Shown here in pieces: positions 1 through 64,000 of a stretch of 64,000 nucleotides of DNA. The DNA comes from Flavobacterium tyrosinilyticum. Lineage in GTDB: Bacteria > Bacteroidota > Bacteroidia > Flavobacteriales > Flavobacteriaceae. How positions within the stretch are numbered: the first letter of the stretch is position 1; each line of letters starts with the position of its first letter. The notes beneath the pieces were generated by a model. It had not been told where the DNA came from and searched no databases. It saw only the letters and a list, made by a program, of their open reading frames with translations. The stretch spans positions 868,001-932,000 of the forward strand of contig NZ_JAMOKG010000003.1 of the NCBI RefSeq assembly GCF_023656565.1, written 5' to 3'. The position numbers and the translations under genes were made by a program.

Positions 1-756
1 GGTACATTTTCACATGCTTGGTCACTTTGTGTAGAAGAACATTTTTATCTTCTTTTACCTCTATTTCTGTACTTTTTACTCAACACGAAATTCTTCAGCA
101 AATCATATTGGCTGCTGATTATCTTTGTCTTGTTAGGATTTGTTTTTCGATTCTATAGCTGGGAAAAATTATATATTCCAATTATTGAAAATGATAATTC
201 TTGGCTTTATTGGTACAAATATATTTACTACCCAACATACAATCGCTTGGACGGGCTTTTGATTGGAGTTTCAATTGCTGCCCTCTATCAATTTCTTCCT
301 GAATTATGGAATAAAATCTCGAAATATGGAAATCTTTTACTGATTATTGGACTTCTAATATTATTTGCTGCTTATATTCTTTGCATCGAAGAAAGATCTT
401 TTTACGCATCGCTTTTCGGATTTCCAGTAATTGGACTCGGCTATGGTTTTGTGGTTATGGGCGCAATATCTCCGGAAAGCGTTTTATACAAATGGAATTC
501 TAAAACCACTAGTTTTATTGCAGGGCTTTCGTATGGAATTTATTTAACGCACAAAGGAATTATTCATATTACGCAGGAATTTCTCGCTTCTTTAAGCATT
601 GATACAAGTAGTACAATCTCAATGTTAATTTGCATTATTACCTCTGTTGCAGCCGCATATTTGTTACATCAAATAATTGAGAAGCCATTTATGAAATGGA
701 GAACAAGGTTTTTGAGTGAGAAAAAACTATTACTTGAACTTCCCAAAATGCCATAA
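1..756 (+). CDS. Acyltransferase 3 family membrane protein, 5' end cut off by the window edge
   Basis: The reading frame is open from base 1 and ends at 756, so at least 252 C-terminal residues are present. The opening residues contain WSLCVEEHFYLLLP, the conserved WSLxVEEQFY-type block of the acyltransferase 3 (OafA/YrhL) family. Hydrophobic segments follow along the rest of the chain, as expected for these multi-pass inner-membrane enzymes, which transfer acyl groups to surface sugars. The catalytic N-terminal His region lies outside the window. An internal ATG at 130 falls inside the conserved domain and is not the true start. The 3' end overlaps the convergent downstream gene by 27 bases. 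The acceptor substrate cannot be told from sequence. Confidence 0.85.
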   Translation, partial: GTFSHAWSLCVEEHFYLLLPLFLYFLLNTKFFSKSYWLLIIFVLLGFVFRFYSWEKLYIPIIENDNSWLYWYKYIYYPTYNRLDGLLIGVSIAALYQFLPELWNKISKYGNLLLIIGLLILFAAYILCIEERSFYASLFGFPVIGLGYGFVVMGAISPESVLYKWNSKTTSFIAGLSYGIYLTHKGIIHITQEFLASLSIDTSSTISMLICIITSVAAAYLLHQIIEKPFMKWRTRFLSEKKLLLELPKMP

Positions 757-1092
757 AACTCCAGACGGATCGTGCAAAAAACATTCGCTTCCCCAATCTA
801 AATATTTTATTGGAGTCAGTTTTACTCCTTCATATTTTGAAGGAAGATTTAGAGCTAAAAGTTCGCTGTAATAACGTTCGACATTATCCACTTCCAGAAA
901 AATCATAGTATTTTCAATCCAATTTTTATCGTAGTAATCTTGAAGATAAAAAGCGATTTCTCCTGTTTTAAAAACTGAAAAATTTGATTCTAAAACCGTT
1001 TCTTCAAATCCTAAATCGCGATAAAAACTTCTAGCGATTTCAAAGTTCTTAGCACCTATAAAAGGTCGGATAGATTTAGCTCCGTGATTCAT
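730..1092 (-). CDS. VOC (glyoxalase/bleomycin-resistance-like) family protein
   Basis: A 120-residue protein with the layout of one VOC module: a first half with FIGAKNFEIARSFYRDLGF, typical of the first beta-alpha-beta unit, and a C-terminal DPSGVLWHFGKF block, where VOC proteins place a metal-ligand Glu or a substitute. The family covers glyoxalases, dioxygenases and antibiotic-binding proteins, usually as dimers. The usual metal-binding Glu near the C-terminus seems replaced by the WHF segment, so it may be a binding protein rather than an enzyme. It is convergent with the acyltransferase gene and lies 3 bases downstream of a lipoprotein gene on the same strand. Confidence 0.7.
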   Translation of the reverse strand: MNHGAKSIRPFIGAKNFEIARSFYRDLGFEETVLESNFSVFKTGEIAFYLQDYYDKNWIENTMIFLEVDNVERYYSELLALNLPSKYEGVKLTPIKYLDWGSECFLHDPSGVLWHFGKFK

Positions 1093-1095
1093 GTA

Positions 1096-1554
1096 CTATA
1101 GATTTATGTCGTTATAATAAATTAAAAACCATTTATTACCGATCAGTTTAAATTGTCTTTCTACTTCAAAACCACTATCTGGAATCCAAAATCTTTCTGT
1201 GATTAAAGTGTCTGTTTTTACTAGTGAATGCAGGTATTCTTCAATTTCTGTTTTTTCAGCAACAGGAATTACTTGAAATTCCCAATTCTTTCTTGTCCAA
1301 TTGTATTGCTCAAAACCAGAAACATGTTTTCCCTCTATCGGAAAATCAACTCTTGAAACTTGAAAAAGAGAATCAGAATGGAATTTTTTATTGAACTCAT
1401 CAAAATTCTCAGGCAATTCTTTTTTTATGGGTTTTGCAATGCTATTACTTTTAATAGAAATTTCAGAATTTGATTTCGTCTCTTCTTTTACTTTATTACA
1501 ATTTACAGCAATAAAAGCGAAAGCCAAAACAGGCAAAATAGTTGCGATTTTCAT
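1096..1554 (-). CDS. Small predicted lipoprotein of unknown function
   Basis: A 152-residue protein beginning with a lysine and a hydrophobic stretch followed by AVNC, a lipobox with the lipidated Cys at about residue 19. This is followed by a charged Lys/Glu-rich linker. Export and anchoring at the cell envelope are therefore likely. The mature part, which contains FDEFNKKFHSDSLFQVSRV and ends in a short beta-rich segment, matches no family I recognise. It lies 12 bases downstream of the antiporter gene and 3 bases upstream of the VOC gene, so the three may be cotranscribed. Confidence 0.6.
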   Translation of the reverse strand: MKIATILPVLAFAFIAVNCNKVKEETKSNSEISIKSNSIAKPIKKELPENFDEFNKKFHSDSLFQVSRVDFPIEGKHVSGFEQYNWTRKNWEFQVIPVAEKTEIEEYLHSLVKTDTLITERFWIPDSGFEVERQFKLIGNKWFLIYYNDINL

Positions 1555-1566
1555 GAAGATTGGATT

Positions 1567-3714
1567 TTAGCTTTTCTTCAAAATACTTCCCAAACCACGT
1601 CCAATTTGTTCTATGGCTTCGATACCTTTTGCCAAAGGCGATGCAGTAAAATCTTCGTAAGCATCCATTGCACTTTCTTTTCTATCGTCTTGAGGATAAA
1701 CAAGCATTACATTATTGCTGTCGAAATATTTTTCAAACTTCGTTGGCAATTTATCAAAGATAGACTGATAGGAAATAGACCCTTTTCGAGATAAATTGAC
1801 AACTACCAAATCGGTTGGTTTTATTTCACCAGAAATGCTTTCAAAATCTTCCCAATCCGAAACATTTTTAAAGCCAAATTTGCTGTTCAGTTTTAAATGA
1901 GAAGCAATCTGCTGAATAGCCTGATAGGTTTTTTCTTCGCCGTAAATCACAATCGGAATACTTAATTCCTGTGCCAAACGGCTCACTTTTTGCATTAGCA
2001 AATGAAAACCAATTCCTCTTTCTGAAAATGGCGGACAAATGAAAACCAGTCTTTTTTCTTCAATAAAATTCTTTTGAAACCTACAGATAAACAAAGTCTT
2101 ATCTACATTATTGATAATCGAATCTACATTTTCTCCAAAGATTTTATCAATAAATCCGGTCTTTCTTGGCCAGCCGACAATCACGATATCCGACATGATT
2201 TCTTTAGAAGTTCTTGCAATTCCGCTAGCAGGATTGTGATCGATTCTGGCAATAGTATTAATTTTTACTTCTGAAGCCGATCCTTGAATTACAAATTTGT
2301 CGGCGGCTTTTCTGTATTTTAAAATGTTCTTTTCCGCCTGATTATTGTTTGGAACAATCGTCAATAAAGTAACCGGATTTGATGATTTTTTATCTTTAAT
2401 CAAAAGCGCAAAATCCAATAAACTTGCCGCAGCAGACGATTTTGCCAACGGAATCAAAATATGTTCGTCTAAGATTTGATCTCTGTCTGCGTCTTCATGT
2501 GAAATTTCTTCTTCGCAGATGGCAATTTTCTTTGCTGCTTTTTCAGTCGCAAAAGAAGCAACAATACAGGTAATCAGAATTAGGATAATCGTTCCGTTTA
2601 AGATATTTTCATCTAATATTTTAGCTTTAAATCCGACCAAAATTACAGCCAAAGTTGCCGCAGCGTGCGCACTGCTCAATCCAAAAATAAGCTGTCTTTC
2701 TGTTCGGGTATATTTAAAAACAATTTGAGTAAAAAACGCTGCAATCCATTTTCCAAATATGGCTACAACGCTCAATGTTCCTGCCACTATTAAAGCTGTT
2801 GGTCCGCTCAAAATAACGCTTACATCCACTAGCATTCCCACAGAAATCAAGAAAAACGGAATAAATAAAGAATTCCCCATAAATTCAATTCTGTTCATCA
2901 AAGCTGAAGAATGCGGAATCAGCGGATTCAAAGCCAAACCTGCAACGAAAGCTCCAATAATGGGCTCTACTCCTGCTACTTCAGCCAAAAAGGCGGCAAA
3001 GAAAACGACAGAAAGCACAAAAATATAATGCGCGTGTTTTTCACTTTCTAATTTCTTAAAAAACCATTTTGCTACACGAGGTATAATCAAAAACATAATA
3101 GCAGAGAAAATTGCTAATGAAATGATCAATTTAACCCAAAATGCCTGATTTAGATTTCCCTGACTGCTTCCCATAATTACTGCCAGAATAATCAAAACGG
3201 CAGTATCTGTTAAAATAGTTCCTCCAACCGTAATGGCAACAGCTTGATTTTTAGCAATTCCTAATTTACTCACAATCGGATACGCGACCAAAGTGTGTGT
3301 AGCAAACATACTTGCTGTCAAGAAACTCGCATTAAAATCATATTTCAACAAATAAAAACAAACAGGAAATCCTATTGAAAGCGGAAGAATGAAGGTAAAA
3401 AAGCCAAAGAGCAAACTCTTGTTTCTATTGGCTTTAAACTCGTTCATATCCAATTCTAAACCTGCAATAAACATAATATACAAAAGCCCGATTGTAGAAA
3501 ATAAATCTACTGCAGAGTTTTTTGCCAGAATATTTAAGCCATGCGGACCAATGATAACACCAGAAATAATAAGTCCGATGATTCCAGGAATATTTATTTT
3601 TTTTAGTAAAATGGGACAAAGCAGGATTATAAATAGTATTAATGAAAAAATCAATACTGGATTGCTTAGTGGTAATTCGAATTCTTGTAATAGATGTCTG
3701 AAAAATTCTATCAT
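1567..3714 (-). CDS. CPA2-type cation/proton antiporter with C-terminal USP-like region
   Basis: A 715-residue protein. Roughly residues 15 to 385 form about twelve membrane segments with the Na_H_exchanger pattern, including GLIISGVIIGPHGLNIL near the N-terminus and EVAGVEPIIGAFVAGLALNP in the core, where acidic residues carry ions. Residues from about 405 to 715 are soluble and look like two universal-stress-protein-type folds (ILIPLAKSSAAASLLDFALL and VFICPPFSERGIGFHLL). This is a common regulatory tail in Bacteroidota KefB/NapA-like antiporters. Function: monovalent cation/proton exchange across the inner membrane. Ion specificity is not readable. It probably heads a three-gene unit with the lipoprotein and VOC genes. 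Confidence 0.85.
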   Translation of the reverse strand: MIEFFRHLLQEFELPLSNPVLIFSLILFIILLCPILLKKINIPGIIGLIISGVIIGPHGLNILAKNSAVDLFSTIGLLYIMFIAGLELDMNEFKANRNKSLLFGFFTFILPLSIGFPVCFYLLKYDFNASFLTASMFATHTLVAYPIVSKLGIAKNQAVAITVGGTILTDTAVLIILAVIMGSSQGNLNQAFWVKLIISLAIFSAIMFLIIPRVAKWFFKKLESEKHAHYIFVLSVVFFAAFLAEVAGVEPIIGAFVAGLALNPLIPHSSALMNRIEFMGNSLFIPFFLISVGMLVDVSVILSGPTALIVAGTLSVVAIFGKWIAAFFTQIVFKYTRTERQLIFGLSSAHAAATLAVILVGFKAKILDENILNGTIILILITCIVASFATEKAAKKIAICEEEISHEDADRDQILDEHILIPLAKSSAAASLLDFALLIKDKKSSNPVTLLTIVPNNNQAEKNILKYRKAADKFVIQGSASEVKINTIARIDHNPASGIARTSKEIMSDIVIVGWPRKTGFIDKIFGENVDSIINNVDKTLFICRFQKNFIEEKRLVFICPPFSERGIGFHLLMQKVSRLAQELSIPIVIYGEEKTYQAIQQIASHLKLNSKFGFKNVSDWEDFESISGEIKPTDLVVVNLSRKGSISYQSIFDKLPTKFEKYFDSNNVMLVYPQDDRKESAMDAYEDFTASPLAKGIEAIEQIGRGLGSILKKS

Positions 3715-3979
3715 AGGGTAACTTTATCTTCTTGTGGCATTATTATTTGTAAAAAGACGTTTTCAGAATTAAAACAAAATCCATGAAGTATTAATAATAA
3801 AGACTCGAGTAATACAAGTCGTTCTTTTACAAAAATACCTAAAAAACACGAACTTTTTACGGAAAGTGCATATTAAGGTTTTAAATTTATTTCGTTGCCG
3901 AATTATTAAATTTTAATATTTATTTTAACAAATACGCAAGATTAACATTAAAAAAGAAATCATCATTGCATTATTCGAT

Positions 3980-3987
3980 TATCTTTG
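3980..3987 (+). promoter_or_regulatory. Bacteroidota -7 box (TATCTTTG) upstream of serine dehydratase
   Basis: A match to TAnnTTTG lies 19 bases before the ATG at 4007. The -33 element is not clear at the usual distance. The rest of 3715-4006 is AT-rich and holds no gene that I can see. Confidence 0.5.
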
Positions 3988-4006
3988 TCTTAACAAAAAA
4001 TGAACA

Positions 4007-5434
4007 ATGGAAGAATGTATCTCTGTTTTTGATATGCTTAAAATTGGCGTTGGCCCTTCAAGCTCACACACTTTGGGTCCTTGGCGCGCTGCTGAACGCT
4101 TTCTAGAAGAACTGAAAGAAGAAGCAATTTTAGACGATATTACAAGGGTAAAAGTCGATTTATATGGCTCGCTTTCTTTAACTGGAAAAGGCCACGCAAC
4201 AGACCTTGCTGTAATGCTAGGATTAAGCGGACAAGATCCTGAATATATTCCTGTAGAGGATATTGCAGGAATTATTAAAAAAATCGAAACCACAAACGAA
4301 ATCCATTTGGGCAACCAAAAAGTGATTCCGTTCTTTTTTCTTCAAGACATTGTTTTTAATAAAGACTTTCTTCCGTTTCACGCAAACGGACTGAAATTTA
4401 CGGCTTACCAATCTGACGATTCAGAATACGAATCGACTTTTTATTCTATAGGTGGTGGCTTTGTGGTAAAAGAAGAACGTACAAATGCCAAACTGAAAGA
4501 GGTTATAAAATGTGCCTTTCCTTATCCCATTCAAAACGCAGCAGAATTATTAAATTATACCGTTACTGAAAACAAATCGATTTCTGAAATTGTATACGAA
4601 AATGAAATTTCGATGCGTCCAGAAGCCGAAGTGCATTCGGAATTAATGCGTATTTGGAATACGATGTTGGAATGTATGTATATTGGTTGTCATTCTGAAG
4701 GAATTCTTCCAGGCGGACTTCACGTAAGAAGAAGAGCTTTTGATATGCACCAAAACTTAATTGGATTATCTAATTATACTGATCCGCAAAGCTGGTTGGA
4801 AGAAATTAGAAAAACGGAAGTTAAATTCCGTCAAATCTTAAAATGGGTAAGCTGTTTTGCACTTGCCGTTAATGAAGTAAATGCTTCTTTAGGCCGTGTG
4901 GTTACTGCTCCTACCAACGGAAGTTCGGGTGTTATTCCTGCTGTTTTAATGTACTACATGGTTATTGAAAACCATAATGCAGGCGAAAAAGAAATCAAAC
5001 AATTTTTGATGGTGGCTGGTGAAATTGGAAGTATCTTTAAAAAAGGTTCTACTATTTCTGCAGCAATGGGCGGATGTCAAGCTGAGATTGGCGTTTCGTC
5101 TTCAATGGCTGCGGCTGCTCTTTGCGAATTAATGGGCGGAACACCTGCGCAGGTTCTTATGGCTGCTGAAATTGCCATGGAACATCATTTAGGTTTAACC
5201 TGCGATCCTATTGGCGGTTTAGTTCAAATTCCATGTATTGAAAGAAATACAATGGGTGCCATTAAAGCCATAAACGCTGCTGAATTAGCTTTAGAAACCG
5301 ATTCTAAAAATGCTAAAGTTCCATTAGACAAAGTGATTAACACCATGTGGGAAACAGCAAAAGATATGAATTCAAAATACAAAGAAACTTCTGAAGGAGG
5401 TCTTGCAATTGCTGTAAACATGGCTGATTGCTAA
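4007..5434 (+). CDS. sdaA: L-serine ammonia-lyase, iron-sulfur-dependent, single-chain form
   Basis: A 475-residue protein that deaminates L-serine to pyruvate and ammonia using a catalytic [4Fe-4S] cluster. The N-terminal half has the regulatory beta domain ([21 protein letters not shown]). The C-terminal half is the catalytic alpha domain with conserved Cys in [17 protein letters not shown] and IPCIERN. The chain ends in Cys (NMADC), matching the C-terminal Cys that in this family folds back as a cluster ligand. Beta and alpha domains are fused, as in gamma-proteobacterial SdaA rather than the two-subunit Gram-positive form. Length is normal. The start is supported by the -7 box just upstream. 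Confidence 0.95.
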
Positions 5435-5678
5435 AACTTAAAATAATTATTGCCAAAGATCAAAGGTTTTTTGGACTGATGAAAAATCCTTCTTAAAACC
5501 TTTAATCTCTGTCAAAAAATCTCAAAAATTACTACACAATTACTTTATTGTAATGGAAAACAGTCAATTTCTATTAGAATTTAAAGACCGAAAACCATTT
5601 TCTCTCGAAATATTCTATAATTGCTAATTCCCTTTTTACAATTATTCAATACTTTTACAACATCAAAAAAACATTAAA

Positions 5679-6497
5679 ATGTCAGTAGCAAAAAAAGATT
5701 ATAAAAGAATCACAACAAAGTCATTAATTGAAATGAAAAGCAACGGAGAGAAAATCTCTATGCTTACTGCGTATGATTATACAATGGCAAAAATTGTTGA
5801 TACCGCTGGTATCGATGTAATTTTAGTTGGTGATTCGGCATCAAATGTAATGGCTGGTCACGAAACGACTTTGCCAATTACTTTAGATCAGATGATATAT
5901 CATGCTTCTTCTGTAGTTCGCGCTGTAGAAAGAGGTTTAGTTGTAGTTGACTTGCCTTTTGGAAGTTACCAATCTGACCCAAAAGAAGCTTTGCGTTCTT
6001 CTATCAGAATTATGAAAGAAAGTGGGGCTCATGCTGTAAAATTAGAAGGCGGAAAAGAAATTAAAGAATCCATTAAAAAAATATTACATGCTGGTATTCC
6101 TGTAATGGGGCACTTAGGCTTAACACCTCAATCTATCTACAAATTTGGAACTTACAGTGTTCGCGCTAAAGAAGAAGAAGAAGCTGAAAAATTGATTGAA
6201 GATGCTCAAATGCTTGAAAAAGTGGGATGTTTTGCTGTTGTTTTAGAAAAAATCCCAGCAGATCTGGCTAAAAAAGTAGCTGAAAGCATTTCGATTCCAG
6301 TAATCGGAATTGGAGCTGGAGGCGGTGTTGACGGTCAGGTTTTAGTAATTCACGATATGTTGGGAATGAACAATGAATTCAGCCCTCGTTTCTTACGTCG
6401 CTACTTAAATCTTTATGACGAAATGACTAAAGCAATTGGTCAATACGCTGCAGATGTTAAGGCTAGTGATTTCCCGAACGAAAAGGAACAATACTAA
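5679..6497 (+). CDS. panB: 3-methyl-2-oxobutanoate hydroxymethyltransferase (ketopantoate hydroxymethyltransferase)
   Basis: A 272-residue cytosolic enzyme of pantothenate/CoA synthesis that moves a hydroxymethyl group from methylene-tetrahydrofolate to ketoisovalerate. Family blocks present in order are [44 protein letters not shown] and [14 protein letters not shown]. Length is typical of PanB. The upstream gap 5435-5678 has no gene. No panC or panD is nearby, which is usual for Bacteroidota. Downstream DNA to 6632 is made of short repeats of the AAGTCTAA type. Confidence 0.95.
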
Positions 6498-6632
6498 GTC
6501 CAGACTGGCTTAGATTTTTAGACATACTTAGACTTCTTAGATCTGTGCTTAAATTTATTTAATCGCTAAAACTCTAAGAAGTCTAATTTTTGAAATTTAG
6601 GCTCTTAAAAAAATTACTAACTAAATTAAGCT

Positions 6633-6983
6633 ATGCATCAATTTAAAGAGCTTTTGATTTGGAAGAAGAGCAGATCGTTTTGTTCTAAAATTTATTCTAT
6701 AACAGCCACATTTCCTAGTGAAGAAAAATTTGGAATAATCAATCAACTAAGAAGAGCTGCAGTATCAATTCCTTCTAATATTGCAGAGGGTTCTTCAAGA
6801 AATTCAAATAAAGATTTTGCTCGATTTTTAGAAATTGCTATTGGATCAGCATATGAAGTCGAAACGCAACTTTTAATTTCATCTGATTTAGGATTTATAA
6901 ATGAAGAAAATACATCTGAATTAATTGATTTATTGGAAGAAATCACCAAAATGACATCCCGATTTAGAGCTACATTATTATAA
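6633..6983 (+). CDS. Four-helix-bundle (S23 / 23S rRNA intervening-sequence-type) protein
   Basis: A 116-residue protein with the TIGR02436-type pattern: FKELLIWKKSR at the start, FPSEEKFGIINQLRRAAVSIPSNIAEG in the middle and a helical C-terminus. These proteins form pentameric four-helix bundles. They are named after ORFs found in intervening sequences of spirochaete 23S rRNA, but many, like this one, are free-standing with unknown role. The gene is flanked on both sides by short repeats of AAGTCTAA/TTAGACTT type, which suggests it moved in with such a repeat. No rRNA lies nearby. Confidence 0.8.
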   Translation: MHQFKELLIWKKSRSFCSKIYSITATFPSEEKFGIINQLRRAAVSIPSNIAEGSSRNSNKDFARFLEIAIGSAYEVETQLLISSDLGFINEENTSELIDLLEEITKMTSRFRATLL

Positions 6984-7048
6984 AATCAAAAAATATAAGA
7001 CAACATCTAAGAAGTCTAAGCATGTCTAAAAATCTAAGTAAGTCTAAT

Positions 7049-7738
7049 ATGAAAATTATTTCAGACAAAAACAATCTCCAAATTCTGCACGAAGACAACC
7101 ATATTATTGTGGTCAACAAACGTGTGGGTGATATTGTGCAAGGTGATAAAACGGGCGATAAACCTTTGTCTGATGTTGTGAAAGAATATATTAAAGCCAA
7201 ATACAACAAACCTGGAGATGTTTTCTTGGGTGTTATTCATCGTCTAGATAGACCTACAACCGGAATTGTTGTTTTTGCTAGAACCAGCAAAGCTTTATCG
7301 CGTATGAATGAATTGTTCAGTAATCGCGAAACCCAAAAAACATATTGGGCTGTTGTGAAAAATAAACCAAAAGACGAAAAAGCAAAATTGGTTCATTATT
7401 TAAAAAGAAACGAAAAAAATAACACTTCAAAAGCGCATTTAAAAGAAGTTCCAGACAGCAAATTAGCCAGTTTAGATTACACTATAATTAAAGAACTTCA
7501 GAATTATACTGCTCTGGAAATCAATTTGCATACGGGTCGTCATCATCAAATTCGTGCACAATTAAGTGCAATCGGATCGCAAATTAAAGGAGATTTAAAA
7601 TATGGCGCAGACCGAAGCAATCCCGATGGAGGAATCCATCTTCATGCCCGAAAACTAACTTTTGTCCATCCTGTTTCAAAAGAGAATATCACAATTATTG
7701 CCCCTACTCCAGATGATCCTATTTGGAATGCTGTCTGA
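7049..7738 (+). CDS. RluA-family RNA pseudouridine synthase
   Basis: The catalytic block HRLDRPTTGIVVFARTSKA (catalytic Asp in RLD) and the later HTGRHHQIRAQLSAIG block identify an RluA-type uridine isomerase. It probably acts on rRNA or tRNA. There is no N-terminal S4 domain, as in RluA and TruC rather than RluC/D. An ATG at 7022 is in frame, but the nine codons before 7049 lie in the same AAGTCTAA-type intergenic repeat that fills the upstream gap, so I place the start at 7049 (MKIISDKNNLQ), giving 229 residues. The RNA target cannot be told from sequence. Confidence 0.88.
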   Translation: MKIISDKNNLQILHEDNHIIVVNKRVGDIVQGDKTGDKPLSDVVKEYIKAKYNKPGDVFLGVIHRLDRPTTGIVVFARTSKALSRMNELFSNRETQKTYWAVVKNKPKDEKAKLVHYLKRNEKNNTSKAHLKEVPDSKLASLDYTIIKELQNYTALEINLHTGRHHQIRAQLSAIGSQIKGDLKYGADRSNPDGGIHLHARKLTFVHPVSKENITIIAPTPDDPIWNAV

Positions 7739-7814
7739 TTTTTATGATTTAATTGTTAATTTATTAATTTTTATCGATTAACTTGCATAGAGAAAAAATC
7801 AAGAAAATCGAAAA

Positions 7815-9143
7815 ATGGACTTTAAAAGCGACATCAGATATCGAAAGGAGACTCTAAAAAAGTTATTATATAATATTCAGAAAAGCGAAGATTTAATTAT
7901 AAAAGCTTTATATGATGACTTTAAAAAACCAGAGTTTGAGGCTGTTTTAACCGAAACTAATTACGTTATTTCAGAACTTAAGGATACGATTAAAAACCTG
8001 AGTAAATGGGCAAAACCAAAACGCGTTTTTCCATCTCTGCTTAATTTTCCCTCTTCCGATTATCTTTACAAAGAACCTTATGGAGATGTATTAATCATTG
8101 CTCCTTGGAATTATCCTTTTCAGCTTGCTTTGTGTCCTCTCGTCGCTGCAGTTGCTGCAGGAAATAGAGTCGTTTTAAAACCATCTGAACTTACACCTCA
8201 TACCTCTGCCATAATTGCAAAAATTATAGAAAAAACATTTCACATTAATCACGTAGAAGTTTTTGAAGGCGGTGTTGATGTTTCTAATAAATTATTGGCG
8301 CAGCGCTGGGATTATATCTTTTTTACAGGAAGCGTTGCTGTTGGTAAAATTGTTGCAAAAGCGGCAGCTGAAAATTTAACTCCCGTTACTCTTGAATTAG
8401 GCGGAAAAAACCCTTGCATTATTGATGAAACAGCCGATTTAAAACTGGCCGCCAAACGAATTGTATGGGGAAAATTTATCAATGCAGGACAAACTTGCAT
8501 TGCACCCGACTATATTCTAATTCAGAAAAACATGAAAGTCAATTTCATTTCTTATATGATTGAAGAAATCCTAAAAGCGTATGGAAAGAAAATTGACAAA
8601 TCTCCTGATTTTGCAAGAATTATAAATACAAAAAATTGGTATCGTTTGACCAATATGATTCAAGGTGAGCACATTTTGTTTGGCGGAGAAAGCAATGCTA
8701 GCGAACTTTATATTGCGCCTACTCTTCTTGAGGAACCAGATTTGGACAGTGCGGTTATGAAAGAAGAGATCTTTGGTCCTATTTTGCCGATTCTTGTTTA
8801 CGAAAATGAAAATGACATCGAAAATATTGTGAGTCGTTATGAGAAACCTCTTTCATTTTACATTTTTAGCGAAAATAATTCATTTGCAAAGAAATTAATT
8901 TCAAAATACTCTTTTGGAGGGGGATGTATCAACGATACCGTTATTCATTTTTCTAACAATAGACTGCCTTTTGGCGGTGTTGGATATAGCGGAATTGGTG
9001 CTTATCATGGCAAACGAAGCTTCGACACATTTTCTCACCATAAAGCAATTGTAAAAAAAGGAAATTGGCTTGATTTACCTATGCGCTACGCTCCTTACAA
9101 AGACAAATTGGGTCCCATAAAACGAATTTTAGACTGGCTATAA
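7815..9143 (+). CDS. Aldehyde dehydrogenase (class 3-like, short form)
   Basis: A 442-residue NAD(P)-dependent aldehyde dehydrogenase. Visible signatures are IIAPWNYPFQLALCPLVAAV (substrate-channel Asn), FFTGSVAVGK (cofactor turn), TLELGGKNPC (general-base Glu) and GQTCIAPDYIL (catalytic Cys). The length of about 440 and the C-terminal LPMRYAPY segment resemble the membrane-associated class 3/fatty-aldehyde group, not the roughly 500-residue betaine-aldehyde type. A fatty or aromatic aldehyde is the likely substrate; this is inferred from subfamily shape only. The gene stands alone, 76 bases after the pseudouridine synthase. Confidence 0.9.
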   Translation: MDFKSDIRYRKETLKKLLYNIQKSEDLIIKALYDDFKKPEFEAVLTETNYVISELKDTIKNLSKWAKPKRVFPSLLNFPSSDYLYKEPYGDVLIIAPWNYPFQLALCPLVAAVAAGNRVVLKPSELTPHTSAIIAKIIEKTFHINHVEVFEGGVDVSNKLLAQRWDYIFFTGSVAVGKIVAKAAAENLTPVTLELGGKNPCIIDETADLKLAAKRIVWGKFINAGQTCIAPDYILIQKNMKVNFISYMIEEILKAYGKKIDKSPDFARIINTKNWYRLTNMIQGEHILFGGESNASELYIAPTLLEEPDLDSAVMKEEIFGPILPILVYENENDIENIVSRYEKPLSFYIFSENNSFAKKLISKYSFGGGCINDTVIHFSNNRLPFGGVGYSGIGAYHGKRSFDTFSHHKAIVKKGNWLDLPMRYAPYKDKLGPIKRILDWL

Positions 9144-9264
9144 CAGCAGTTAAAAACATTTAGGAATGTTTTGTAGATTTTTATACGGAATTGATTAAAA
9201 ATATTATATTTACGTCAAGATACCTTTCAAATATTACAAGTCTATAAAACAATCTTACATAAAA

Positions 9265-10062
9265 ATGAAATCTACACTTAACCAAATTGAGGACATTAAA
9301 AAAAATGGCTTTTCCCTTGATTTTGCTACAGTTTTTAATCACGCTTTCGAAAATTATAAAAAAATAGCGCTTTACTCTGGACTTATCATCCTAGTTTTTT
9401 CAATTATTGCAGCCGTCGCTTTTATGGGTATAATGATTGCCTATTTTGGAGCCGAGGCGATGACAAAAGATTTTATCCAAAATTTCGAGAACCAACAATT
9501 CACTTCAATTCAACTCGTAATTCAAACTGTTGCTGTTTCAGTCGTGGCAGGAATTACTGCTCCATTTGGTGCTGGTTTCCTAAAAATGGCCGATTCTGCA
9601 GACAAAGATATTGAGTTCAATGTTTCCACTATTTTCACTTATTACAAAGCACCCTATTTTGCACAAATTTTTGTTGCAGCTTTTATTCCAGCAATTTTAG
9701 GAACTGCGATTGCTAATTTAATCGAAAGCTCAGGAATCGTATTTGTTGGAAATATTATTTCGTTTATGGTTTCTTACTTTATGTACCTTTCCATTCCACT
9801 GATTGTTTTTGGAAACCTTAAAGCAATAGATGCTATAAAATCTAGCCTAATTATCGTTACAAAAAATCCGCTTAACATATTTGCTTTTTTTATCATAGGT
9901 TTCCTTGGTTCAATGGTTGGTTTTATTGGCTGTTGCGTCGGAGTCATATTTACGGTTGTTTTTAACAGCTCTATGATTTATGCGACTTATTTCGCCATTT
10001 TTGGGACACAATCTGAGGAAGAAGATTCAATTGATTCAATCGGGAAATACAATGTAGATTAA
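9265..10062 (+). CDS. Predicted multi-pass membrane protein, unknown function
   Basis: A 265-residue protein with a soluble N-terminal 30 residues, then about six hydrophobic helices (for example LIILVFSIIAAVAFMGIMIA and the C-terminal FFIIGFLGSMVGFIGCCVGVIF), ending in an acidic tail. The layout resembles the glycerophosphoryl diester phosphodiesterase membrane-domain/DUF975-like families of unknown role. I cannot assign a function. It sits 89 bases before the hybrid kinase on the same strand. Confidence 0.6.
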   Translation: MKSTLNQIEDIKKNGFSLDFATVFNHAFENYKKIALYSGLIILVFSIIAAVAFMGIMIAYFGAEAMTKDFIQNFENQQFTSIQLVIQTVAVSVVAGITAPFGAGFLKMADSADKDIEFNVSTIFTYYKAPYFAQIFVAAFIPAILGTAIANLIESSGIVFVGNIISFMVSYFMYLSIPLIVFGNLKAIDAIKSSLIIVTKNPLNIFAFFIIGFLGSMVGFIGCCVGVIFTVVFNSSMIYATYFAIFGTQSEEEDSIDSIGKYNVD

Positions 10063-10151
10063 AACCGAAAATTCTTATTTACCGAGAACTTAACCACTTC
10101 TTTTAAGAATTTTCAAAAGGCTATTTACTAAACCAACATACCCCAAATTCT

Positions 10152-13100
10152 ATGGTCGCAAACTATAGTTTTTTCAATTCGGTTATTTCAGGAATTTCCA
10201 CTGTTGGGAGTACCTTAGAATCAATTATGACTGGATGGTATGTTTTTAATTCCGATATCATTTACTACAACAACCATAAACTTTTTGTTTTAGGCTTATC
10301 ACTTTTTGCTTTCCTTTCGCTCTTGGTTTATCAGTTTTTTAGAATTAAAGCTAAAATTGGATATTTCATCGAAAAGAAAAAAGAACAAGATGCTGTTGGA
10401 AGAGAATACCAGCTTTATATCTTGTTTTTTGGTATTGCGGTAATTGTAATCGAAATAATAAACGAAATTTTCAAAATAAGACCCAAAAGCCTCTTAATTG
10501 TAAATGTTTCAATTGGGGTTTTGGTACTTATCATTTATACGATAACCGAAAAAATTAAATGGATAAGAGATAAAATCCAGCAGCTTTTTATTTCCAGCTT
10601 TTTTATTTACATCAGTTACGTCGCCTACAACATTATTACACTAAAAAATGATGTCGTACCTATTATTGTTTTCCTTATTTCTTTTTTCTTTTCGTACAAC
10701 ATCCTTAAACCCATAAAGATTTATTGGGCCTTCGTTGCTTTAACGTTTACCTTTCTAATTACGACGCTAGCATTTCAATTTATTCCAATAAAATCTTCCA
10801 TCTTATTACTTAATTTCTGCATTCTAATTTTTATCATAAATCAAGTAAAATATGCCGTTTTATTAAACAATCGCGACAATTTTAGATTTGCAAACGAAAT
10901 TGTCCATAAAGGAAATTCACTTACAATAGCTTCCAATCAAAAAGGCGAAATACTTTTCTGCAGCGAAACCGTAACTCCTATTTTAGGATACCAGCCCGAT
11001 CAGGTTATGGGATTGAAATTCTGGGAATTAACCCAAGATCTAGAATCAGAAGAAAAATTCAATCCTGTTAGAGACCAAGAAAACAAACTTTATATTAGAA
11101 AATTAAAAACTGAAAACGGCGAATACAAATACATTCAGTGGAAAGACAAAAAGTTTTCAGAAGATTTAATTATTAGCATTGGACAAGATGTTACCGAACA
11201 AGTTATTGTTCAGGATCAATACAAAAACCTAATCGAAACGGCCACCGATATTATTTTTGAAATAGACGCAGAAGGTCATTTTACTTTTATAAATGAATTT
11301 GGTATTTCTGCTCTTGGATATTCTCAAAACGAAATAATCAAAAAGCATTATTCCAATTTTATTCATGATAATTACATCAATAGTGCTGTAGATTTTTACG
11401 AAAATTTGGTTCTTAATGAAAATAATTATCCCATTATTGAAATTCCTATTTTGAAGAAAAATGGTGACGAAATATGGATGTCTCAAAAAATTATTGTTCG
11501 TAAAAATGAATTAGGATTAACAATTGGTTTCTCTGGAATTGCAAGAGATATTACCGAGAAAAAAAACATCGAAAACGAGAAAAAAAGACGCCTTAAAAAA
11601 ATTGAAGCTTATAATAATTCAACCAAAAAATTATCAACAACAGATTTTAGCAAGTACGACGAATTAAACACTGTTATCGATTTAATATTAAAAGAAGCGG
11701 CTTCTATAAGCAACACTAACCGAGTAAGCTTTTGGAAATATGACAATGATTTAATTACCTGTAAAAATCTTTTTAGTCTTGACAATCAAAGTTTAAGCGA
11801 CAAAAACATTCTAAATAAAGAGTCCTATCCTATTTATTTTGAAACCTTAAACAATAAGGCAATTATTAACGCACCAGATGTATTCAACAAATTGGAAACA
11901 TCTGAGTTTCAAAAGCTTTATTTTACAAAAAACAACATCAAATCAATGCTAGATGTACCTATTTTTTTAACAGGGCAATTAGCAGGTGTTGCTTGTTTTG
12001 AAAGTACAGAACAAAAGCGAGAATGGGACAATGAGGACATTAATTATGCGAGAACCATATCAGATGTAATTTCTCTTGCCATTTCTTCACAAATGCGTTT
12101 AGAGGCAGAAAGAAAATTGGAACTTAAAAGCCAGCTTTTATCTGCACTTTCTTTATGCACAGAGAAGTTTCTGCTCAGCAAAACGACTCATCAAATGTTT
12201 CAGGAAACGTTCAATATTATTGGAAAAGCAGCCAAAGTAGATCATATGTATTATTACGAAAAAGATGTAATCTATAATACTGTAAGCCAAAAATATAAAT
12301 GGTCACGAGAGGGGGTTGTCCATCAAATTACCCCTTTGCATCATATGACAGAACAAAATCTTCAAGAAATATATGATGTGGCATCACAAAGAAAAATCCT
12401 AAATATATTTACAAGAAATCTTAATGAAGGTTTTTTCAAAAAACTTCTCATTGACAATGAAATACAATCTATCTTAATTTTACCTATTTATATTAATGAT
12501 CTTTTTACAGGCTTTATTGGTTTTGATGATTGTACAACCGAAAGAAAATGGACTGAAGATGAAATAAATATCTTTCAGGTATTGGCAAATAATATTTCAT
12601 CGGCGTTAGAAAGAAACCGAAATGAAACTAAAATTATTGAAAGCGAAGAGAAATTTAAACTGATTGCAAACAATATTCCTGGAACTGTTTATTTATCAAA
12701 ATTTGATGCTTTCTCGACCAAAATATTCTTAAACGATGAAGTTTTAAATCTTACCGGATATTCAAAATCTGAATTCATTGAAAATAATTTGTCTTTTCTA
12801 TCGTTAATTCATCCTGATGATAAAGAAGAAGTAATTAACAATCAAATCGATAATCTACAGCACGGAATGCCTTTACATAACGTGTATCGCATTCAGCGCA
12901 AAAGTGGCGAATTTATTTGGATAGAAGAATTTGGAGATGTAATTAAGCGAGACGATGAAATTGAATTTGTGGGCGGAATCTATTTTGATATTACAAGTAA
13001 AAAAGAAATAGAAGATGCGATAAAAGCCAAACAGCTTGCTGAAGCTGCAAACAAATCAAAATCGGACTTCTTGGCTAATATGTCGCACGAAATTAGAACT

Positions 13101-14204
13101 CCTCTAAACGGAATTATTGGTTTTACACACTTATTAATGAAAACGGATTTGGAGGAAATTCAAGAAAAATATATGACCACGATTAACCAATCGGCTCATT
13201 CCCTTCTTGAAATTATAAATGATATTTTGGATTTCTCAAAAATTGAAGCAGGAAAACTAGAGCTTTTTATTGATTTATATGACATAAAAAAAATCTTAGG
13301 GCAAGTTTTCGATCTAATTGTTTATGAGTCTAACAAAAAGAATCTGGAACTCGAATTGAATATTGATCCCGATGTTCCTAAATATATCTGGACAGATATT
13401 GTTCGTCTCAAACAGATTTTGATTAACCTGCTTTCAAATGCGGTTAAATTTACAACAGAAGGTTCCATCAAACTAAACGTTTCGGTTTTAGAAAAGAACC
13501 ATGGCAACCATTACGTTATCCGTTTTGCTGTAATTGATACCGGAATTGGAATTCTTGAAAAAAATCAGAAAAAAATATTCAAAGCTTTTCTGCAAGAAGA
13601 CAGCTCAACAACAAGAAAATTTGGAGGAACAGGATTAGGCTTAACGATATCTAACCAATTGCTTGCTTTAATGGAAAGCCGTTTACAGCTAGAAAGTAAA
13701 ATTGACGAAGGAAGTACTTTTTTCTTTGATTTAAATTTAAAAACAAGCAATCACAGCATTAATGATAAATACAATGCCGAGCTTAAAAGTTTGAATATTA
13801 ACTTAGATGCCGACGAAATTGAGACAAACGACAACAATATTACCTTTTTAATTGTAGAAGATAATAAAGTAAACATGCTTCTTCTTAAAACAATTATAAA
13901 AAACCTGTATAATAATGCTTTCATTTTTGAATGTGAAAACGGATACGAAGCCATTCAACAATTTGAAAAAATTAATCCGACCATTATTTTTATGGATATC
14001 CAAATGCCAATTATGAATGGTTATGAAACTGCAAAAGCAATTAGAAACACTAAGAAGGGCCGTGATGTTCCTATAATCGCTGTTACAGCAGGCGCGGAAA
14101 AAGAGGAACGAAACAAATGTATTTCGGCCGGAATGGATGATTACATTTCTAAACCAATTATGAAAGGAAGTGTTGAAGAAGCACTAGTTAAATGGCTGGG
14201 GTGA
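10152..14204 (+). CDS. Multi-sensor hybrid histidine kinase
   Basis: A 1350-residue protein. Residues about 40-235 contain seven hydrophobic helices. These are followed by PAS-like modules near 240-350 and 355-470, GAF-like modules near 490-650 and 660-830, and a third PAS near 835-955. The HisKA dimerisation helix has the phospho-acceptor His in NMSHEIRTPLNG (about residue 980), the ATPase domain has GGTGLGLTIS (about 1157), and a C-terminal receiver has the phospho-acceptor Asp in FMDIQMPIMNG (about 1281) and the conserved Lys in YISKPI. There is no DNA-binding output domain, so the phosphoryl group must pass on elsewhere or the receiver tunes the kinase. The signal is unknown. The start is supported only by the open frame. 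Confidence 0.9.
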   Translation: MVANYSFFNSVISGISTVGSTLESIMTGWYVFNSDIIYYNNHKLFVLGLSLFAFLSLLVYQFFRIKAKIGYFIEKKKEQDAVGREYQLYILFFGIAVIVIEIINEIFKIRPKSLLIVNVSIGVLVLIIYTITEKIKWIRDKIQQLFISSFFIYISYVAYNIITLKNDVVPIIVFLISFFFSYNILKPIKIYWAFVALTFTFLITTLAFQFIPIKSSILLLNFCILIFIINQVKYAVLLNNRDNFRFANEIVHKGNSLTIASNQKGEILFCSETVTPILGYQPDQVMGLKFWELTQDLESEEKFNPVRDQENKLYIRKLKTENGEYKYIQWKDKKFSEDLIISIGQDVTEQVIVQDQYKNLIETATDIIFEIDAEGHFTFINEFGISALGYSQNEIIKKHYSNFIHDNYINSAVDFYENLVLNENNYPIIEIPILKKNGDEIWMSQKIIVRKNELGLTIGFSGIARDITEKKNIENEKKRRLKKIEAYNNSTKKLSTTDFSKYDELNTVIDLILKEAASISNTNRVSFWKYDNDLITCKNLFSLDNQSLSDKNILNKESYPIYFETLNNKAIINAPDVFNKLETSEFQKLYFTKNNIKSMLDVPIFLTGQLAGVACFESTEQKREWDNEDINYARTISDVISLAISSQMRLEAERKLELKSQLLSALSLCTEKFLLSKTTHQMFQETFNIIGKAAKVDHMYYYEKDVIYNTVSQKYKWSREGVVHQITPLHHMTEQNLQEIYDVASQRKILNIFTRNLNEGFFKKLLIDNEIQSILILPIYINDLFTGFIGFDDCTTERKWTEDEINIFQVLANNISSALERNRNETKIIESEEKFKLIANNIPGTVYLSKFDAFSTKIFLNDEVLNLTGYSKSEFIENNLSFLSLIHPDDKEEVINNQIDNLQHGMPLHNVYRIQRKSGEFIWIEEFGDVIKRDDEIEFVGGIYFDITSKKEIEDAIKAKQLAEAANKSKSDFLANMSHEIRTPLNGIIGFTHLLMKTDLEEIQEKYMTTINQSAHSLLEIINDILDFSKIEAGKLELFIDLYDIKKILGQVFDLIVYESNKKNLELELNIDPDVPKYIWTDIVRLKQILINLLSNAVKFTTEGSIKLNVSVLEKNHGNHYVIRFAVIDTGIGILEKNQKKIFKAFLQEDSSTTRKFGGTGLGLTISNQLLALMESRLQLESKIDEGSTFFFDLNLKTSNHSINDKYNAELKSLNINLDADEIETNDNNITFLIVEDNKVNMLLLKTIIKNLYNNAFIFECENGYEAIQQFEKINPTIIFMDIQMPIMNGYETAKAIRNTKKGRDVPIIAVTAGAEKEERNKCISAGMDDYISKPIMKGSVEEALVKWLG

Positions 14205-14220
14205 TTTTTAGTTTTCAGTC

Positions 14221-14274
14221 TCGGTCGCAGTTTTCAGTTTCAGCAAACAATCTTAAACTGAAAACTGCGACCGA
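14221..14274. repeat. 20-bp perfect inverted repeat (hairpin) after the kinase gene
   Basis: The arm at 14221-14240 is the exact reverse complement of 14255-14274, with a 14-base loop. It has no T-run. It probably acts as a transcript-end hairpin or is one of the dispersed inverted repeats common in this genome. Confidence 0.7.
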
Positions 14275-14368
14275 CAACAAAACATAAACGTTTCAATTGT
14301 AAAATTTATCATAAAAAATCTATAAATTCGTACAACGTTTTAAATAACAAGTTAAAAAACAATTCAAT

Positions 14369-15223
14369 ATGAAATGGCAAGGAAGAAGGCAAAGTGATAA
14401 TGTCGAAGACAGAAGATCAATTTCTGGTGGAGGAAAAGCAATAATTGGCGGAGGAGTTATTGGGATCATCGTTTTGCTTCTGAATGTTTTTGGCGGCGAA
14501 ACAGGTCAGCAAATAGCGCCAATACTAGAACAAATGCAAGGCGGACAAGGCCAACAGACCGAAGCTGCAGCTCCATTAAGCAAGGAAGACGAAGAAATGG
14601 GAAATTATGTAAGAACTTTGTTAGCGTACAATGAAGATACGTGGACTAAGATTTTTGCAGAGCATGGAATGACATACGAAAAACCAAAATTAGTTCTCTT
14701 TAAAGGTGCTGTACAAACTGCCTGCGGTGGAGCATCATCTGCTTCGGGGCCTTTTTATTGTCCAGGTGACCGCAAAGTGTATATGGACTTGGATTTCTTT
14801 GAAGAATTAAAAACTAAATTTGGTGCGAAAGGAGGCGATTTTGCCATTGCTTATGTAATTGCGCATGAAATTGGGCATCACATTCAAACTTTAATGGGAA
14901 CATCTTCTAAGATGCGTCAGATGCAGCAAGGAAAAAGTGACGCCGAAGCTAATAAATTATCTGTAGCATTAGAATTACAGGCTGATTTTTATGCTGGAGT
15001 TTGGGCGCATGATAACCAAAAAGATCTAGATGTTGGAGATATTGATGAAGCTTTAAGTGCAGCAAATGCTGTTGGAGACGATGCAATACAAAGCAAAATG
15101 CAAGGACACGTTGTTCCAGATTCTTTTACTCACGGAACTTCAGAGCAAAGAATGTACTGGTTTAAAAAAGGTTTTAAAACTGGAGATATAAATCAAGGAA
15201 ACACATTTGAAGAAATTCGATAA
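14369..15223 (+). CDS. Neutral zinc metallopeptidase, YpfJ/KPN_02809 family
   Basis: A 284-residue protein starting MKWQGRRQSDNVEDRR, the family's standard opening. One membrane helix (about residues 27-45, glycine-rich) is followed by a short glutamine-rich linker and the peptidase domain. The zinc site HEIGHH is present, preceded by the conserved GPFYCPGDRKVYMD block and followed by ELQADFYAGVWAH, whose acidic residue is a likely third ligand. It is anchored in the inner membrane and probably faces the periplasm. Its substrate in the cell is unknown for the family. A terminator follows directly. Confidence 0.92.
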   Translation: MKWQGRRQSDNVEDRRSISGGGKAIIGGGVIGIIVLLLNVFGGETGQQIAPILEQMQGGQGQQTEAAAPLSKEDEEMGNYVRTLLAYNEDTWTKIFAEHGMTYEKPKLVLFKGAVQTACGGASSASGPFYCPGDRKVYMDLDFFEELKTKFGAKGGDFAIAYVIAHEIGHHIQTLMGTSSKMRQMQQGKSDAEANKLSVALELQADFYAGVWAHDNQKDLDVGDIDEALSAANAVGDDAIQSKMQGHVVPDSFTHGTSEQRMYWFKKGFKTGDINQGNTFEEIR

Positions 15224-15250
15224 TACATAAAACCAAATATAATAACCACC

Positions 15251-15284
15251 AAAAAAAGTCCAACTTAGCAGTTGGGCTTTTTTA
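15251..15284 (+). terminator. Rho-independent terminator after the metallopeptidase
   Basis: A hairpin with arms GTCCAACT and AGTTGGGC around TAGC, with an A-run before and a T-run after, lies 28 bases past the stop codon. Confidence 0.75.
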
Positions 15285-15402
15285 ATGAAATTCCAATAAA
15301 AAAAATTCCAAATTCCAATCTTTAATTCCATTGAAAAACTAAAGAATTACAAAAAAAATCCTTGTTCTCCTTAAATTATTCATCAGCATATAAAAACATA
15401 AC

Positions 15403-15476
15403 TAGCGGTTTCAACCGCTGGAACGCAACGTTACCACAACGTATATCCTTATCGTTCCCGCGGTTGAAACCGTGGG
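15403..15476. repeat. Dispersed inverted-repeat element
   Basis: AGCGGTTTCAACCGCTGG at the left and CCCGCGGTTGAAACCGTGGG at the right are inverted copies around a 40-base centre. The rest of 15285-15654 is short near-repeats of AAATTCCAA/TTGGAATTT and holds no gene. Confidence 0.6.
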
Positions 15477-15619
15477 CTATATTTGAAATACTAAGTTTTT
15501 AATTCAAGCTTTCTTTAATGAAATTCCAATAAAAAAACTCCAAATTCCAAGTTGTTCTACTTTTGGAATTTGGAATTTTTTTATTGGAATTTTACTTTTT
15601 TTGTTTCGTCAGAAAACAA

Positions 15620-15647
15620 AAAAAGCCTTGAATTTCTTCAAGGCTTT
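15620..15647 (-). terminator. Terminator of tRNA-His
   Basis: On the minus strand AAAGCCTTGAA and TTCAAGGCTTT pair and are followed by a run of Ts. It lies 7 bases beyond the tRNA 3' end. Confidence 0.75.
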
Positions 15648-15654
15648 AAATCTG

Positions 15655-15729
15655 GGTGGCTGACCGGGTTCGAACCGGCGACCCGCGGCACCACAAACCG
15701 CTACTCTAACCAGCTGAGCTACAACCACC
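15655..15729 (-). tRNA. tRNA-His (anticodon GTG)
   Basis: A complete cloverleaf. Acceptor GTGGTTG pairs with CAGCCAC. A G precedes position 1 opposite C73, the hallmark of tRNA-His. The D arm is GCTC/GAGT-like, the anticodon stem GCGGT/GCCGC has loop TTGTGGT (anticodon GTG), and the T arm has loop TTCGAAC. CCA is not encoded. This is the ordinary tRNA-His and serves as a useful control against the abnormal elements further right. Confidence 0.95.
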
Positions 15730-15807
15730 ATTTTTCTGCTTAGCGAGTGCAAATATAGAACAAAGGTTGAGTTCTACAAAGAAAAAAATGAAAAATTTTC
15801 ATAAAAA

Positions 15808-16524
15808 TTAAATCAAATTATCTAAGCTATTGACTGCCAAACACCTTTCAACTGTAAAACCTTCTGCAAAATCTTTCCCAACTAACCTTCCTAAGTCCTG
15901 CGCACGATAATTTAAGCTTTCAAAAAAGTTTTTACTCGTAATTGGCGTCGAAGGTTCTTTTGAATTCGGATCGTAAAATTGAGTTTTGTACGCCATAATC
16001 GCTTCAACCTTCTTTTCTTCAAATCCTGTAATGTCTACAACAAAATCAGGTTCTAGATTTTTCCATTGAATATAATGATACACCACTTTAGGTCTCCACG
16101 ATTCTTGTGGTACTCCATCAACTGATGTTTCAATTTTCATTAACCCTGAAAGAAAACAAGAATCAGAAACCAATTTGCTTCCTTTTCCGTGATCGATATG
16201 ACGATCGTCGACTGCATTGCATAATACAATCTCAGGTTTGTACTTACGGATCATTTTTATAACTTCTAATTGATGCTTTTCGTCATTAACAAAAAATCCG
16301 TCACGCATTGCTAAATTTTCACGCACAACAACCCCTAAAATCTTTGCAGCATCTTTTGCTTCCTGATCTCTAGTTTCTGCTGTGCCTCGGGTTCCTAATT
16401 CACCACGCGTCAAATCTACAATACCTACTTTTTTCCCAAGGGAAACTTCTTTCAAAATGGTTCCAGCGCAACCTAATTCTACATCGTCTGGATGCGCCCC
16501 AAAGGCTAATATGTCTAATTTCAT
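15808..16524 (-). CDS. bshB1: Bacillithiol biosynthesis deacetylase BshB1
   Basis: A 238-residue LmbE/PIG-L-fold zinc deacetylase that removes the acetyl group from GlcNAc-malate in bacillithiol synthesis. The metal-binding AHPDDVELGCAGT block lies near the N-terminus, followed by LTRGELGTRGT and DDRHIDHGKGSKL, all typical of BshB1. This implies that the organism uses bacillithiol as its main low-molecular-weight thiol, as many Bacteroidota do. bshA and bshC are not in the window. Confidence 0.92.
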   Translation of the reverse strand: MKLDILAFGAHPDDVELGCAGTILKEVSLGKKVGIVDLTRGELGTRGTAETRDQEAKDAAKILGVVVRENLAMRDGFFVNDEKHQLEVIKMIRKYKPEIVLCNAVDDRHIDHGKGSKLVSDSCFLSGLMKIETSVDGVPQESWRPKVVYHYIQWKNLEPDFVVDITGFEEKKVEAIMAYKTQFYDPNSKEPSTPITSKNFFESLNYRAQDLGRLVGKDFAEGFTVERCLAVNSLDNLI

Positions 16525-16533
16525 TGTTTTTTT

Positions 16534-16603
16534 GTTTCAAGTTTCAAGTTTCAGGTTTCAAGTTGTCAACAGAACGTGAAACTTGAAACCTGAAACTTGA
16601 AAC
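16534..16603. repeat. Inverted repeat of GTTTCAAGTTTCA-type units
   Basis: Tandem GTTTCAAG/GTTTCAGG units on the left are mirrored by CTTGAAAC units on the right around about 15 bases. The same unit recurs near 37133-37150 upstream of the slipin gene. Confidence 0.65.
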
Positions 16604-16614
16604 AATTTTATAAA

Positions 16615-17679
16615 CTATTTTCTCAAAACCCGTTTCATCGTCATTGATTTATTGACGCTTTCCTCCCATTCTTTTTCTGGAATACTTTCTTTGGTAATAC
16701 CACAGCCCATGTATAAAATCGCTTTATCTTCCTGAATCTGCATACATCGTAAATTTACAAATAAATCAGAACTAGTATTATTTCCTTCAAAAGTACTGTT
16801 CAATTCACCTAGAAAACCAGTATAGAAAGTTCTATCGTAATTTTCATTTTCTAAAATAAATGCTTTCGATTTCTTTTTTGGAAGTCCGCAAACAGCAGGT
16901 GTTGGATGCAACGTATCTATTACCTCTTCTAAAGTCGAATTATCTTTTAAAACCCCAGAAATATCTGTTTTAATATGCCAGATCGATCCTGCTTTTAAAC
17001 TGTAAGGCTCAGAAACCACAACCGAAGCCGTAAATTCTCGAAGTCTTTTTACGATAAAATCAGTCACAAATTGCTGTTCGTCTTTTTCTTTCTGCTGCCA
17101 AACGATTTCTGCTTCTTGATTATCTTTTTGCGTTCCTGCCAAAGCCATCGTTTCAAAAACATTTCCGTTTGCTTTTAGCAGTTTTTCTGGTGTCGCCCCC
17201 ATCCAAAGTCCAATTTTAGGATGAAAAAAACAATAGCAGAAAGTGGCTGGATATAGCTGAACCAAGTGCTGAAAGGTTTCAATAAAATCAAATTCAGACA
17301 ACGGAACTTCTTCACTTCGTGATAAAACTACTTTCTTGAATTCTTCATTTTTAATAGCTTGAATTCCCTGCGCTACTAGATATTCATATTGAAATTTAAC
17401 TTCGGCATCAAAACTCAAATCGTCAATTTCAATGGGTTCAAATGAAGTCTTTTCTTTTTGAACCGTAATAATTTCCGATTCCTTTTCAGGAATTAGGATG
17501 AGCTGTTTTTCATCAAAAGAAGCAAAAACAAATCCTTTTTCACTATAATCCGAAACGGTATTTAAAATATTATTTTGCTGTAAAATCCCAACATAATTTT
17601 CTGTATTGGGTTTTGAATAAAGTACAAAGGGTAAATTTTGTTCTTTATGATTTTTAATTTTTAAGAAAAATGAATTCAT
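16615..17679 (-). CDS. Chorismate-binding enzyme, probable isochorismate synthase
   Basis: A 354-residue member of the anthranilate/isochorismate synthase fold. Visible blocks are KKVVLSRSEEV-type core residues, IGLWMGATPEKLL, HPTPAVCGLPKKK and the C-terminal GCGITKESIPEKEWEE with NKSMTMKRVL. These match the MenF/EntC group, which isomerises chorismate to isochorismate as the first step to menaquinone. It is shorter than E. coli MenF, as is usual in Bacteroidota. The thioesterase gene ends 2 bases before its start, so the pair is an operon, which supports a menaquinone role. Confidence 0.85.
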   Translation of the reverse strand: MNSFFLKIKNHKEQNLPFVLYSKPNTENYVGILQQNNILNTVSDYSEKGFVFASFDEKQLILIPEKESEIITVQKEKTSFEPIEIDDLSFDAEVKFQYEYLVAQGIQAIKNEEFKKVVLSRSEEVPLSEFDFIETFQHLVQLYPATFCYCFFHPKIGLWMGATPEKLLKANGNVFETMALAGTQKDNQEAEIVWQQKEKDEQQFVTDFIVKRLREFTASVVVSEPYSLKAGSIWHIKTDISGVLKDNSTLEEVIDTLHPTPAVCGLPKKKSKAFILENENYDRTFYTGFLGELNSTFEGNNTSSDLFVNLRCMQIQEDKAILYMGCGITKESIPEKEWEESVNKSMTMKRVLRK

Positions 17680-17681
17680 AT

Positions 17682-18113
17682 TTATTCGCTTTTCTTTCTA
17701 TCCAAAACCATATTCGTCAATTTGCAAAGCGAAACCAAATTTCCTGCTTCATCGGTGATTTTGATCTCCCAAAGATGAAGACTTCTTCCTTTGTGAATAA
17801 TTCGGGCTGTTCCGAAAACATAACCCTCGCGAATACTTTTTAGATGATTTGCCGAAATTTCGATACCTCTTACTTCCTGTTCTTTAGGATTGATAAAAAA
17901 GAAAGAAGCCGCACTCCCAACACTTTCTGCCAAAGCTACAGAAGCGCCTCCGTGCAATAATCCCATTGGTTGGTGAACACTTGGATTTACAGGCATTTTT
18001 GCAGTTAAAAAATCTTCTCCGGCATCGATATATTCTATTTTTAGCGTTTCCATCAATGTGTTTTTAGAAAACTCATTACAGCGCGCTAAAATCTGCTCTT
18101 TTGTATAATTCAT
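17682..18113 (-). CDS. PaaI/MenI-type hotdog thioesterase
   Basis: A 143-residue single hotdog domain with HQPMGLLHGGASVALAESVG, where the Glu in ALAES is the expected catalytic base. The adjacent isochorismate synthase suggests 1,4-dihydroxy-2-naphthoyl-CoA as the substrate (MenI role). That assignment rests on gene context only; phenylacetate-type PaaI has the same fold. The upstream gap 18114-18368 holds only a dispersed inverted repeat. Confidence 0.8.
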   Translation of the reverse strand: MNYTKEQILARCNEFSKNTLMETLKIEYIDAGEDFLTAKMPVNPSVHQPMGLLHGGASVALAESVGSAASFFFINPKEQEVRGIEISANHLKSIREGYVFGTARIIHKGRSLHLWEIKITDEAGNLVSLCKLTNMVLDRKKSE

Positions 18114-18305
18114 TAAAATAAACTTTAAAATCGTAAAATTAAAGAAAGATAAGACATAAATCTAAAAATTGGATTCTAAAATTAAAAATCAATTATGAAC
18201 TTGTCAGTTTTTTGCTATTTTTACAAAAACAATCAAAATCAATCTTTGGCTTTTTTTTGCCACAGATTACACAAATTAAAAAGATTTTTTATCTACAATT
18301 TATTC

Positions 18306-18353
18306 GCCACGAATTCACGAATTAATTCAAATAAAAATTCGTGAATTCGTGGC
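18306..18353. repeat. Dispersed inverted repeat GCCACGAATTCACG / CGTGAATTCGTGGC
   Basis: The two arms are perfect inverted copies around a short AT-rich loop. A second member of the same family lies at 28064-28127. Confidence 0.8.
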
Positions 18354-18368
18354 TAAAAAAATATTAAA

Positions 18369-19880
18369 ATGCGTCAATACTTTGCACTTTTCATTATTGG
18401 TTTAATTCTAGCTTTCAGTTCTTGCCGAACCGATTTTGATACTGTTGCCAGTTCTGGAAATTTAAAGTTCTCGAAAGACACTGTTTATTTAGATACTGTT
18501 TTTAAGAATATTGGTTCAAGCACTTACCAATTGAAAATATACAATCAGAGTAAAAATGATATTTCGATTCCGATTGTACAATTCAAAAAAGGTTTAGATT
18601 CTAAATATAGAATGACTGTTGATGGAATGACAGGCAACAATGGAAAAATTTTTAAAGATGTTACGCTTTTAGCAAAAGACAGTTTGTACATTTTTATAGA
18701 AACCACGGCAGATATTAAAGATGCGAATCCCGATGATTTTTTATATACCGACGAAATTCAGTTTGACAGTGGTGCAAATTTGCAAGAAGTAGCTTTGGTT
18801 ACTTTAATTCAAGATGCGGTGTTTTTATATCCAAATCAAAATCCCGACGGAACCAAAGAAAAAATTAAAATTGATGGTAAAGATGTTGACGGATTTTATT
18901 TAAACGAAAATGATCCTGCAAACGGAAATGAACTTCTTTTTACAAATGAAAAACCATACGTAATTTATGGCTATGCGGGAGTTCCAGAATTTAAAACCGT
19001 AACTTTTGAAGCTGGCGCAAGAGTGCATTTTCATGCCAATTCTGGATTGTATGTTGGTGATAATGCTTCTCTACAAATTAATGGAACAACTTCTACCACT
19101 GATAAACTTGAAAACGAAGTGATTTTTGAAGGCGATCGTTTAGAATCACTTTATTCTGATATTCCTGGGCAATGGAAATCGGTTATTTTTTCTAATGGAA
19201 GTGCCAATCATACCATCAATCATTTAACTTTGAAAAATGCGGTTATTGGTTTGGATTTGCAAAGTCCCTATAATACATTCGAAATTAAAAACACTCAAAT
19301 TTATAATTGCGCCGAATACGGAATTTTAGCTCGAGATACTCATGTTATTGCTAGCAATATTGTCATAAACTATGCTGGTTTAGCTTCCCTATCCTGCGTT
19401 TATGGTGGAAACTACAACTTTACGCATTGCACCTTTAACAACAATTGGTCAAGCAGTTCTCAAGTTGCAGTAAATTTAAGCAACTCTTTAGCTGGAGCAA
19501 CTCCAGAAACCAATCCTTTAACCAATGCTATTTTTAATAATTGTATTATTTATGGTTCGGCTACAAACGAATTCAATTTGGACAAAAATCCAAATGCGCC
19601 ATTTGTCTATCAATTAAATAATTGTCTACTGAAATTCAGCAGTTCGACTAAAGATCCTAATTATCAATTCAAGACCGACACAGAACATTACACGAATATA
19701 ATTCTGAATGAAAATCCGAAGTTTTATAATGTGTCTCAAAACAAATTAAATATTGATAAAACTTCTGCCGCTTTCGCGAAAGGAGATCCCGTCTTTATGA
19801 TTCCAACCGACATTTTAGGAATTACAAGAACTTCTCCGCCAGATTTGGGCGCTTATCAGAGTCAAGATTTTCCGAAGTAA
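18369..19880 (+). CDS. Predicted lipoprotein with right-handed beta-helix repeats
   Basis: A 503-residue protein. The signal peptide ends in FSSC with the lipidated Cys at about residue 19. Residues about 30-150 look like an Ig-like beta domain. From about 200 to 450 there are repeating short beta strands with Asn-rich turns (LTLKNAVIGLDL, FEIKNTQIYNC, TNAIFNNCIIYG), typical of right-handed parallel beta-helix proteins of the pectate-lyase-like or NosD-like kind. No catalytic site is recognisable. It is likely on the outer face of the cell envelope, binding or trimming a polysaccharide; that function is inference. Confidence 0.65.
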   Translation: MRQYFALFIIGLILAFSSCRTDFDTVASSGNLKFSKDTVYLDTVFKNIGSSTYQLKIYNQSKNDISIPIVQFKKGLDSKYRMTVDGMTGNNGKIFKDVTLLAKDSLYIFIETTADIKDANPDDFLYTDEIQFDSGANLQEVALVTLIQDAVFLYPNQNPDGTKEKIKIDGKDVDGFYLNENDPANGNELLFTNEKPYVIYGYAGVPEFKTVTFEAGARVHFHANSGLYVGDNASLQINGTTSTTDKLENEVIFEGDRLESLYSDIPGQWKSVIFSNGSANHTINHLTLKNAVIGLDLQSPYNTFEIKNTQIYNCAEYGILARDTHVIASNIVINYAGLASLSCVYGGNYNFTHCTFNNNWSSSSQVAVNLSNSLAGATPETNPLTNAIFNNCIIYGSATNEFNLDKNPNAPFVYQLNNCLLKFSSSTKDPNYQFKTDTEHYTNIILNENPKFYNVSQNKLNIDKTSAAFAKGDPVFMIPTDILGITRTSPPDLGAYQSQDFPK

Positions 19881-20042
19881 GTCAAAAGTTGAGATTAAAG
19901 ATTTTATAATTTTATGAATCTTAAAAATAATCATGGCTTAACATCCTTATTTCTTTAAAACTGTAATCTTGCCAAGAATTAAATTTCTAGCAAAAAATAT
20001 TATTACACTTTTAAGATTCTCCAGATCTCAACCTACTCGCTT

Positions 20043-21893
20043 ATGAAAAAAAACTATTTTGTTTTACTTTTTTTCGTCCTTACTTCTGCTTTTGCACAAA
20101 TTCCGACAGGATATTATGATACTGCAACAGGAACGGGTTACGCTTTAAAAACGCAATTATACAACATTATTAAAGGACATACTGATAACGGATATGGTGG
20201 TCTTTACACCACTTATGCGACATCAGACATTGATAATTTTTACGAAAACGACGGAACCGTTTTAGATATGTATTCTGAAAATCCGTCTGGAACAGATCCT
20301 TATACTTATAGCATCGCAACTACTCAAAGATGTGGTAATTATTCTGCAGAAGGCGATTGCTACAATAGAGAACATATTATTCCTCAATCTGTTTTTAGTG
20401 AAAAATCTCCAATGGTAGCCGATGCACATTTCATCACTCCAACAGACGGAAAAGTAAACGGAATGCGTTCTAATTATCCGCACGGAAATGTTGGCACAGC
20501 AACTTACACTTCTCTAAACGGAAGCAGATTAGGTTCTAGTTCTGTTTCTGGTTATTCAGGAACTGTTTTTGAACCAATTGATGAGTTTAAAGGCGATATT
20601 GCCAGAATGTATTTTTACTTTGCAACGCGTTATGAAAATACGATTGCAGGATATTCTTATCCAATGTTTAATGGAACTGCAAACAAAGTTTTTACACCTG
20701 CATTTTTAAGTATGCTAATTGCTTGGCACAAACAAGATCCTGTAAATGCAAGAGAAATTGCAAGAAACAATGCAATTTATGATCGTCAAAACAACAGAAA
20801 TCCGTTTATTGATCATCCAGAATATGTAGAGGCGATTTGGGCAACTGAAGCGGATGATGTAACTCCTCCAAGTGCTCCATTAAATTTAGCTGTTACAGGA
20901 AGTATTTCAAATACAATTAGTTTAAGCTGGTCTGCTGCAATAGATAATGTTGGAATTTCTGGTTATGCTGTTTATGTAAACGGAATTTTCAAACAAAACG
21001 AAACTGGAACAACTGCAACTGTTGCTGGTTTAACGCCATCTACAACTTATTCTTTTTATGTAATTGCAAAAGACACTTCAAACAACTTATCTACTCCAAG
21101 CGCATCTGCTAGCGGAAGTACTACTGAGTCTACAGGCGGCGGAACAATTGGTAACGAAATTTTCTTTTCAGAATATATTGAAGGTTCTGGAAACAACAAA
21201 TATTTAGAGGTTTCAAATTTCACAGGAAGTACTGTAGATTTAACACAATACACTATTAAAAAACAAAGTAACGGCGCTGGTGCTTGGACAACACCTGCTG
21301 GATTGGCACTTACTGAAACTTTAGCTCATGGAGCTTCTTATGTTATTGCTTACAATCTTGGAGCATTAACTTGTTATAATCCAGCAAATGCTAATTTATC
21401 AAGTGGCGCTACTGAACTTCAATTTAACGGAAATGACCCAATTGGTTTATTCAAAAATGATGTTTTAATAGATATCATCGGAACTTTTAATGGTGGCGCT
21501 CCTAATTTTTCTATCGATGAAACTTTAAGAAGAAAACCAACCGTTTCTGCTCCGAATACTACTTTTAATAAAGCTACAGAGTGGGATGTTTATGCAAAAG
21601 ACAAATGTGACGGATTAGGAAGCCATACAATAGCTAATTTAGGAACAGGAGATTTTGATTCTAGTGCATTTTCAATTTATCCAAATCCATCAAATGGTCA
21701 TTTTACAATTCAATTAAAAGATTCTAACGAGACTTCAAATATTGAAATAATATCTGTTTTAGGACAAAAAATATTCACAAAAGAAAATAACAGTTCTTCT
21801 TCGATAACAGTAAATAATCTTCCAAGAGGAATTTATATTGTTCGAATTATACAAGGTTCAAAAACAAGCAACAAAAAGATTATAATCAATTAA
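20043..21893 (+). CDS. Secreted endonuclease I family protein with FN3, lamin-tail and T9SS sorting domains
   Basis: A 616-residue protein. A signal peptide of about 18 residues is followed by an endonuclease I (His-Me finger) domain to about residue 265, with the catalytic NREHIIPQSVF and the downstream HFITPTDGKVNGMRSNYPHG. A fibronectin type III domain lies near 275-360, a lamin-tail-like domain (EIFFSEYIEGSGNNKYLEV) near 370-530, and a type A T9SS sorting domain (FSIYPNPSNGHF to KKIIIN) at the end. It is a non-specific nuclease exported by type IX secretion, probably to digest extracellular DNA or RNA for nutrients. The next gene is a close paralogue. Confidence 0.9.
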   Translation: MKKNYFVLLFFVLTSAFAQIPTGYYDTATGTGYALKTQLYNIIKGHTDNGYGGLYTTYATSDIDNFYENDGTVLDMYSENPSGTDPYTYSIATTQRCGNYSAEGDCYNREHIIPQSVFSEKSPMVADAHFITPTDGKVNGMRSNYPHGNVGTATYTSLNGSRLGSSSVSGYSGTVFEPIDEFKGDIARMYFYFATRYENTIAGYSYPMFNGTANKVFTPAFLSMLIAWHKQDPVNAREIARNNAIYDRQNNRNPFIDHPEYVEAIWATEADDVTPPSAPLNLAVTGSISNTISLSWSAAIDNVGISGYAVYVNGIFKQNETGTTATVAGLTPSTTYSFYVIAKDTSNNLSTPSASASGSTTESTGGGTIGNEIFFSEYIEGSGNNKYLEVSNFTGSTVDLTQYTIKKQSNGAGAWTTPAGLALTETLAHGASYVIAYNLGALTCYNPANANLSSGATELQFNGNDPIGLFKNDVLIDIIGTFNGGAPNFSIDETLRRKPTVSAPNTTFNKATEWDVYAKDKCDGLGSHTIANLGTGDFDSSAFSIYPNPSNGHFTIQLKDSNETSNIEIISVLGQKIFTKENNSSSSITVNNLPRGIYIVRIIQGSKTSNKKIIIN

Positions 21894-21915
21894 AATAGTT
21901 TAATTATAATTAATT

Positions 21916-21959
21916 TCCTGCAAAGACACCTATATCTGTGTTTTTGCAGGATTTTTTTT
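21916..21959 (+). terminator. Terminator between the two endonuclease genes
   Basis: CCTGCAAAGACAC and GTGTTTTTGCAGG form a hairpin followed by a long T-run. The two paralogues are therefore separate transcripts. Confidence 0.8.
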
Positions 21960-22128
21960 CATCTAAAAAACAGATAGTAGGAAAATATATCCAAAATTAA
22001 ACATCAGTTAACGTATCGTAGTAATAAAAATAGTAGATTTGATATAAGAAAACTTTTAACCATCTTAAATTCAAGTATTTAAAAAGATAAAAATTCATTT
22101 CCAAACCAAATCTTAAAAACTGTTAATT

Positions 22129-23973
22129 ATGAAAAAAAACTACTTTTTACTGTTATTGATGTTTGCCACAATTGGTTTTGCCCAAATTCCTTCTGGATAT
22201 TACAGCACAGCAACTGGAACGGGTTATACTTTAAAAACACAATTGTATAATATTATTAAAGGTCATACCAACAACGGTTATGCTGGCCTTTACACGACTT
22301 ATTTAACTTCTGACGTTGATAATTTTTACGAAAACGACGGAACAATCTTAGACATGTATTCTGAAAATCCATCAGGAACAGATCCGTATACTTACACAAC
22401 GGGAACTACTCAAAGATGCGGAAATTATTCTGTTGAAGGAGATTGCTACAATAGAGAACATATTATTCCGCAATCTGTTTTTAGCGAACAATCACCAATG
22501 GTTGCTGATGCGCATTTTATTACGCCAACTGACGGAAAAGTAAACGGAATGCGTTCTAATTATCCGCACGGAAAAGTTAGTTCAGCAACTTATACTTCTC
22601 AAAACGGAAGCAAATTAGGATCAAGCGCAGTTTCTGGATATACGGGAACGGTTTTCGAACCTATTAATGAATTTAAAGGTGATATTGCCAGAATGTATTT
22701 CTATTTTGCAACACGTTATGAAAACACAGTTGCAGGATATTCTTATCCAATGTTTAATGGCACAAGCAATCAAGTTTTTACAACCGCATTCTTAAACATG
22801 CTTTTGGCTTGGCATGCGCAAGATCCTGTGAGCGCAAGAGAAATTGCTAGAAACAATGCCGTTTATTCTAGACAAAACAATCGAAATCCGTTTATTGATC
22901 ATCCAGAATATGTGAATCAAATTTGGGGCGGAACTTCATCAGGAGATATTCAGGCACCAACAACTCCAACAAGTTTGGCTTCGACTTCAAAAACTTCAAC
23001 TTCAATTTCGCTTAGCTGGACAGCTTCTACAGATAATGTTGCAGTAACAGGATATGAGGTTTACGCAAATAGCGTTTTAAAAACAACTGTTTCAACATTA
23101 ACAACAACCATTACAGGTTTAACAGCCTCGACTAGTTATTCTATTTATATAAAAGCAAAAGATGCAGCTGGAAATACTTCTGCATCAAGCAATACAATAA
23201 GCATTACAACAAACAGCAGCGGAACTGGAACTGCGACAGATCTTCTTTTCTCTGAATACATTGAAGGTTCAGGAAATAACAAAGCTTTAGAGATTGCAAA
23301 CAATACTGGAAGTTCAGTTAATTTATCGGCTTACACCATTAAAAAACAAACCAACGGAGCTGGATCTTGGAGCACAGGATTGGCTTTAAGCGGAACATTA
23401 ACAACAGGAAGCAAATTTGTAATTGTAAACAGTTCAATGTCATCAAGCTGTTTTTCTACAAGCGCAGCCAACATTTCGACAACAGCAACTGAATTGACTT
23501 TTAACGGAAATGATGCTGTAGGTTTATTTAAAAACGGTGTTTTAATTGACATCATCGGAACTTTTAACGGCGGAACCGCCAATTTTGCTGTCGATGTTAC
23601 TTTAAGACGAAAATCGACTGTAACTTCTCCGAGCACTACTTTCAATTTAAGCGCACAATGGGATTCTTATTCACAAGATACATGTGACAACTTAGCTAGC
23701 AGAAAGGTTCCAGTTGCTGAAATCGAAGAAGAAGCTGCTACAAACGAAATTGTAATTTATCCAAACCCTTCTAATGGAAATTTCGACATTCAGCCAGGCA
23801 TTGTAGACAATCCTTATTCAGTTGAAATCTTCTCGTTCTCTGGACAAAAAGTATTCGAAAAGCAAAACACAACTGCTCCAGAAGTTTCTGTGCATAATCT
23901 TTCAACAGGAATCTATATTATCAAAATTATAAAAGGAGAAAAAACAGCATTCAAAAAGGTGATTATTAATTAA
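22129..23973 (+). CDS. Paralogous secreted endonuclease I family protein with T9SS sorting domain
   Basis: A 614-residue protein with the same order of parts as the preceding gene: signal peptide, endonuclease I domain with NREHIIPQSVF, FN3, lamin-tail-like domain and C-terminal sorting signal (IVIYPNPSNGNF to KKVIIN). The nuclease domains are near-identical, while the FN3 and linker parts have diverged (more Thr/Ser here). This points to a tandem duplication with relaxed linkers. It has its own terminators on both sides. Confidence 0.9.
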   Translation: MKKNYFLLLLMFATIGFAQIPSGYYSTATGTGYTLKTQLYNIIKGHTNNGYAGLYTTYLTSDVDNFYENDGTILDMYSENPSGTDPYTYTTGTTQRCGNYSVEGDCYNREHIIPQSVFSEQSPMVADAHFITPTDGKVNGMRSNYPHGKVSSATYTSQNGSKLGSSAVSGYTGTVFEPINEFKGDIARMYFYFATRYENTVAGYSYPMFNGTSNQVFTTAFLNMLLAWHAQDPVSAREIARNNAVYSRQNNRNPFIDHPEYVNQIWGGTSSGDIQAPTTPTSLASTSKTSTSISLSWTASTDNVAVTGYEVYANSVLKTTVSTLTTTITGLTASTSYSIYIKAKDAAGNTSASSNTISITTNSSGTGTATDLLFSEYIEGSGNNKALEIANNTGSSVNLSAYTIKKQTNGAGSWSTGLALSGTLTTGSKFVIVNSSMSSSCFSTSAANISTTATELTFNGNDAVGLFKNGVLIDIIGTFNGGTANFAVDVTLRRKSTVTSPSTTFNLSAQWDSYSQDTCDNLASRKVPVAEIEEEAATNEIVIYPNPSNGNFDIQPGIVDNPYSVEIFSFSGQKVFEKQNTTAPEVSVHNLSTGIYIIKIIKGEKTAFKKVIIN

Positions 23974-23995
23974 AATTGAGATTTTTCATCCACTA

Positions 23996-24022
23996 AAAAG
24001 CGGCAAATTGCCGCTTTTTTTT
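23996..24022 (+). terminator. Terminator after second endonuclease
   Basis: AAGCGGCAA and TTGCCGCTT pair and are followed by nine Ts. The remainder of the gap to 24303 is AT-rich and holds nothing I recognise. Confidence 0.85.
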
Positions 24023-24303
24023 TATAATTCTGAAAGAATTTTCTTTAGAACCTAATTTTCAGTCTATTCTTAAGCTTCATAAATTTTGCAACTCTCGTCT
24101 ATTCCAAATACCAAAATTATATTCCTTCAATTTTGATTTTTTTTCTTCTAAAAGTTTAATATTACAGAACATATCAAAAAAGAGATTTTAATAAATCTTT
24201 AAATTTCACGAAAGACCGAAACTTCTTGATATTGCGTCTTTTTGGTAGAAAAAATGCAAGAAAAAAGCAATTTCATTTTTTTTGAAAAGAGATGGTTTTC
24301 AAA

Positions 24304-24335
24304 TTTGCGCTTACTATTTATTTACATTAAATTTG
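24304..24335 (+). promoter_or_regulatory. Bacteroidota housekeeping promoter of purL
   Basis: TTTG at 24304-24307 and TAAATTTG at 24328-24335 are separated by 20 bases, a good -33/-7 pair for the Bacteroidota primary sigma factor. The ATG of purL is 25 bases downstream. Confidence 0.75.
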
Positions 24336-24360
24336 CAGCTCAATACAACAAACTACACAA

Positions 24361-27300
24361 ATGATCCATTTCTTTGAAAACCAAAGCAAAACTGTTTTTG
24401 CCGTACAAACGCAAAACGAAATTTCAGCTCAAGACATTTCAAAATTAAACTGGCTTTTTGCCGACGCAAGTAAGATCGAAAAATCTGCATTGACAGGTTT
24501 CTTTGTTGGCCCTCGCGCTACCATGATTACACCTTGGAGTACAAATGCTGTAGAAATTACTCAAAACATGGGGATTTCGGGCATCATCAGAATCGAAGAA
24601 TTTCATCCTGCAACGGAAGATTTTACAGATTTTGATCCAATGCTTTCTCAAAAATTCAATGAATTAGATCAAGAAATCTTCACTATCAACATTCAGCCAG
24701 AACCAATTTTGGAAATCGATGATATTGCTGCTTACAACAAAGTAGAAGGTTTAGCTTTAAGCGAAGAAGAAGTTGATTACTTAAACAATCTTGCAAGTAA
24801 ATTAGGAAGAAAATTAACTGATTCTGAAATTTTTGCTTTTTCTCAAGCCAATTCAGAACACTGCCGTCACAAAATTTTCAACGGAACTTTTGTTATTGAT
24901 GGTGAAGAAAAAGAAACTTCTCTTTTCAAATTAATCAAAAAAACATCTCAGGAAAATCCTAACGATATTGTGTCTGCTTACAAAGACAACGTTGCTTTTG
25001 TAAAAGGACCAAAAGTGCAGCAATTTGCACCAAAATCGGCAGACAAACCTGATTTTTACGAAATAAAAGAATTTGATTCTGTTATCTCATTAAAAGCCGA
25101 AACACATAATTTCCCAACAACAGTTGAGCCTTTCAACGGAGCTGCAACAGGTTCTGGAGGAGAAATCCGTGACCGTTTAGCTGGAGGTCAAGGTTCATTG
25201 CCATTAGCTGGAACTGCGGTTTATATGACATCTTACTCTCGTTTGAAAGAAGATAGAAAATGGGAAAATGCTGTTGAAGAAAGAAAATGGTTGTACCAAA
25301 CACCAATGGATATTTTGATCAAAGCTTCAAACGGAGCTTCTGATTTTGGAAATAAATTTGGTCAGCCTCTTATTACAGGTTCTGTTTTAACTTTCGAACA
25401 TTCAGAAAACGACCGTAAAATTGGTTACGATAAAGTAATCATGCAAGCGGGAGGAATTGGATACGGAAAACTGGATCAATCAATCAAAAAGAAACCACAA
25501 GAAGGCGATAAAATCGTAATTCTTGGAGGAGAAAATTATAGAATCGGAATGGGTGGTGCTGCGGTTTCTTCTGCAGATACAGGAGCTTTCGGTTCAGGAA
25601 TTGAGTTAAATGCAATTCAGCGTTCAAACCCTGAAATGCAAAAACGTGCAGCAAACGCGATTCGTGGTTTAGTAGAAAGCGACAATAACCCAATTGTTTC
25701 GATTCACGATCACGGAGCTGGAGGACACTTAAACTGTCTTTCTGAATTAGTGGAAGAAACTGGAGGTCTAATCGATTTAGATAAATTGCCGGTTGGAGAT
25801 CCAACGCTTTCTGCAAAAGAAATTATTGGTAACGAATCTCAGGAAAGAATGGGATTGGTTATTGGTCAAAAAGATATTGATACGTTGCAAAGAATTGCCG
25901 ACAGAGAGCGTTCGCCAATGTATCAGGTTGGAGATGTAACGGGAGATCACCGTTTTACTTTCGAATCAAAATCAAATGGTTCAAAACCTATGGATTATGC
26001 TTTAGAAGATTTCTTCGGAAGTTCTCCTAAAACGGTTATGACAGATAAAACTATCGATAGAAAATATGCTGATGTTGCTTACAACGCAGGAGATTTCGAA
26101 AGTTATTTAAAAGACGTTTTACGTTTAGAAGCTGTTGCTTCAAAAGACTGGTTGACTAATAAAGTGGACCGTTGTGTTGGTGGAAAAGTAGCAAAACAAC
26201 AAAATGCAGGTCCGTTACAATTGCCTTTGAATAATGTTGGGGTTATGGCTCTGGATTATTTAGGAAAAGAAGGTATTGCAACTTCTATTGGACACGCTCC
26301 TATCGCTGCTTTGATTGATCCTGTTGCAGGGTCTCGAAATGCTATTGCAGAATCGTTATCAAACATTATCTGGGCTCCAATTAAAGATCAGTTAAAAGGT
26401 ATTTCATTATCTGCAAACTGGATGTGGGCTTGTAAAAACGAAGGTGAAGACGCTCGTTTATATGCTGCTGTTGAAGGATGTTCAGAATTTGCAATCGAAT
26501 TAGGGATCAATATTCCGACAGGAAAAGATTCGCTTTCAATGAAACAAAAATATCCAAATGATGAAGTAATTGCACCGGGAACGGTTATTATTTCTGCTGC
26601 TGGAAACTGTACAGATATTAGAAAAGTAGTGGAACCTGTTTTACAGAAAAACGGAGATTCTATCTATTATATCAATTTATCTCAAGATGATTTCAAACTT
26701 GGAGGTTCATCTTTTGCACAAATCAGAAATACAATTGGAAACGAAACTTCTACAATTAAAGACGCTTCTTTCTTCAAAAATGCATTTAATACCATTCAAG
26801 ATTTAATCGGTGAAAACCAAATTTTAGCTGGACATGATATCGGAAGCGGTGGTTTAATCACTACTTTATTAGAATTGTGTTTTGCTGATGTAAACCTTGG
26901 AGCTAAAATTGATTTCAGCGCTTTCGCGGAAAAAGACTTATTGAAAATCCTTTTCGCAGAAAACATCGGAATCGTATTCCAAGCTAAATCTGATGCTGCT
27001 GTTGAAGCTAAATTGAATGATAACAATATTGAATTCTTCAAATTAGGTTCAGTTCAAAGCAAACCAAGTTTAGAATTTGGAATTTATAATTTGGATATTG
27101 CGGAGTACAGAGACGTTTGGTTTGAAACTTCATATTTACTAGATCAAAAACAATCTAAAAACGGAAGAGCTCAAGCGCGTTTCGAAAACTATAAAAATCA
27201 GGTTTTAAATTATACTTTCCCTGCACATTTTACAGGAAAAAAACCAGAAATCGACAATTCTAAACCAAGACCAAAAGCGGCTATTATTCGTGAAAAAGGA

Positions 27301-28014
27301 AGTAATTCTGAGCGTGAAATGGCAAATGCTATGTACTTAGCAGGATTTGACGTAAAAGACGTTCACATGACCGATTTAATTTCGGGTCGTGAAACTCTTG
27401 AAGATATTCAGTTTATTGGAGCTGTTGGAGGATTCTCTAACTCAGATGTTTTAGGTTCTGCTAAAGGTTGGGCGGGAGCTTTCTTATATAACGAAAAAGC
27501 AAAAACAGCTTTAGACAATTTCTTCAAAAGAGAAGATACTTTATCTGTTGGAATCTGTAACGGTTGCCAATTGTTTATGGAACTGGAAGTAATTAATCCT
27601 GAGCACGAAGTTCACGGAAAAATGCACCATAACGAAAGCCAGAAACACGAAAGTATCTTTACTTCTGTAAAAGTTCAGGAAAACAACTCTGTTATGTTAT
27701 CTACTTTGGCAGGAAGCACTTTAGGAGTTTGGGTTTCTCACGGAGAAGGTAAATTCAAATTGCCTTATGCAGAAGACCAATACAACATTGTTTCTAAATA
27801 TGCTTACGAAGGTTATCCTGCAAATCCGAATGGCTCTGACTACAACACGGCTATGATGTGTGATAAAACAGGAAGACATTTGGTTATGATGCCTCACATT
27901 GAGCGTTCGACTTTCCAATGGAACTGGGCTCATTATCCAAAAGACAGAAATGACGAGGTTACGCCTTGGCACGAAGCTTTTGTTAATGCCAGAAAATGGA
28001 TTGAGAAAAACTAA
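24361..28014 (+). CDS. purL: Phosphoribosylformylglycinamidine synthase (large, single-chain form)
   Basis: A 1217-residue enzyme that converts FGAR to FGAM with ATP and glutamine in purine synthesis. Order of parts: N-terminal PurS-like region (1-150), linker ([15 protein letters not shown]), two AIRS-like ATP-binding halves ([21 protein letters not shown] and later GKDSLSMKQ), and a C-terminal class I glutamine amidotransferase with the nucleophile in [12 protein letters not shown] and the later His in WVSHGEGKF. It is the long type found in Proteobacteria and Bacteroidota, in contrast to split PurS/PurQ/PurL. A strong promoter and terminator make it monocistronic. Confidence 0.97.
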
Positions 28015-28029
28015 AAATATATTTTTACT

Positions 28030-28062
28030 AAAAGCGCCCGAAATTATCGGGCGCTTTTTTTT
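28030..28062 (+). terminator. Terminator of purL
   Basis: AAAGCGCCCG and CGGGCGCTTT form a GC-rich hairpin followed by a T-run, 16 bases after the stop codon. Confidence 0.9.
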
Positions 28063-28063
28063 A

Positions 28064-28127
28064 GCCACGAATTCACGAATTTTTTATTTTCAAAAAATAG
28101 AATCAAGAAAATTCGTGAATTCGTGGC
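28064..28127. repeat. Dispersed inverted repeat, second copy of the 18306-18353 family
   Basis: GCCACGAATTCACGAATT at the left and AATTCGTGAATTCGTGGC at the right are inverted copies around 28 bases. The arms equal those of the copy at 18306-18353. Confidence 0.8.
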
Positions 28128-28221
28128 TATAAAAACTATTTAAAACTATTCTAAGATTAATTTAATGGTATCTTAAGACAGCTTAAGCAAGCGTAAACAT
28201 TCTGGTAAATATCTTTGCTAC

Positions 28222-30630
28222 ATGAAAAATATTATACGCAAAATATACCTCGCAATTCTCTTATTTACTTTAAGCCAATTTTCTTTTGCTCAAAAAACAG
28301 CAATAAAAGGAACCATCACAGACGGAAAAAATCCTATAGAATTTGTTGATGTAATTTTAAAAAACACAGCCGATTCAACCAAAACCGCTAATTACGCCGT
28401 TACAGATATTTCTGGAAATTTTTCATTAGAAAATGTAACTTCTGGAGAATATCTGCTTCAGTTTAAATTAATTGGTTTTAAAACCAATACTAAAAAAATA
28501 AAATATACCGGTACAGCTATTTCACTTGGAACGATCACTTTGCAAGAAGATGCCAACCAGCTTAATACTGTAGTGGTAAACTCACAGAAAAAACAGATTC
28601 AGAAAACAAGCGAAGGCTTTATTTTTAATCCTGTCTCGAATATTTCGCAAACGGGCGGAACCGCTACAGATATGCTTAAAAGTATTCCAACGGTTGCCGT
28701 CGATGCAGAAGGTGGTATTACGTTAAGAGGAAAATCGCCGATGATTTTGATCAATGGAAAAAATTCGGCTATTACCAATATGGATCAGATTGCTGCGAGC
28801 AGTATTGAAAGTATCGAAGTAATTAGCAATCCTACGGCTAAATATGATGCAAATGCCGAAAGCGGCATCATTAATATAAGACTCAAAAAGAACAACCTAA
28901 GCGGTACAAATGGTGCTGTAGCATTGGGCGCAGGTTTTGGTGCAAAAGGAAGAGTAAATAGTTCTGTTCTTTTCAATCATAAAACAGAAAAATGGAATTT
29001 TGGCTTAGGCTATGACAATCGTTTTGCTGGAAGAACAAAGAAAATAAATGCCGACCGAACCAATTATTTTATTGATGACGAACATTATATTCATCAAAAT
29101 CGAAATGATGAACGAACTGAGGGCCTTCAGAATCTCAAATTAAATATTGATTTTTCTCCAAATGACAAAAATAGCTTTTCATTTGAAGCGCTTGGAAATC
29201 TAGAAACTCAAGACAATGACGAGACTTTATACACGCAGGTAAACACAAGTGCCAATGCCTTTTTCTCCAATAACAGAAGACATTCATTAGAACTGGAACG
29301 CTCAAAAGTTGGCGAACTTGCTTTTACCTATGATCGTAAATTTGATGACGAACGAAAAAGTCTGAATACCTCTATTACTTCTTCTTTCGGAAAACACAGA
29401 GAAAACACTGATATTGACACTTATAATTACGATGAATATCAGCAGCAGATTGGTGATGCTTTACTGCAGAGAACACACAATTATGAAAATCAGAATATTT
29501 CGAATGCCATTGTAAATTACGCTTTTCCAATTTCAGAAAAATCGATTATAGAAACAGGCTACAAAGGAACTTTCCGATTTTTTAAGTCCGATTTTGAAAG
29601 TGCTGATCTAACTAATGGTGAATATATCGTGAATCCGTTAGCTAGTAATAGTTTCAAATTTAACGAACAGATAAATGCCGTTTATGGTTTGATGAATTCT
29701 TATATTGGCGATAGCGAAAATCCAAAATGGAAATACAATTTAGGTTTGCGTGCAGAAAATGTTTCCAACACTGGAGCAACACAAAATAACAGCGACCATT
29801 TTAGCAATAATTACTTAAAAGTTTTTCCATCGGCTTCCATACAATTGAATTTAACCCCAGATGAGTTTATTAAACTGGGATACAGCAAACGAATTAACCG
29901 CCCTGATCTGGATGATTTAAATCCTTTTATTGACATTACCGATGCGTTAAATCCGCATGGAGGAAATCCATATTTAAAACCTGAAATCATTCATATTGCC
30001 GAAATGAGTTATAATAAAAACTGGAAAAACTACTCTTTTTCTGCCAATGCCTTTTACAGAAATGCAACCGATGCCATTAGACAATACGGGCAGCTTATGG
30101 ACAATGGCGTAATTTTACTTCAGCCACAAAACATTGGAAGCACGGTTACTTATGGCTTAGAAACTATTTTCAGTCTTAAGCCAATTGGTTTTTATGATGC
30201 GAATATTAGTTTAACCGCTTTTCAGCAAAACATTAATGCAGACAATTTACCGCAGGCCGAAGATGTTGTAAGCAGTGCTTTTAGCTGGTATGGAAAAGTG
30301 ATTAATAACTTTGTACCGTGGAAAGGCGGAAAACTTCAGATTATCGGAAACTATAATTCGGACGTTGCCACTCCGCAAGGAAAAAGAATTCCGATTTACA
30401 ATGTTGACATGGGATTTCAACAAAAATTAGGAAAAGGAAATGCCCGTTTAGGTTTGGTTGTAACCGATATGTTTAACACCTTAGAAAGCGGTTATAAAAA
30501 CAACACTCTTTTGTTTAGCAATCACCGAACAAACAAATCAGACACACGCGCTTTGATGATTACTTTTGCTTATACGTTTAGATCTGATTTTAAAGAAAAA
30601 TTATTAGAAAATCAGTTTTCAACAGAATAA
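28222..30630 (+). CDS. TonB-dependent-receptor-like outer membrane beta-barrel protein
   Basis: An 802-residue protein. A signal peptide (about 1-23) is followed by a carboxypeptidase-regulatory-like beta domain (AIKGTITDGKNPIEFVDVIL to about residue 110) and a plug-like domain (GGTATDMLKSIPTVAVDAEGG). The rest is a barrel with alternating aromatic strands ending in an FRSDF-type segment. This is the outer-membrane beta-barrel group of Bacteroidota, often involved in metal or peptide uptake or envelope remodelling. There is no SusD partner next to it, so polysaccharide uptake is not indicated. The ligand is unknown. Confidence 0.85.
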   Translation: MKNIIRKIYLAILLFTLSQFSFAQKTAIKGTITDGKNPIEFVDVILKNTADSTKTANYAVTDISGNFSLENVTSGEYLLQFKLIGFKTNTKKIKYTGTAISLGTITLQEDANQLNTVVVNSQKKQIQKTSEGFIFNPVSNISQTGGTATDMLKSIPTVAVDAEGGITLRGKSPMILINGKNSAITNMDQIAASSIESIEVISNPTAKYDANAESGIINIRLKKNNLSGTNGAVALGAGFGAKGRVNSSVLFNHKTEKWNFGLGYDNRFAGRTKKINADRTNYFIDDEHYIHQNRNDERTEGLQNLKLNIDFSPNDKNSFSFEALGNLETQDNDETLYTQVNTSANAFFSNNRRHSLELERSKVGELAFTYDRKFDDERKSLNTSITSSFGKHRENTDIDTYNYDEYQQQIGDALLQRTHNYENQNISNAIVNYAFPISEKSIIETGYKGTFRFFKSDFESADLTNGEYIVNPLASNSFKFNEQINAVYGLMNSYIGDSENPKWKYNLGLRAENVSNTGATQNNSDHFSNNYLKVFPSASIQLNLTPDEFIKLGYSKRINRPDLDDLNPFIDITDALNPHGGNPYLKPEIIHIAEMSYNKNWKNYSFSANAFYRNATDAIRQYGQLMDNGVILLQPQNIGSTVTYGLETIFSLKPIGFYDANISLTAFQQNINADNLPQAEDVVSSAFSWYGKVINNFVPWKGGKLQIIGNYNSDVATPQGKRIPIYNVDMGFQQKLGKGNARLGLVVTDMFNTLESGYKNNTLLFSNHRTNKSDTRALMITFAYTFRSDFKEKLLENQFSTE

Positions 30631-30773
30631 AAACGGACCTAAAATGATAAAAATGTAAAAATTTCATTCTTGTATTTTCAAGCAATAATTCTATTAAAAA
30701 ATTGAATTATATTCGCCAAAAGAAATCAGCTCGGCAGATTTCTTAAGCCAAAAAACACTTAATCCTACATAGA

Positions 30774-31205
30774 ATGAAATTTTTACATTTATTAGTGGTA
30801 ACACTATTTTTTACAGCCTTTCAATCGCATTCGCAAGTTCAAGTTGATCAGATTATCCATAATTCTAAAGAGCGTTATATTACTACTACAATTGGCTATC
30901 CAGTTCCTGGAACTTATGCTCCATTAAACCAAAAAGAGCCTATTACAGTTTTAAATCCAGATGGAACAGGTTTTATTCAAGCTGAAGATTTAAGCAAACA
31001 AAAAATAAATTGGGGAATTGAATGTACCGAAGAAGGTGTACCTGTTTTTAAAGAAGGATTCAATAGTGCTTCTTACACATTCTGGTATAGACCAAATGAC
31101 AGTAATGAATGGTATTATTCTCAATTCTCTATTCATTTTGCCAAGAAAAAAATGTTTTTAATGGGCGAAAGAGTAAAAGTATACGAGGATTATAACGTAC
31201 AATAG
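30774..31205 (+). CDS. Small secreted protein of unknown function
   Basis: A 143-residue protein with a clear signal peptide (cleavage likely after SHS, about residue 20). The mature part is beta-rich with several Trp/Tyr (FWYRPNDSNEWYYSQF) and no Cys pairs or lipobox, so it is probably periplasmic or released. I recognise no family. It is 143 bases downstream of the beta-barrel gene, on the same strand. Confidence 0.55.
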   Translation: MKFLHLLVVTLFFTAFQSHSQVQVDQIIHNSKERYITTTIGYPVPGTYAPLNQKEPITVLNPDGTGFIQAEDLSKQKINWGIECTEEGVPVFKEGFNSASYTFWYRPNDSNEWYYSQFSIHFAKKKMFLMGERVKVYEDYNVQ

Positions 31206-31382
31206 CCTTTAAAAAATGTCCTCCAATTAAATTTTTCTTGATTTTTTAGAAATTTAACGGCGAAAAAGAAAACGTTTTCGTTGATTTTTAATAGTCTTTA
31301 TAAATTTTCCCATTAAATTTTATAAAACTGAAAATCATACCCAAATTTTATTTAATTTGCAATAAAATTCAATATATTAAAC

Positions 31383-33161
31383 ATGGTTTCAATCACACGC
31401 CTTTTTGATTTTCCCTATTATCAACAAGAAACTTACAACCTTCCAGTTGCTCTCGCAACCAAAAAAAATGGAGTCTGGGAAAAAACATCCAGTGAAGAAT
31501 ATATTGCAAAAGCAAATGCTATTTCGAGAGCATTATTGCGTATGGGCGTTCAGAAAGATGATAAAATTGCTTTAATTAGTTCAAATAACCGTACCGAGTG
31601 GAATATAATGGATATTGGAATTTTGCAGACTGGTGCGCAAAATGTTCCAATTTATCCAACTATTGCAGAAGAAGATTACGAATATATTTTAAACCACAGT
31701 GGCAGTATTTACTGTTTTGTTTCTGATGATGAAGTGTTACAAAAAGTAAATGCAATTAAAGCCAATGTACCAACATTGAAAGAAGTTTATTCTTTTAATG
31801 AAATTAATGGCTGTAAACATTGGTCAGACTTATTGGTTTTAGGCGAAGATGACAGCAATCAAAGCGAAGTTGAAGCTAAAAAAGACAGTATTCAAACAGA
31901 TGATTTAGCTACTATTATTTATACTTCTGGAACAACAGGAAGACCAAAAGGTGTTATGCTTTCACACAAAAATATTGTGTCAAATGTTTTAGACAGCTCA
32001 CCAAGAATCCCATTTGATCCAGGAAAAAGCACCGCATTAAGCTTCTTGCCTATCTGTCATATTTTTGAAAGAATGATTTTGTATATCTATCAATATTATG
32101 GTGTATCGGTTTATTTTGGAGAATCTATTGATAAAATCAGTGATAACTTAAAAGAGGTCCGTCCAACTGTAATTACAGCTGTACCAAGACTTTTAGAAAA
32201 AGTTTACGATAAAATTTATGCTAAAGGAGCTGAATTAACCGGTATCAAGAAAAAACTGTTTTTCTGGGCTATCGATTTAGGTTTAAGATATGAACCATAC
32301 GGAGCAAATGGCGCTTGGTATGAATTTCAGTTAAAAATTGCACGCAAATTAATTTTTAGTAAATGGAAAGAAGGTTTGGGAGGAAACTTAGATTTAATGG
32401 TTTCTGGAAGTGCTGCCTTACAGCCGCGTTTGACAAGAGTTTTTGCTGCAGCAGAAATTCCAGTAATGGAAGGTTACGGTTTAACGGAAACTTCTCCAGT
32501 AATTGCTGTAAACGACCAAAGAAACAAAGGATTTAAAATTGGAACTGTTGGAAAACCGATTCGTAACCTAGAAGTAAAAATTGCCGAAGACGGAGAAATT
32601 TTATTAAAAGGGCCAAACGTAATGTTAGGCTATTATAAAGATCCTGAGAAAACGGCAGAAGCTGTAATTGACGGTTATTTTCATACGGGAGATATCGGAG
32701 AAATTGACAGCGAAGGTTTCTTAAAAATTACCGATCGTAAAAAAGAAATGTTTAAGACTTCTGGCGGTAAATATATTGCTCCGCAAATGATCGAAAATGC
32801 CATGAAACAATCTCGTTTTATTGAACAGATAATGGTTGTTGGTGAAGGCGAAAAAATGCCAGGCGCTTTTATTCAGCCAAACTTTGAATTTGTAAAAGAG
32901 TGGGCAAAAATCCATAAAATTACTTTAGGAAGTTCTGATGCAGAAATCAGCGCTAATGCAGATGTCATCAAACGCATCGATGAAGAAGTAGAAGGAATCA
33001 ACAAAAAATTCGGACATTGGGAACAAGTAAAACGTTTTGAACTTACACCAGATGTATGGTCAATTGACGGCGGACAGCTTACTCCTACTCTAAAATTGAA
33101 ACGTAAAATCATTAAAGAAATTTACAAAGATCTTTACGCTAAAATCTACGGAAACAATTAA
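31383..33161 (+). CDS. Long-chain acyl-CoA synthetase (AMP-forming)
   Basis: A 592-residue ANL-superfamily enzyme that activates fatty acids with ATP and CoA. Motifs in order are TIIYTSGTTGRPKGVMLSH (P-loop), VMEGYGLTETSPV (adenylate-binding A5), YFHTGDIGEIDSEGFLKITDRKKE (A7/A8) and a C-terminal catalytic Lys region (GGQLTPTLKLKRK). Length and the FFWAIDLG-type insertion fit the long-chain group (FadD15/FACL-like), which is peripheral on the inner membrane. The substrate chain length is inferred. Confidence 0.92.
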   Translation: MVSITRLFDFPYYQQETYNLPVALATKKNGVWEKTSSEEYIAKANAISRALLRMGVQKDDKIALISSNNRTEWNIMDIGILQTGAQNVPIYPTIAEEDYEYILNHSGSIYCFVSDDEVLQKVNAIKANVPTLKEVYSFNEINGCKHWSDLLVLGEDDSNQSEVEAKKDSIQTDDLATIIYTSGTTGRPKGVMLSHKNIVSNVLDSSPRIPFDPGKSTALSFLPICHIFERMILYIYQYYGVSVYFGESIDKISDNLKEVRPTVITAVPRLLEKVYDKIYAKGAELTGIKKKLFFWAIDLGLRYEPYGANGAWYEFQLKIARKLIFSKWKEGLGGNLDLMVSGSAALQPRLTRVFAAAEIPVMEGYGLTETSPVIAVNDQRNKGFKIGTVGKPIRNLEVKIAEDGEILLKGPNVMLGYYKDPEKTAEAVIDGYFHTGDIGEIDSEGFLKITDRKKEMFKTSGGKYIAPQMIENAMKQSRFIEQIMVVGEGEKMPGAFIQPNFEFVKEWAKIHKITLGSSDAEISANADVIKRIDEEVEGINKKFGHWEQVKRFELTPDVWSIDGGQLTPTLKLKRKIIKEIYKDLYAKIYGNN

Positions 33162-33187
33162 TAAATCAAGATAATATAACCAAAGTG

Positions 33188-33218
33188 AAAAGGCTGTCTC
33201 ATTGAGATAGCCTTTTTT
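33188..33218 (+). terminator. Terminator of the acyl-CoA synthetase gene
   Basis: AAAGGCTGTCTC pairs with GAGATAGCCTTT around ATT and is followed by Ts. Confidence 0.8.
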
Positions 33219-33305
33219 AGTATCAAAAAAACGGGTATTTTTACTTTAAATATCCAACTATAAATCACGTACTTTTAGGTACTTTTTCACCTAAAACAGA
33301 ATAAT

Positions 33306-34220
33306 ATGCCTTGGACAGTTCTCGAACAATTGTGGAAACGAACTTTAGATTCTAAAAATGCGAATTCAGACCACACTAATTGGGATAACCAGATTAAAAC
33401 ACTGTATCAATTAGGCATTGGCATGGAAGATACTTTGTATTTTCTATATTCTGAAAAACCAGATTTTGAAACTTTCAAAACATGGATTAATAATAGAAAA
33501 AGAAATACTGATCAAGAAATTGAGGATTTAACTGTAAATGTCTTGTCTGAGCAGGATCTTGAATTTTGGAATCGGAACGGTTATGTTGTGGTTAAAAATG
33601 CTATTTCAAAAGAAGATTGCGAAGCCACTCAAAAAGCCATTTGGGAATATTTAAAAATGAATCCGAATGAAAAAGAAAGCTGGTACAAACGTCACGAAGA
33701 ACAAAAAGGGCTTATGCTTAATTTTTCGGATCATGAAACTTTAAATCGTAATCGCTTTTCGCCAAGAGTAAAAAAGGCTTACGAACAGCTTTATGGAACT
33801 ACCAATATCTACAAAACAATAGATAAAGTAAGCTTTAATCCGCCCGAAACAGATCATTTCACCTTTCTTGGAAGTCCGCTTCATTGGGACATGAGCTTAA
33901 AAAAACCGCTTACTTATGGTCTTCAAGGCTTGTTTTATTTAACCGAATGCAGAGAAAATGATGGCGCTTTTCATTGCGTTCCGGGTTTTCATAATCAAAT
34001 CGATGAATGGCTCGACGAACTTGAGCCACATGAAAATCCAAGAGAAAAAGCTTTAAAAACGTTGCAACCAAAACCAATTACAGGAGATGCAGGCGATTTT
34101 ATAATCTGGCACAATGCATTGCCACACTGCGCAACACCCAACAGAGGAGAAAGCCCAAGAATGGTTCAATATCTTACTTATCTTCCAGATGATTACAATG
34201 CTGCTGGAGAATGGATTTGA
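33306..34220 (+). CDS. Phytanoyl-CoA dioxygenase (PhyH) family oxygenase
   Basis: A 304-residue Fe(II)/2-oxoglutarate oxygenase. The metal triad is visible as HWDMS (His and Asp) and the later LPHCATPN His. The 2-oxoglutarate-binding Arg lies in ESPRMVQYL. Residues about 75-100 (EDLTVNVLSEQDLEFWNRNGYVVV) are the standard PhyH opening, preceded by a charged roughly 75-residue N-terminal extension. The substrate cannot be deduced; neighbours give no pathway. It is the last plus-strand gene before the minus-strand island. Confidence 0.85.
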   Translation: MPWTVLEQLWKRTLDSKNANSDHTNWDNQIKTLYQLGIGMEDTLYFLYSEKPDFETFKTWINNRKRNTDQEIEDLTVNVLSEQDLEFWNRNGYVVVKNAISKEDCEATQKAIWEYLKMNPNEKESWYKRHEEQKGLMLNFSDHETLNRNRFSPRVKKAYEQLYGTTNIYKTIDKVSFNPPETDHFTFLGSPLHWDMSLKKPLTYGLQGLFYLTECRENDGAFHCVPGFHNQIDEWLDELEPHENPREKALKTLQPKPITGDAGDFIIWHNALPHCATPNRGESPRMVQYLTYLPDDYNAAGEWI

Positions 34221-34326
34221 ATGATTTACAGCAATTGCAGAAACGCAAAAAACTGTAAATACTTCTATCTACAGTTTTCTACAATAATCAGCTATCCTTT
34301 CGACAACTGTTATTACAAATTAAATT

Positions 34327-34872
34327 CTAATTTTTAAGGCACCAATTCAAAATCTTAGCGATGTTTTTGGCATCGTCAATTCCGCGGTGATGTGTTCCTT
34401 CTAACGGAATATTCAGCAATGCAAGCGCGCCGTTCATTCCTGTTGGTTTAACCAAGCCAAACTTTTCGGCAAAATGCTCTTTTACATTGATATGCTCCTC
34501 TCCCATTGGATAGGGAACACCAAACGATTTACATTGTTTTTTCAGCATATTCAAATCATACTGACCGTAACTTGCCCAAGTGTACAAATCGGGATTATAC
34601 TCGTCGATAAGCTCATTAATAGCATCTTCGAAACTAACTCCGCTCTTATTAAGTAAATCTTGAGTAATGGTGGTCAATTCTGTACAAAATAAACTAACAG
34701 TTGAGCGTTGCGGCTTTACCAATATCCCTTTATTCTTAGAAATTGCTCCCGTTTCTGTGTCCAACACAGCCAAACCAATTTCTATAATTTCATTTTGCTG
34801 TCCGCTCGGGACCGCGCCTTGCCAACATGTGGCTTCTAAATCGATAATAATAATTTTATCTGTAGTTTTCAT
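34327..34872 (-). CDS. DEDDh 3'-5' exonuclease, Eri1/KapD-like
   Basis: A 181-residue DnaQ-fold exonuclease. The ExoI block IIDLEATCW carries the first Asp and Glu, ExoII is ASYGQYDLNML, and ExoIII is HHRGIDDAKNIA (His and Asp), so all DEDDh residues are present. The IxDxEATCW signature is that of the Eri1-like subgroup, whose characterised members trim structured RNA 3' ends. A second member with the same signature lies at 38675-39223. Location at the edge of the RNA-repair island suggests that it cleans broken RNA ends; this is inference. It is separated from the next gene by a 300-base repeat-rich gap. Confidence 0.87.
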   Translation of the reverse strand: MKTTDKIIIIDLEATCWQGAVPSGQQNEIIEIGLAVLDTETGAISKNKGILVKPQRSTVSLFCTELTTITQDLLNKSGVSFEDAINELIDEYNPDLYTWASYGQYDLNMLKKQCKSFGVPYPMGEEHINVKEHFAEKFGLVKPTGMNGALALLNIPLEGTHHRGIDDAKNIAKILNWCLKN

Positions 34873-34899
34873 TTTTTTAATTTTTTTTAAATAATTGTG

Positions 34900-35190
34900 T
34901 TTTTTTTAACCGCTAAGAGCGCTAAGGTTTACGCAAAGAAGCGCTAAGATTAGTTTCTCGCAAATTCAACAGATTTTTTTTAAAAATCCTTTTAATCTTA
35001 TTAATCTGTGGCAAAAAAACTTTGCGCCTTTGCGCCTTTGCGAGATTTTTCTAACCGCTAAGAGCACTAAGGTTTGCGCAAAGAAACGCTAAGATTAGTT
35101 TCTCGCAGATTCAGCAGATTTTTTTTAAATCCTTTTAATCTTATTAATCTGTTGCTAAAAAACTTTGCGTCTTAGCGCCTTTGTAACAGA
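34900..35190. repeat. Two tandem copies of a dispersed intergenic repeat
   Basis: A unit of about 130 bases occurs twice in a row. It contains CTAAGAGCGCTAAGGTTT, GCAAAGAAGCGCTAAGATTA, TTAATCTTATTAATCTGT and CTTTGCGCCTTTGCG. The same vocabulary recurs at about 56,980-57,390, 58,985-59,400 and 62,930-63,115, and between tRNA-like elements near 41.4-41.7 kb. No gene is seen in this gap. Confidence 0.75.
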
Positions 35191-35195
35191 AACCT

Positions 35196-35699
35196 TTAGA
35201 AAAACATGCTTTTAAAATCTAGAAAGAAACTTCTTTTCTTAGACTTTTTTTCAGGCTTTTCTTTTTTTACAGCATTCTTCTTTTCAAAAACAGCTTTAGC
35301 TTTCTCAAGCTTTTTAACTGGTTTTATCTCTTCTTTTTTAGAAGTTTCATAAAACTTTTTGAAAGGACGTGGCTCAAAATCAACCAAAATAGCTGCCATA
35401 TTTATAGCATCAATATTGGATGGATCTGTTTCTCCCTTAAAGAACGTCTCGATAGGTCTGAACTTGTCTTTCTTTTCCTTAAACTTGTTCTTTTTCGTAT
35501 GATCGAAATCTAAACCCAAAAGATTCTTAAAAACATTCAAATCATCTTGAGTTGGGTTATTTTCGAAAATAAGCCAGCACAAATCACGAAGTTTTCCACG
35601 AGAAGGCTTGTACAAATAATCAAAGTATTTGCCTCCTTTTTCTATCTCGTATTTATTTCTAATTGCTTTTTTATATTTTTCTAGTGTATTGTTTTGCAT
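35196..35699 (-). CDS. Lys-rich protein of unknown function downstream of the slipin gene
   Basis: A 167-residue, very basic protein. The N-terminal part (TLEKYKKAIRNKYEIEKGGKYFDYLYKPSRGKLRDLCWLIFEN) looks helical and folded. The C-terminal 60 residues are almost all Lys/Glu/Phe and end in FFLDFKSMFF. The base composition and charge suggest RNA or membrane contact. An earlier ATG at 35717 would add six residues; I prefer 35699 (MQNNTLEK). It is the last gene of the slipin, 52-residue protein and Lys-rich protein run, all same strand. I do not recognise a family. Confidence 0.6.
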   Translation of the reverse strand: MQNNTLEKYKKAIRNKYEIEKGGKYFDYLYKPSRGKLRDLCWLIFENNPTQDDLNVFKNLLGLDFDHTKKNKFKEKKDKFRPIETFFKGETDPSNIDAINMAAILVDFEPRPFKKFYETSKKEEIKPVKKLEKAKAVFEKKNAVKKEKPEKKSKKRSFFLDFKSMFF

Positions 35700-35808
35700 G
35701 ATATTTTTCTTTTGCAATTCTTGGAAATCTCAGGAAATCGAAGGTTTTTCTGGGAAATCCAATATCACAAAAGTTTAAAAGCACGCTTGCTTTACTAGAG
35801 AAATATCT

Positions 35809-35967
35809 CTAAATGATATATATAGTTTCCCGAAAATTCGCCTTTTCATTCCATAGGCTAATGCATTCTAAATCTGCTCCTTTAATTGAGGCAAACGAAG
35901 ATTCACTTAACTCCACTGTATCCGTTTGACCTTTATGGTCCGACGCAAATCCTATTTCTTGATTCAT
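35809..35967 (-). CDS. 52-residue acidic small protein
   Basis: An open frame on the minus strand beginning MNQEIGFASDHKGQTDTVEL and ending RETIYII, 55 bases downstream of the slipin gene and 109 bases upstream of the Lys-rich protein. It has no frame shadow from a larger gene. Amino-acid use looks coding (acidic, mixed hydrophobic), and the ATG is preceded by an A-rich stretch normal for Bacteroidota starts. Function unknown. Position suggests that it belongs to the slipin unit. Confidence 0.55.
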   Translation of the reverse strand: MNQEIGFASDHKGQTDTVELSESSFASIKGADLECISLWNEKANFRETIYII

Positions 35968-36022
35968 CCTTAAATTTTTATTATTAAACTTAAACGATCA
36001 ACATTTACTGCTAATGGTTCTT

Positions 36023-37120
36023 TTACTTTACGAAGATTTCTTTTAATTGACCAATTACGTTTCCGCCGCCAGAAATGGTGATTTCACCAATTTTATCAGC
36101 GATTTTTTCAACGTACTCCATCTCTTTCAACTTCCACAACATTTCGTTTTCTTCCATCAGCTTTGCTGTGTTTAGCAAACTTCTTGTTGCAGCAGTTTCT
36201 TCTCTTCTCATAATGCTATTGGCCTGCGCTTTTTTCTCAGCAACCAAAACCTGATTCATGATTTCTTTCATATCTCCTGGAAGAATTACATCTCTTATTC
36301 CAGCATCAGAAATTGCTAAACCTAAATCTTTGATCTTAGTTTTTGCTTCTTCTAAAATAGCATCGGCAATTGCATCCTTCTTTGACAATAATTCATCTAA
36401 AGTTAATCCGCCAACAAAAGCTCTTAAAGCCAGTTGCATTGCGACATACAATTGTTTTTCAAAATCTTTATTTTCAGTCAAAGCTTTCATAATATCAACC
36501 ACTTGATATCTCACAAAAAAGTTAATTCTTAATCCTGCCTTATCTTTAGTCAACAACTCCTGACCAGAAATTTCCAATTGTTGCTGTCTAGTATCAACCG
36601 TTTTCACTTCGATTGTAATGGCGTTATTCCAGAAATAATGTGTCCCCGACTTCAATTCCTTCACAAAAGTTCCGTTCACAAATAACAAAGCTTTGTCATT
36701 ACTTGCTACAATAAATTTTCTTGTGAAGTATCTCATCTTAACATTTTCCAATAAGTTAACTGGAATATTTTCTGTGATTTCAATCTTAGACAAATCTGCT
36801 TTAATGAATTCATTTTTTACAACTCCTTTCCAAAAAGCATACTTTCCTGGCACCAAAACTTCTTTGAAATTTCCTTTTACAAATTGCAACACAATTTCGT
36901 TATCGGCAACTTCAATAACCTCCAAAAGAGATGCTAACACTTCATTTTGCAATAAAATATCCAACTCAAAAGGAGACTGAAAAGATCCGTTTAGATCATA
37001 AATCATAATGTTTTTGTTTCCTAAAATCCAGTGTAATCCTTCTTCTAATACTTTTATTAATTTTCTGTTTTCGAACACCAAGCCTACTTGGTAAGTCTCG
37101 ATTTTAATTCTTTTTATCAT
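36023..37120 (-). CDS. Slipin-family SPFH/Band-7 protein
   Basis: A 365-residue protein. The first 120 residues are a beta-rich N-terminal domain without an obvious membrane helix. The SPFH core is seen as KDKAGLRINFFVRYQVVD, ALRAFVGGLTLDELL and LGLAISDAGIRDVILPGDMKEIM, and a coiled-coil C-terminal region (VLVAEKKAQANSIMRREE) follows. SPFH proteins assemble into large rings or cages. Band-7 proteins are recurrent in bacterial RNA-repair loci, where they are proposed scaffolds linked to a tRNA-like RNA; such an RNA lies upstream here at 37494-37627. I place the start at 37120 (MIKRIKIE); an ATG at 37138 is in frame, but its region resembles a dispersed GTTTCA repeat. Confidence 0.85.
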   Translation of the reverse strand: MIKRIKIETYQVGLVFENRKLIKVLEEGLHWILGNKNIMIYDLNGSFQSPFELDILLQNEVLASLLEVIEVADNEIVLQFVKGNFKEVLVPGKYAFWKGVVKNEFIKADLSKIEITENIPVNLLENVKMRYFTRKFIVASNDKALLFVNGTFVKELKSGTHYFWNNAITIEVKTVDTRQQQLEISGQELLTKDKAGLRINFFVRYQVVDIMKALTENKDFEKQLYVAMQLALRAFVGGLTLDELLSKKDAIADAILEEAKTKIKDLGLAISDAGIRDVILPGDMKEIMNQVLVAEKKAQANSIMRREETAATRSLLNTAKLMEENEMLWKLKEMEYVEKIADKIGEITISGGGNVIGQLKEIFVK

Positions 37121-37141
37121 AATGTTTTTTTGTTTCATGTT

Positions 37142-37333
37142 TCAAGTTTCATGTTCTGAAATCATTAAAACCTCTATTCTCTTTATTCTTTTCTCTATTT
37201 TCTTTTCTCTTCTTAATAAAAAAACCTCTTTGTCTTTCTCCTCTAAGAAAAACGGACGAATAGTTTGTTCTTTGTCTGTCTGAATTGTTTCTGATTTTAT
37301 TTTATGGAGAGAATCCCCAAATTCTCTTAACAA
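37142..37333 (-). CDS. Doubtful 63-residue ORF between tRNA-like RNA and slipin gene
   Basis: An open frame of 63 codons ending just before the slipin start region. The product is extremely rich in Lys, Arg and Glu, and its last codons fall in a GTTTCA-type dispersed repeat. It may be a purine-rich leader rather than a gene. I list it because it fills the space between the permuted tRNA-like RNA and the slipin gene on the same strand. Confidence 0.2.
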   Translation of the reverse strand: MLREFGDSLHKIKSETIQTDKEQTIRPFFLEEKDKEVFLLRREKKIEKRIKRIEVLMISEHET

Positions 37334-37493
37334 TCAAATCAAAAAGAAAACAGACTTTTCAAGACACATTTCGATTCGCACTGGCTTTATCAGAGTGTGA
37401 AACATCAGATTCTAAAATCTTAATTTCACTGACAAAGACAAATTAGTTTTTTCTAATGGTACATCTTTTTAAGAGTGATGCGCTCAACTGTTA

Positions 37494-37627
37494 CAGGTTT
37501 TTGAGACCCGTCGACTAACCAATTCGTCCAACCGAAACGTGTTCGGTGCAGGATTCGAACCTGCATAAACATTCTATTACTCTACCAACTGAGTTACCAC
37601 ATTACTGTGGATGGGAATCGAACCCAC
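37494..37627 (-). ncRNA. Tandem, circularly permuted tRNA-like RNA
   Basis: Reading the minus strand: T arm 1 (37627-37611, GTGGG-TTCGATT-CCCAT), then CCACA-GTAA-TGTGG (37610-37597), a hairpin closed by a GNRA-type tetraloop. Next come TA, D arm 1 (37594-37579, ACTC-AGTTGGTA-GAGT), a short AT-rich anticodon-like hairpin, and T arm 2 (37564-37548, GCAGG-TTCGAAT-CCTGC). A second hairpin follows, ACCGAA-CACGT-TTCGGT (37547-37531), then D arm 2 (37528-37513, loop with TTGGTTA) and an anticodon arm (37510-37494, stem CGGGT/ACCTG, loop CTCAAAA, anticodon CAA). Each acceptor 3' strand pairs with the 5' strand that follows it, not with one before it. The order is thus T arm, acceptor, D arm, anticodon arm. 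It lies between operator 37846-37866 and the slipin gene. Confidence 0.75.
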
Positions 37628-37845
37628 GACAAATAGATCGTGTGATAATTTTTTGGAAAACCATCAAAACCTCCAAACCAAGCTGAATAGAAAAACATAA
37701 TACGCTTTCGCGAAAAGTCTGCTACAATGGTGCTATACAGAAACACCCAACAAGGCTTGTTTGATATTTTTAATCAAAGTTTACTTTGATACCATTTCAT
37801 TTTCTAAAGAACGTTTTTGTTTCTTAAACAAAGATTCAAATGATC

Positions 37846-37866
37846 CTGCGCAATTATTCTGCGCAG
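37846..37866. promoter_or_regulatory. Operator site 1 of the island regulon
   Basis: CTGCGCA-ATTATTC-TGCGCAG; with one more base each side the arms are an 8-bp perfect inverted repeat. On the minus strand AATCTTTG follows 9 bases after the arm, the same spacing as at 62163-62183 and 62251-62271, and the next bases (TTTAAGAAA...AACGTTC) also match site 62163. It would control the tRNA-like RNA/slipin transcript. On the plus strand a T-run follows, so a terminator role is the alternative. Confidence 0.65.
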
Positions 37867-37876
37867 GATATTTTTT

Positions 37877-38662
37877 TTAATTAATCCATTCTATAACCGT
37901 CGATAAATAAGCTTCTCTTACTTCATCAAATCGAGTTATGTTCGGAATATGATTTACTTCTAACAAATATTTAGAACCATCTTTTCCAACGATATAATCA
38001 TTTCCAATCATATCCATCTTCAAAGTTTCTTTTATATAAATTGTATCTGCAAGTAAATCTTCATCAACAGGCATAAAACCTGCGTTATCAGGATGAATAG
38101 ATTTTAACCAATCGTCTCCTTCTAATTTAATCTGCCAATAAACATCTCCAATCATCATGATACGAACGGCTTCTCCTTCATAATAAGGTTCAATTGTAGC
38201 CGTAAATTGGCTCTCCCATTCTCCTGTAAAACGATGTTTATTCTCACCGCAATGCCAATTACCCCATTTGGCAACCGTATCATTTGTAGTATTTACAGAA
38301 GCTCCAGCACTTATAAACCCACGAGGTGCACTAAATTTTGAAAGGGATAATGCTTTTACCAGACACGGAATCTTAAATCGGCAATCCAACATTGCTACCG
38401 CATTCGGATAACAGTCTCCTCGCCAAATTGCTAAACCAGTAATAAAATCGAAATCATTATCGTAAATTCCATAATAAACCACTTTATCAACTGGAAGCAT
38501 TCCAACTCCATTGGCTTTTTCCATATAGAGCACTTCATCTTTTACTACGATTTTAGGAATAGACTGATGCCAAATAATATGTCCTGAATAATTGGCTTTT
38601 ATAACATCATATTCTTCTTGTTCAATTCCAACAAGGGCTATTCGGTTGTATAATTCTTTCAT
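37877..38662 (-). CDS. ATP-grasp-fold protein of the RNA-repair cassette
   Basis: A 261-residue protein. The C-terminal block DMIGNDYIVGKDGSKYLLEVNHIPN is the metal/ATP-binding end of an ATP-grasp domain (Glu and Asn in LEVNHIPN), and IEPYYEGEAVRIMMIGD is the preceding central block. The N-terminal 100 residues include FDFITGLAIWRGDCYPNA. It lies 12 bases downstream of an exonuclease gene that is itself 134 bases from an RNA ligase gene, all same strand. ATP-grasp enzymes usually ligate carboxylates to amines, so it might modify a protein or RNA end; its exact reaction is unknown. Confidence 0.7.
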   Translation of the reverse strand: MKELYNRIALVGIEQEEYDVIKANYSGHIIWHQSIPKIVVKDEVLYMEKANGVGMLPVDKVVYYGIYDNDFDFITGLAIWRGDCYPNAVAMLDCRFKIPCLVKALSLSKFSAPRGFISAGASVNTTNDTVAKWGNWHCGENKHRFTGEWESQFTATIEPYYEGEAVRIMMIGDVYWQIKLEGDDWLKSIHPDNAGFMPVDEDLLADTIYIKETLKMDMIGNDYIVGKDGSKYLLEVNHIPNITRFDEVREAYLSTVIEWIN

Positions 38663-38674
38663 TTTTTTAATTTT

Positions 38675-39223
38675 TTATTTCTTTAAAACTTTATACAGCA
38701 ATTTGGCTGCATTGTAAGCATCATCCGCTCCATTATGATTCTCTCCTTCAAAAGATTCTCCTATTAACTCTAGCTCTTTCAATAATCCTTTAGGTTTCTC
38801 CTGAAGGTAAACTAAATTAAAAAGTGTCTTTATATTCAAATAGTCATTTCTAAATGGGTTTTCAATTGCTTTTGATTTACATTCTTGTTCTAATATTTCT
38901 TTATCAAAATCGCCATAACCGGCAAATGTTCTATACTTTGCCGAATATTTGGAATTAATTTTCTTTAATGCTTTCTCAAGAGAAGTTCCTTCTATCTGTA
39001 GTTTTTCATTTGTAATTCCAGTTAATTGGCGACAAAAAGAAGAAACTTGAGAAACTTCTGGTTTGATATAAAAACTTTGTTTATCTTCAATTTTTCCAGA
39101 CGATAATATTAACTTGCATACTCCTATCTCGATAATTTCTCTCTGATTTAAGAGTGTTTCCTCCTTAGATTCCCAGCAAGTTGCTTCAATATCAATCACT
39201 ATAATTTTATCATATAACACCAT
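38675..39223 (-). CDS. DEDDh 3'-5' exonuclease, Eri1-like, second copy
   Basis: A 182-residue protein with ExoI IVIDIEATCW, ExoII FAGYGDFDKEIL and ExoIII HNGADDAYNAA, so the DEDDh set is complete. An upstream in-frame ATG at 39301 would add 26 residues without any counterpart in the other copy (34327-34872). I choose 39223 (MVLYDKII), which makes the two paralogues nearly equal in length. It is placed between the RNA ligase and the ATP-grasp gene, suggesting 3'-end trimming of RNA before or after ligation. Confidence 0.85.
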   Translation of the reverse strand: MVLYDKIIVIDIEATCWESKEETLLNQREIIEIGVCKLILSSGKIEDKQSFYIKPEVSQVSSFCRQLTGITNEKLQIEGTSLEKALKKINSKYSAKYRTFAGYGDFDKEILEQECKSKAIENPFRNDYLNIKTLFNLVYLQEKPKGLLKELELIGESFEGENHNGADDAYNAAKLLYKVLKK

Positions 39224-39357
39224 GATTTCTAAATTCTTAATTATTATTTTTAAATATATAATTTCCTGATATTTTCTTTTTTTTGAAATTGCTGTTCGCA
39301 TCTCATAAAAATACCCGAACTGACGGACTGCTAATCTCTAATAACTCTTTACTATTA

Positions 39358-39930
39358 CTATCCATTAAGCATCACTTCCATTCGTTTAATACCAAAATCT
39401 GATTTTCTTAATTTACACATTCGCTCATCTGAAATGTGATGGAAAACAATACCTTCAATGTCATTCTCTAATAAGAATATTTCTAAATCCTTAAAATCAA
39501 GACTTACAAAATCAAGTATTTCACTTCCGTGTTTTACCAATGTATGTTTCTCAAAATTTTCCGGGTTTCCTTGTACTTTAGGTCCGCATAATTCGTAAGT
39601 TCCGTCAACTTTATTTTCTAATCCATCAAAACCTTCAAAGAAATGTTTATCCTCCGATTTTGAACGATCACATTTTAACCAGTGTGGGTGATGTCCCGAA
39701 ATTGGATCTGCTTCCTGACAAGGAATTGCTCCCAACGGAATTGTTCTTCCTTTTTTAGCATCAAACCTTTTAAATATTTCACCCTCTATAATTGCGACAG
39801 ATGTACCGTCAAATTTTCTGGTTGCAATAGCTTCTCCTTCAAAAACCCATTTGTTTTCAATATTAATTTTATCTATAACCCTTCCTAAATCATTAGGATC
39901 TTTGGCGAATAATGTACTTATCTTTTTCAT
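39358..39930 (-). CDS. ATP-dependent RNA ligase, compact form
   Basis: A 190-residue nucleotidyltransferase-fold ligase. Motif I is K39-F-D-G (RKFDGTSVAI), with the Lys that would be adenylylated. Later blocks are ELCGPKVQGNPENF (central motif), EGIVFHH (motif IV) and KLRKSDFG (motif V). Length equals a bare catalytic domain, resembling the small RNA ligases grouped with the RLIG1/DUF5565 type. It seals 5'-phosphate and 3'-hydroxyl RNA ends with ATP, in contrast to RtcB at 57474-58895, which uses 3'-phosphate/5'-hydroxyl ends. The array of tRNA-like elements starts 28 bases upstream of its start. Confidence 0.85.
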   Translation of the reverse strand: MKKISTLFAKDPNDLGRVIDKINIENKWVFEGEAIATRKFDGTSVAIIEGEIFKRFDAKKGRTIPLGAIPCQEADPISGHHPHWLKCDRSKSEDKHFFEGFDGLENKVDGTYELCGPKVQGNPENFEKHTLVKHGSEILDFVSLDFKDLEIFLLENDIEGIVFHHISDERMCKLRKSDFGIKRMEVMLNG

Positions 39931-39957
39931 TGTATATTTTTTTAAATCTTCATTTTG

Positions 39958-40030
39958 TACAGGAAGAGAGACTCGAACTCTCAGGAAACTGATTCTAAAT
40001 CAGCCGTGTTTACCATTTCACCATTCCTGC
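39958..40030 (-). tRNA. tRNA-like element 1: anticodon TAG (Leu) on a class I body
   Basis: A full 73-nt fold: acceptor GCAGGAA with TTCCTGT (first pair G-U), D arm GTG/CAC, anticodon stem GCTGA/TCAGT with loop TTTAGAA (anticodon TAG), variable loop of only 5 nt, T arm GAGAG-TTCGAGT-CTCTC, A73. The anticodon reads Leu codon CUA, but bacterial tRNA-Leu has a long variable arm, which is absent here. It is therefore unlikely to be an ordinary tRNA-Leu. Confidence 0.75.
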
Positions 40031-40039
40031 ATTTTTTTT

Positions 40040-40262
40040 AAGTTTCTAAGTTGCTGAGATGCTAAGGGACTAAGTTTTTTAAACTTTTAAATCTGAATCT
40101 TAGGAACTCTAAAAACCATTTCATTTGTCTGGGAAGCAGTCCCGATAGCTATCGGGAGAACCTGCGACCTCCCGCATCCAAAGCGGGTAAACAACCTCCG
40201 TTATCTTCCCAGGTCTATTTAAGTAACTTAGAATCTTAGTATCTCAGAAACTTAGAAACTTT
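40040..40262. repeat. Inverted copies of a dispersed repeat flanking tRNA-like element 2
   Basis: AAGTTTCTAAGTTGCTGAGATGCTAAG at 40040-40066 is matched, inverted and with few differences, by 40227-40262 (CTTAGTATCTCAGAAACTTAG inside). The tRNA-like element at 40129-40211 would sit at the tip of a long imperfect hairpin. The same repeat text recurs near 57035-57070. Confidence 0.65.
40129..40211 (-). tRNA. tRNA-like element 2: tRNA-Pro (TGG) with a palindrome inserted in its T arm
   Basis: Acceptor TGGGAAG/CTTCCCA (eight pairs if the flanking C-G is counted), D arm AACG/TGTT, anticodon stem CCCGC/GCGGG with loop TTTGGAT (anticodon TGG), and AGGTCGCAGGTTC as in tRNA-Pro. The T loop then breaks: the palindrome CCCGATAGCTATCGGG (40141-40156) replaces the rest of the loop before CTG. 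The same palindrome occurs at 59221-59236, so a dispersed repeat has invaded or replaced the T loop. The normal D-loop/T-loop elbow cannot form as usual. Confidence 0.7.
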
Positions 40263-40269
40263 AAAAAAG

Positions 40270-40342
40270 CGGCTCATACGGGAGTCGAACCCGTTTCTCC
40301 CGAGAGACAGTCGGGAAGGTTAGCCAGTAACCCCAATGAGCC
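40270..40342 (-). tRNA. tRNA-like element 3: tRNA-Asp (GTC), apparently intact
   Basis: 73 nt: acceptor GGCTCAT/ATGAGCC, D stem GGGT/ACCT, anticodon stem CCCGA/TCGGG with loop CTGTCTC (anticodon GTC), T arm ACGGG-TTCGACT-CCCGT, G73. All stems are paired. CCA is not encoded. It may be an expressed additional tRNA-Asp; its body looks unlike the usual tRNA-Asp of this phylum. Confidence 0.8.
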
Positions 40343-40362
40343 AGTTCCTTCTAGAGAACAAG

Positions 40363-40436
40363 TGATTTTGGAAGGATTCGAACCTTCGACCATCTGCTCC
40401 GTAGGCAGACGCTCTATCCAACTGAGCTACAAAATC
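40363..40436 (-). tRNA. tRNA-like element 4: tRNA-Arg (ACG), apparently intact
   Basis: 74 nt: acceptor GATTTTG/CAAAATC, D arm GCTC/GAGC, anticodon stem TCTGC/GCAGA with loop CTACGGA (anticodon ACG), T arm GAAGG-TTCGAAT-CCTTC, A73. All stems are perfect. The AT-only acceptor is unusual. Anticodon ACG is a known target type of anticodon nucleases such as colicin D, which may matter in a repair island. Confidence 0.85.
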
Positions 40437-40450
40437 ATTTTTTTGGGCAT

Positions 40451-40478
40451 AAAAAAAGCACCTGATCAAAGGTGCTTT
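40451..40478 (-). terminator. Terminator after the 31-codon ORF
   Basis: On the minus strand AAAGCACC and GGTGC pair around TTTGATCA, followed by seven Ts. Confidence 0.75.
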
Positions 40479-40504
40479 ACAAAATTCAACGTGATATAAC
40501 TATC

Positions 40505-40600
40505 CTATTGCCTATATTGATGCACCTGCATTGTCAAACGTCCAAGATCGAATCTTGCGTTTAGTGGTAATCCGTATGATATTTTATTTTGTAAAGCCAT
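40505..40600 (-). CDS. Candidate 31-residue micro-ORF inside the tRNA-like array
   Basis: MALQNKISYGLPLNARFDLG is followed by 11 more residues. It has its own -7 box (40668-40675), a leader hairpin with arms TTGAAAC/GTTTCAA (40639-40657) and a terminator (40451-40478). Within it, CAAGA-TTCGA-TCTTG looks like a decayed T arm, so it could instead be part of a structured RNA of about 200 nt. No family recognised. Confidence 0.35.
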   Translation of the reverse strand: MALQNKISYGLPLNARFDLGRLTMQVHQYRQ

Positions 40601-40667
40601 TTTGTATGCTGTATTATATTTTAAATTCTTGTTATTATTTGAAACGCTGTGTTTCAATTTTGTTTGG

Positions 40668-40675
40668 CAAAGATA
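40668..40675 (-). promoter_or_regulatory. -7 box (TATCTTTG) of the small transcript
   Basis: A perfect TAnnTTTG on the minus strand, 67 bases before the micro-ORF start. The stretch 40676-40979 has no gene; it holds one imperfect hairpin (AGAAATC...GATTTCT near 40760-40795). Confidence 0.5.
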
Positions 40676-40979
40676 ATGTCGAAAAAATCATATTTCCAAA
40701 TATTTTTTAAGATTATTTTTCTGATTATCAATTAGTTATACTAAAAATTAAACCAAAGAAATCCCTGTCCGCAAACTGGTGCAGATTTCTCTTTTTATCA
40801 AATGACTGTTACTCATCAGATTACTTTTCAAGATTATATTTCGCTATTTGTTTTAATCATTAAACATTTTGTCAATTATTTTTTTAGTTTTTTTAGTTAT
40901 GGTTTACTATTCTATCATTTTTATTGTCTTTCTATTCAATTTTATTGTCACAATGAACGAAGTCGAAGTGGCTAAAAAC

Positions 40980-41010
40980 AAAAAAAGCGCCCTACTTTGA
41001 GGACGCTTTT
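40980..41010 (-). terminator. Terminator after the 32-codon ORF
   Basis: AGCGTCCT and AGGGCGCT pair around CAAAGT on the minus strand, with seven Ts following. Confidence 0.75.
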
Positions 41011-41039
41011 CTGTTTTATGATGAGTTTGACTCTAAATT

Positions 41040-41138
41040 TTATATTTTAATTTCATAAAAATACATATTGCATCCTGATACTTTAGCCGGAAGTTCTCCT
41101 GCTAAGTGGTCAAAATATTTTGCGATTGAAAGTGTCAT
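41040..41138 (-). CDS. Candidate 32-residue micro-ORF inside the tRNA-like array
   Basis: MTLSIAKYFDHLAGELPAKV is followed by 12 residues ending YFYEIKI. It has the same arrangement as the ORF at 40505-40600: own -7 box (41168-41175), short leader, strong terminator, about 180-nt transcript. The composition looks protein-like. It may be a small protein of the island or the body of a small RNA. No family recognised. Confidence 0.4.
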   Translation of the reverse strand: MTLSIAKYFDHLAGELPAKVSGCNMYFYEIKI

Positions 41139-41167
41139 ATGTATTTTAGTATATTTAATTATGGCCA

Positions 41168-41175
41168 CAAATGTA
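41168..41175 (-). promoter_or_regulatory. -7 box (TACATTTG) of the second small transcript
   Basis: A perfect TAnnTTTG on the minus strand, 29 bases before the start at 41138. Confidence 0.5.
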
Positions 41176-41330
41176 GTATATTTTGTCATAATTTAAAATG
41201 ATTAATGAAATTAATTTTAACATATTTTTTTAAAAACAACTTAAACGTACTGATATTCAATAGCATACATTTTAAATAAATGGGAACATATATTTTAGGA
41301 ATTTATTACCGCGAAAATGCATAATAAAAA

Positions 41331-41404
41331 ATAGGTGTGCAAGGACTCGAACCTGCATCCTTCTGTTTAGCAAACAGTTGCTTTTCCAATTGAGCTAACA
41401 CCTT
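41331..41404 (-). tRNA. tRNA-like element 5: anticodon GCT (Ser) on a class I body, degenerate T arm
   Basis: Acceptor with six pairs (AGGTGT/ACACCT), D arm GCT/AGC, anticodon stem with four pairs around loop TTGCTAA (anticodon GCT), short variable loop. The T stem is GCAGG against CCTTGC, which needs a bulged base. tRNA-Ser normally has a long variable arm. Probably not a normal translational tRNA. Confidence 0.65.
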
Positions 41405-41491
41405 TGTATTTTTTATTTGCCACGAAGACACGAAGTTTTCTTTTTAAATTTTGAAGCAAAAAAACCTTTGTCACTTTGAAACTTAAAAAAG

Positions 41492-41565
41492 AAAGGTGTG
41501 CCTGGACTCGAACCTGCAACCTCTTACCTGCTGGGTAAACGCTCTTCCAATTGAGCTAACACCTT
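41492..41565 (-). tRNA. tRNA-like element 6: no U33, mispaired T stem
   Basis: Acceptor AAGGTGT/ACACCTT (7 pairs), D arm GCTC/GAGC, anticodon stem TTTAC/GTAAG with loop CCAGCAG. In the standard register the anticodon would be AGC, but position 33 is C, whereas nearly all tRNAs have U. The T stem GCAGG/CCAGGC has an A-A mismatch and an extra base. The sequence is close to elements 5 and 7, showing expansion by duplication. Confidence 0.65.
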
Positions 41566-41686
41566 TATATTTTGTTTGCCACGAAGGCACTAAGACACAA
41601 AGTTTTTTTTTAAAGTTTTGAAGCAAAAATTAAGAAACAAAAACCTTTGTCACTCTGTCTCTTTGAACCTTTGCAACTTTAAAAAA

Positions 41687-41759
41687 AAGGGTGCACCTGG
41701 ACTCGAACCTGTACCTTTCCCAGTGGTGGGGAACGCTCTTCCAATTGAGCTAACACCCT
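41687..41759 (-). tRNA. tRNA-like element 7: no U33, mispaired T stem
   Basis: Acceptor AGGGTGT/GCACCCT, D arm GCTC/GAGC, perfect anticodon stem TTCCC/GGGAA with loop CACCACT (CCA in the anticodon place, but A at position 33). The T stem ACAGG/CCAGGT has the same mismatch-plus-extra-base defect as element 6. The paired anticodon stem with a non-standard loop suggests selection for the fold but not for decoding. Confidence 0.65.
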
Positions 41760-41760
41760 A

Positions 41761-41831
41761 GTGGATAGTTGGGACTCGAACCCAAAACTTTTCCTGTGGG
41801 GGGAATATTTTTCCAATTAAACTACTATCCT
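41761..41831 (-). tRNA. tRNA-like element 8: C-rich anticodon loop without U33
   Basis: Acceptor AGGATAG/CTATCCA (six pairs), AT-only D stem, anticodon hairpin TTCC-CCCCACA-GGAA with no U at position 33 in any register, perfect T arm TTGGG-TTCGAGT-CCCAA. It starts 6 bases after the stop codon of the SDR gene on the same strand, so it is probably part of that transcript. Confidence 0.65.
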
Positions 41832-41837
41832 AAACTT

Positions 41838-43217
41838 TTACCAATTGGAAACTTTGTAGTTTTTCAACAAGACCCCAAATATACTTTTTCCTTTAATACC
41901 CTGCACGATTGGATCAAAAATTCTGCTGGCTCCATCTACAGAATCCAGCGGCGGAATATATCCTTCCTCAAACTGCTTTTTTCGCAGGCTTTCTTTTGCT
42001 CCGGTCGAAATCCAGCCAACATCTACACTGGTCATAAAGATAGCATCTTCTGCAAATTCTTTGGCAGAAGTAAGTGTCATCATATTCAGTGCTGCTTTTG
42101 TCATATTAGTATGAGGGTGAAAAATCGTTTTATTAGTATAACTAAATATTCCTTCAGAAGATGTCACATTCACAATAAAACGTTCATTGAATGCTGAGTT
42201 TAAAAATAATGGTTTAAGTTCTTTTATCAGGAAATAAGGCGCAATTTGATTGATCAGATTAACCTCAACAAGCTCATACATGCTAATTTCTTCCAAAGTA
42301 GAATTCCAACTGGTTTTATCCCGATTATCAACAGGTTGTCCAAAACGCGAAAGTGCGATTTCGGTTTGTTCTTCAAAGCCATACTCTAAAGCTTTTACTT
42401 CTGATGTTACTTGAGTTTTATTGGCAATCAGATGGACATTTACCGAAAATTCTCCAAGCAGGTTTTCTTCTTTTCTAATTAATGGAACATAATATTCATC
42501 TGGATATTTTATAGTTTGAGCCGCATTATTTATTAAAATGTCCAGACTGTCAAATTTGGATTTATAAAATGATACAAATTCATTAATAGCATTTAGATTT
42601 CGTAAATCCAGACCATAGATAATCAGATTTTCTCCCCATTGATCAAAATCTTCTTCAAGTTTGAACTGTTCTAACGCGAGCGCAGGAAAACGGGTTGTAA
42701 GTACAACATTGGCATTACTTCGCAATAATTTTAAAGCTGTTGCAAAACCTACCTTTACTCGTCCGCCAGTTAAAATTACGTTTCTTCCTTTTAAATCTAT
42801 ATTCTGAAAACGTTTTTCATAGTTTTCTTCTGCACATTCTGGACAAAGTCTTGTGTAGAAACTATGGGCCAACTTATAAGACCGATTACAGGCATAACAA
42901 TTTTTAGGCAGATTTAATTCGGTAAATTGTTGTTCTTCTGGATTTTCTTTTTCTGAAAATAATGTTTCTCCTTTTAAAGCTTTTGATACTATAGTCGCGT
43001 TTATACTAACCTGAAAATCCTGCTGCTTTTTTGAAGTATAACTGACGCTTCGGATATTCTTTTTGGCATTTTTATGAATTTTGGTAATCAAACCCGCAAA
43101 TAAATCGTTGTCAGGATTCTCCAACGGATTGTCTTTTAAAGCCTGTAAAACCTTTATACAGCTTTTCCATTCTTCATCATCAAAAATATAGGTATTGTTG
43201 TTATTGTTTTCTTTCAT
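41838..43217 (-). CDS. SDR-family oxidoreductase with N-terminal zinc ribbon
   Basis: A 459-residue protein. Residues about 1-100 are an extra N-terminal region. Next is a four-Cys zinc ribbon (CYACNRSYK near 106 and LCPEC near 125). The Rossmann domain has NVILTGGRVKVGFATALKLL (about 145-165), LDILINNAAQT and a later VTSSEG block, with no clear YxxxK catalytic pair in the usual place. It resembles a dehydrogenase that has become an RNA- or nucleotide-sensing component. It lies 55 bases downstream of the DUF434-type gene and runs directly into the tRNA-like array. Confidence 0.75.
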   Translation of the reverse strand: MKENNNNNTYIFDDEEWKSCIKVLQALKDNPLENPDNDLFAGLITKIHKNAKKNIRSVSYTSKKQQDFQVSINATIVSKALKGETLFSEKENPEEQQFTELNLPKNCYACNRSYKLAHSFYTRLCPECAEENYEKRFQNIDLKGRNVILTGGRVKVGFATALKLLRSNANVVLTTRFPALALEQFKLEEDFDQWGENLIIYGLDLRNLNAINEFVSFYKSKFDSLDILINNAAQTIKYPDEYYVPLIRKEENLLGEFSVNVHLIANKTQVTSEVKALEYGFEEQTEIALSRFGQPVDNRDKTSWNSTLEEISMYELVEVNLINQIAPYFLIKELKPLFLNSAFNERFIVNVTSSEGIFSYTNKTIFHPHTNMTKAALNMMTLTSAKEFAEDAIFMTSVDVGWISTGAKESLRKKQFEEGYIPPLDSVDGASRIFDPIVQGIKGKSIFGVLLKNYKVSNW

Positions 43218-43272
43218 TATTTTTAAGAATTACAGCTTTGGCCTCATTTAAAAAAGAACATTCTTTTTTTAT

Positions 43273-43989
43273 TTATTCACTGCAAATTATAGTTTCAGTT
43301 ATATTGAGATGAGTCAAAACATATTTCATCAAATTAAAATTTGACAAAGCATGATCTAAAATCCACGCATCAGATGTTATCGCAATTTGATTACTTTCTG
43401 CCATAACTTTATCAGGATTATTGACTAGTTCGACTTTCCAATCTAAACAATTTTTTAAAGCGATTTCTTCAATTATCTGTTTTAATTTTCCGCTATTAGA
43501 AACGGGTTTATCAAACAACCAATGCGCCGTTTTTACTTTTTCGTTTCTAAAAAAATCCACTATTATGTCAATAGCCTGTGAGGTTTGATTTACTTTTCTG
43601 TAAGTTCCATAAACACTTGACAAATCTCTTATATAACCATCTAATCCTGTAAAAACATAGGCTTTTGACAAGATGCTTTCCAGCAAAATTAACACATTAA
43701 AACCATCAATAACAATTTCTTTCCCTTCTAGATCCTTATTTTGAATTTCCTTTGATTTTCGGTCTACAATCTGACTTTGAGAAGCACTCATTCCACGAAC
43801 AGCTTGTTGCTGACGCGCATTTAAACGGTAGCGATTTCCAACCAAAACCAATGTTGCTTTTTCGCCATAACCTCTGCTAAGAAAGTAGTGCATATCTGCA
43901 ACAGCTTCTTTTAGTTTCTGTTGCATTTTTAAAGTTCCGAAGAGCGCATCATCGCTGGCTTCTTTTCCCCGGTTTTTTAGATTTGTCAT
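43273..43989 (-). CDS. DUF434/DUF5616-type protein, PIN-like
   Basis: A 238-residue protein. The N-terminal part carries DMHYFLSRGYGEKATLVLVGNRY and LNARQQQAVRGMSAS, the DUF434 pattern. The second part has GKEIVIDGFNVLILLESIL (about residue 96), an Asp-bearing strand as in PIN-like nucleases, and ITSDAWILD near the end. Families with this pairing occur in archaea and in bacterial repair loci, and ribonuclease action is plausible but unproven. It shares a strand and close spacing with the SDR gene. A terminator upstream (44083-44114) separates it from the DUF4132 gene. Confidence 0.7.
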   Translation of the reverse strand: MTNLKNRGKEASDDALFGTLKMQQKLKEAVADMHYFLSRGYGEKATLVLVGNRYRLNARQQQAVRGMSASQSQIVDRKSKEIQNKDLEGKEIVIDGFNVLILLESILSKAYVFTGLDGYIRDLSSVYGTYRKVNQTSQAIDIIVDFFRNEKVKTAHWLFDKPVSNSGKLKQIIEEIALKNCLDWKVELVNNPDKVMAESNQIAITSDAWILDHALSNFNLMKYVLTHLNITETIICSE

Positions 43990-44082
43990 TTTTTATTGAA
44001 GTTAAAGCTTTGATAAAGTAACGTTCTTTTTTTGTTACCAACTACAACTACTTAGCCTTTTTATATAAAAAAAAGAATTTAA

Positions 44083-44114
44083 AAAAGGCTGTTCTACTAT
44101 TGAACAGCCTTTTC
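44083..44114 (-). terminator. Terminator of the DUF4132 gene
   Basis: AAAAGGCTGTTC and GAACAGCCTTTT form a hairpin with a T-run on the minus strand. Confidence 0.85.
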
Positions 44115-44124
44115 TATTTTTAAT

Positions 44125-47100
44125 TTAAGCATACGTCTTATCAATCTGGCTCAAAATAGTTGGATCCTGAATTTCATTGTCTTTCGCAAACAATAAAACT
44201 TTAGACATAACCTCAGCCGATTTCGGATCGTCGTCTGCAAATGGAAGGAACAAACGTCCTCTGTGTTGCGAATGAATTGGCAATATCGATAAATATTTAC
44301 CTGGAACCTGATGTACAATTGCACTACCTAAGTGTACGCTGTATTCTGCCAATTGTCCTTTTATGATGGCATGGTTTCCGGTAATTTCTACATTTTTAAT
44401 TTTGAATAAACGCAATGTTTCTCTTAACAATACTGCTCTCATTTCGATAGAAGAATGACTCGCTTCTGGATCAACTCCGCCAACATGGGCAACGCTTACC
44501 ACTAAATCAATGTCGCGCATTACTTCTGAGAAAATCCTTGGATTAATATCTTCAAAAGCAATATTTTTATAATCTTTTAAAGAATGGAATTCAATCGTTT
44601 CTAAAGTCGGACTTTCGACATCTGCTGGCGAAAACCAATCTGCCATTGCATACATTTTTACCTGATAGCCTTCTTTATGGAAAACTTTCTGTAATCCTTC
44701 CTCATAATCTACTTTCCAGCCTCTTGTTTTCAATAAAGCCAAAGTTTGATTCGGCTGTACTTGATGCCCTGCATAACGTCTCGAAATTGATTTTTCTTTT
44801 AATTCATCTGGCGTTGGAACATATAATTCTCTGAAAATCTGTTTAAATGGCTGTTGCAGTTTATTGTCAAAACAATATTTCTGGTAATCTACCCAAACAT
44901 TATTTTTATGTAAATCAAAACAATGCGCAATTCTGAAAGTCTGATTTTCGTTTAACGAAATCATTTCTCCTAAACCGGTCACTAAACTTCCATCAACATA
45001 AAAACCAATTTGATTATCATTAGAAATAAAAACCAATTTCTCCAGATGTTTTGAAATAATTGGATGCTCAAAAAGGTTTTGCATTTCTGCGAATAAAAAC
45101 TCGTCTCCGCGAATCATACTTTCTTCTAAACCTTTTCTTGAGCGCGTCCATTGCTCGCGCATCGTTTTTCTGTAATTCGTCAGTTCTAGAATACCTTTAT
45201 CTTTTTTGTATTTCGGCGGAATCGATTTTAATTCTTTTCCTGCTTTATAGGTAACTAAATCAGCTTTCCCTTCATTATTGATCACCAAACTTATCGTTAC
45301 ATCATCTAAAACCACTTCGGTTTCTTTTGATAAAATATTTTGAACTTGCTTCGTTTCCATTGCCCAAGTCAAACGAACTGGATCTGGATAACCCGCATTT
45401 CTGGCTAAGTTTTCCAATGCCACACGAATCGCCAAAGCTTCGCTCGCCTGTTTCATCGAACCAAATTCTTTACTTTCTTTTTTAAACTGCTGCAAATATT
45501 CGTAACGTGCCAAAATATCTTTTTCTGGACTTGCTTTACTTAAAGGCACCAAACCGTAAACGCGTAAATAATCCTGATCACGTTTGTCTTTTACTTTGGC
45601 CGTAACTTCCCTGATTTTCAAATCGCCTGTAATCGTGTCTGCATACAAACGCGCGCGACGGTGGCCGTTTCCGTCTGTTACGTATTTAGCCGATTCGTAC
45701 AGCATTTCCCATTTTGCTTTTCCCAATTTTTTGTAAGCCGATGTAAACCAATCTTTATCTACGGCACCATCTTTAAAATCTTGCAAATCTAAAGTCGAAA
45801 ATCTAGCCGCCTCACTTTCTAATTCTGAATTTGCAGCACTGTAAGATGCTGTTTTGGTATGCGCATGAAACCACCAAATTCCTTCGTCTAGACCATTCCA
45901 ATCTAAATAACTGCTGATAAACTTTTGCCATTGAGGCGCATAAATAGCAGTCTGGATTAATCTTTCTTCAGAGATTTTAGCTTTTTTAATTAAAGCATTA
46001 AAGCTTTCTTGTGTATCTGTCTCTAGCGGATAACATCTTTTCAGCAAGAAGCTAAATAATTTCTGTTTCGTTAAATCGGTATAACTCCAAGAATAAATAT
46101 AGCCTTTGTACAAACTTGCTTTGCCAAGCGCTGTAATCAATTCCACCAAACGGTTGGCACCAAAAATCTTCTGGAAACTTTGTACCAAATGCGTTACCGA
46201 AGTATTAGAATCGCCTCTTTTAACCTCAACATCCAAAAATGTTTCTCGAATTTTATCTACCATCGAAACTAGGAACGGAAATCTAACCAATAAATCTTCG
46301 CTTCCTTGATTTCTGTAATTTCTGTTTCCGCCTGTTAAAAATGAAATTCTTTCTGGTTCCAAAATACCTTCGTACAATTCACCTTCGGTAATTAACTTTT
46401 GTTCAAACGCAGCACTATATAACTGTACAAAAGGTTTGCAGTGCGAAATATTTTTTTCCAGTCCGTTTAACTGTCTCCATCTGTACAGATTCCATATCTT
46501 AATTTCTTGTTCTGTAGTTACATTTCTTAAGTCGATTCTGTTTAGATAAACATCAAAAAAGTTCTGACTTTGCCAGCCGTTTCCGTTGTTGTTATTGTAA
46601 TAATATTCATTTTTACCTGGCACGTATTCAAACTCTTTTACAGACTCTGGAAGATCTGCATACAAAGCGCTACTAGCGTCAATTAAGAAATCTACTTTTT
46701 CTTCAAAAGCATATTTTACTTGCAAGGCATTCAAAATATTCAGAATCGCATTGTCCCAATCGTAACCTCTTTTGTTTGGGTGAGGCAGTAATTCTTTATA
46801 ATAAAAAACATGCTTTTCTAGAAAATCTCTCCAGATTTTTCGATCGCAATTGCTTACAAACGTTAGCAAAAACAAATCTCGTTCTACTAAACCTGAATTT
46901 TTAAACCATTCTTCCCAAACTTCATACAACGGATAATTGGTTGCTGCCAACTCTGAATTCTTATCGTCTTTTAGATTTTTTAATGGTCTAAAAGAATTCC
47001 CCAATAAAACAGTTGATTTGCTGTTATCGTAGTTTTCAATTTCGTATTCGTAATTTCTGTTTTCTTCAAACAATTTATAAAGCTTCGCAATTTCGTCTTT

Positions 47101-49191
47101 AATATGCGACATCGATTTGGAGAAACCGTACTGATGTTCTTTTACCGCTTTTGCATACACAGAATCTGCCTTTGGTTTTGGCAATTCGTAAACTGAAATT
47201 TCGTTTGGCGTAAAAAACCCGTAACCGTTTTCTGCGCTTAAAAGATCTTGTTTTTTTGAAGGTTCTAACTGCTCAATAAATTTGGTTTCTTTCTCGGTAA
47301 TTTTTGGTCTTTGCAGATAATCTTTTACCCAATCGTTAACCTTATCCGTTAGTTTATTATTTTTCTGAAGCTGAAGCATTACGTCTAACATAGACATACG
47401 CTGTTCTAAATCGCCTTTTTCTACGATCTGATCAACAAAATTGACTACTTTTTGATCTTCTTGTTTAATCAGAATTGCTGTTAGATTCTTTTTTAAATTA
47501 GAATTTTTACGTTTAAATAATTCCTGAAAAACAGCCAATTCGTCTTCAGTTAAACTCAAATCTTTTAAAACATTAACCGCAGAAGCCACAAGAGATTCTC
47601 CCCTATCTTTTAAAATTCGTAAGGCAAAATTTCTTTGAAATTCAGTAGGTTCAGTTTTAGTTTGATTATTTTGATTGCTGTAATACGAATAGCTATAAAA
47701 ACTTCCCAATAAATTTCTAGTCAGTTTCTCTCTTAAATTGATCGAGAAGCCTTCAAAATGTTGTAAAACCGCTTCTAATCTTTCGGTATTATCGCCCACC
47801 AAATTAATCGCTGCGGCATAAAGTGTATCTCTTTCGAACTTTATATTTAACCACGAAAACACTTTTCCTTCAAAAGTTTTTTCTTTTTCGGTTATGCTTT
47901 GTGCAAGATTGTAAACTTTATCAAAGAAGTTCGGATAATCTGTGTTTTCGATATAAAACTTCGATTTTGTATTGGCTTCCAACAAAGCATTCATTCTCGA
48001 AACTGCAAAGGCTAAAACCTGCAGATTCTCATCTTCTAACGCTTTAAAATAAAGAGGCATTTCGATATAAGGATCGTTCGTTTCTCCTGCAAATTTCAAT
48101 GCTAGCGATTTCTTTTCGACCGAACCTTTTTCTAATAATTCGTGCAGGTACGGAACTGTTTTCTCGACATCCAAAACACCTTGAACCCAAAGCGCCATAT
48201 AGACTTCGTTATTGTTTTTGCTTTTTACGCCAGTTGCAATCGTTTCTGGTTTTGTAAAATACCCCGAAGCCAACTCGATAATATTTCGAACTGTAGTTTC
48301 TTTTTCAGAATCCCAACCCAAACCTGTCCACGTATCAATCGCTCTTACAACCGATGAAAAACGAGTCAGTTTATTATCAATAAGCACTTTAATCATGTAT
48401 TGCAAAGCACCGATACTTGTTTCGTCTAAAGCTTCCAGAATCGTCTGGCGCAAACCTTCCTGACGCTGAGCGGCCAGAAGCAGTTTTTCTACCAACTCCC
48501 AGTTTTCCTGCTTTTCGCTGTTTAAAAGGGCTTTAATGATATTTCTAGACACTTTTCCGTGCGCATCTTTATTGAAAATAATATCTTCAAATAATTGAAA
48601 AAGTCCTTCTTTACCAGAATCCAATGCAGCAGACCAAACCATGAATTTGGTAATGGTATTTGAAATCTCGGTATCGTAGCGAATTTCATCTTCAATACTC
48701 AAATCATAATAAAAAGTGGTGCTGTCCTGATAATTGTATTTGTAAGGTCCGTTTAGCAAAGAACGCAGAAAGTTAATCTGATTGACCAGCAAATAACTTT
48801 TATGATTTGGTGCCCTAAATGCTCTTCGCGTATAACCCGTCTGATACATTTTTTGAGGCAATCTGCTCCAAGCTTCTTTGACGTATGCAGCATTTTCTTC
48901 GCCAAAAAAGTAAAGCAAAAGATCGTAGTAATTTTGATCTTCCCAAATATCCTCTTTTACCAAAGTCGCAAACTTTTCGGCCTCTGTAGAACCCAGCGAA
49001 ATATAATTGCTGTAATAATTGTCCTGAAGTTTTACGAGTTCTAGACCAAACTCCGCCACTTCTTTTTTTAGTTTTGTTTTAGAAAATAATTTAGTAACCA
49101 GATTACTGTTTACAATTTCTTCCAATTCTTTTTTAAATCTCTTAATTGGATTTTCGATTACTTTACTTTTTAATAAATCTTCAATTGTCAT
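44125..49191 (-). CDS. Giant DUF4132-domain protein with helical repeats
   Basis: A 1688-residue protein. Residues about 200-650 look like HEAT-type helical repeats (for example VPYLHELLEKGSVEKKSLALKFAGE). The DUF4132 region includes RRYAGHQVQPNQTLALLKTRGWKVDYEEG (about 1473 on). The C-terminal block VHLGSAIVHQVPGKYLSILP and GRLFLPFADDDPKSAEVMSKVLLLA-like text matches the domain that ends these proteins. The family includes E. coli MolR/YehI-type WGR-DUF4132 proteins of unknown function; here no WGR domain is visible. It is probably a large scaffold or sensor of the island. It is the largest gene of the island and sits in the middle. Confidence 0.8.
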   Translation of the reverse strand: MTIEDLLKSKVIENPIKRFKKELEEIVNSNLVTKLFSKTKLKKEVAEFGLELVKLQDNYYSNYISLGSTEAEKFATLVKEDIWEDQNYYDLLLYFFGEENAAYVKEAWSRLPQKMYQTGYTRRAFRAPNHKSYLLVNQINFLRSLLNGPYKYNYQDSTTFYYDLSIEDEIRYDTEISNTITKFMVWSAALDSGKEGLFQLFEDIIFNKDAHGKVSRNIIKALLNSEKQENWELVEKLLLAAQRQEGLRQTILEALDETSIGALQYMIKVLIDNKLTRFSSVVRAIDTWTGLGWDSEKETTVRNIIELASGYFTKPETIATGVKSKNNNEVYMALWVQGVLDVEKTVPYLHELLEKGSVEKKSLALKFAGETNDPYIEMPLYFKALEDENLQVLAFAVSRMNALLEANTKSKFYIENTDYPNFFDKVYNLAQSITEKEKTFEGKVFSWLNIKFERDTLYAAAINLVGDNTERLEAVLQHFEGFSINLREKLTRNLLGSFYSYSYYSNQNNQTKTEPTEFQRNFALRILKDRGESLVASAVNVLKDLSLTEDELAVFQELFKRKNSNLKKNLTAILIKQEDQKVVNFVDQIVEKGDLEQRMSMLDVMLQLQKNNKLTDKVNDWVKDYLQRPKITEKETKFIEQLEPSKKQDLLSAENGYGFFTPNEISVYELPKPKADSVYAKAVKEHQYGFSKSMSHIKDEIAKLYKLFEENRNYEYEIENYDNSKSTVLLGNSFRPLKNLKDDKNSELAATNYPLYEVWEEWFKNSGLVERDLFLLTFVSNCDRKIWRDFLEKHVFYYKELLPHPNKRGYDWDNAILNILNALQVKYAFEEKVDFLIDASSALYADLPESVKEFEYVPGKNEYYYNNNNGNGWQSQNFFDVYLNRIDLRNVTTEQEIKIWNLYRWRQLNGLEKNISHCKPFVQLYSAAFEQKLITEGELYEGILEPERISFLTGGNRNYRNQGSEDLLVRFPFLVSMVDKIRETFLDVEVKRGDSNTSVTHLVQSFQKIFGANRLVELITALGKASLYKGYIYSWSYTDLTKQKLFSFLLKRCYPLETDTQESFNALIKKAKISEERLIQTAIYAPQWQKFISSYLDWNGLDEGIWWFHAHTKTASYSAANSELESEAARFSTLDLQDFKDGAVDKDWFTSAYKKLGKAKWEMLYESAKYVTDGNGHRRARLYADTITGDLKIREVTAKVKDKRDQDYLRVYGLVPLSKASPEKDILARYEYLQQFKKESKEFGSMKQASEALAIRVALENLARNAGYPDPVRLTWAMETKQVQNILSKETEVVLDDVTISLVINNEGKADLVTYKAGKELKSIPPKYKKDKGILELTNYRKTMREQWTRSRKGLEESMIRGDEFLFAEMQNLFEHPIISKHLEKLVFISNDNQIGFYVDGSLVTGLGEMISLNENQTFRIAHCFDLHKNNVWVDYQKYCFDNKLQQPFKQIFRELYVPTPDELKEKSISRRYAGHQVQPNQTLALLKTRGWKVDYEEGLQKVFHKEGYQVKMYAMADWFSPADVESPTLETIEFHSLKDYKNIAFEDINPRIFSEVMRDIDLVVSVAHVGGVDPEASHSSIEMRAVLLRETLRLFKIKNVEITGNHAIIKGQLAEYSVHLGSAIVHQVPGKYLSILPIHSQHRGRLFLPFADDDPKSAEVMSKVLLFAKDNEIQDPTILSQIDKTYA

Positions 49192-49354
49192 ATTGTTTAT
49201 TTTAGATTTCTGATTTTAGATTTTAGATTAATTCACTTTGTCTTCCTGAGCGCAGTCGAAGGATTTCCCCAAACAGATTTTGGAATTTGGGATTTATATT
49301 TTTTGGAATTTGGAATTCGCTTTTGGAATTTGGGATTTACATTTTGGAATTTAA

Positions 49355-49789
49355 CTACCAGTAGCTTCCCGCCAAGAACGTAAGCCTGATAAAAGTGATG
49401 GATTTGTTTTGAGATAAATCGATTTCCTCGCTTAAAGTTTCTAACTGATCGTCTCCGTAGAAAATAGCATACAAACCGTCTTCAAAAGCTACAATGGCAT
49501 TTTCCTGCGCTTTGGCCAAATCTACTTGATTGTGATTGTACAGCGCGCCAAAACCTACTTTTCCGGTATCGGTAAGAATGGGTAAATAATTTTCTTTGGG
49601 AAGATGGATTTTGTCTTCGTCTTCAAACTCAAATGAAGCAGAACGGAACAGTTGTAGCTGATGATCAACAATCGATTCTATGAGTTTTTGTGTAGTAATG
49701 ATAGGATTTTCTACTGCTAGATCTATATTCTTTTCCTGAAGTAGCGGATGTTTTTTTCCTAATTGTTTAACTGAGATGTTTATATTCAT
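49355..49789 (-). CDS. 144-residue protein upstream of the DUF4132 gene, unknown function
   Basis: An acidic soluble protein beginning MNINISVKQLGKKHPLLQEK. It contains VGFGALYNHNQVDLAKAQENAIVAFEDGLYAIFYGDDQL and ends FIRLTFLAGSYW. It is 163 bases upstream of the DUF4132 gene on the same strand; small partners of this size often accompany DUF4132 proteins. I recognise no catalytic motif. It is likely a partner of the giant protein, by position only. Confidence 0.6.
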   Translation of the reverse strand: MNINISVKQLGKKHPLLQEKNIDLAVENPIITTQKLIESIVDHQLQLFRSASFEFEDEDKIHLPKENYLPILTDTGKVGFGALYNHNQVDLAKAQENAIVAFEDGLYAIFYGDDQLETLSEEIDLSQNKSITFIRLTFLAGSYW

Positions 49790-49911
49790 CTTTATCGGCT
49801 TTTATTTTGAAAGGGTAATGTAAGAATTTTAGAGTGATTTGGCCTTAAAATAATGTCTTTTAAATGTTAAAAAATCTAGGAACTAAAAGTACTATTTGAT
49901 CTCAAAAAAAT

Positions 49912-49937
49912 ACCCTGCCAATTGGTATTGGCAGGGT
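49912..49937 (-). terminator. Terminator of the 89-residue protein transcript
   Basis: A perfect 11-bp hairpin (ACCCTGCCAAT/ATTGGCAGGGT, loop of 4) followed by seven Ts on the minus strand. It closes the short unit that starts near 50400. Confidence 0.9.
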
Positions 49938-49957
49938 TTGGGTTTTTATTCGGATAA

Positions 49958-50227
49958 TTAACGATTGCTTACACAAGCTTTCTGAATCTGCTTCTCTGAA
50001 AATGGCGATAACGTTTCTGCCAGATTTCGGCTGGTTCTTAAACAGCTTAGTATTTTTTGCCTTAAATTGATATCGTCGCCAAATTCGGTATGCATTAAAA
50101 GCTCGAAGATTTCCTGCAAATACATGGGCTGTTCTTTGTAGTCTCCCTCAAACAATTCGTCTGAAAGGAAATTAATTACGGATGGCACTACATCACGATG
50201 TGTTGGTTTTTGATTTTCTTTTGTCAT
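49958..50227 (-). CDS. 89-residue helical protein of unknown function
   Basis: A small soluble protein (THRDVVPSVINFLSDELFEG, LMHTEFGDDINLRQKILSCLRTSRNLAE). It is preceded by a structured leader (50250-50338) and a -7 box (50398-50405), and followed by a strong terminator, so it forms its own transcript. The helical, charged pattern suggests a small adaptor or regulator. I recognise no family. Confidence 0.55.
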   Translation of the reverse strand: MTKENQKPTHRDVVPSVINFLSDELFEGDYKEQPMYLQEIFELLMHTEFGDDINLRQKILSCLRTSRNLAETLSPFSEKQIQKACVSNR

Positions 50228-50249
50228 TTTTCTGAAAATATTAAACGCA

Positions 50250-50338
50250 CGAAACCCTCATCTTCGGTTGTGACAAAACATTCTTATCGAATGAGATTAG
50301 GGCTATCACTAGCTCCAGCAACGTGAATGAGGGCTTCG
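50250..50338 (-). ncRNA. Structured leader RNA with 12-bp closing stem
   Basis: CGAAGCCCTCAT (50338-50327) pairs with ATGAGGGTTTCG (50261-50250), 12 pairs with one G-U, enclosing 65 nt. Inside, CATTC-GATAA-GAATG (50293-50279) and a TCAC/GTGA hairpin can form. It lies between the -7 box at 50398-50405 and the 89-residue ORF. It could be a cis-acting leader or an independent small RNA; a long end-closing stem with inner hairpins is the gross shape of Y-type RNAs, but no known Y motif was recognised. Confidence 0.5.
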
Positions 50339-50397
50339 CTTATGTTAACTTATAAAGTTTCAAAGTTCTCTGTTACCGATAAATGTTTTGTCGATAA

Positions 50398-50405
50398 CAA
50401 AGATA
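50398..50405 (-). promoter_or_regulatory. -7 box (TATCTTTG) of the leader RNA/89-residue protein unit
   Basis: A perfect TAnnTTTG on the minus strand, about 60 bases before the structured leader. Confidence 0.5.
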
Positions 50406-50498
50406 AAACTTTATTTTAAAAAGAAAGAAAAAACTTACTTTTAAACTTTTTAGATTTTAATTTTGAATTTATGTTGAAAACAAAGATAAAAATTAATC

Positions 50499-51557
50499 TT
50501 ACTGATATAATTGTTCTCTTATTTCAATTAAGGTTTGAATTACTTTTTGCTCATCTGGCTTTTCAGGAAGATTGGAAGTTAAGTAATGACTTTCGATTGA
50601 AGTAATTAAATTATCTGCCATTTCCAGTAAAGCATCATATTCTTTGTTTCCTGCTTTTATCTCTAATAATTCTTCACGGTTGGAAACTCTGATATTCAAT
50701 TTTCCTGTAGAAAGAATCTGTTCAGCCGTTTGCAAAAGACGAATCGTATGCATCATATTTTTGCTATCGTAATTTTTTCCGTGCTGTTGATTAGTATTGT
50801 AACGATCTTCGTTTCGTTTTTCAATCCAACTCCAATATTCTGAATATTCTTTACAATACTTAGAATATCCGTCTTGATTACAAAACAAATAACCAATCAG
50901 TTTTTCATTTTTTGGAATTGATGAAAGTGAAACTTCATTAGAATTTTCTTTCTGAATAATTCCTTTGTACCCTAACGTTTTGTTTTCGTCATAAAACATT
51001 GCAAACATTCCTTTTGAATTAGGAAGATTTACTAAACCAATCTGTTCTTGGTTCCAGTTGTTTTCTTTTAGAAATCCTAATAAAGAAACGGTTTCGTAGC
51101 CTTTTAAAACATAACAAAAATCCAAAAGACTTTTCTTTTCTTTCGGCATTGGGTTTACAATTTTCTTATTTAAACCTCTCGCCTTTTTGATTTGTGTTAC
51201 AGCATAACCCGCAAAAGAATCTTTACAGAGTTTAGATAGAAAATCTTCTAGTTGCAAATACTCCATTACCGGATGTTTGTACAAAATACAATCTTCAGGC
51301 GAAGCCAAAATCTCCAGAATATTTGGATTATTTTTAAGCAGTAACTCTATAAAACGACCAATTTCATAATAAACCTCATCATTTGTCTCATTACTGATTT
51401 GCGGAATATAATCTAACCCAAAGAACTTTTCTTTTGGTAAATAATAAACACCTTTAATATCTGTATCTGATGTTGGTGTATTTAACCCAAAAGATTTACT
51501 TCCCGAAATAACTTCGAAAAGAATTAGGTTTTGGGATTTTAGGTTTTGGATAGTCAT
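50499..51557 (-). CDS. rlaP: RlaP-type nucleotidyltransferase, long form
   Basis: A 352-residue polymerase-beta-fold protein. The active-site block FEVISGSKSFGLNTPTSDTD has the GS motif and the D-x-D metal ligands. A helical C-terminal region (KNMMHTIRLLQTAEQIL) follows. This matches the RNA-ligase-associated nucleotidyltransferase family (RlaP, PF10127 type), proposed to add nucleotides to or modify RNA ends before sealing. It lies 24 bases downstream of hamB; the second family member lies on the other side of the Hachiman pair. Confidence 0.85.
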   Translation of the reverse strand: MTIQNLKSQNLILFEVISGSKSFGLNTPTSDTDIKGVYYLPKEKFFGLDYIPQISNETNDEVYYEIGRFIELLLKNNPNILEILASPEDCILYKHPVMEYLQLEDFLSKLCKDSFAGYAVTQIKKARGLNKKIVNPMPKEKKSLLDFCYVLKGYETVSLLGFLKENNWNQEQIGLVNLPNSKGMFAMFYDENKTLGYKGIIQKENSNEVSLSSIPKNEKLIGYLFCNQDGYSKYCKEYSEYWSWIEKRNEDRYNTNQQHGKNYDSKNMMHTIRLLQTAEQILSTGKLNIRVSNREELLEIKAGNKEYDALLEMADNLITSIESHYLTSNLPEKPDEQKVIQTLIEIREQLYQ

Positions 51558-51581
51558 TGGTAATTTATTTCAAGATATAAT

Positions 51582-54248
51582 CTAATTGAAATTATTATTT
51601 ATAATTTTTAGTCTTTTCAAATATCTATTGTATATAGGTTTTAGTTCTTTTATTTCGTTTTGTTTTGATAACCATATTAGAACATCATTTTTTTCTCTAT
51701 AATCCTTAGATGTTTTCTTTTTGTATACTTCAAATATTTGAATTGCCACACTTCTAGTAATTCCAGAAGATATTAACTGAATAACTATCGGTTCTTGTGT
51801 TCCTAACTCTAACATTGTTGGTAAACTTAAAGTTAGCCTATATTCTTCTTTTTGATTTTCTGATAGAATCTCTTCCAGCACGTCAGTCAAAACTTTTATA
51901 TATTTTGGCAATAAATGTGTTGTTATAGATGAATTATATCTTATAGTATTATTTATAACTGAATTAACATCTTCTAAACTCTCGGAATCAATCTTATAAG
52001 AGCCTTCTAATTGAGATAAGTATTTTATATTCTGCTTAATAATTTGACCAATTGGCACTCCACTAAGCCATCTCTTGGCCTGCAAACTAACTGATTTAGG
52101 TGTTAACCAACTTTGATTATACTTTGTAAATCCTTCATCAAATAAATTAAATATTTTATCCAATTTATCAATGATATTTACCAATTGCCAGTAAAATGGT
52201 CTATCATATATTGGCATTGATTCTACATGCTCTGCACTTAAAAATTTATTAAAATTACTATTTTTGTTTATTACCCATTCTTTAATATCAACTTTCTTGA
52301 CTAAATCAAATAATTGAATTTGTAATAATGGATCAATTGATGGATTATTATTCAAAACCTTAGTTGGTATAAATAAACCATCAAAACTATTCTTTAAAAT
52401 TTGCATCCCAAGGTCAATTTCTTCTTCAGTAAAATCCTTGCTTTTTAAATACTTTAAAACATAAATATCACCTTTTAAATACTTGTGTCTAAGAAAAATA
52501 GAAATCTGTTGCGCTTTAGTTGTTCTAAATTTATCTTCTTTTACTATTGAAGTTAATGGCAGGCTTAAGTCATTAATATTTAATTCATTTAAAGCATTTG
52601 AAGAAAAGATTTCAATTTCTTTATCATATTCAACATCATAGTAATCATTAGCTTTTAATTTATCTTTATGATTTTCTATATAATAAACTGTTCCATATAA
52701 TGATGAATTTAATCTACCTGCTCTTCCTATTAGATTACCGAATTCAAATCTTGTTAAAGGCGTATCCTTTTTTTTTGGCTCAAATGTAAAAAGATTATTT
52801 GCAGGTAAATTAACCCCTTCTAATAAAGTAGAAGTACAAAACACAGTTAATAATTTTTCATTGATATATAAATCTTCAATTTCTTTTCTAACAATGTCAG
52901 GCAAAGTTCCATGATGATATGCTGTTTTCTTTTTTAAACATTCAATTAAATAATATTTACTATGTATATCTTCTTTTAAAAAATCAATTAATTCTTTTAC
53001 TTCTTCATCTAATTCAAAATCCTGGCTTTTTATCATTGCATATTTAACAGCCCATAACTGTGCATGAAATCCATTGTGCACAAAAACGATATTAAAATCA
53101 TTTGGCGCAATAAAATCAACTAGATGCGCTATTGTGTCACCTTTATTATTTAATTTAGAAAAATCATAGTTAAAATCTTGCTGGAATTTTTGATACTTAC
53201 CTCTCTCTGTTTGTATTTCTACATCAAACTTTGTTTTTATATTATTTTTTAAAGTAACTTTTAATTGAAATACTGGTGACAATTTCGTTCTTACGGTTAA
53301 ACATTCTCGATCAAAAATATCTAAAAATGTTTTTTCTGGATTTTCAATATTTGGACCAGCTGTTATAAATTTTGCTTTTGGGAATTTTAATGAAATTTCA
53401 TTAAAAACATATTCAAAAGTAAGTCCTCTACCCGACACGTCTTCGACACCCTGGATTTCATCAATAAACACTAAATCAATTTCAACTTTACTATTTAATA
53501 ATTTTAAACATCTTTCAGGAGTTAAAATATATAGTTCTTTTTCGAAAATTTCGTTTTCTTCTACAAATGAAGTTTTTACATAAACATTTTCGTTAATTTC
53601 AGATTTGAAATCTTGACTTACTTGGTTTATTAATGCCCTTGAAGGAACAATATAAACAGCTTTATATGAAATAAAAGTTGAAAATTCATTTATCAAAAAT
53701 TGCTTTATAATAAATGATTTACCAGAGGATGTCGGCGCAGAAATGGCAATTTCCGAATTACTACTTAATGAACCCCATAATTCTTTTTGAAAATCTGTTA
53801 TTAAGTATGATTTATTTGAAGCTGAAATAATTTTTTTTTCTCGTTCGAAAAATAATTCATGACTAATGAAATCTCCAAAATCATATTTAGCTCTTAAATC
53901 TACTGGATTATTCTCTTTTTGAAAATATAAATTATCTAAAAATTTTGTAGCTGTTAAATTTCCTAATCTTGAAAATAAAATATAACAGACTTTAAGAATT
54001 TCAATATTCTCTTTATTATTTAAATAAAGAAGAGATGTAAACAACTGAGCTTTTCTTTTATGAATCTGATCTTCGCTACCTGATAAAATTGAAGCTAACC
54101 AAATTGCTTTTTTTAATTCATCTTCTTTTACTTCTACGACCTTAATCGAATTAAAAACATTCGACAATAAAACTAAAGTATATTCATAAATAACTTTATT
54201 TAGTGTTATATGTTCACATGCCTGAATTGTTAAGGAATTATCAATCAT
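51582..54248 (-). CDS. hamB: HamB-like SF2 helicase (Hachiman defence)
   Basis: An 888-residue helicase. The Walker A block is ISAPTSSGKSF (about residue 168), motif II reads FIDEIQG instead of DEAD, motif III is TAGPN, and the second RecA domain has CTSTLLEGVNLPA and motif VI NLIGRAGRL, a Ski2-like set. The gene is visibly more AT-rich than the neighbouring repair genes, which suggests separate transfer. Paired with the upstream nuclease gene (5-base spacing), this fits Hachiman, in which HamB guards and releases the HamA nuclease upon sensing damaged or foreign DNA. The related Abp pair is an alternative name. Confidence 0.82.
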   Translation of the reverse strand: MIDNSLTIQACEHITLNKVIYEYTLVLLSNVFNSIKVVEVKEDELKKAIWLASILSGSEDQIHKRKAQLFTSLLYLNNKENIEILKVCYILFSRLGNLTATKFLDNLYFQKENNPVDLRAKYDFGDFISHELFFEREKKIISASNKSYLITDFQKELWGSLSSNSEIAISAPTSSGKSFIIKQFLINEFSTFISYKAVYIVPSRALINQVSQDFKSEINENVYVKTSFVEENEIFEKELYILTPERCLKLLNSKVEIDLVFIDEIQGVEDVSGRGLTFEYVFNEISLKFPKAKFITAGPNIENPEKTFLDIFDRECLTVRTKLSPVFQLKVTLKNNIKTKFDVEIQTERGKYQKFQQDFNYDFSKLNNKGDTIAHLVDFIAPNDFNIVFVHNGFHAQLWAVKYAMIKSQDFELDEEVKELIDFLKEDIHSKYYLIECLKKKTAYHHGTLPDIVRKEIEDLYINEKLLTVFCTSTLLEGVNLPANNLFTFEPKKKDTPLTRFEFGNLIGRAGRLNSSLYGTVYYIENHKDKLKANDYYDVEYDKEIEIFSSNALNELNINDLSLPLTSIVKEDKFRTTKAQQISIFLRHKYLKGDIYVLKYLKSKDFTEEEIDLGMQILKNSFDGLFIPTKVLNNNPSIDPLLQIQLFDLVKKVDIKEWVINKNSNFNKFLSAEHVESMPIYDRPFYWQLVNIIDKLDKIFNLFDEGFTKYNQSWLTPKSVSLQAKRWLSGVPIGQIIKQNIKYLSQLEGSYKIDSESLEDVNSVINNTIRYNSSITTHLLPKYIKVLTDVLEEILSENQKEEYRLTLSLPTMLELGTQEPIVIQLISSGITRSVAIQIFEVYKKKTSKDYREKNDVLIWLSKQNEIKELKPIYNRYLKRLKIINNNFN

Positions 54249-54253
54249 TTTTT

Positions 54254-55258
54254 TTATATTAGATTATCCATTGTGTCATTAAAATTACTTATACTATTAG
54301 TTGGAATTAAAATAAAATCTAAAAAAACTTTTTCTAACTCTGGAAAGGTTTTGACTTTTTTACCTATACTCTTTAAAGTGTTATTTGCTTTTAATTGAAT
54401 AGTAGAATCAATTAGCTTAGACAATTCATCACTATTCTGTGCTTTCTTCATTAATTCGTCATAACCTGACGTTTCATACATAATTAAAATCGGATGTACC
54501 GCTATTTGCTTTTTAAACAAATCAGATTTTGGATCAAGTCTATCGTATAGTTCATCTATGTCAACTTTATTACCAACAACCTTTTCTATATCTTTCTGGG
54601 CTATAAAAAACTCAAGAGTATTAAAATCTGCTTGTACTTTTGAGTCATAAAATCTATTTATAGATTTCAAAGCATCATCTTTTGCACCCGAATAATCCTT
54701 CCAAATTTTTGACTCCCCAATAAGGTATGCTCTTTCTACTTCTCCGTTTGGTAATGTATAATTTCCCATAAAAATTCCGTCACCGCCTTTAACCTCATCA
54801 TGATAATTAGTTAAGTTCGTTATTTTATGTGCGATCATTTTACAGTTTAGAACTGATTCTACAAGTCCAAATAAAAGTAATTCCCCATATTTACCACTTT
54901 TTGAATCAACACTTTTCTTTTTAAAAAATTGCTTTGCTTCTCTATAGGTTCTCGTAAAAATTATTTTTGTAACTTCCTCATTATGATCAATTTCCGTTGC
55001 CGTTGTATAATCGTTAATTGTTTTAGAAATCTCCCGTTGGATTTGTTTATCTATTTCTTGTTTAGATTTAAAATAATAAGGCAAAATATCAAGTAATGTA
55101 TTTGCTAATGATAAAGAAGTAATAAGTGTTCCGGAAGGTTTTATAGAATATATTCTTACTTTTAATTTATCATTTATTTCTTTAGTAAAATGATGATTAA
55201 ATTCTTTATCTACCCATTTTCGATTAATTGTAATTAAATCACTAAAATTAATAGCCAT
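54254..55258 (-). CDS. hamA: HamA-like DUF1837 nuclease (Hachiman defence)
   Basis: A 334-residue protein with the DUF1837 core: GKYGELLLFGLVES (Glu), VKGGDGIFMG (Asp) and AYLIGESKIWKDYSGA (E-x-K), a PD-(D/E)xK-type nuclease site. In Hachiman this subunit degrades DNA when released by the helicase. The gene is AT-rich like hamB and lies 3 bases downstream of an RlaP-type gene stop, so it could be read from the repair operon's transcript. Distant homology makes a related Abp-type system possible. Confidence 0.8.
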   Translation of the reverse strand: MAINFSDLITINRKWVDKEFNHHFTKEINDKLKVRIYSIKPSGTLITSLSLANTLLDILPYYFKSKQEIDKQIQREISKTINDYTTATEIDHNEEVTKIIFTRTYREAKQFFKKKSVDSKSGKYGELLLFGLVESVLNCKMIAHKITNLTNYHDEVKGGDGIFMGNYTLPNGEVERAYLIGESKIWKDYSGAKDDALKSINRFYDSKVQADFNTLEFFIAQKDIEKVVGNKVDIDELYDRLDPKSDLFKKQIAVHPILIMYETSGYDELMKKAQNSDELSKLIDSTIQLKANNTLKSIGKKVKTFPELEKVFLDFILIPTNSISNFNDTMDNLI

Positions 55259-55261
55259 AAC

Positions 55262-56011
55262 TTAATGTTTTATTTTATTCATAAAAAACAAATCCAATTC
55301 CTCATTCAACTTCTTCCCGCTTCGCAACTTACTTGCATTTTCCTGATTAAATTGTACTGTTTCGAATAAAAAATCAGTTATCAAAGTTTCTTTTGGATGC
55401 AGGTATTTTTCGTCTTGGTTGGCTTTTATTTGTTGTAATTCGAGTATTTTTTCTTGTATATTTTGTGGTGCAATGGGCAATAAATTGGCAAAAGCAACAG
55501 GCGGAAATGTATTGGTTTCTATAATCCATTTTCCGGCTAAGGCAGTGCGTAAGGCATAGAAATAACTTTTTAGTTTTACTTCTTCCATTTCGCAGACTTC
55601 CATAAAGTTTTTTGTTATTCCTAAATAGTGGTGTAAAACTGCTATTGGCGAAAAACATTCTAGGGCTAAGTCCTGCATTTTTTTTACAAAATCATCATTC
55701 TGAAAATATACTACTGGCGAAAACAGCCATTCGGTCAAAGGTGCGTTAGATTTTGCTAATAACCTTACGGATTTCCGTAAATCCCAGCCAGAACCGTCAA
55801 GATTGTCTTCGGTCATGAATTCTATTACATCTGGTTTTTCCCAAAGTGATAAATAATATTCTAGTTTATGTTTGTATATAAAACGGATATCATAATCACT
55901 GTCTGGAGAAGCAAATCCCCAAGCGCGACTTCCTGATTCTATAGCAAAAAGTATTTCTATATCTTTTTGCTTCTCTATTTCTTTTAATTTTTCTAATATT
56001 TTTTCTTTCAT
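55262..56011 (-). CDS. rlaP: RlaP-type nucleotidyltransferase, short form
   Basis: About 249 residues. The active-site block FAIESGSRAWGFASPDSDYD has the GS motif and D-x-D, followed by the family's IEFMTEDNLDGSGWDLRK and LTEWLFSPVVY segments. An in-frame ATG at 56062 would add 17 hydrophobic residues; I prefer 56011 (MKEKILEK). It differs in sequence and length from the copy at 50499-51557, so the two are old paralogues with distinct roles, now separated by hamA/hamB. Proposed role: nucleotide transfer to RNA ends in repair. Confidence 0.85.
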   Translation of the reverse strand: MKEKILEKLKEIEKQKDIEILFAIESGSRAWGFASPDSDYDIRFIYKHKLEYYLSLWEKPDVIEFMTEDNLDGSGWDLRKSVRLLAKSNAPLTEWLFSPVVYFQNDDFVKKMQDLALECFSPIAVLHHYLGITKNFMEVCEMEEVKLKSYFYALRTALAGKWIIETNTFPPVAFANLLPIAPQNIQEKILELQQIKANQDEKYLHPKETLITDFLFETVQFNQENASKLRSGKKLNEELDLFFMNKIKH

Positions 56012-56158
56012 GATAGTTTCAAATGTAATTAAACAAAAAAGCTTAAAACCAAGTAATAACACGTGATTTTAAAGCTGTACGTTTTTGCCCCAAGATTTCT
56101 TTTTATGCTTAACGCTTTAGTTTGCCCTTTGTTGCTTTATACCTTTGCCTCTTTGAGC

Positions 56159-56959
56159 CTAAATCCCAAAAAAGCCCTTAGAATTCCTCGTCGTTTCCTC
56201 CGCTACTTTAGCTAAAGTAATTCCTTTAAACTGTGCAATTGTTCCAGCAACATACGGCAGAAAAGCAGGTTCGCAACGGCGTTCGTGGTATTTCTTCAAA
56301 AGGCTGTTCGGGACATTTTTAGGAAGCATAAACGGCGCATCGGTTTCAATCATCATTCGGTCGAGCGGTACGTACTGTAAGACTTCTTTTAAATGACTGA
56401 AACGTTTGGCGTCTGAAATCGCTCCCGTAAAACCCAGATAAAATCCGTTATCGAGATAGGTTTTGGCTTCTTGCAAAGTTCCCGTAAAACAATGCACAAC
56501 GGCTTTTGGCAATTGCGGTAAATAGTCTTTGGTACTATTCATAAACGAACTAAAAGCGCTTCTTTCGTGCAAAAACAAAGGTTTCTGAACCTCGATTGCC
56601 AATTCTAATTGGGCTTTATAACATTCTTCCTGTTTGTTTCGGGGCGAAAAATCACGATCAAAATCGAGTCCGCATTCGCCTACGGAAACTACGTGTTTCA
56701 GTTCTAATAATTTCCTGAGTTTCGAAATACTCTGGGCATCAAAACTCTTCGCATCATGCGGATGTATTCCTGCCGTTGCATACAGCACGCCCGGATACTG
56801 CCTGGCAATCTTAGCAGATTCTTCGCTATTTCGTACGCTGGTGCCCGTGAGTATCATTTGCGATATATCGGTGTCGAGCGCGTCTTGTACGACATCGTCT
56901 ATGTCGTTTTGGAATTGTTTGTTGGTTAAATTAATTCCGATATCTATATATGTTTTCAT
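56159..56959 (-). CDS. tatD: TatD-family metal-dependent nuclease
   Basis: A 266-residue TIM-barrel hydrolase. It begins YIDIGINLTNKQF, the variant opening of E. coli TatD/TATDN1, which lacks the H-x-H of YcfH/YjjV. Later blocks are AGIHPHDAKSF, VSVGECGLDFDRDFS, FLHERSAF, VVHCFTGT and MMIETDAPFM, so the other metal ligands are present. TatD enzymes are 3'-5' exonucleases on DNA or RNA and occur in RNA-repair loci. It is in the same direction as rtcB, with a repeat-rich gap of about 500 bases between them. Confidence 0.88.
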   Translation of the reverse strand: MKTYIDIGINLTNKQFQNDIDDVVQDALDTDISQMILTGTSVRNSEESAKIARQYPGVLYATAGIHPHDAKSFDAQSISKLRKLLELKHVVSVGECGLDFDRDFSPRNKQEECYKAQLELAIEVQKPLFLHERSAFSSFMNSTKDYLPQLPKAVVHCFTGTLQEAKTYLDNGFYLGFTGAISDAKRFSHLKEVLQYVPLDRMMIETDAPFMLPKNVPNSLLKKYHERRCEPAFLPYVAGTIAQFKGITLAKVAEETTRNSKGFFGI

Positions 56960-57473
56960 TCTTTTTGTTTTTTTGCCACTAAGGCACTAAGACACAAAGT
57001 TTTTTTATTCTTTGTGGCGGTTATTATTGTTTTAAGTTCTAAGGTTCTGAGATACTAAGATGCTAAGTTTTTTGTTTTTAATCTCGCAAAGTCGCGGAGC
57101 CGCAAAGTTTTTGTTTCACGCAGATTTTGCAGATTCTGGCAGATTTAAAATGATTTTTAATAAATAATCTGCGAACATCTGCTTAAATCTTTTTAAATCT
57201 GCGTGAAAAAATCTTTAACCACAAAGTTTGTCATTTCGACGGAGGAGAAATCTCACTAGAAACTCCGCACAGAATGTCGCCAATCTTTGTCGAATCCCGC
57301 GTGTGATTTCTCCCTTCGGTCGAAATGACAAACTTTGCGCAGAAAAATTCTTTGCGACCTTCGCGTAATTCTTAGCGCTCTTTGCGGTTAAAATTATCAC
57401 AAAGTGTTAGACGCACTGCAGTGCGCCTCTACACTGAAAACTGAGATCGTGACTGAACACTAAAAACTGAACA
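56960..57473. repeat. Repeat-filled gap between tatD and rtcB
   Basis: Contains CACTAAGACACAAAG, GCAAAGTCGCGGAG and AATCTGCG-type dispersed repeats. At 57230-57329 lies an inverted-repeat element starting GTCATTTCGAC and ending GTCGAAATGAC, copied with few differences at 59079-59179. No gene is seen. Confidence 0.75.
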
Positions 57474-58895
57474 CTAGTCCTCTTTGCTCCCATCATCTGC
57501 CATTCGAACCAGTTTCGGTGTAAACTTGGCAACCACATCTACTAAATCCTGTTGCGCTTCCATAACCTGATTGATATCTTTATAGGCCATTGGAGCTTCG
57601 TCTAGACCCGCACCGATAAGCGTAACACCATGATCTCTCAGGATCGATTTCATTTCAGATTGTGTGATGTTTTTTATGGCCTGAGTTCTGCTCATTTGTC
57701 TTCCTGCTCCATGCGAAGCCGAATTAATGGCGTTCTCCTCGCCTTTTCCTCTCACCAAAAATCCCGGTGCGGTCATACTTCCCGGAATGATTCCCATAAC
57801 GCCTTTTCCGGCTGGAGTTGCTCCTTTTCTATGCACAATCACTTCTTCGCCGTTCCAGATTTCTTTCCAAGCAAAATTATGGTGGTTTTCGACTTTGGCT
57901 AAAATCGTCGCACCCAAAGCGCGTTCCATTTTGTTATGGATAATCTCGTGACAAGCCGAAGCGTAATCTCCCGCCAAATTCATCGCCAGCCAATATTCTT
58001 GTCCTAATTGCGAATTCATATCTAAATACGCTAAGTTTTTTGCCACTTCTGGAAGTTTACATTCGTCTTTGGCGATTCTAGTATAATGTCCCGCAATTGT
58101 GGCTCCCATTCCACGTGAACCGGAATGCGTTAACAAAGCGACGTATTTTCCTTTTGGGATATTCAAAACCGCATCGTTTTGTGCAAATTCCATGATTCCG
58201 AATTCAACAAAGTGATTTCCACCACCCGAAGATCCTAATTGTGACCAAGCTTTATCTTTCAAATTCTTCACAAACGGATTCATATTGAAAGTTTCATTCT
58301 CCAAAACCGCATGATCTGATTTGTACTGACCGTGAAATCCGTGACCTGCTCCAAAAATAGAATTGGCAATTAATTCTTTTTTGAACTTGGCTTCGTTTTC
58401 AAAGTAAAAATCTTCTGGAATATCATAAACCGATAACGCCATTCTACACCCAATATCGACACCAACACCATACGGAATAATGGCATTTTTTGTGGCTAGA
58501 ACCCCGCCAATCGGTAATCCGTAACCTTGATGCGCGTCTGGCATTAAAGCTCCGGCAACCGTCACAGGCAGTTTCATGGCAACTTCCATTTGTTTTCTGG
58601 CTCCGTCTTCGATATGATCTAATCCGTAAGCTGAATACGCATTCGGATTTTCGTTTAAAGCAATGAAATCTTCTGGTTTTTCATTCGATTTCTCGATTAA
58701 AGCAACAGCCAGTTTGCTGAAGATTTTATCGTCTATATAATTCTCCGGAGTTTCTAAGACGTTTTTGAAATTTGCAATCATTTCGTCTCTTGTGAATCCG
58801 TTTCTTTTGCTGTTTATTTTTAAGGCAATCCCTATTATTTTTCCTTCTGGGAATCCTAATTCTAATATATCTGTACCGTTTATTTGTGTTTTCAT
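57474..58895 (-). CDS. rtcB: RNA 3'-phosphate/5'-hydroxyl ligase RtcB
   Basis: A 473-residue GTP- and Mn-dependent ligase. Conserved blocks in order are MPDAHQGYGLPIGGVLA, GVDIGCRMALS (metal Cys), SGGGNHFVEFG (metal His), LTHSGSRGMG, VIHRKGATPAGKG, GSMTAPGFLVRGKG and NSASHGAGRQMSRT (the His that becomes guanylylated). It seals tRNA halves left by endonucleases that leave cyclic or 3'-phosphate ends. A start at 58970 would put operator site 2 and the -7 box inside the coding region, so I use 58895 (MKTQINGTD). Archease is not seen in the window. Confidence 0.93.
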   Translation of the reverse strand: MKTQINGTDILELGFPEGKIIGIALKINSKRNGFTRDEMIANFKNVLETPENYIDDKIFSKLAVALIEKSNEKPEDFIALNENPNAYSAYGLDHIEDGARKQMEVAMKLPVTVAGALMPDAHQGYGLPIGGVLATKNAIIPYGVGVDIGCRMALSVYDIPEDFYFENEAKFKKELIANSIFGAGHGFHGQYKSDHAVLENETFNMNPFVKNLKDKAWSQLGSSGGGNHFVEFGIMEFAQNDAVLNIPKGKYVALLTHSGSRGMGATIAGHYTRIAKDECKLPEVAKNLAYLDMNSQLGQEYWLAMNLAGDYASACHEIIHNKMERALGATILAKVENHHNFAWKEIWNGEEVIVHRKGATPAGKGVMGIIPGSMTAPGFLVRGKGEENAINSASHGAGRQMSRTQAIKNITQSEMKSILRDHGVTLIGAGLDEAPMAYKDINQVMEAQQDLVDVVAKFTPKLVRMADDGSKED

Positions 58896-58917
58896 TTGTG
58901 TTTCTATTTTGATAGTA

Positions 58918-58954
58918 CAAAGGTTAATTGCTACTGCGCAATTATTTTGCGTAG
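58918..58954 (-). promoter_or_regulatory. Promoter and operator site 2, upstream of rtcB
   Basis: The operator CTGCGCA-ATTATTT-TGCGTAG lies at 58934-58954. On the minus strand AACCTTTG (58925-58918) follows 8 bases later, and the rtcB ATG is 22 bases beyond. The -7 box departs from TAnnTTTG at its first base, as expected for a promoter that needs an activator. Confidence 0.7.
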
Positions 58955-58970
58955 ATACATTTAATTCCAA

Positions 58971-59415
58971 GTTTTTTTTGCTCTACGAAGAGATAGTTCT
59001 CGCAAAGTCGCAGAGTCGCAAAGGTTTTTCTTTTTTAAGCCACAGATTATGAGGATTAAAATGATTTTCTCTTTTTTTGTCATTTCGACGTAAGGAGAAA
59101 TCACACTAGAAACTCCGCACAGAACGTCTCCAATCTTTGTCGAATCTCGCGTGTGATTTCTCCCTTCGGTCGAAATGACAAATTGTGTGGTTACTGTAAC
59201 CTCAAAAATTTTTTCCTGCTCCCGATAGCTATCGGGATTGCAGATTCTGTAGATTTATAATAATCTTTTTAATCCTCATAATCTGTGGCAAAAAAAACTC
59301 CGCGACTTCGCGTCTTTGCGAGATTAAATTTACCAATCTTTGCGGAGACGCACAGCAGTGCGCCTCTACAAAAACCTTTGTCACTTTGTTACTTTGTTAC
59401 TTTGTTACTTTGCCA
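58971..59415. repeat. Repeat-filled gap upstream of rtcB
   Basis: Holds the second copy of the GTCATTTCGAC...GTCGAAATGAC inverted-repeat element (59079-59179), the palindrome CCCGATAGCTATCGGG (59221-59236, also inside tRNA-like element 2) and CTTTGTTACTTTG-type tandem repeats. No gene is seen. Confidence 0.75.
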
Positions 59416-61656
59416 CTAATCTACCAACAACTGTGTAACAACCGCTGGATTCATGGCCCATTGCGCTGTGTAAACCTCATCGGCAATTTCATTTTCGGTG
59501 ATGGTCAAACCTTGAGCTTCCGCTTTAAGCTGTAACAAACTACCAATATTCAATTTGCTGTTTAGTTTTGACAATAACGCCTGAACGCCTTTGAAATCCA
59601 ATCCACCTACGACCTGACCTCCGAAAGTCATCTCTAACCAAACGATTTCTCTTTTGGCTACATCCAACACTCCAAAAACCAAACCTTTGGCAACATTTTG
59701 CGTCACACGAACCTGATGATCTACACACGACGGATCGTATGCTACACCAGTTTTCTCCGAAATTTTCATCGGGTGTTTGCTGCTCATCCAACCTACAACT
59801 AAATTTGGCGTAATACTTCCGTTGCTGTACGCGTTGCAAGTAAAAGTTACAAATTTCGCTTTGGCTTTCGCCAATTCGTCGATATTAATGTTGATATATT
59901 CGGCTGTTCCAATTTTATTTGGAATGCTTCGGATATCTCCACTATGCTGACAACCTGTTGTGGTTAATCGGCTGAAAGAACAAATATCGGCTTTATCTTC
60001 ATAAGCGATATGACAGCTCAAATCCATATCTAAATGCTGTGCTGGCAAATCTTTACCCCATTGCATGAACAATCGCACTTCGTTTCCTTCAATTGGGAAA
60101 CGTGTTCCCATTAAAGCAACTGGCAAATCCTGAACCGTTTCGCTTCGATCTCCTATAGAAACCGGAATGTTAAACAATTGCGGATCGATATAGATGGTTT
60201 TGTTGGTATTCGCAATTTTTGCAAATCGTTTTTTCATAGCCAAAAGACACAATTCTTCGATTTGGTTTTTCATTGCTTCCAACTGAAAATCTTCGTACAA
60301 TTTCAACAAACCGTTAGGTTCAATTCGTTTGTTTGTTCCTCCCAAAGGTTTCACACTTCTCTGCATGTTTTTATCAAAATAATTTTGAGCATACATGTTT
60401 AAAGTAAACACCAATCGAGCTGGAACTTTATCGATGATTTCTTCAAAATGGGCAATCGTTTCCTCTGCTCCAAACCATAGCATGTTCGAAAATAACGAAC
60501 GTGCAAACAATCCTGGACGCTGTTTCAATAAAGCAAATGTTTTATCGGCATCAAATTTTAATCTTGATGAATCTACTTTGCTTTGCCAAACATCGTACAC
60601 TTGGTTGTAGAATACATCCATTAAAAAGTTCAATTTCTCAAACCCTTTTCTTTTGCTGTATTCTGCCAAACGCAAAGCTCGGATAAAACGAACCCACATT
60701 CCTCTTTTTGGATGCATGGTTTCGCACATAGCTTCAACGTCCATGCTCATATTATTCAACCAATTTGCCACCATTAAACATTCTTTTCGAGAATATTTTA
60801 GTTTCAAATCTTTTTGAGATGCAATTCTTGCCTGAACGCTTGTATCTAAAACATTATGGAAATGCTGTGCATTTTTTGATGTTCTTTTGATAATCGTTTT
60901 TGGCTCAATAATTTGGAGCATTCCTGTGTTTTTATACCACAAGTATCGTAAAATATCTGTTGGTGTTTTTAGAAACTGAGACGCTTCCTCTTCTTTACCA
61001 TTTTCAATCAAAAGATCAATCACCAGCATTAAAGTTTCCTTCATTGCCACTTCTGTTTTTGGCAAAGGCAAATACTGCATCGCCATTTTTAAACTATCTA
61101 CCTGAGTAGCGTCTAAAGCGGTTTTAGATTGTAATAATGATATATAGAAATCATTCAAATCTTTTTCTGTCCATAATTCAAGCATTTTCAATTTGCTTCC
61201 TTGACCGATATTTTCCAGTTTTCCAAATTCAAACGGAGTTCCGCAGAACGGACAACCGTTGTATCTTTCTAATGGAAAAGTATTATCAGGGATAATATGT
61301 CCACATTGTAAAGTCGTTCCGTTTTTTGTTTTAAAAACGTTTCCAAAATACGTGATAATATGATCTATAACAGATTCATTAGTTGGAACATTCCATTCTT
61401 TCACCAATGGCGTCCAGTTTTTATCTGTTCCTAGCACTTCTCTTAAAACTTCTAAAACCTCGATTTTATATTTTGGGTTTACGTTGTTTAAAGCATGAAG
61501 CAATGATTCAGAAAATGTAAATCCAAGTTTTGAAACATTGGCTAACAAAACTGATGTTGTTCCTGATAAATTTTTAATATCATTCGTAATCATTTCTGAT
61601 GGAATGAAAATTGCATTTTGACGTAAACTGATTTTTAATAATTCTTTTGTTTTCAT
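59416..61656 (-). CDS. RING-like zinc finger and TerD-domain fusion protein
   Basis: A 746-residue protein. An N-terminal helical region is followed by a RING/treble-clef-like finger (LQCGHIIP near residue 117 and GCPFCGTP near 134-137). Helical repeats run through 150-480, and a TerD-like beta domain near 540-650 contains DMDLSCHIAYEDKADIC, GCQHSGDI and KAKFVTFTCNAYS, the calcium-site pattern of TerD. The C-terminal 80 residues are helical. It resembles, from memory, proteins annotated as MXAN_6230/SCO0854-family RING proteins. TerD proteins belong to membrane-linked stress and phage-resistance systems. It is preceded by a leader carrying tRNA-Lys, an orphan tRNA half and a repeated motif. 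Confidence 0.75.
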   Translation of the reverse strand: MKTKELLKISLRQNAIFIPSEMITNDIKNLSGTTSVLLANVSKLGFTFSESLLHALNNVNPKYKIEVLEVLREVLGTDKNWTPLVKEWNVPTNESVIDHIITYFGNVFKTKNGTTLQCGHIIPDNTFPLERYNGCPFCGTPFEFGKLENIGQGSKLKMLELWTEKDLNDFYISLLQSKTALDATQVDSLKMAMQYLPLPKTEVAMKETLMLVIDLLIENGKEEEASQFLKTPTDILRYLWYKNTGMLQIIEPKTIIKRTSKNAQHFHNVLDTSVQARIASQKDLKLKYSRKECLMVANWLNNMSMDVEAMCETMHPKRGMWVRFIRALRLAEYSKRKGFEKLNFLMDVFYNQVYDVWQSKVDSSRLKFDADKTFALLKQRPGLFARSLFSNMLWFGAEETIAHFEEIIDKVPARLVFTLNMYAQNYFDKNMQRSVKPLGGTNKRIEPNGLLKLYEDFQLEAMKNQIEELCLLAMKKRFAKIANTNKTIYIDPQLFNIPVSIGDRSETVQDLPVALMGTRFPIEGNEVRLFMQWGKDLPAQHLDMDLSCHIAYEDKADICSFSRLTTTGCQHSGDIRSIPNKIGTAEYININIDELAKAKAKFVTFTCNAYSNGSITPNLVVGWMSSKHPMKISEKTGVAYDPSCVDHQVRVTQNVAKGLVFGVLDVAKREIVWLEMTFGGQVVGGLDFKGVQALLSKLNSKLNIGSLLQLKAEAQGLTITENEIADEVYTAQWAMNPAVVTQLLVD

Positions 61657-61834
61657 TTTTTTAATTTTTAAAATTTAGATAATTGCGTTTCTGAGTTCTA
61701 CCTAAAAGATTTTTGAAGTAAGAAACACTTGACCTGAAATTGGAGTGTAATGAATTAGCTGATTCAAATTGGTTTGTGGGTTTCCCCGAGAAGTAAGCTA
61801 ATTTTGACCCTCTTTTTTTTAATGATGATTTTAA

Positions 61835-61875
61835 AACTATGTTCGGATTCGAACCGAAAGTAGCCGTGTTCTGAA
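61835..61875 (-). ncRNA. Orphan tRNA 3' half
   Basis: From the anticodon loop on: AGAA, stem strand CACGG, CTACT, T arm TTCGG-TTCGAAT-CCGAA (perfect) and acceptor strand CATAGTT. A matching 5' half (acceptor AACTATG, D arm, CCGTG) is not found upstream; instead a GGTCAA-N7-TTACTTC copy occupies that place. It could be a decayed tRNA or one half of a split tRNA. Confidence 0.55.
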
Positions 61876-61900
61876 GTAAGTTTTAATTGACCATTAATTG

Positions 61901-62018
61901 TGGAGCAGGTGGGATTCGAACCCACGACCCGGACATTAAAAGTGTAAGAAGTAAATTTTGATTGACCTTTGATGGATAATTTCAAAACTACCTGCTCTAA
62001 CCGCTGAGCTACTGCCCC
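61901..62018 (-). tRNA. tRNA-Lys (TTT) interrupted by a 45-nt intron in the anticodon stem
   Basis: The 5' exon (62018-61991) holds acceptor GGGGCAG, TA, D arm GCTC-AGCGGTTA-GAGC, A and GG (positions 27-28). The 45-nt insert is 61990-61946. The 3' exon (61945-61901) holds ACA, loop CTTTTAA, TGTCC, GGGTC, T arm GTGGG-TTCGAAT-CCCAC, CTGCTCC and A. When the insert is removed, GGACA pairs perfectly with TGTCC, the loop is the canonical Lys loop, and the tRNA is exactly 73 nt. The insert has no room for a group I intron and carries one GGTCAA-N7-TTACTTC motif. RtcB and an RNA ligase are encoded nearby. Confidence 0.85.
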
Positions 62019-62162
62019 AATTATGATTATAAAATAAAAAGGTAATGGTATAAGTGGTACATTGGAAAGTGTTTTCGAAGTAACTCAAACTTGACCTGTT
62101 TTATTCTTTTTTTATTTCTATGAACGTTTGTTTTTATTTCTTGAACAAAGATTTCAAAACTA

Positions 62163-62183
62163 GTACGCAGTTATTTTGCGTAG
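62163..62183. promoter_or_regulatory. Operator site 3, upstream of the tRNA-Lys/RING-TerD unit
   Basis: GTACGCA-GTTATTT-TGCGTAG. On the minus strand AATCTTTG follows 9 bases after the arm, the same spacing as at sites 1 and 4, and the next 30 bases closely match those after site 1. Confidence 0.7.
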
Positions 62184-62250
62184 TTAAATCTTTGTTCAAT
62201 TTTTCAGAAATACTATTTGTTTTATTTCCTGAGCAAAGATTTCAAAACTA

Positions 62251-62293
62251 CTACGCAATTATTTTGCGCAGTAAAAAAAGAATTTTAAATTTG
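62251..62293. promoter_or_regulatory. Operator site 4 with divergent promoters
   Basis: CTACGCA-ATTATTT-TGCGCAG at 62251-62271. Toward the minus strand AATCTTTG follows after 9 bases. Toward the plus strand TAAATTTG (62286-62293) follows after 14 bases, 13 bases before the HD gene. One site can thus serve both directions. Confidence 0.7.
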
Positions 62294-62306
62294 AGTAAAA
62301 AACAGC

Positions 62307-62921
62307 ATGAATTTAGAGAAAATATATTCTGATTTACTTTTGGACATTGGCTTTTCAGCAAATGAAGTTCAGCAAAACTGGTTGAATTTAGAAAAGGCAT
62401 ATTCCAAAAAATCAAGGCATTACCATAATCTTACCCATTTAAAAGAAATGATTGCCAGTTTTGAAATTTATAAAGACAAACTTCAAAATCCAGATGAAAT
62501 ATTATTTTCAATCTTTTATCATGATTTTGTGTATTCGGCTTCTAAAAAAGATAACGAACTCAAAAGTGCGGAATATGCTTTGGCCATTTTACCTGAAAAT
62601 ATCAATATAAATAAACAATTGGTCTTTGATGCGATTTGTGCAACACAACAACATCAATACAATGCCATCGAAGATATCAATTGGTTAATCGATTTTGATT
62701 TGAAAATCCTTGCTAAAGATTGGGACAATTATAAAATCTACTTCGAACAGATTAGAAAAGAATATCGCATTTATCCTGATTTTCTATACAAACCCGGACG
62801 TGCCAAAGCGTTGAAGCATTTTCTGGAAAACGAATTTATTTTTCAGACCGAGGAATTTAGGAATTTATATGAGGGAAAAGCTCGGGCTAATATTGAGAAA
62901 GAAATAAAGTTATTAAGCTAA
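62307..62921 (+). CDS. HD-superfamily metal-dependent phosphohydrolase
   Basis: A 204-residue protein. RHYHNLTHLKEM (His pair) and FSIFYHDFVYS (HD) give the metal site seen in the COG4339-type predicted HD phosphohydrolases, with a further conserved Asp in DFDLKILA. Such enzymes can remove phosphates from nucleotides or RNA ends, which would suit preparation of 2',3'-cyclic or 3'-phosphate ends, but the substrate is unknown. It is divergent from the tRNA-Lys/RING-TerD unit and shares operator site 4. Confidence 0.82.
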   Translation: MNLEKIYSDLLLDIGFSANEVQQNWLNLEKAYSKKSRHYHNLTHLKEMIASFEIYKDKLQNPDEILFSIFYHDFVYSASKKDNELKSAEYALAILPENININKQLVFDAICATQQHQYNAIEDINWLIDFDLKILAKDWDNYKIYFEQIRKEYRIYPDFLYKPGRAKALKHFLENEFIFQTEEFRNLYEGKARANIEKEIKLLS

Positions 62922-63128
62922 AAATTGAATCTCGCAAAGTCGCAAAGTCGCAAAGTTTTTTTGTTTCACGCAGATTTTACAGATTTGAGCAGATCTAAAA
63001 AGATTTTATTTTTAAAATAATCTGCTGAATCTGCCTAAATCATTTTTAATCTGCGTGAAACAAATCTTAATAATCATTGAATTAAAAAACTTTGCGCCTT
63101 CGCGCCTTTGTGGCAAAACAACACAAAA
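62922..63128. repeat. Dispersed repeat between HD and WYL genes
   Basis: Inverted vocabulary: TTTCACGCAGATTTTACAG at the left against TTTAATCTGCGTGAAACAAA at the right, plus CGCAAAGTCGCAAAG and CTTTGCGCCTTCGCG. It forms a long imperfect hairpin. No gene is seen. Confidence 0.7.
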
Positions 63129-64000
63129 ATGTCACAAAACAAAAACGCCCTAATCCGATATAAAACCATCGATAAATGTCTGCAGAACAAATATAGGCAA
63201 TGGACACTCGAAGATTTAATCGAATGCTGTTCTGAAGCTTTATTTGAATATGAAGGAAGACAAAATCCAATTAGCAAGCGAACCATTCAGATGGATATTC
63301 AGCTGATGCGAAGTGAGAAATTGGGTTACAATGCCCCAATCGTGGTTTACGATAAAAAGTATTATAAATATGAAGACGAAGATTTTTCGATAACCGATAT
63401 TCCTCTGACGGAAACAGACATGAATGTTTTGACAGAAACGGTTTCGATGTTGAAACAGTTTAAAGATTTCTCTTTATTTAATGATGTTTCGGATATTTTA
63501 CAGCGACTGGAAGATAAAATCTACGCCGAAAAATCACATACCAAACCTGTTATTTATCTGGATAAAAACGAAAAACTAAAAGGGCTTCATTATCTAGACG
63601 AAATTTATCAGGCGATTATCAAGAAAATGGTTCTCATTATTACTTATAAATCTTTTAAATCAAGAGAAGAAACGAAATTCCATTTTCATCCTTTTATACT
63701 AAAAGAATTTAATAATCGCTGGTTTTTAATCGGAAAGAAAAAAGCATCACAGCCTATTACCAATTTGGCTTTGGACAGAATCATTTCTATTGATTACGAT
63801 TTTAATCTTCCTTATTTAGAAGAAGATTTTGACGCTGACATTTATTACAAAGATGTAATTGGTGTTACAGTAAATTCGGGATTGAATGCAAGACGAATTG
63901 AATTATGGGTCGATGCTTCGAATGCCCCTTATGTACTCACTAAACCTTTGCACACGTCTCAGCGATTAATTAAGGAAAATGAAGACGGGAGTGTTATTAT
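63129..64000 (+). CDS. WYL-domain transcriptional regulator, 3' end cut off by the window edge
   Basis: At least 290 residues, open to the window end. The N-terminal helix-turn-helix (KNALIRYKTIDKCLQNKYRQ, SKRTIQMDIQLMRSEK) is of the DeoR-like winged type. The WYL domain follows (KKMVLIITYKSF, FHPFILKEFNNRWFLIGKKK). WYL domains sense nucleic acids or nucleotides and regulate defence and repair loci. It is the best candidate in the window to bind the four palindromic operators. Its start follows the dispersed repeat directly, with no clear -7 box. Confidence 0.88.
   Translation, partial: MSQNKNALIRYKTIDKCLQNKYRQWTLEDLIECCSEALFEYEGRQNPISKRTIQMDIQLMRSEKLGYNAPIVVYDKKYYKYEDEDFSITDIPLTETDMNVLTETVSMLKQFKDFSLFNDVSDILQRLEDKIYAEKSHTKPVIYLDKNEKLKGLHYLDEIYQAIIKKMVLIITYKSFKSREETKFHFHPFILKEFNNRWFLIGKKKASQPITNLALDRIISIDYDFNLPYLEEDFDADIYYKDVIGVTVNSGLNARRIELWVDASNAPYVLTKPLHTSQRLIKENEDGSVI

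Follow-up and report, generated by a model that had tools for sequence, protein, structure and literature searches.

RNA-repair systems of bacteria were described by Burroughs and Aravind in 2016 and are said to include a scaffold together with a 'novel tRNA-like molecule'. A further case is the Y RNA YrlA, in which a basal stem for Rsr is joined to a domain resembling the D, T and acceptor arms of a tRNA, and which, according to the sections cited here, is encoded in some rtc operons (PMC8394870, PMC7790460). The rtc operon of S. Typhimurium is, in the cited passages, controlled by tRNA fragments through RtcR (PMC7790460).

The locus described here lies in a stretch of 64,000 nucleotides of Flavobacterium tyrosinilyticum (the window), in which a first-pass annotation had read a tRNA-Lys(UUU) split by a 45-nt non-group-I intron next to rtcB. 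We propose that this 'tRNA with an intron' is probably one module of a conserved hairpin/tRNA-mimic RNA that precedes a Ro60-like gene, in which case it would be a new Y RNA counterpart and not a tRNA that is spliced. As in YrlA with its partner Rsr/Ro60, a non-coding RNA is located at an rtc cluster, a stem is joined to a tRNA-arm-like domain, and a protein with a putative TROVE-like ring is encoded next to it. In contrast to YrlA, several units stand before one gene, the units occur in two chain topologies, the protein carries RING-like and TerD parts instead of a vWA domain, and the binding is a putative one. The systems of Burroughs and Aravind share with the present one a tRNA-like RNA beside repair genes, as well as an SPFH/Band-7 gene, which at one related locus (L063:80-1174) is situated directly 5' of a two-unit leader. 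What is shared with S. Typhimurium, as far as the cited passages go, is that the repair genes are expected to answer tRNA damage (PMC7790460); the control there uses a CARF/sigma-54 activator, whereas here we find a WYL gene, a palindrome and an RNA leader. The coordinates of all features are collected in Table 1.

The split tRNA was confirmed as a structure. The Rfam tRNA model gives a single match with an insert at 61901-62018 (minus strand, 48.5 bits against a gathering value of 29), and when the 45 nt at 61946-61990 are removed, a 73-nt cloverleaf is obtained with a GGACA/TGTCC anticodon stem, a CTTTTAA loop and a GGGGCAG/CTGCTCC acceptor stem; the predicted fold of this spliced form is a cloverleaf as well. 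ARAGORN, run without introns, did not report a tRNA at 61901-62018. The insert was also correctly recognised as something other than a group I intron: like the group I introns of bacterial tRNAs it sits in the anticodon arm, but it is 45 nt long and has no group I match in Rfam. With the tRNA introns of archaea and eukaryotes and with circularly permuted tRNA genes the locus shares the interruption of the anticodon arm and the permuted tRNA pieces. It differs from the archaeal and eukaryotic introns in that no bulge-helix-bulge was seen on inspection of the exon junctions (the junction is an 8-bp stem with unequal flanks), in that no EndA-type endonuclease was found in the window's genome (the control search matched 4 of 14 genomes, all archaea), and in that the hairpin also occurs outside the tRNA. 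In the minimum-energy fold of the unspliced RNA the acceptor stem, the D arm and the T arm are present and the hairpin takes the anticodon position. Adding the anticodon stem to this structure makes it 7.5 kcal/mol less stable in the energy model used; the stem could nevertheless also form in the unspliced RNA, with the hairpin bulged out. The 45-nt insert is probably not a tRNA intron.

The originally annotated extent of 61901-62018 proved too small, as the whole element spans about 61678-62096. The motif GGTCAA-N7-TTACTTC is present here in five copies (61715-62096) and nowhere else in the window, the expected number being 0.01. On the minus strand the copies start at 62096, 61967 (within the insert), 61892, 61809 and 61734. 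In each copy the N7 and the next T are complementary to a second segment, with one mismatch in unit 1, and this segment is followed by N-ATTAYC or a close variant. The pairing partner is found downstream, past a variable cargo, in four copies, and upstream in the tRNA copy; in other words, the hairpin of the tRNA copy is circularly permuted. We refer to the recurring part, i.e. GGUCAA, the 8-bp stem P1 and UACUUC together with N-AUUAYC, as the handle; its AYC can pair with GGU. The chain of a standard unit comes in at the GGU/AYC end, and its cargo is in the loop past UACUUC, while in the tRNA unit a short loop caps the GGU/AYC end and the chain enters through the tRNA. The cargo is on the UACUUC side of the handle in both chain orders, and the handle occupies the anticodon-arm position of the tRNA-like fold. 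A reading of GGTCAA-N7-TTACTTC as a promoter or operator was dropped, since the N7 is complementary to the second segment in all five window units.

Table 1. Features of the leader and of the neighbouring genes, in window coordinates.
Feature	Position	Strand	Match
WYL-domain regulator, divergent, leaves the window	63108..63998	+	PF13280, 40.4 bits
Palindrome ACTGCGCAAAATAATTGCGTAGT, then TAGTTTTG	62250..62272	-	
Palindrome, copy 2, one mismatch, then TAGTTTTG	62162..62184	-	
Unit 1, standard, GGTCAA-P1-TACTTC-X-P1'-CATTACC, one P1 mismatch	62041..62096	-	RNA model R1, G000:C3:930041-930096, E 3.4e-9
tRNA-like domain, 5' part (acceptor, D arm, first 2 anticodon-stem bases)	61991..62018	-	
Unit 2, circularly permuted hairpin, core of the 'intron', P1'-A-ATTATC-loop-GGTCAA-P1-TACTTC	61948..61989	-	
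tRNA-like domain, 3' part (remaining anticodon arm, variable loop, T arm, acceptor)	61901..61945	-	
Unit 3, standard; cargo a T-arm-like hairpin (TTCGGTTCGAATCCGAA), a fuller tRNA elbow in some relatives	61824..61892	-	
Unit 4, standard; cargo of small hairpins	61746..61809	-	
Unit 5, standard; ends 21 nt 5' of the start codon of the 746-aa gene	61678..61734	-	RNA model R1, G000:C3:929678-929734, E 8.6e-13
Gene of the 746-aa protein: RING-like zinc site, TROVE(Ro60)-like helical ring (~150-500), TerD domain (~520-695)	59416..61656	-	
Palindrome copy 5' of rtcB, one mismatch	58933..58955	-	
rtcB RNA ligase	57474..58892	-	PF01139, 280 bits

The conservation of the handle was investigated through the pairing of P1. 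Among the matches listed, 251 clustered units carried 101 distinct P1 sequences, and 95% of their P1 pairs were standard, as compared with 58% (maximum 62%) when the partners were shuffled. These 251 units (200 standard and 51 permuted) were taken from 269 distinct units among the matches listed by setting 18 unclustered ones aside; they were counted only if at least 6 of the 8 pairs could form, and the covariation sets were pre-filtered for pairing as well. The covariation score was 0.737 for 43 standard units (0.203 when shuffled) and 0.513 for 28 permuted units (0.236 when shuffled). Neither value was reached by any of 500 shuffles, and the covariation was lost when the P1 partner was slid. 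Pairs changed on both sides, counted in the 43-unit standard set, were not above the shuffles (403/500). The 28 and 43 sequences of the underlying alignments (A3 and A4) were hand-picked from 32 and 73 candidates plus the window, and in A3 the row of the window is off by one base (61949-61990, where 61948-61989 would be correct). A further count started from the protein: in 25 loci of the window's genus, the strong ones among 28 matches, 117 of 119 exact motifs could form 7 or more of the 8 P1 pairs by an AUUAYC-like flank, whereas random 8-mers judged by the same flank rule did so in 167 of 2380 cases. Note that the constant letters of the motif are partly set by the search patterns. When folded singly, the units were modestly more stable than shuffles (z from -0.6 to -2.4), unit 1 showed a partial rearrangement of P1, and AYC/GGU pairing was seen in some units only; the case for the handle thus rests on covariation.

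The RNA model R1 and the protein profile matched the same 11 of 390 Bacteroidota genomes, namely 11 of the 24 genomes of the window's genus and none of the 366 others. The motif scans comprised at least 118 stretches of genome contigs and at least 120 viral stretches. In the genome-contig set a homologue of the 746-aa protein follows the paired units in 56 of 65 loci among the matches listed. The homologue is missing from nine loci, of which L219, L220, L257, L284 and L286 hit the locus edge and L254, L290, L306 and L316 do not. The paired units in L254, L290 and L316 may be chance matches, and L306 has two paired units (L306:6259-6430) with the 746-aa gene absent from the next 1.5 kb. The MAG of L306 holds another such region at L219. 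The taxa with units by the gene, among the matches listed, are Flavobacterium, Fluviicola, Hymenobacter, Chitinophaga, Emticicia, Xanthocytophaga, Capnocytophaga, Bacteroides, Segatella, Prevotella, Microscilla, the Saprospiraceae and a Verrucomicrobiales MAG. The locus is also present in F. johnsoniae strain CI04 (L312). The number of motif copies per genome varies from 1 to 7. Matches to a relaxed motif in genomes of the genus were mostly single and, where the cluster is missing, about as frequent as the reversed control; the counts are therefore restricted to units that are clustered or stem-paired.

The genus Hymenobacter was surveyed in 120 genomes, of which 9 matched the permuted-unit model, 17 the protein and 8 both. 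The permuted-unit match is missing in 9 of the 17 protein-bearing genomes, and one genome (G703) has a permuted unit on a small contig and no protein match. With two short fragments left out, the 17 protein matches of the genus gave 15 loci, and all 15 have at least one upstream unit, L386 only via one-mismatch motifs. A plasmid locus (L345) and L378 seem to stem from one Hymenobacter record, so the two were counted once. Two plasmids that were reached through the protein, from Hymenobacter volaticus and Segatella hominis, bear an interrupted tRNA as well as units; at the Prevotella F0039 locus there is a one-mismatch motif only. Upstream units were not found at the distant homologues in Variovorax, Streptomyces and a faecal phage. 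The Variovorax homologue (L348, 25% identity) is encoded near rtcR, which ties the protein family to RNA repair without the handle RNA. A search of 12 genomes with the permuted-hairpin model placed 15 of 15 matches at the repair leader; this search is not exhaustive, because the long-loop permuted unit of L216 was missed by the model.

The tRNA-like part is likewise maintained in relatives. Of 20 related leaders picked by hand, 17 contain insert-bearing tRNAs according to Rfam. Among the matches listed, 48 of the 51 permuted units could be parsed as tRNA-like, with seven acceptor pairs in 46 and five T-stem pairs in 47 of them; the parser takes the best-pairing segment, and three of the 51 units remained unparsed. 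Permuted units in such folds occur in 8 named genera and in further MAGs (again among the matches listed). Many parsed copies have in common an acceptor ending in GCAG, then TAGCTCA, and the T loop TTCGAAT. The anticodon drifts while the tRNA body is kept: the clean cases read Lys-TTT, Arg-TCT, Asp-GTC, Arg-CCT and Gly-TCC, i.e. the lysine anticodon is not conserved among the orthologues, as it would be in a functional tRNA-Lys(UUU). Three or more tRNA-Lys(TTT) genes that are intact and identical to one another are also present in the genome of the window, and their body differs from that of the interrupted tRNA. Both observations speak against the suggestion that the locus keeps a reserve tRNA-Lys.

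The junction between handle and tRNA is variable. The insertion point is at 28/29, at 29/30 or, as judged by eye, within the loop. In 26 of 46 permuted-unit loci among the matches listed, the insert splits a perfect 5-bp anticodon stem 2+3 or 3+2, in the variants GGACA/TGTCC, GGACG/CGTCC, GGGCA/TGCCC and ATGGC/GCCAT; the script covered these two kinds of split, and 20 of the 46 loci gave neither. The left/right spacers are 1/2 in most loci of the same genus, 1/1 in one L054 copy, 2/1 in L055, L225 and L267, and 3/1 in L281. No single cut rule relative to the hairpin was found, either by eye in the 48 parsed tRNAs or by script in the 2+3 and 3+2 splits. Two Bacteroides copies (L279 and L311) seem to be without D and anticodon arms. 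Other units can also resemble parts of a tRNA: unit 3 of several relatives reads, by eye, as a tRNA elbow with the T arm, a capped hairpin and the D-loop in L043 and L225, and in the other order (D-loop, hairpin, T arm) in L216, L265, L306 and L317.

Two side observations concern the number of tRNA genes. A single leader region of Microscilla sp. (L310:115-1273) contains four insert-bearing tRNA-like genes. At L317, L225 and L061 several tRNA genes are located at most about 7 kb from the repair leader, which suggests that tRNA supply and repair go together.

The structure of the 746-aa protein was predicted with AlphaFold2 (pLDDT 87, pTM 0.85). Residues 523-687 of the model match TerD (3ibz, Z 12.4), and Ro60 (1yvr) is found at rank 7 for the whole model (Z 6.9, 309 residues). 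For the ring domain alone (150-500, pLDDT 90.5) the seven best structural rows are all TROVE/Rsr/Ro60, with Z of 7.3-9.2 over 251-271 residues, a modest level for a helical-repeat fold; below them follows an unrelated row (Z 7.0, 102 residues), and most lower rows cover about 100 residues. Foldseek returned nothing at E 0.001 for the whole model or the ring domain, and Pfam TROVE (PF05731) was not matched when 35 members were scanned at E up to 1, with 17 families listed. The resemblance is thus a similarity of fold at modest Z, and kinship is unproven. The idea of a Ro protein had been raised from the RNA context before the fold search. A vWA domain is absent from the C-terminal part, where the TerD fold takes its place, and no TROVE gene was found in the window's genome. 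With 125 bits against a curated cut-off of 600, the protein is related to the MXAN_6230/SCO0854 RING family (NF041916), not a member by that rule.

On the side of the RNA, no handle match to the Y RNA models (YrlA RF02553; Y_RNA) was obtained in Rfam, at the gathering value or at E up to 10, and a weak YrlA match (E 0.074) fell on the tRNA-like stretch of L317. The tRNA-like domain that is characteristic of a Y RNA, with D-loop, T-arm and acceptor elements, is present beside the stem. The tie between the handle and the Ro-like protein is one of genetic linkage.

The RNA-repair link of the first-pass annotation holds, given that the tRNA precedes an rtc-type cluster and that its insert is a conserved element. 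The cluster comprises rtcB and two RlaP genes (252.5 and 87.1 bits); the ATG start of rtcB is a chosen one, its reading frame extending to a TTG at 58970. The tRNA is not next to rtcB, as the gene of the 746-aa protein intervenes. Upstream of the leader there are two copies of a palindrome (ACTRCGCAAAATAAYTGCGYAGT), and a weaker copy with 3 mismatches is found at 37845. The first of these palindromes together with TAGTTTTG is a probable regulated promoter of the leader, and the WYL regulator is a candidate for binding the palindrome. Within the same window a Hachiman defence pair (51582-55258, minus strand; PADLOC, HamB 1005 bits, HamA 241 bits) lies between the two RlaP nucleotidyltransferases of the rtcB cluster. 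A second island (37540-41831, minus strand) consists of tRNA genes and of tRNA-like genes with poor scores; an RNase T exonuclease and an RLIG1-type RNA ligase are encoded with them, and the weak palindrome copy at 37845 is located there.

The distance between the last unit and the start codon was determined in 52 loci among the matches listed, which are those of 67 gene-bearing loci that had a clustered unit once the units had been deduplicated. In 37 of them the last unit is 11-34 nt 5' of the start codon; these printed values are one too high, so that the median of 23 over all 52 loci corresponds to 22 nt. Since identical units were counted once, some distances are overstated, and 13 of the 52 loci print 72-226 nt, partly because a duplicate last unit was dropped. 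The distance between unit and start codon suggests autoregulation, unlike in YrlA. A rival explanation would be that autogenous control is the only function. The handles would then serve the 746-aa protein, or some other regulator, as operators, and the tRNA-like pieces would be chance captures. This would agree with the position of the last unit in most loci and with the Prevotellaceae and Chitinophaga loci L247, L252, L256, L278 and L301, in which a single motif stands 67-92 nt 5' of the start and the permuted unit is absent under the handle pattern. We nevertheless find it rather unlikely, given tRNA-like folds in 8 named genera and further MAGs and the acceptor and T stems that are complete in nearly all parsed copies (46 and 47 of 48, among the matches listed).

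Protein-dependent splicing, in which the 45-nt insert is excised and RtcB joins the halves into a working tRNA-Lys, was one of the two functions suggested for this locus. Removal of the insert does give a perfect, cloverleaf-forming tRNA, the anticodon stem is costly in the unspliced fold, and RtcB is encoded downstream. Splicing is kept as a rival because the split stem is perfect, variants included, in 26 of the 46 loci (among the matches listed). On the sequence evidence we consider it unlikely all the same: four other units of the leader carry the hairpin without a whole tRNA, the insertion point and the spacers vary with no consistent cut rule, EndA was not found in the genome, and all 15 permuted-model matches in the 12 genomes are confined to the leader. 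Moreover, the anticodon drifts among relatives, the two Bacteroides copies seem to have no D and anticodon arms, and the stem could form unspliced with the hairpin bulged out.

Small ribozymes are known in which a fixed core is circularly permuted, and the ends left by their cleavage are RtcB substrates. The handle could then be a small self-cleaving element, RtcB would rejoin the cyclic-phosphate and 5'-OH ends, and the leader would report ligase activity. The permuted core of our units would be in accordance with this, but the Rfam matches include no ribozyme, a single ribozyme makes one cut, and the RNA is tied to the Ro-like gene in 56 of 65 paired-unit loci (among the matches listed), which makes this explanation quite improbable. 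A decayed tRNA with a mobile insert, to which the variable motif copy number between genomes might point, is scarcely credible in view of the strong covariation, the maintenance across several genera and the absence of permuted-model matches away from the leader in 12 genomes.

The reading that we prefer, with a probability of about 0.6, is that a Ro-like protein binds Y-RNA-like handles and tRNA mimics and controls its own leader; the binding and the regulation are what we infer. It is proposed on the basis of the architecture that the locus shares with the Y RNAs of rtc operons, namely a handle, a tRNA-like cargo, a Ro-like protein, RtcB and RlaP. The region of handles and cargoes would be transcribed as a long 5' leader of the 746-aa gene. 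The handle would be the binding site of the encoded Ro60-like scaffold with its TROVE-like ring and TerD domain, in the way that Y RNAs partner Ro60/Rsr. The tRNA-like, elbow-like and anticodon-loop-like cargoes may imitate tRNA and so either recruit tRNA-handling enzymes or be cut like an attacked tRNA. The protein, when bound to the last unit about 22 nt 5' of the start codon, would control its own translation, and free or damaged tRNA, or cleavage of the leader, would raise the expression of the repair genes.

A tRNA-like RNA tied to an RNA-repair scaffold is of an already known kind, to which the Y RNA and the 'novel tRNA-like molecule' reported by Burroughs and Aravind belong. What may be new is the consensus of the handle together with its permutation, the arrangement of units in an array, and a partner with RING, TROVE-like and TerD parts; no description of these was found in the literature searched. 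It is a tentative further step, which we put forward as possible rather than probable, to regard the leader as a new modular RNA class: tRNA mimics, displayed as an array on permutable handles to which a Ro-like RING-TROVE-TerD protein binds, might serve as a damage sensor that turns the repair genes on when nucleases cut the mimics or damaged tRNAs compete for the protein.

A practical consequence is that intron-tolerant tRNA searches will call such modules introns of bacterial tRNAs. If our reading is true, the locus would represent a second Ro/Y-RNA-like system with an RNA of unrelated sequence, it would show that one RNA architecture can be built in two chain orders related by circular permutation, and it would provide a direct tie between tRNA mimicry and the control of RNA repair in bacteria.
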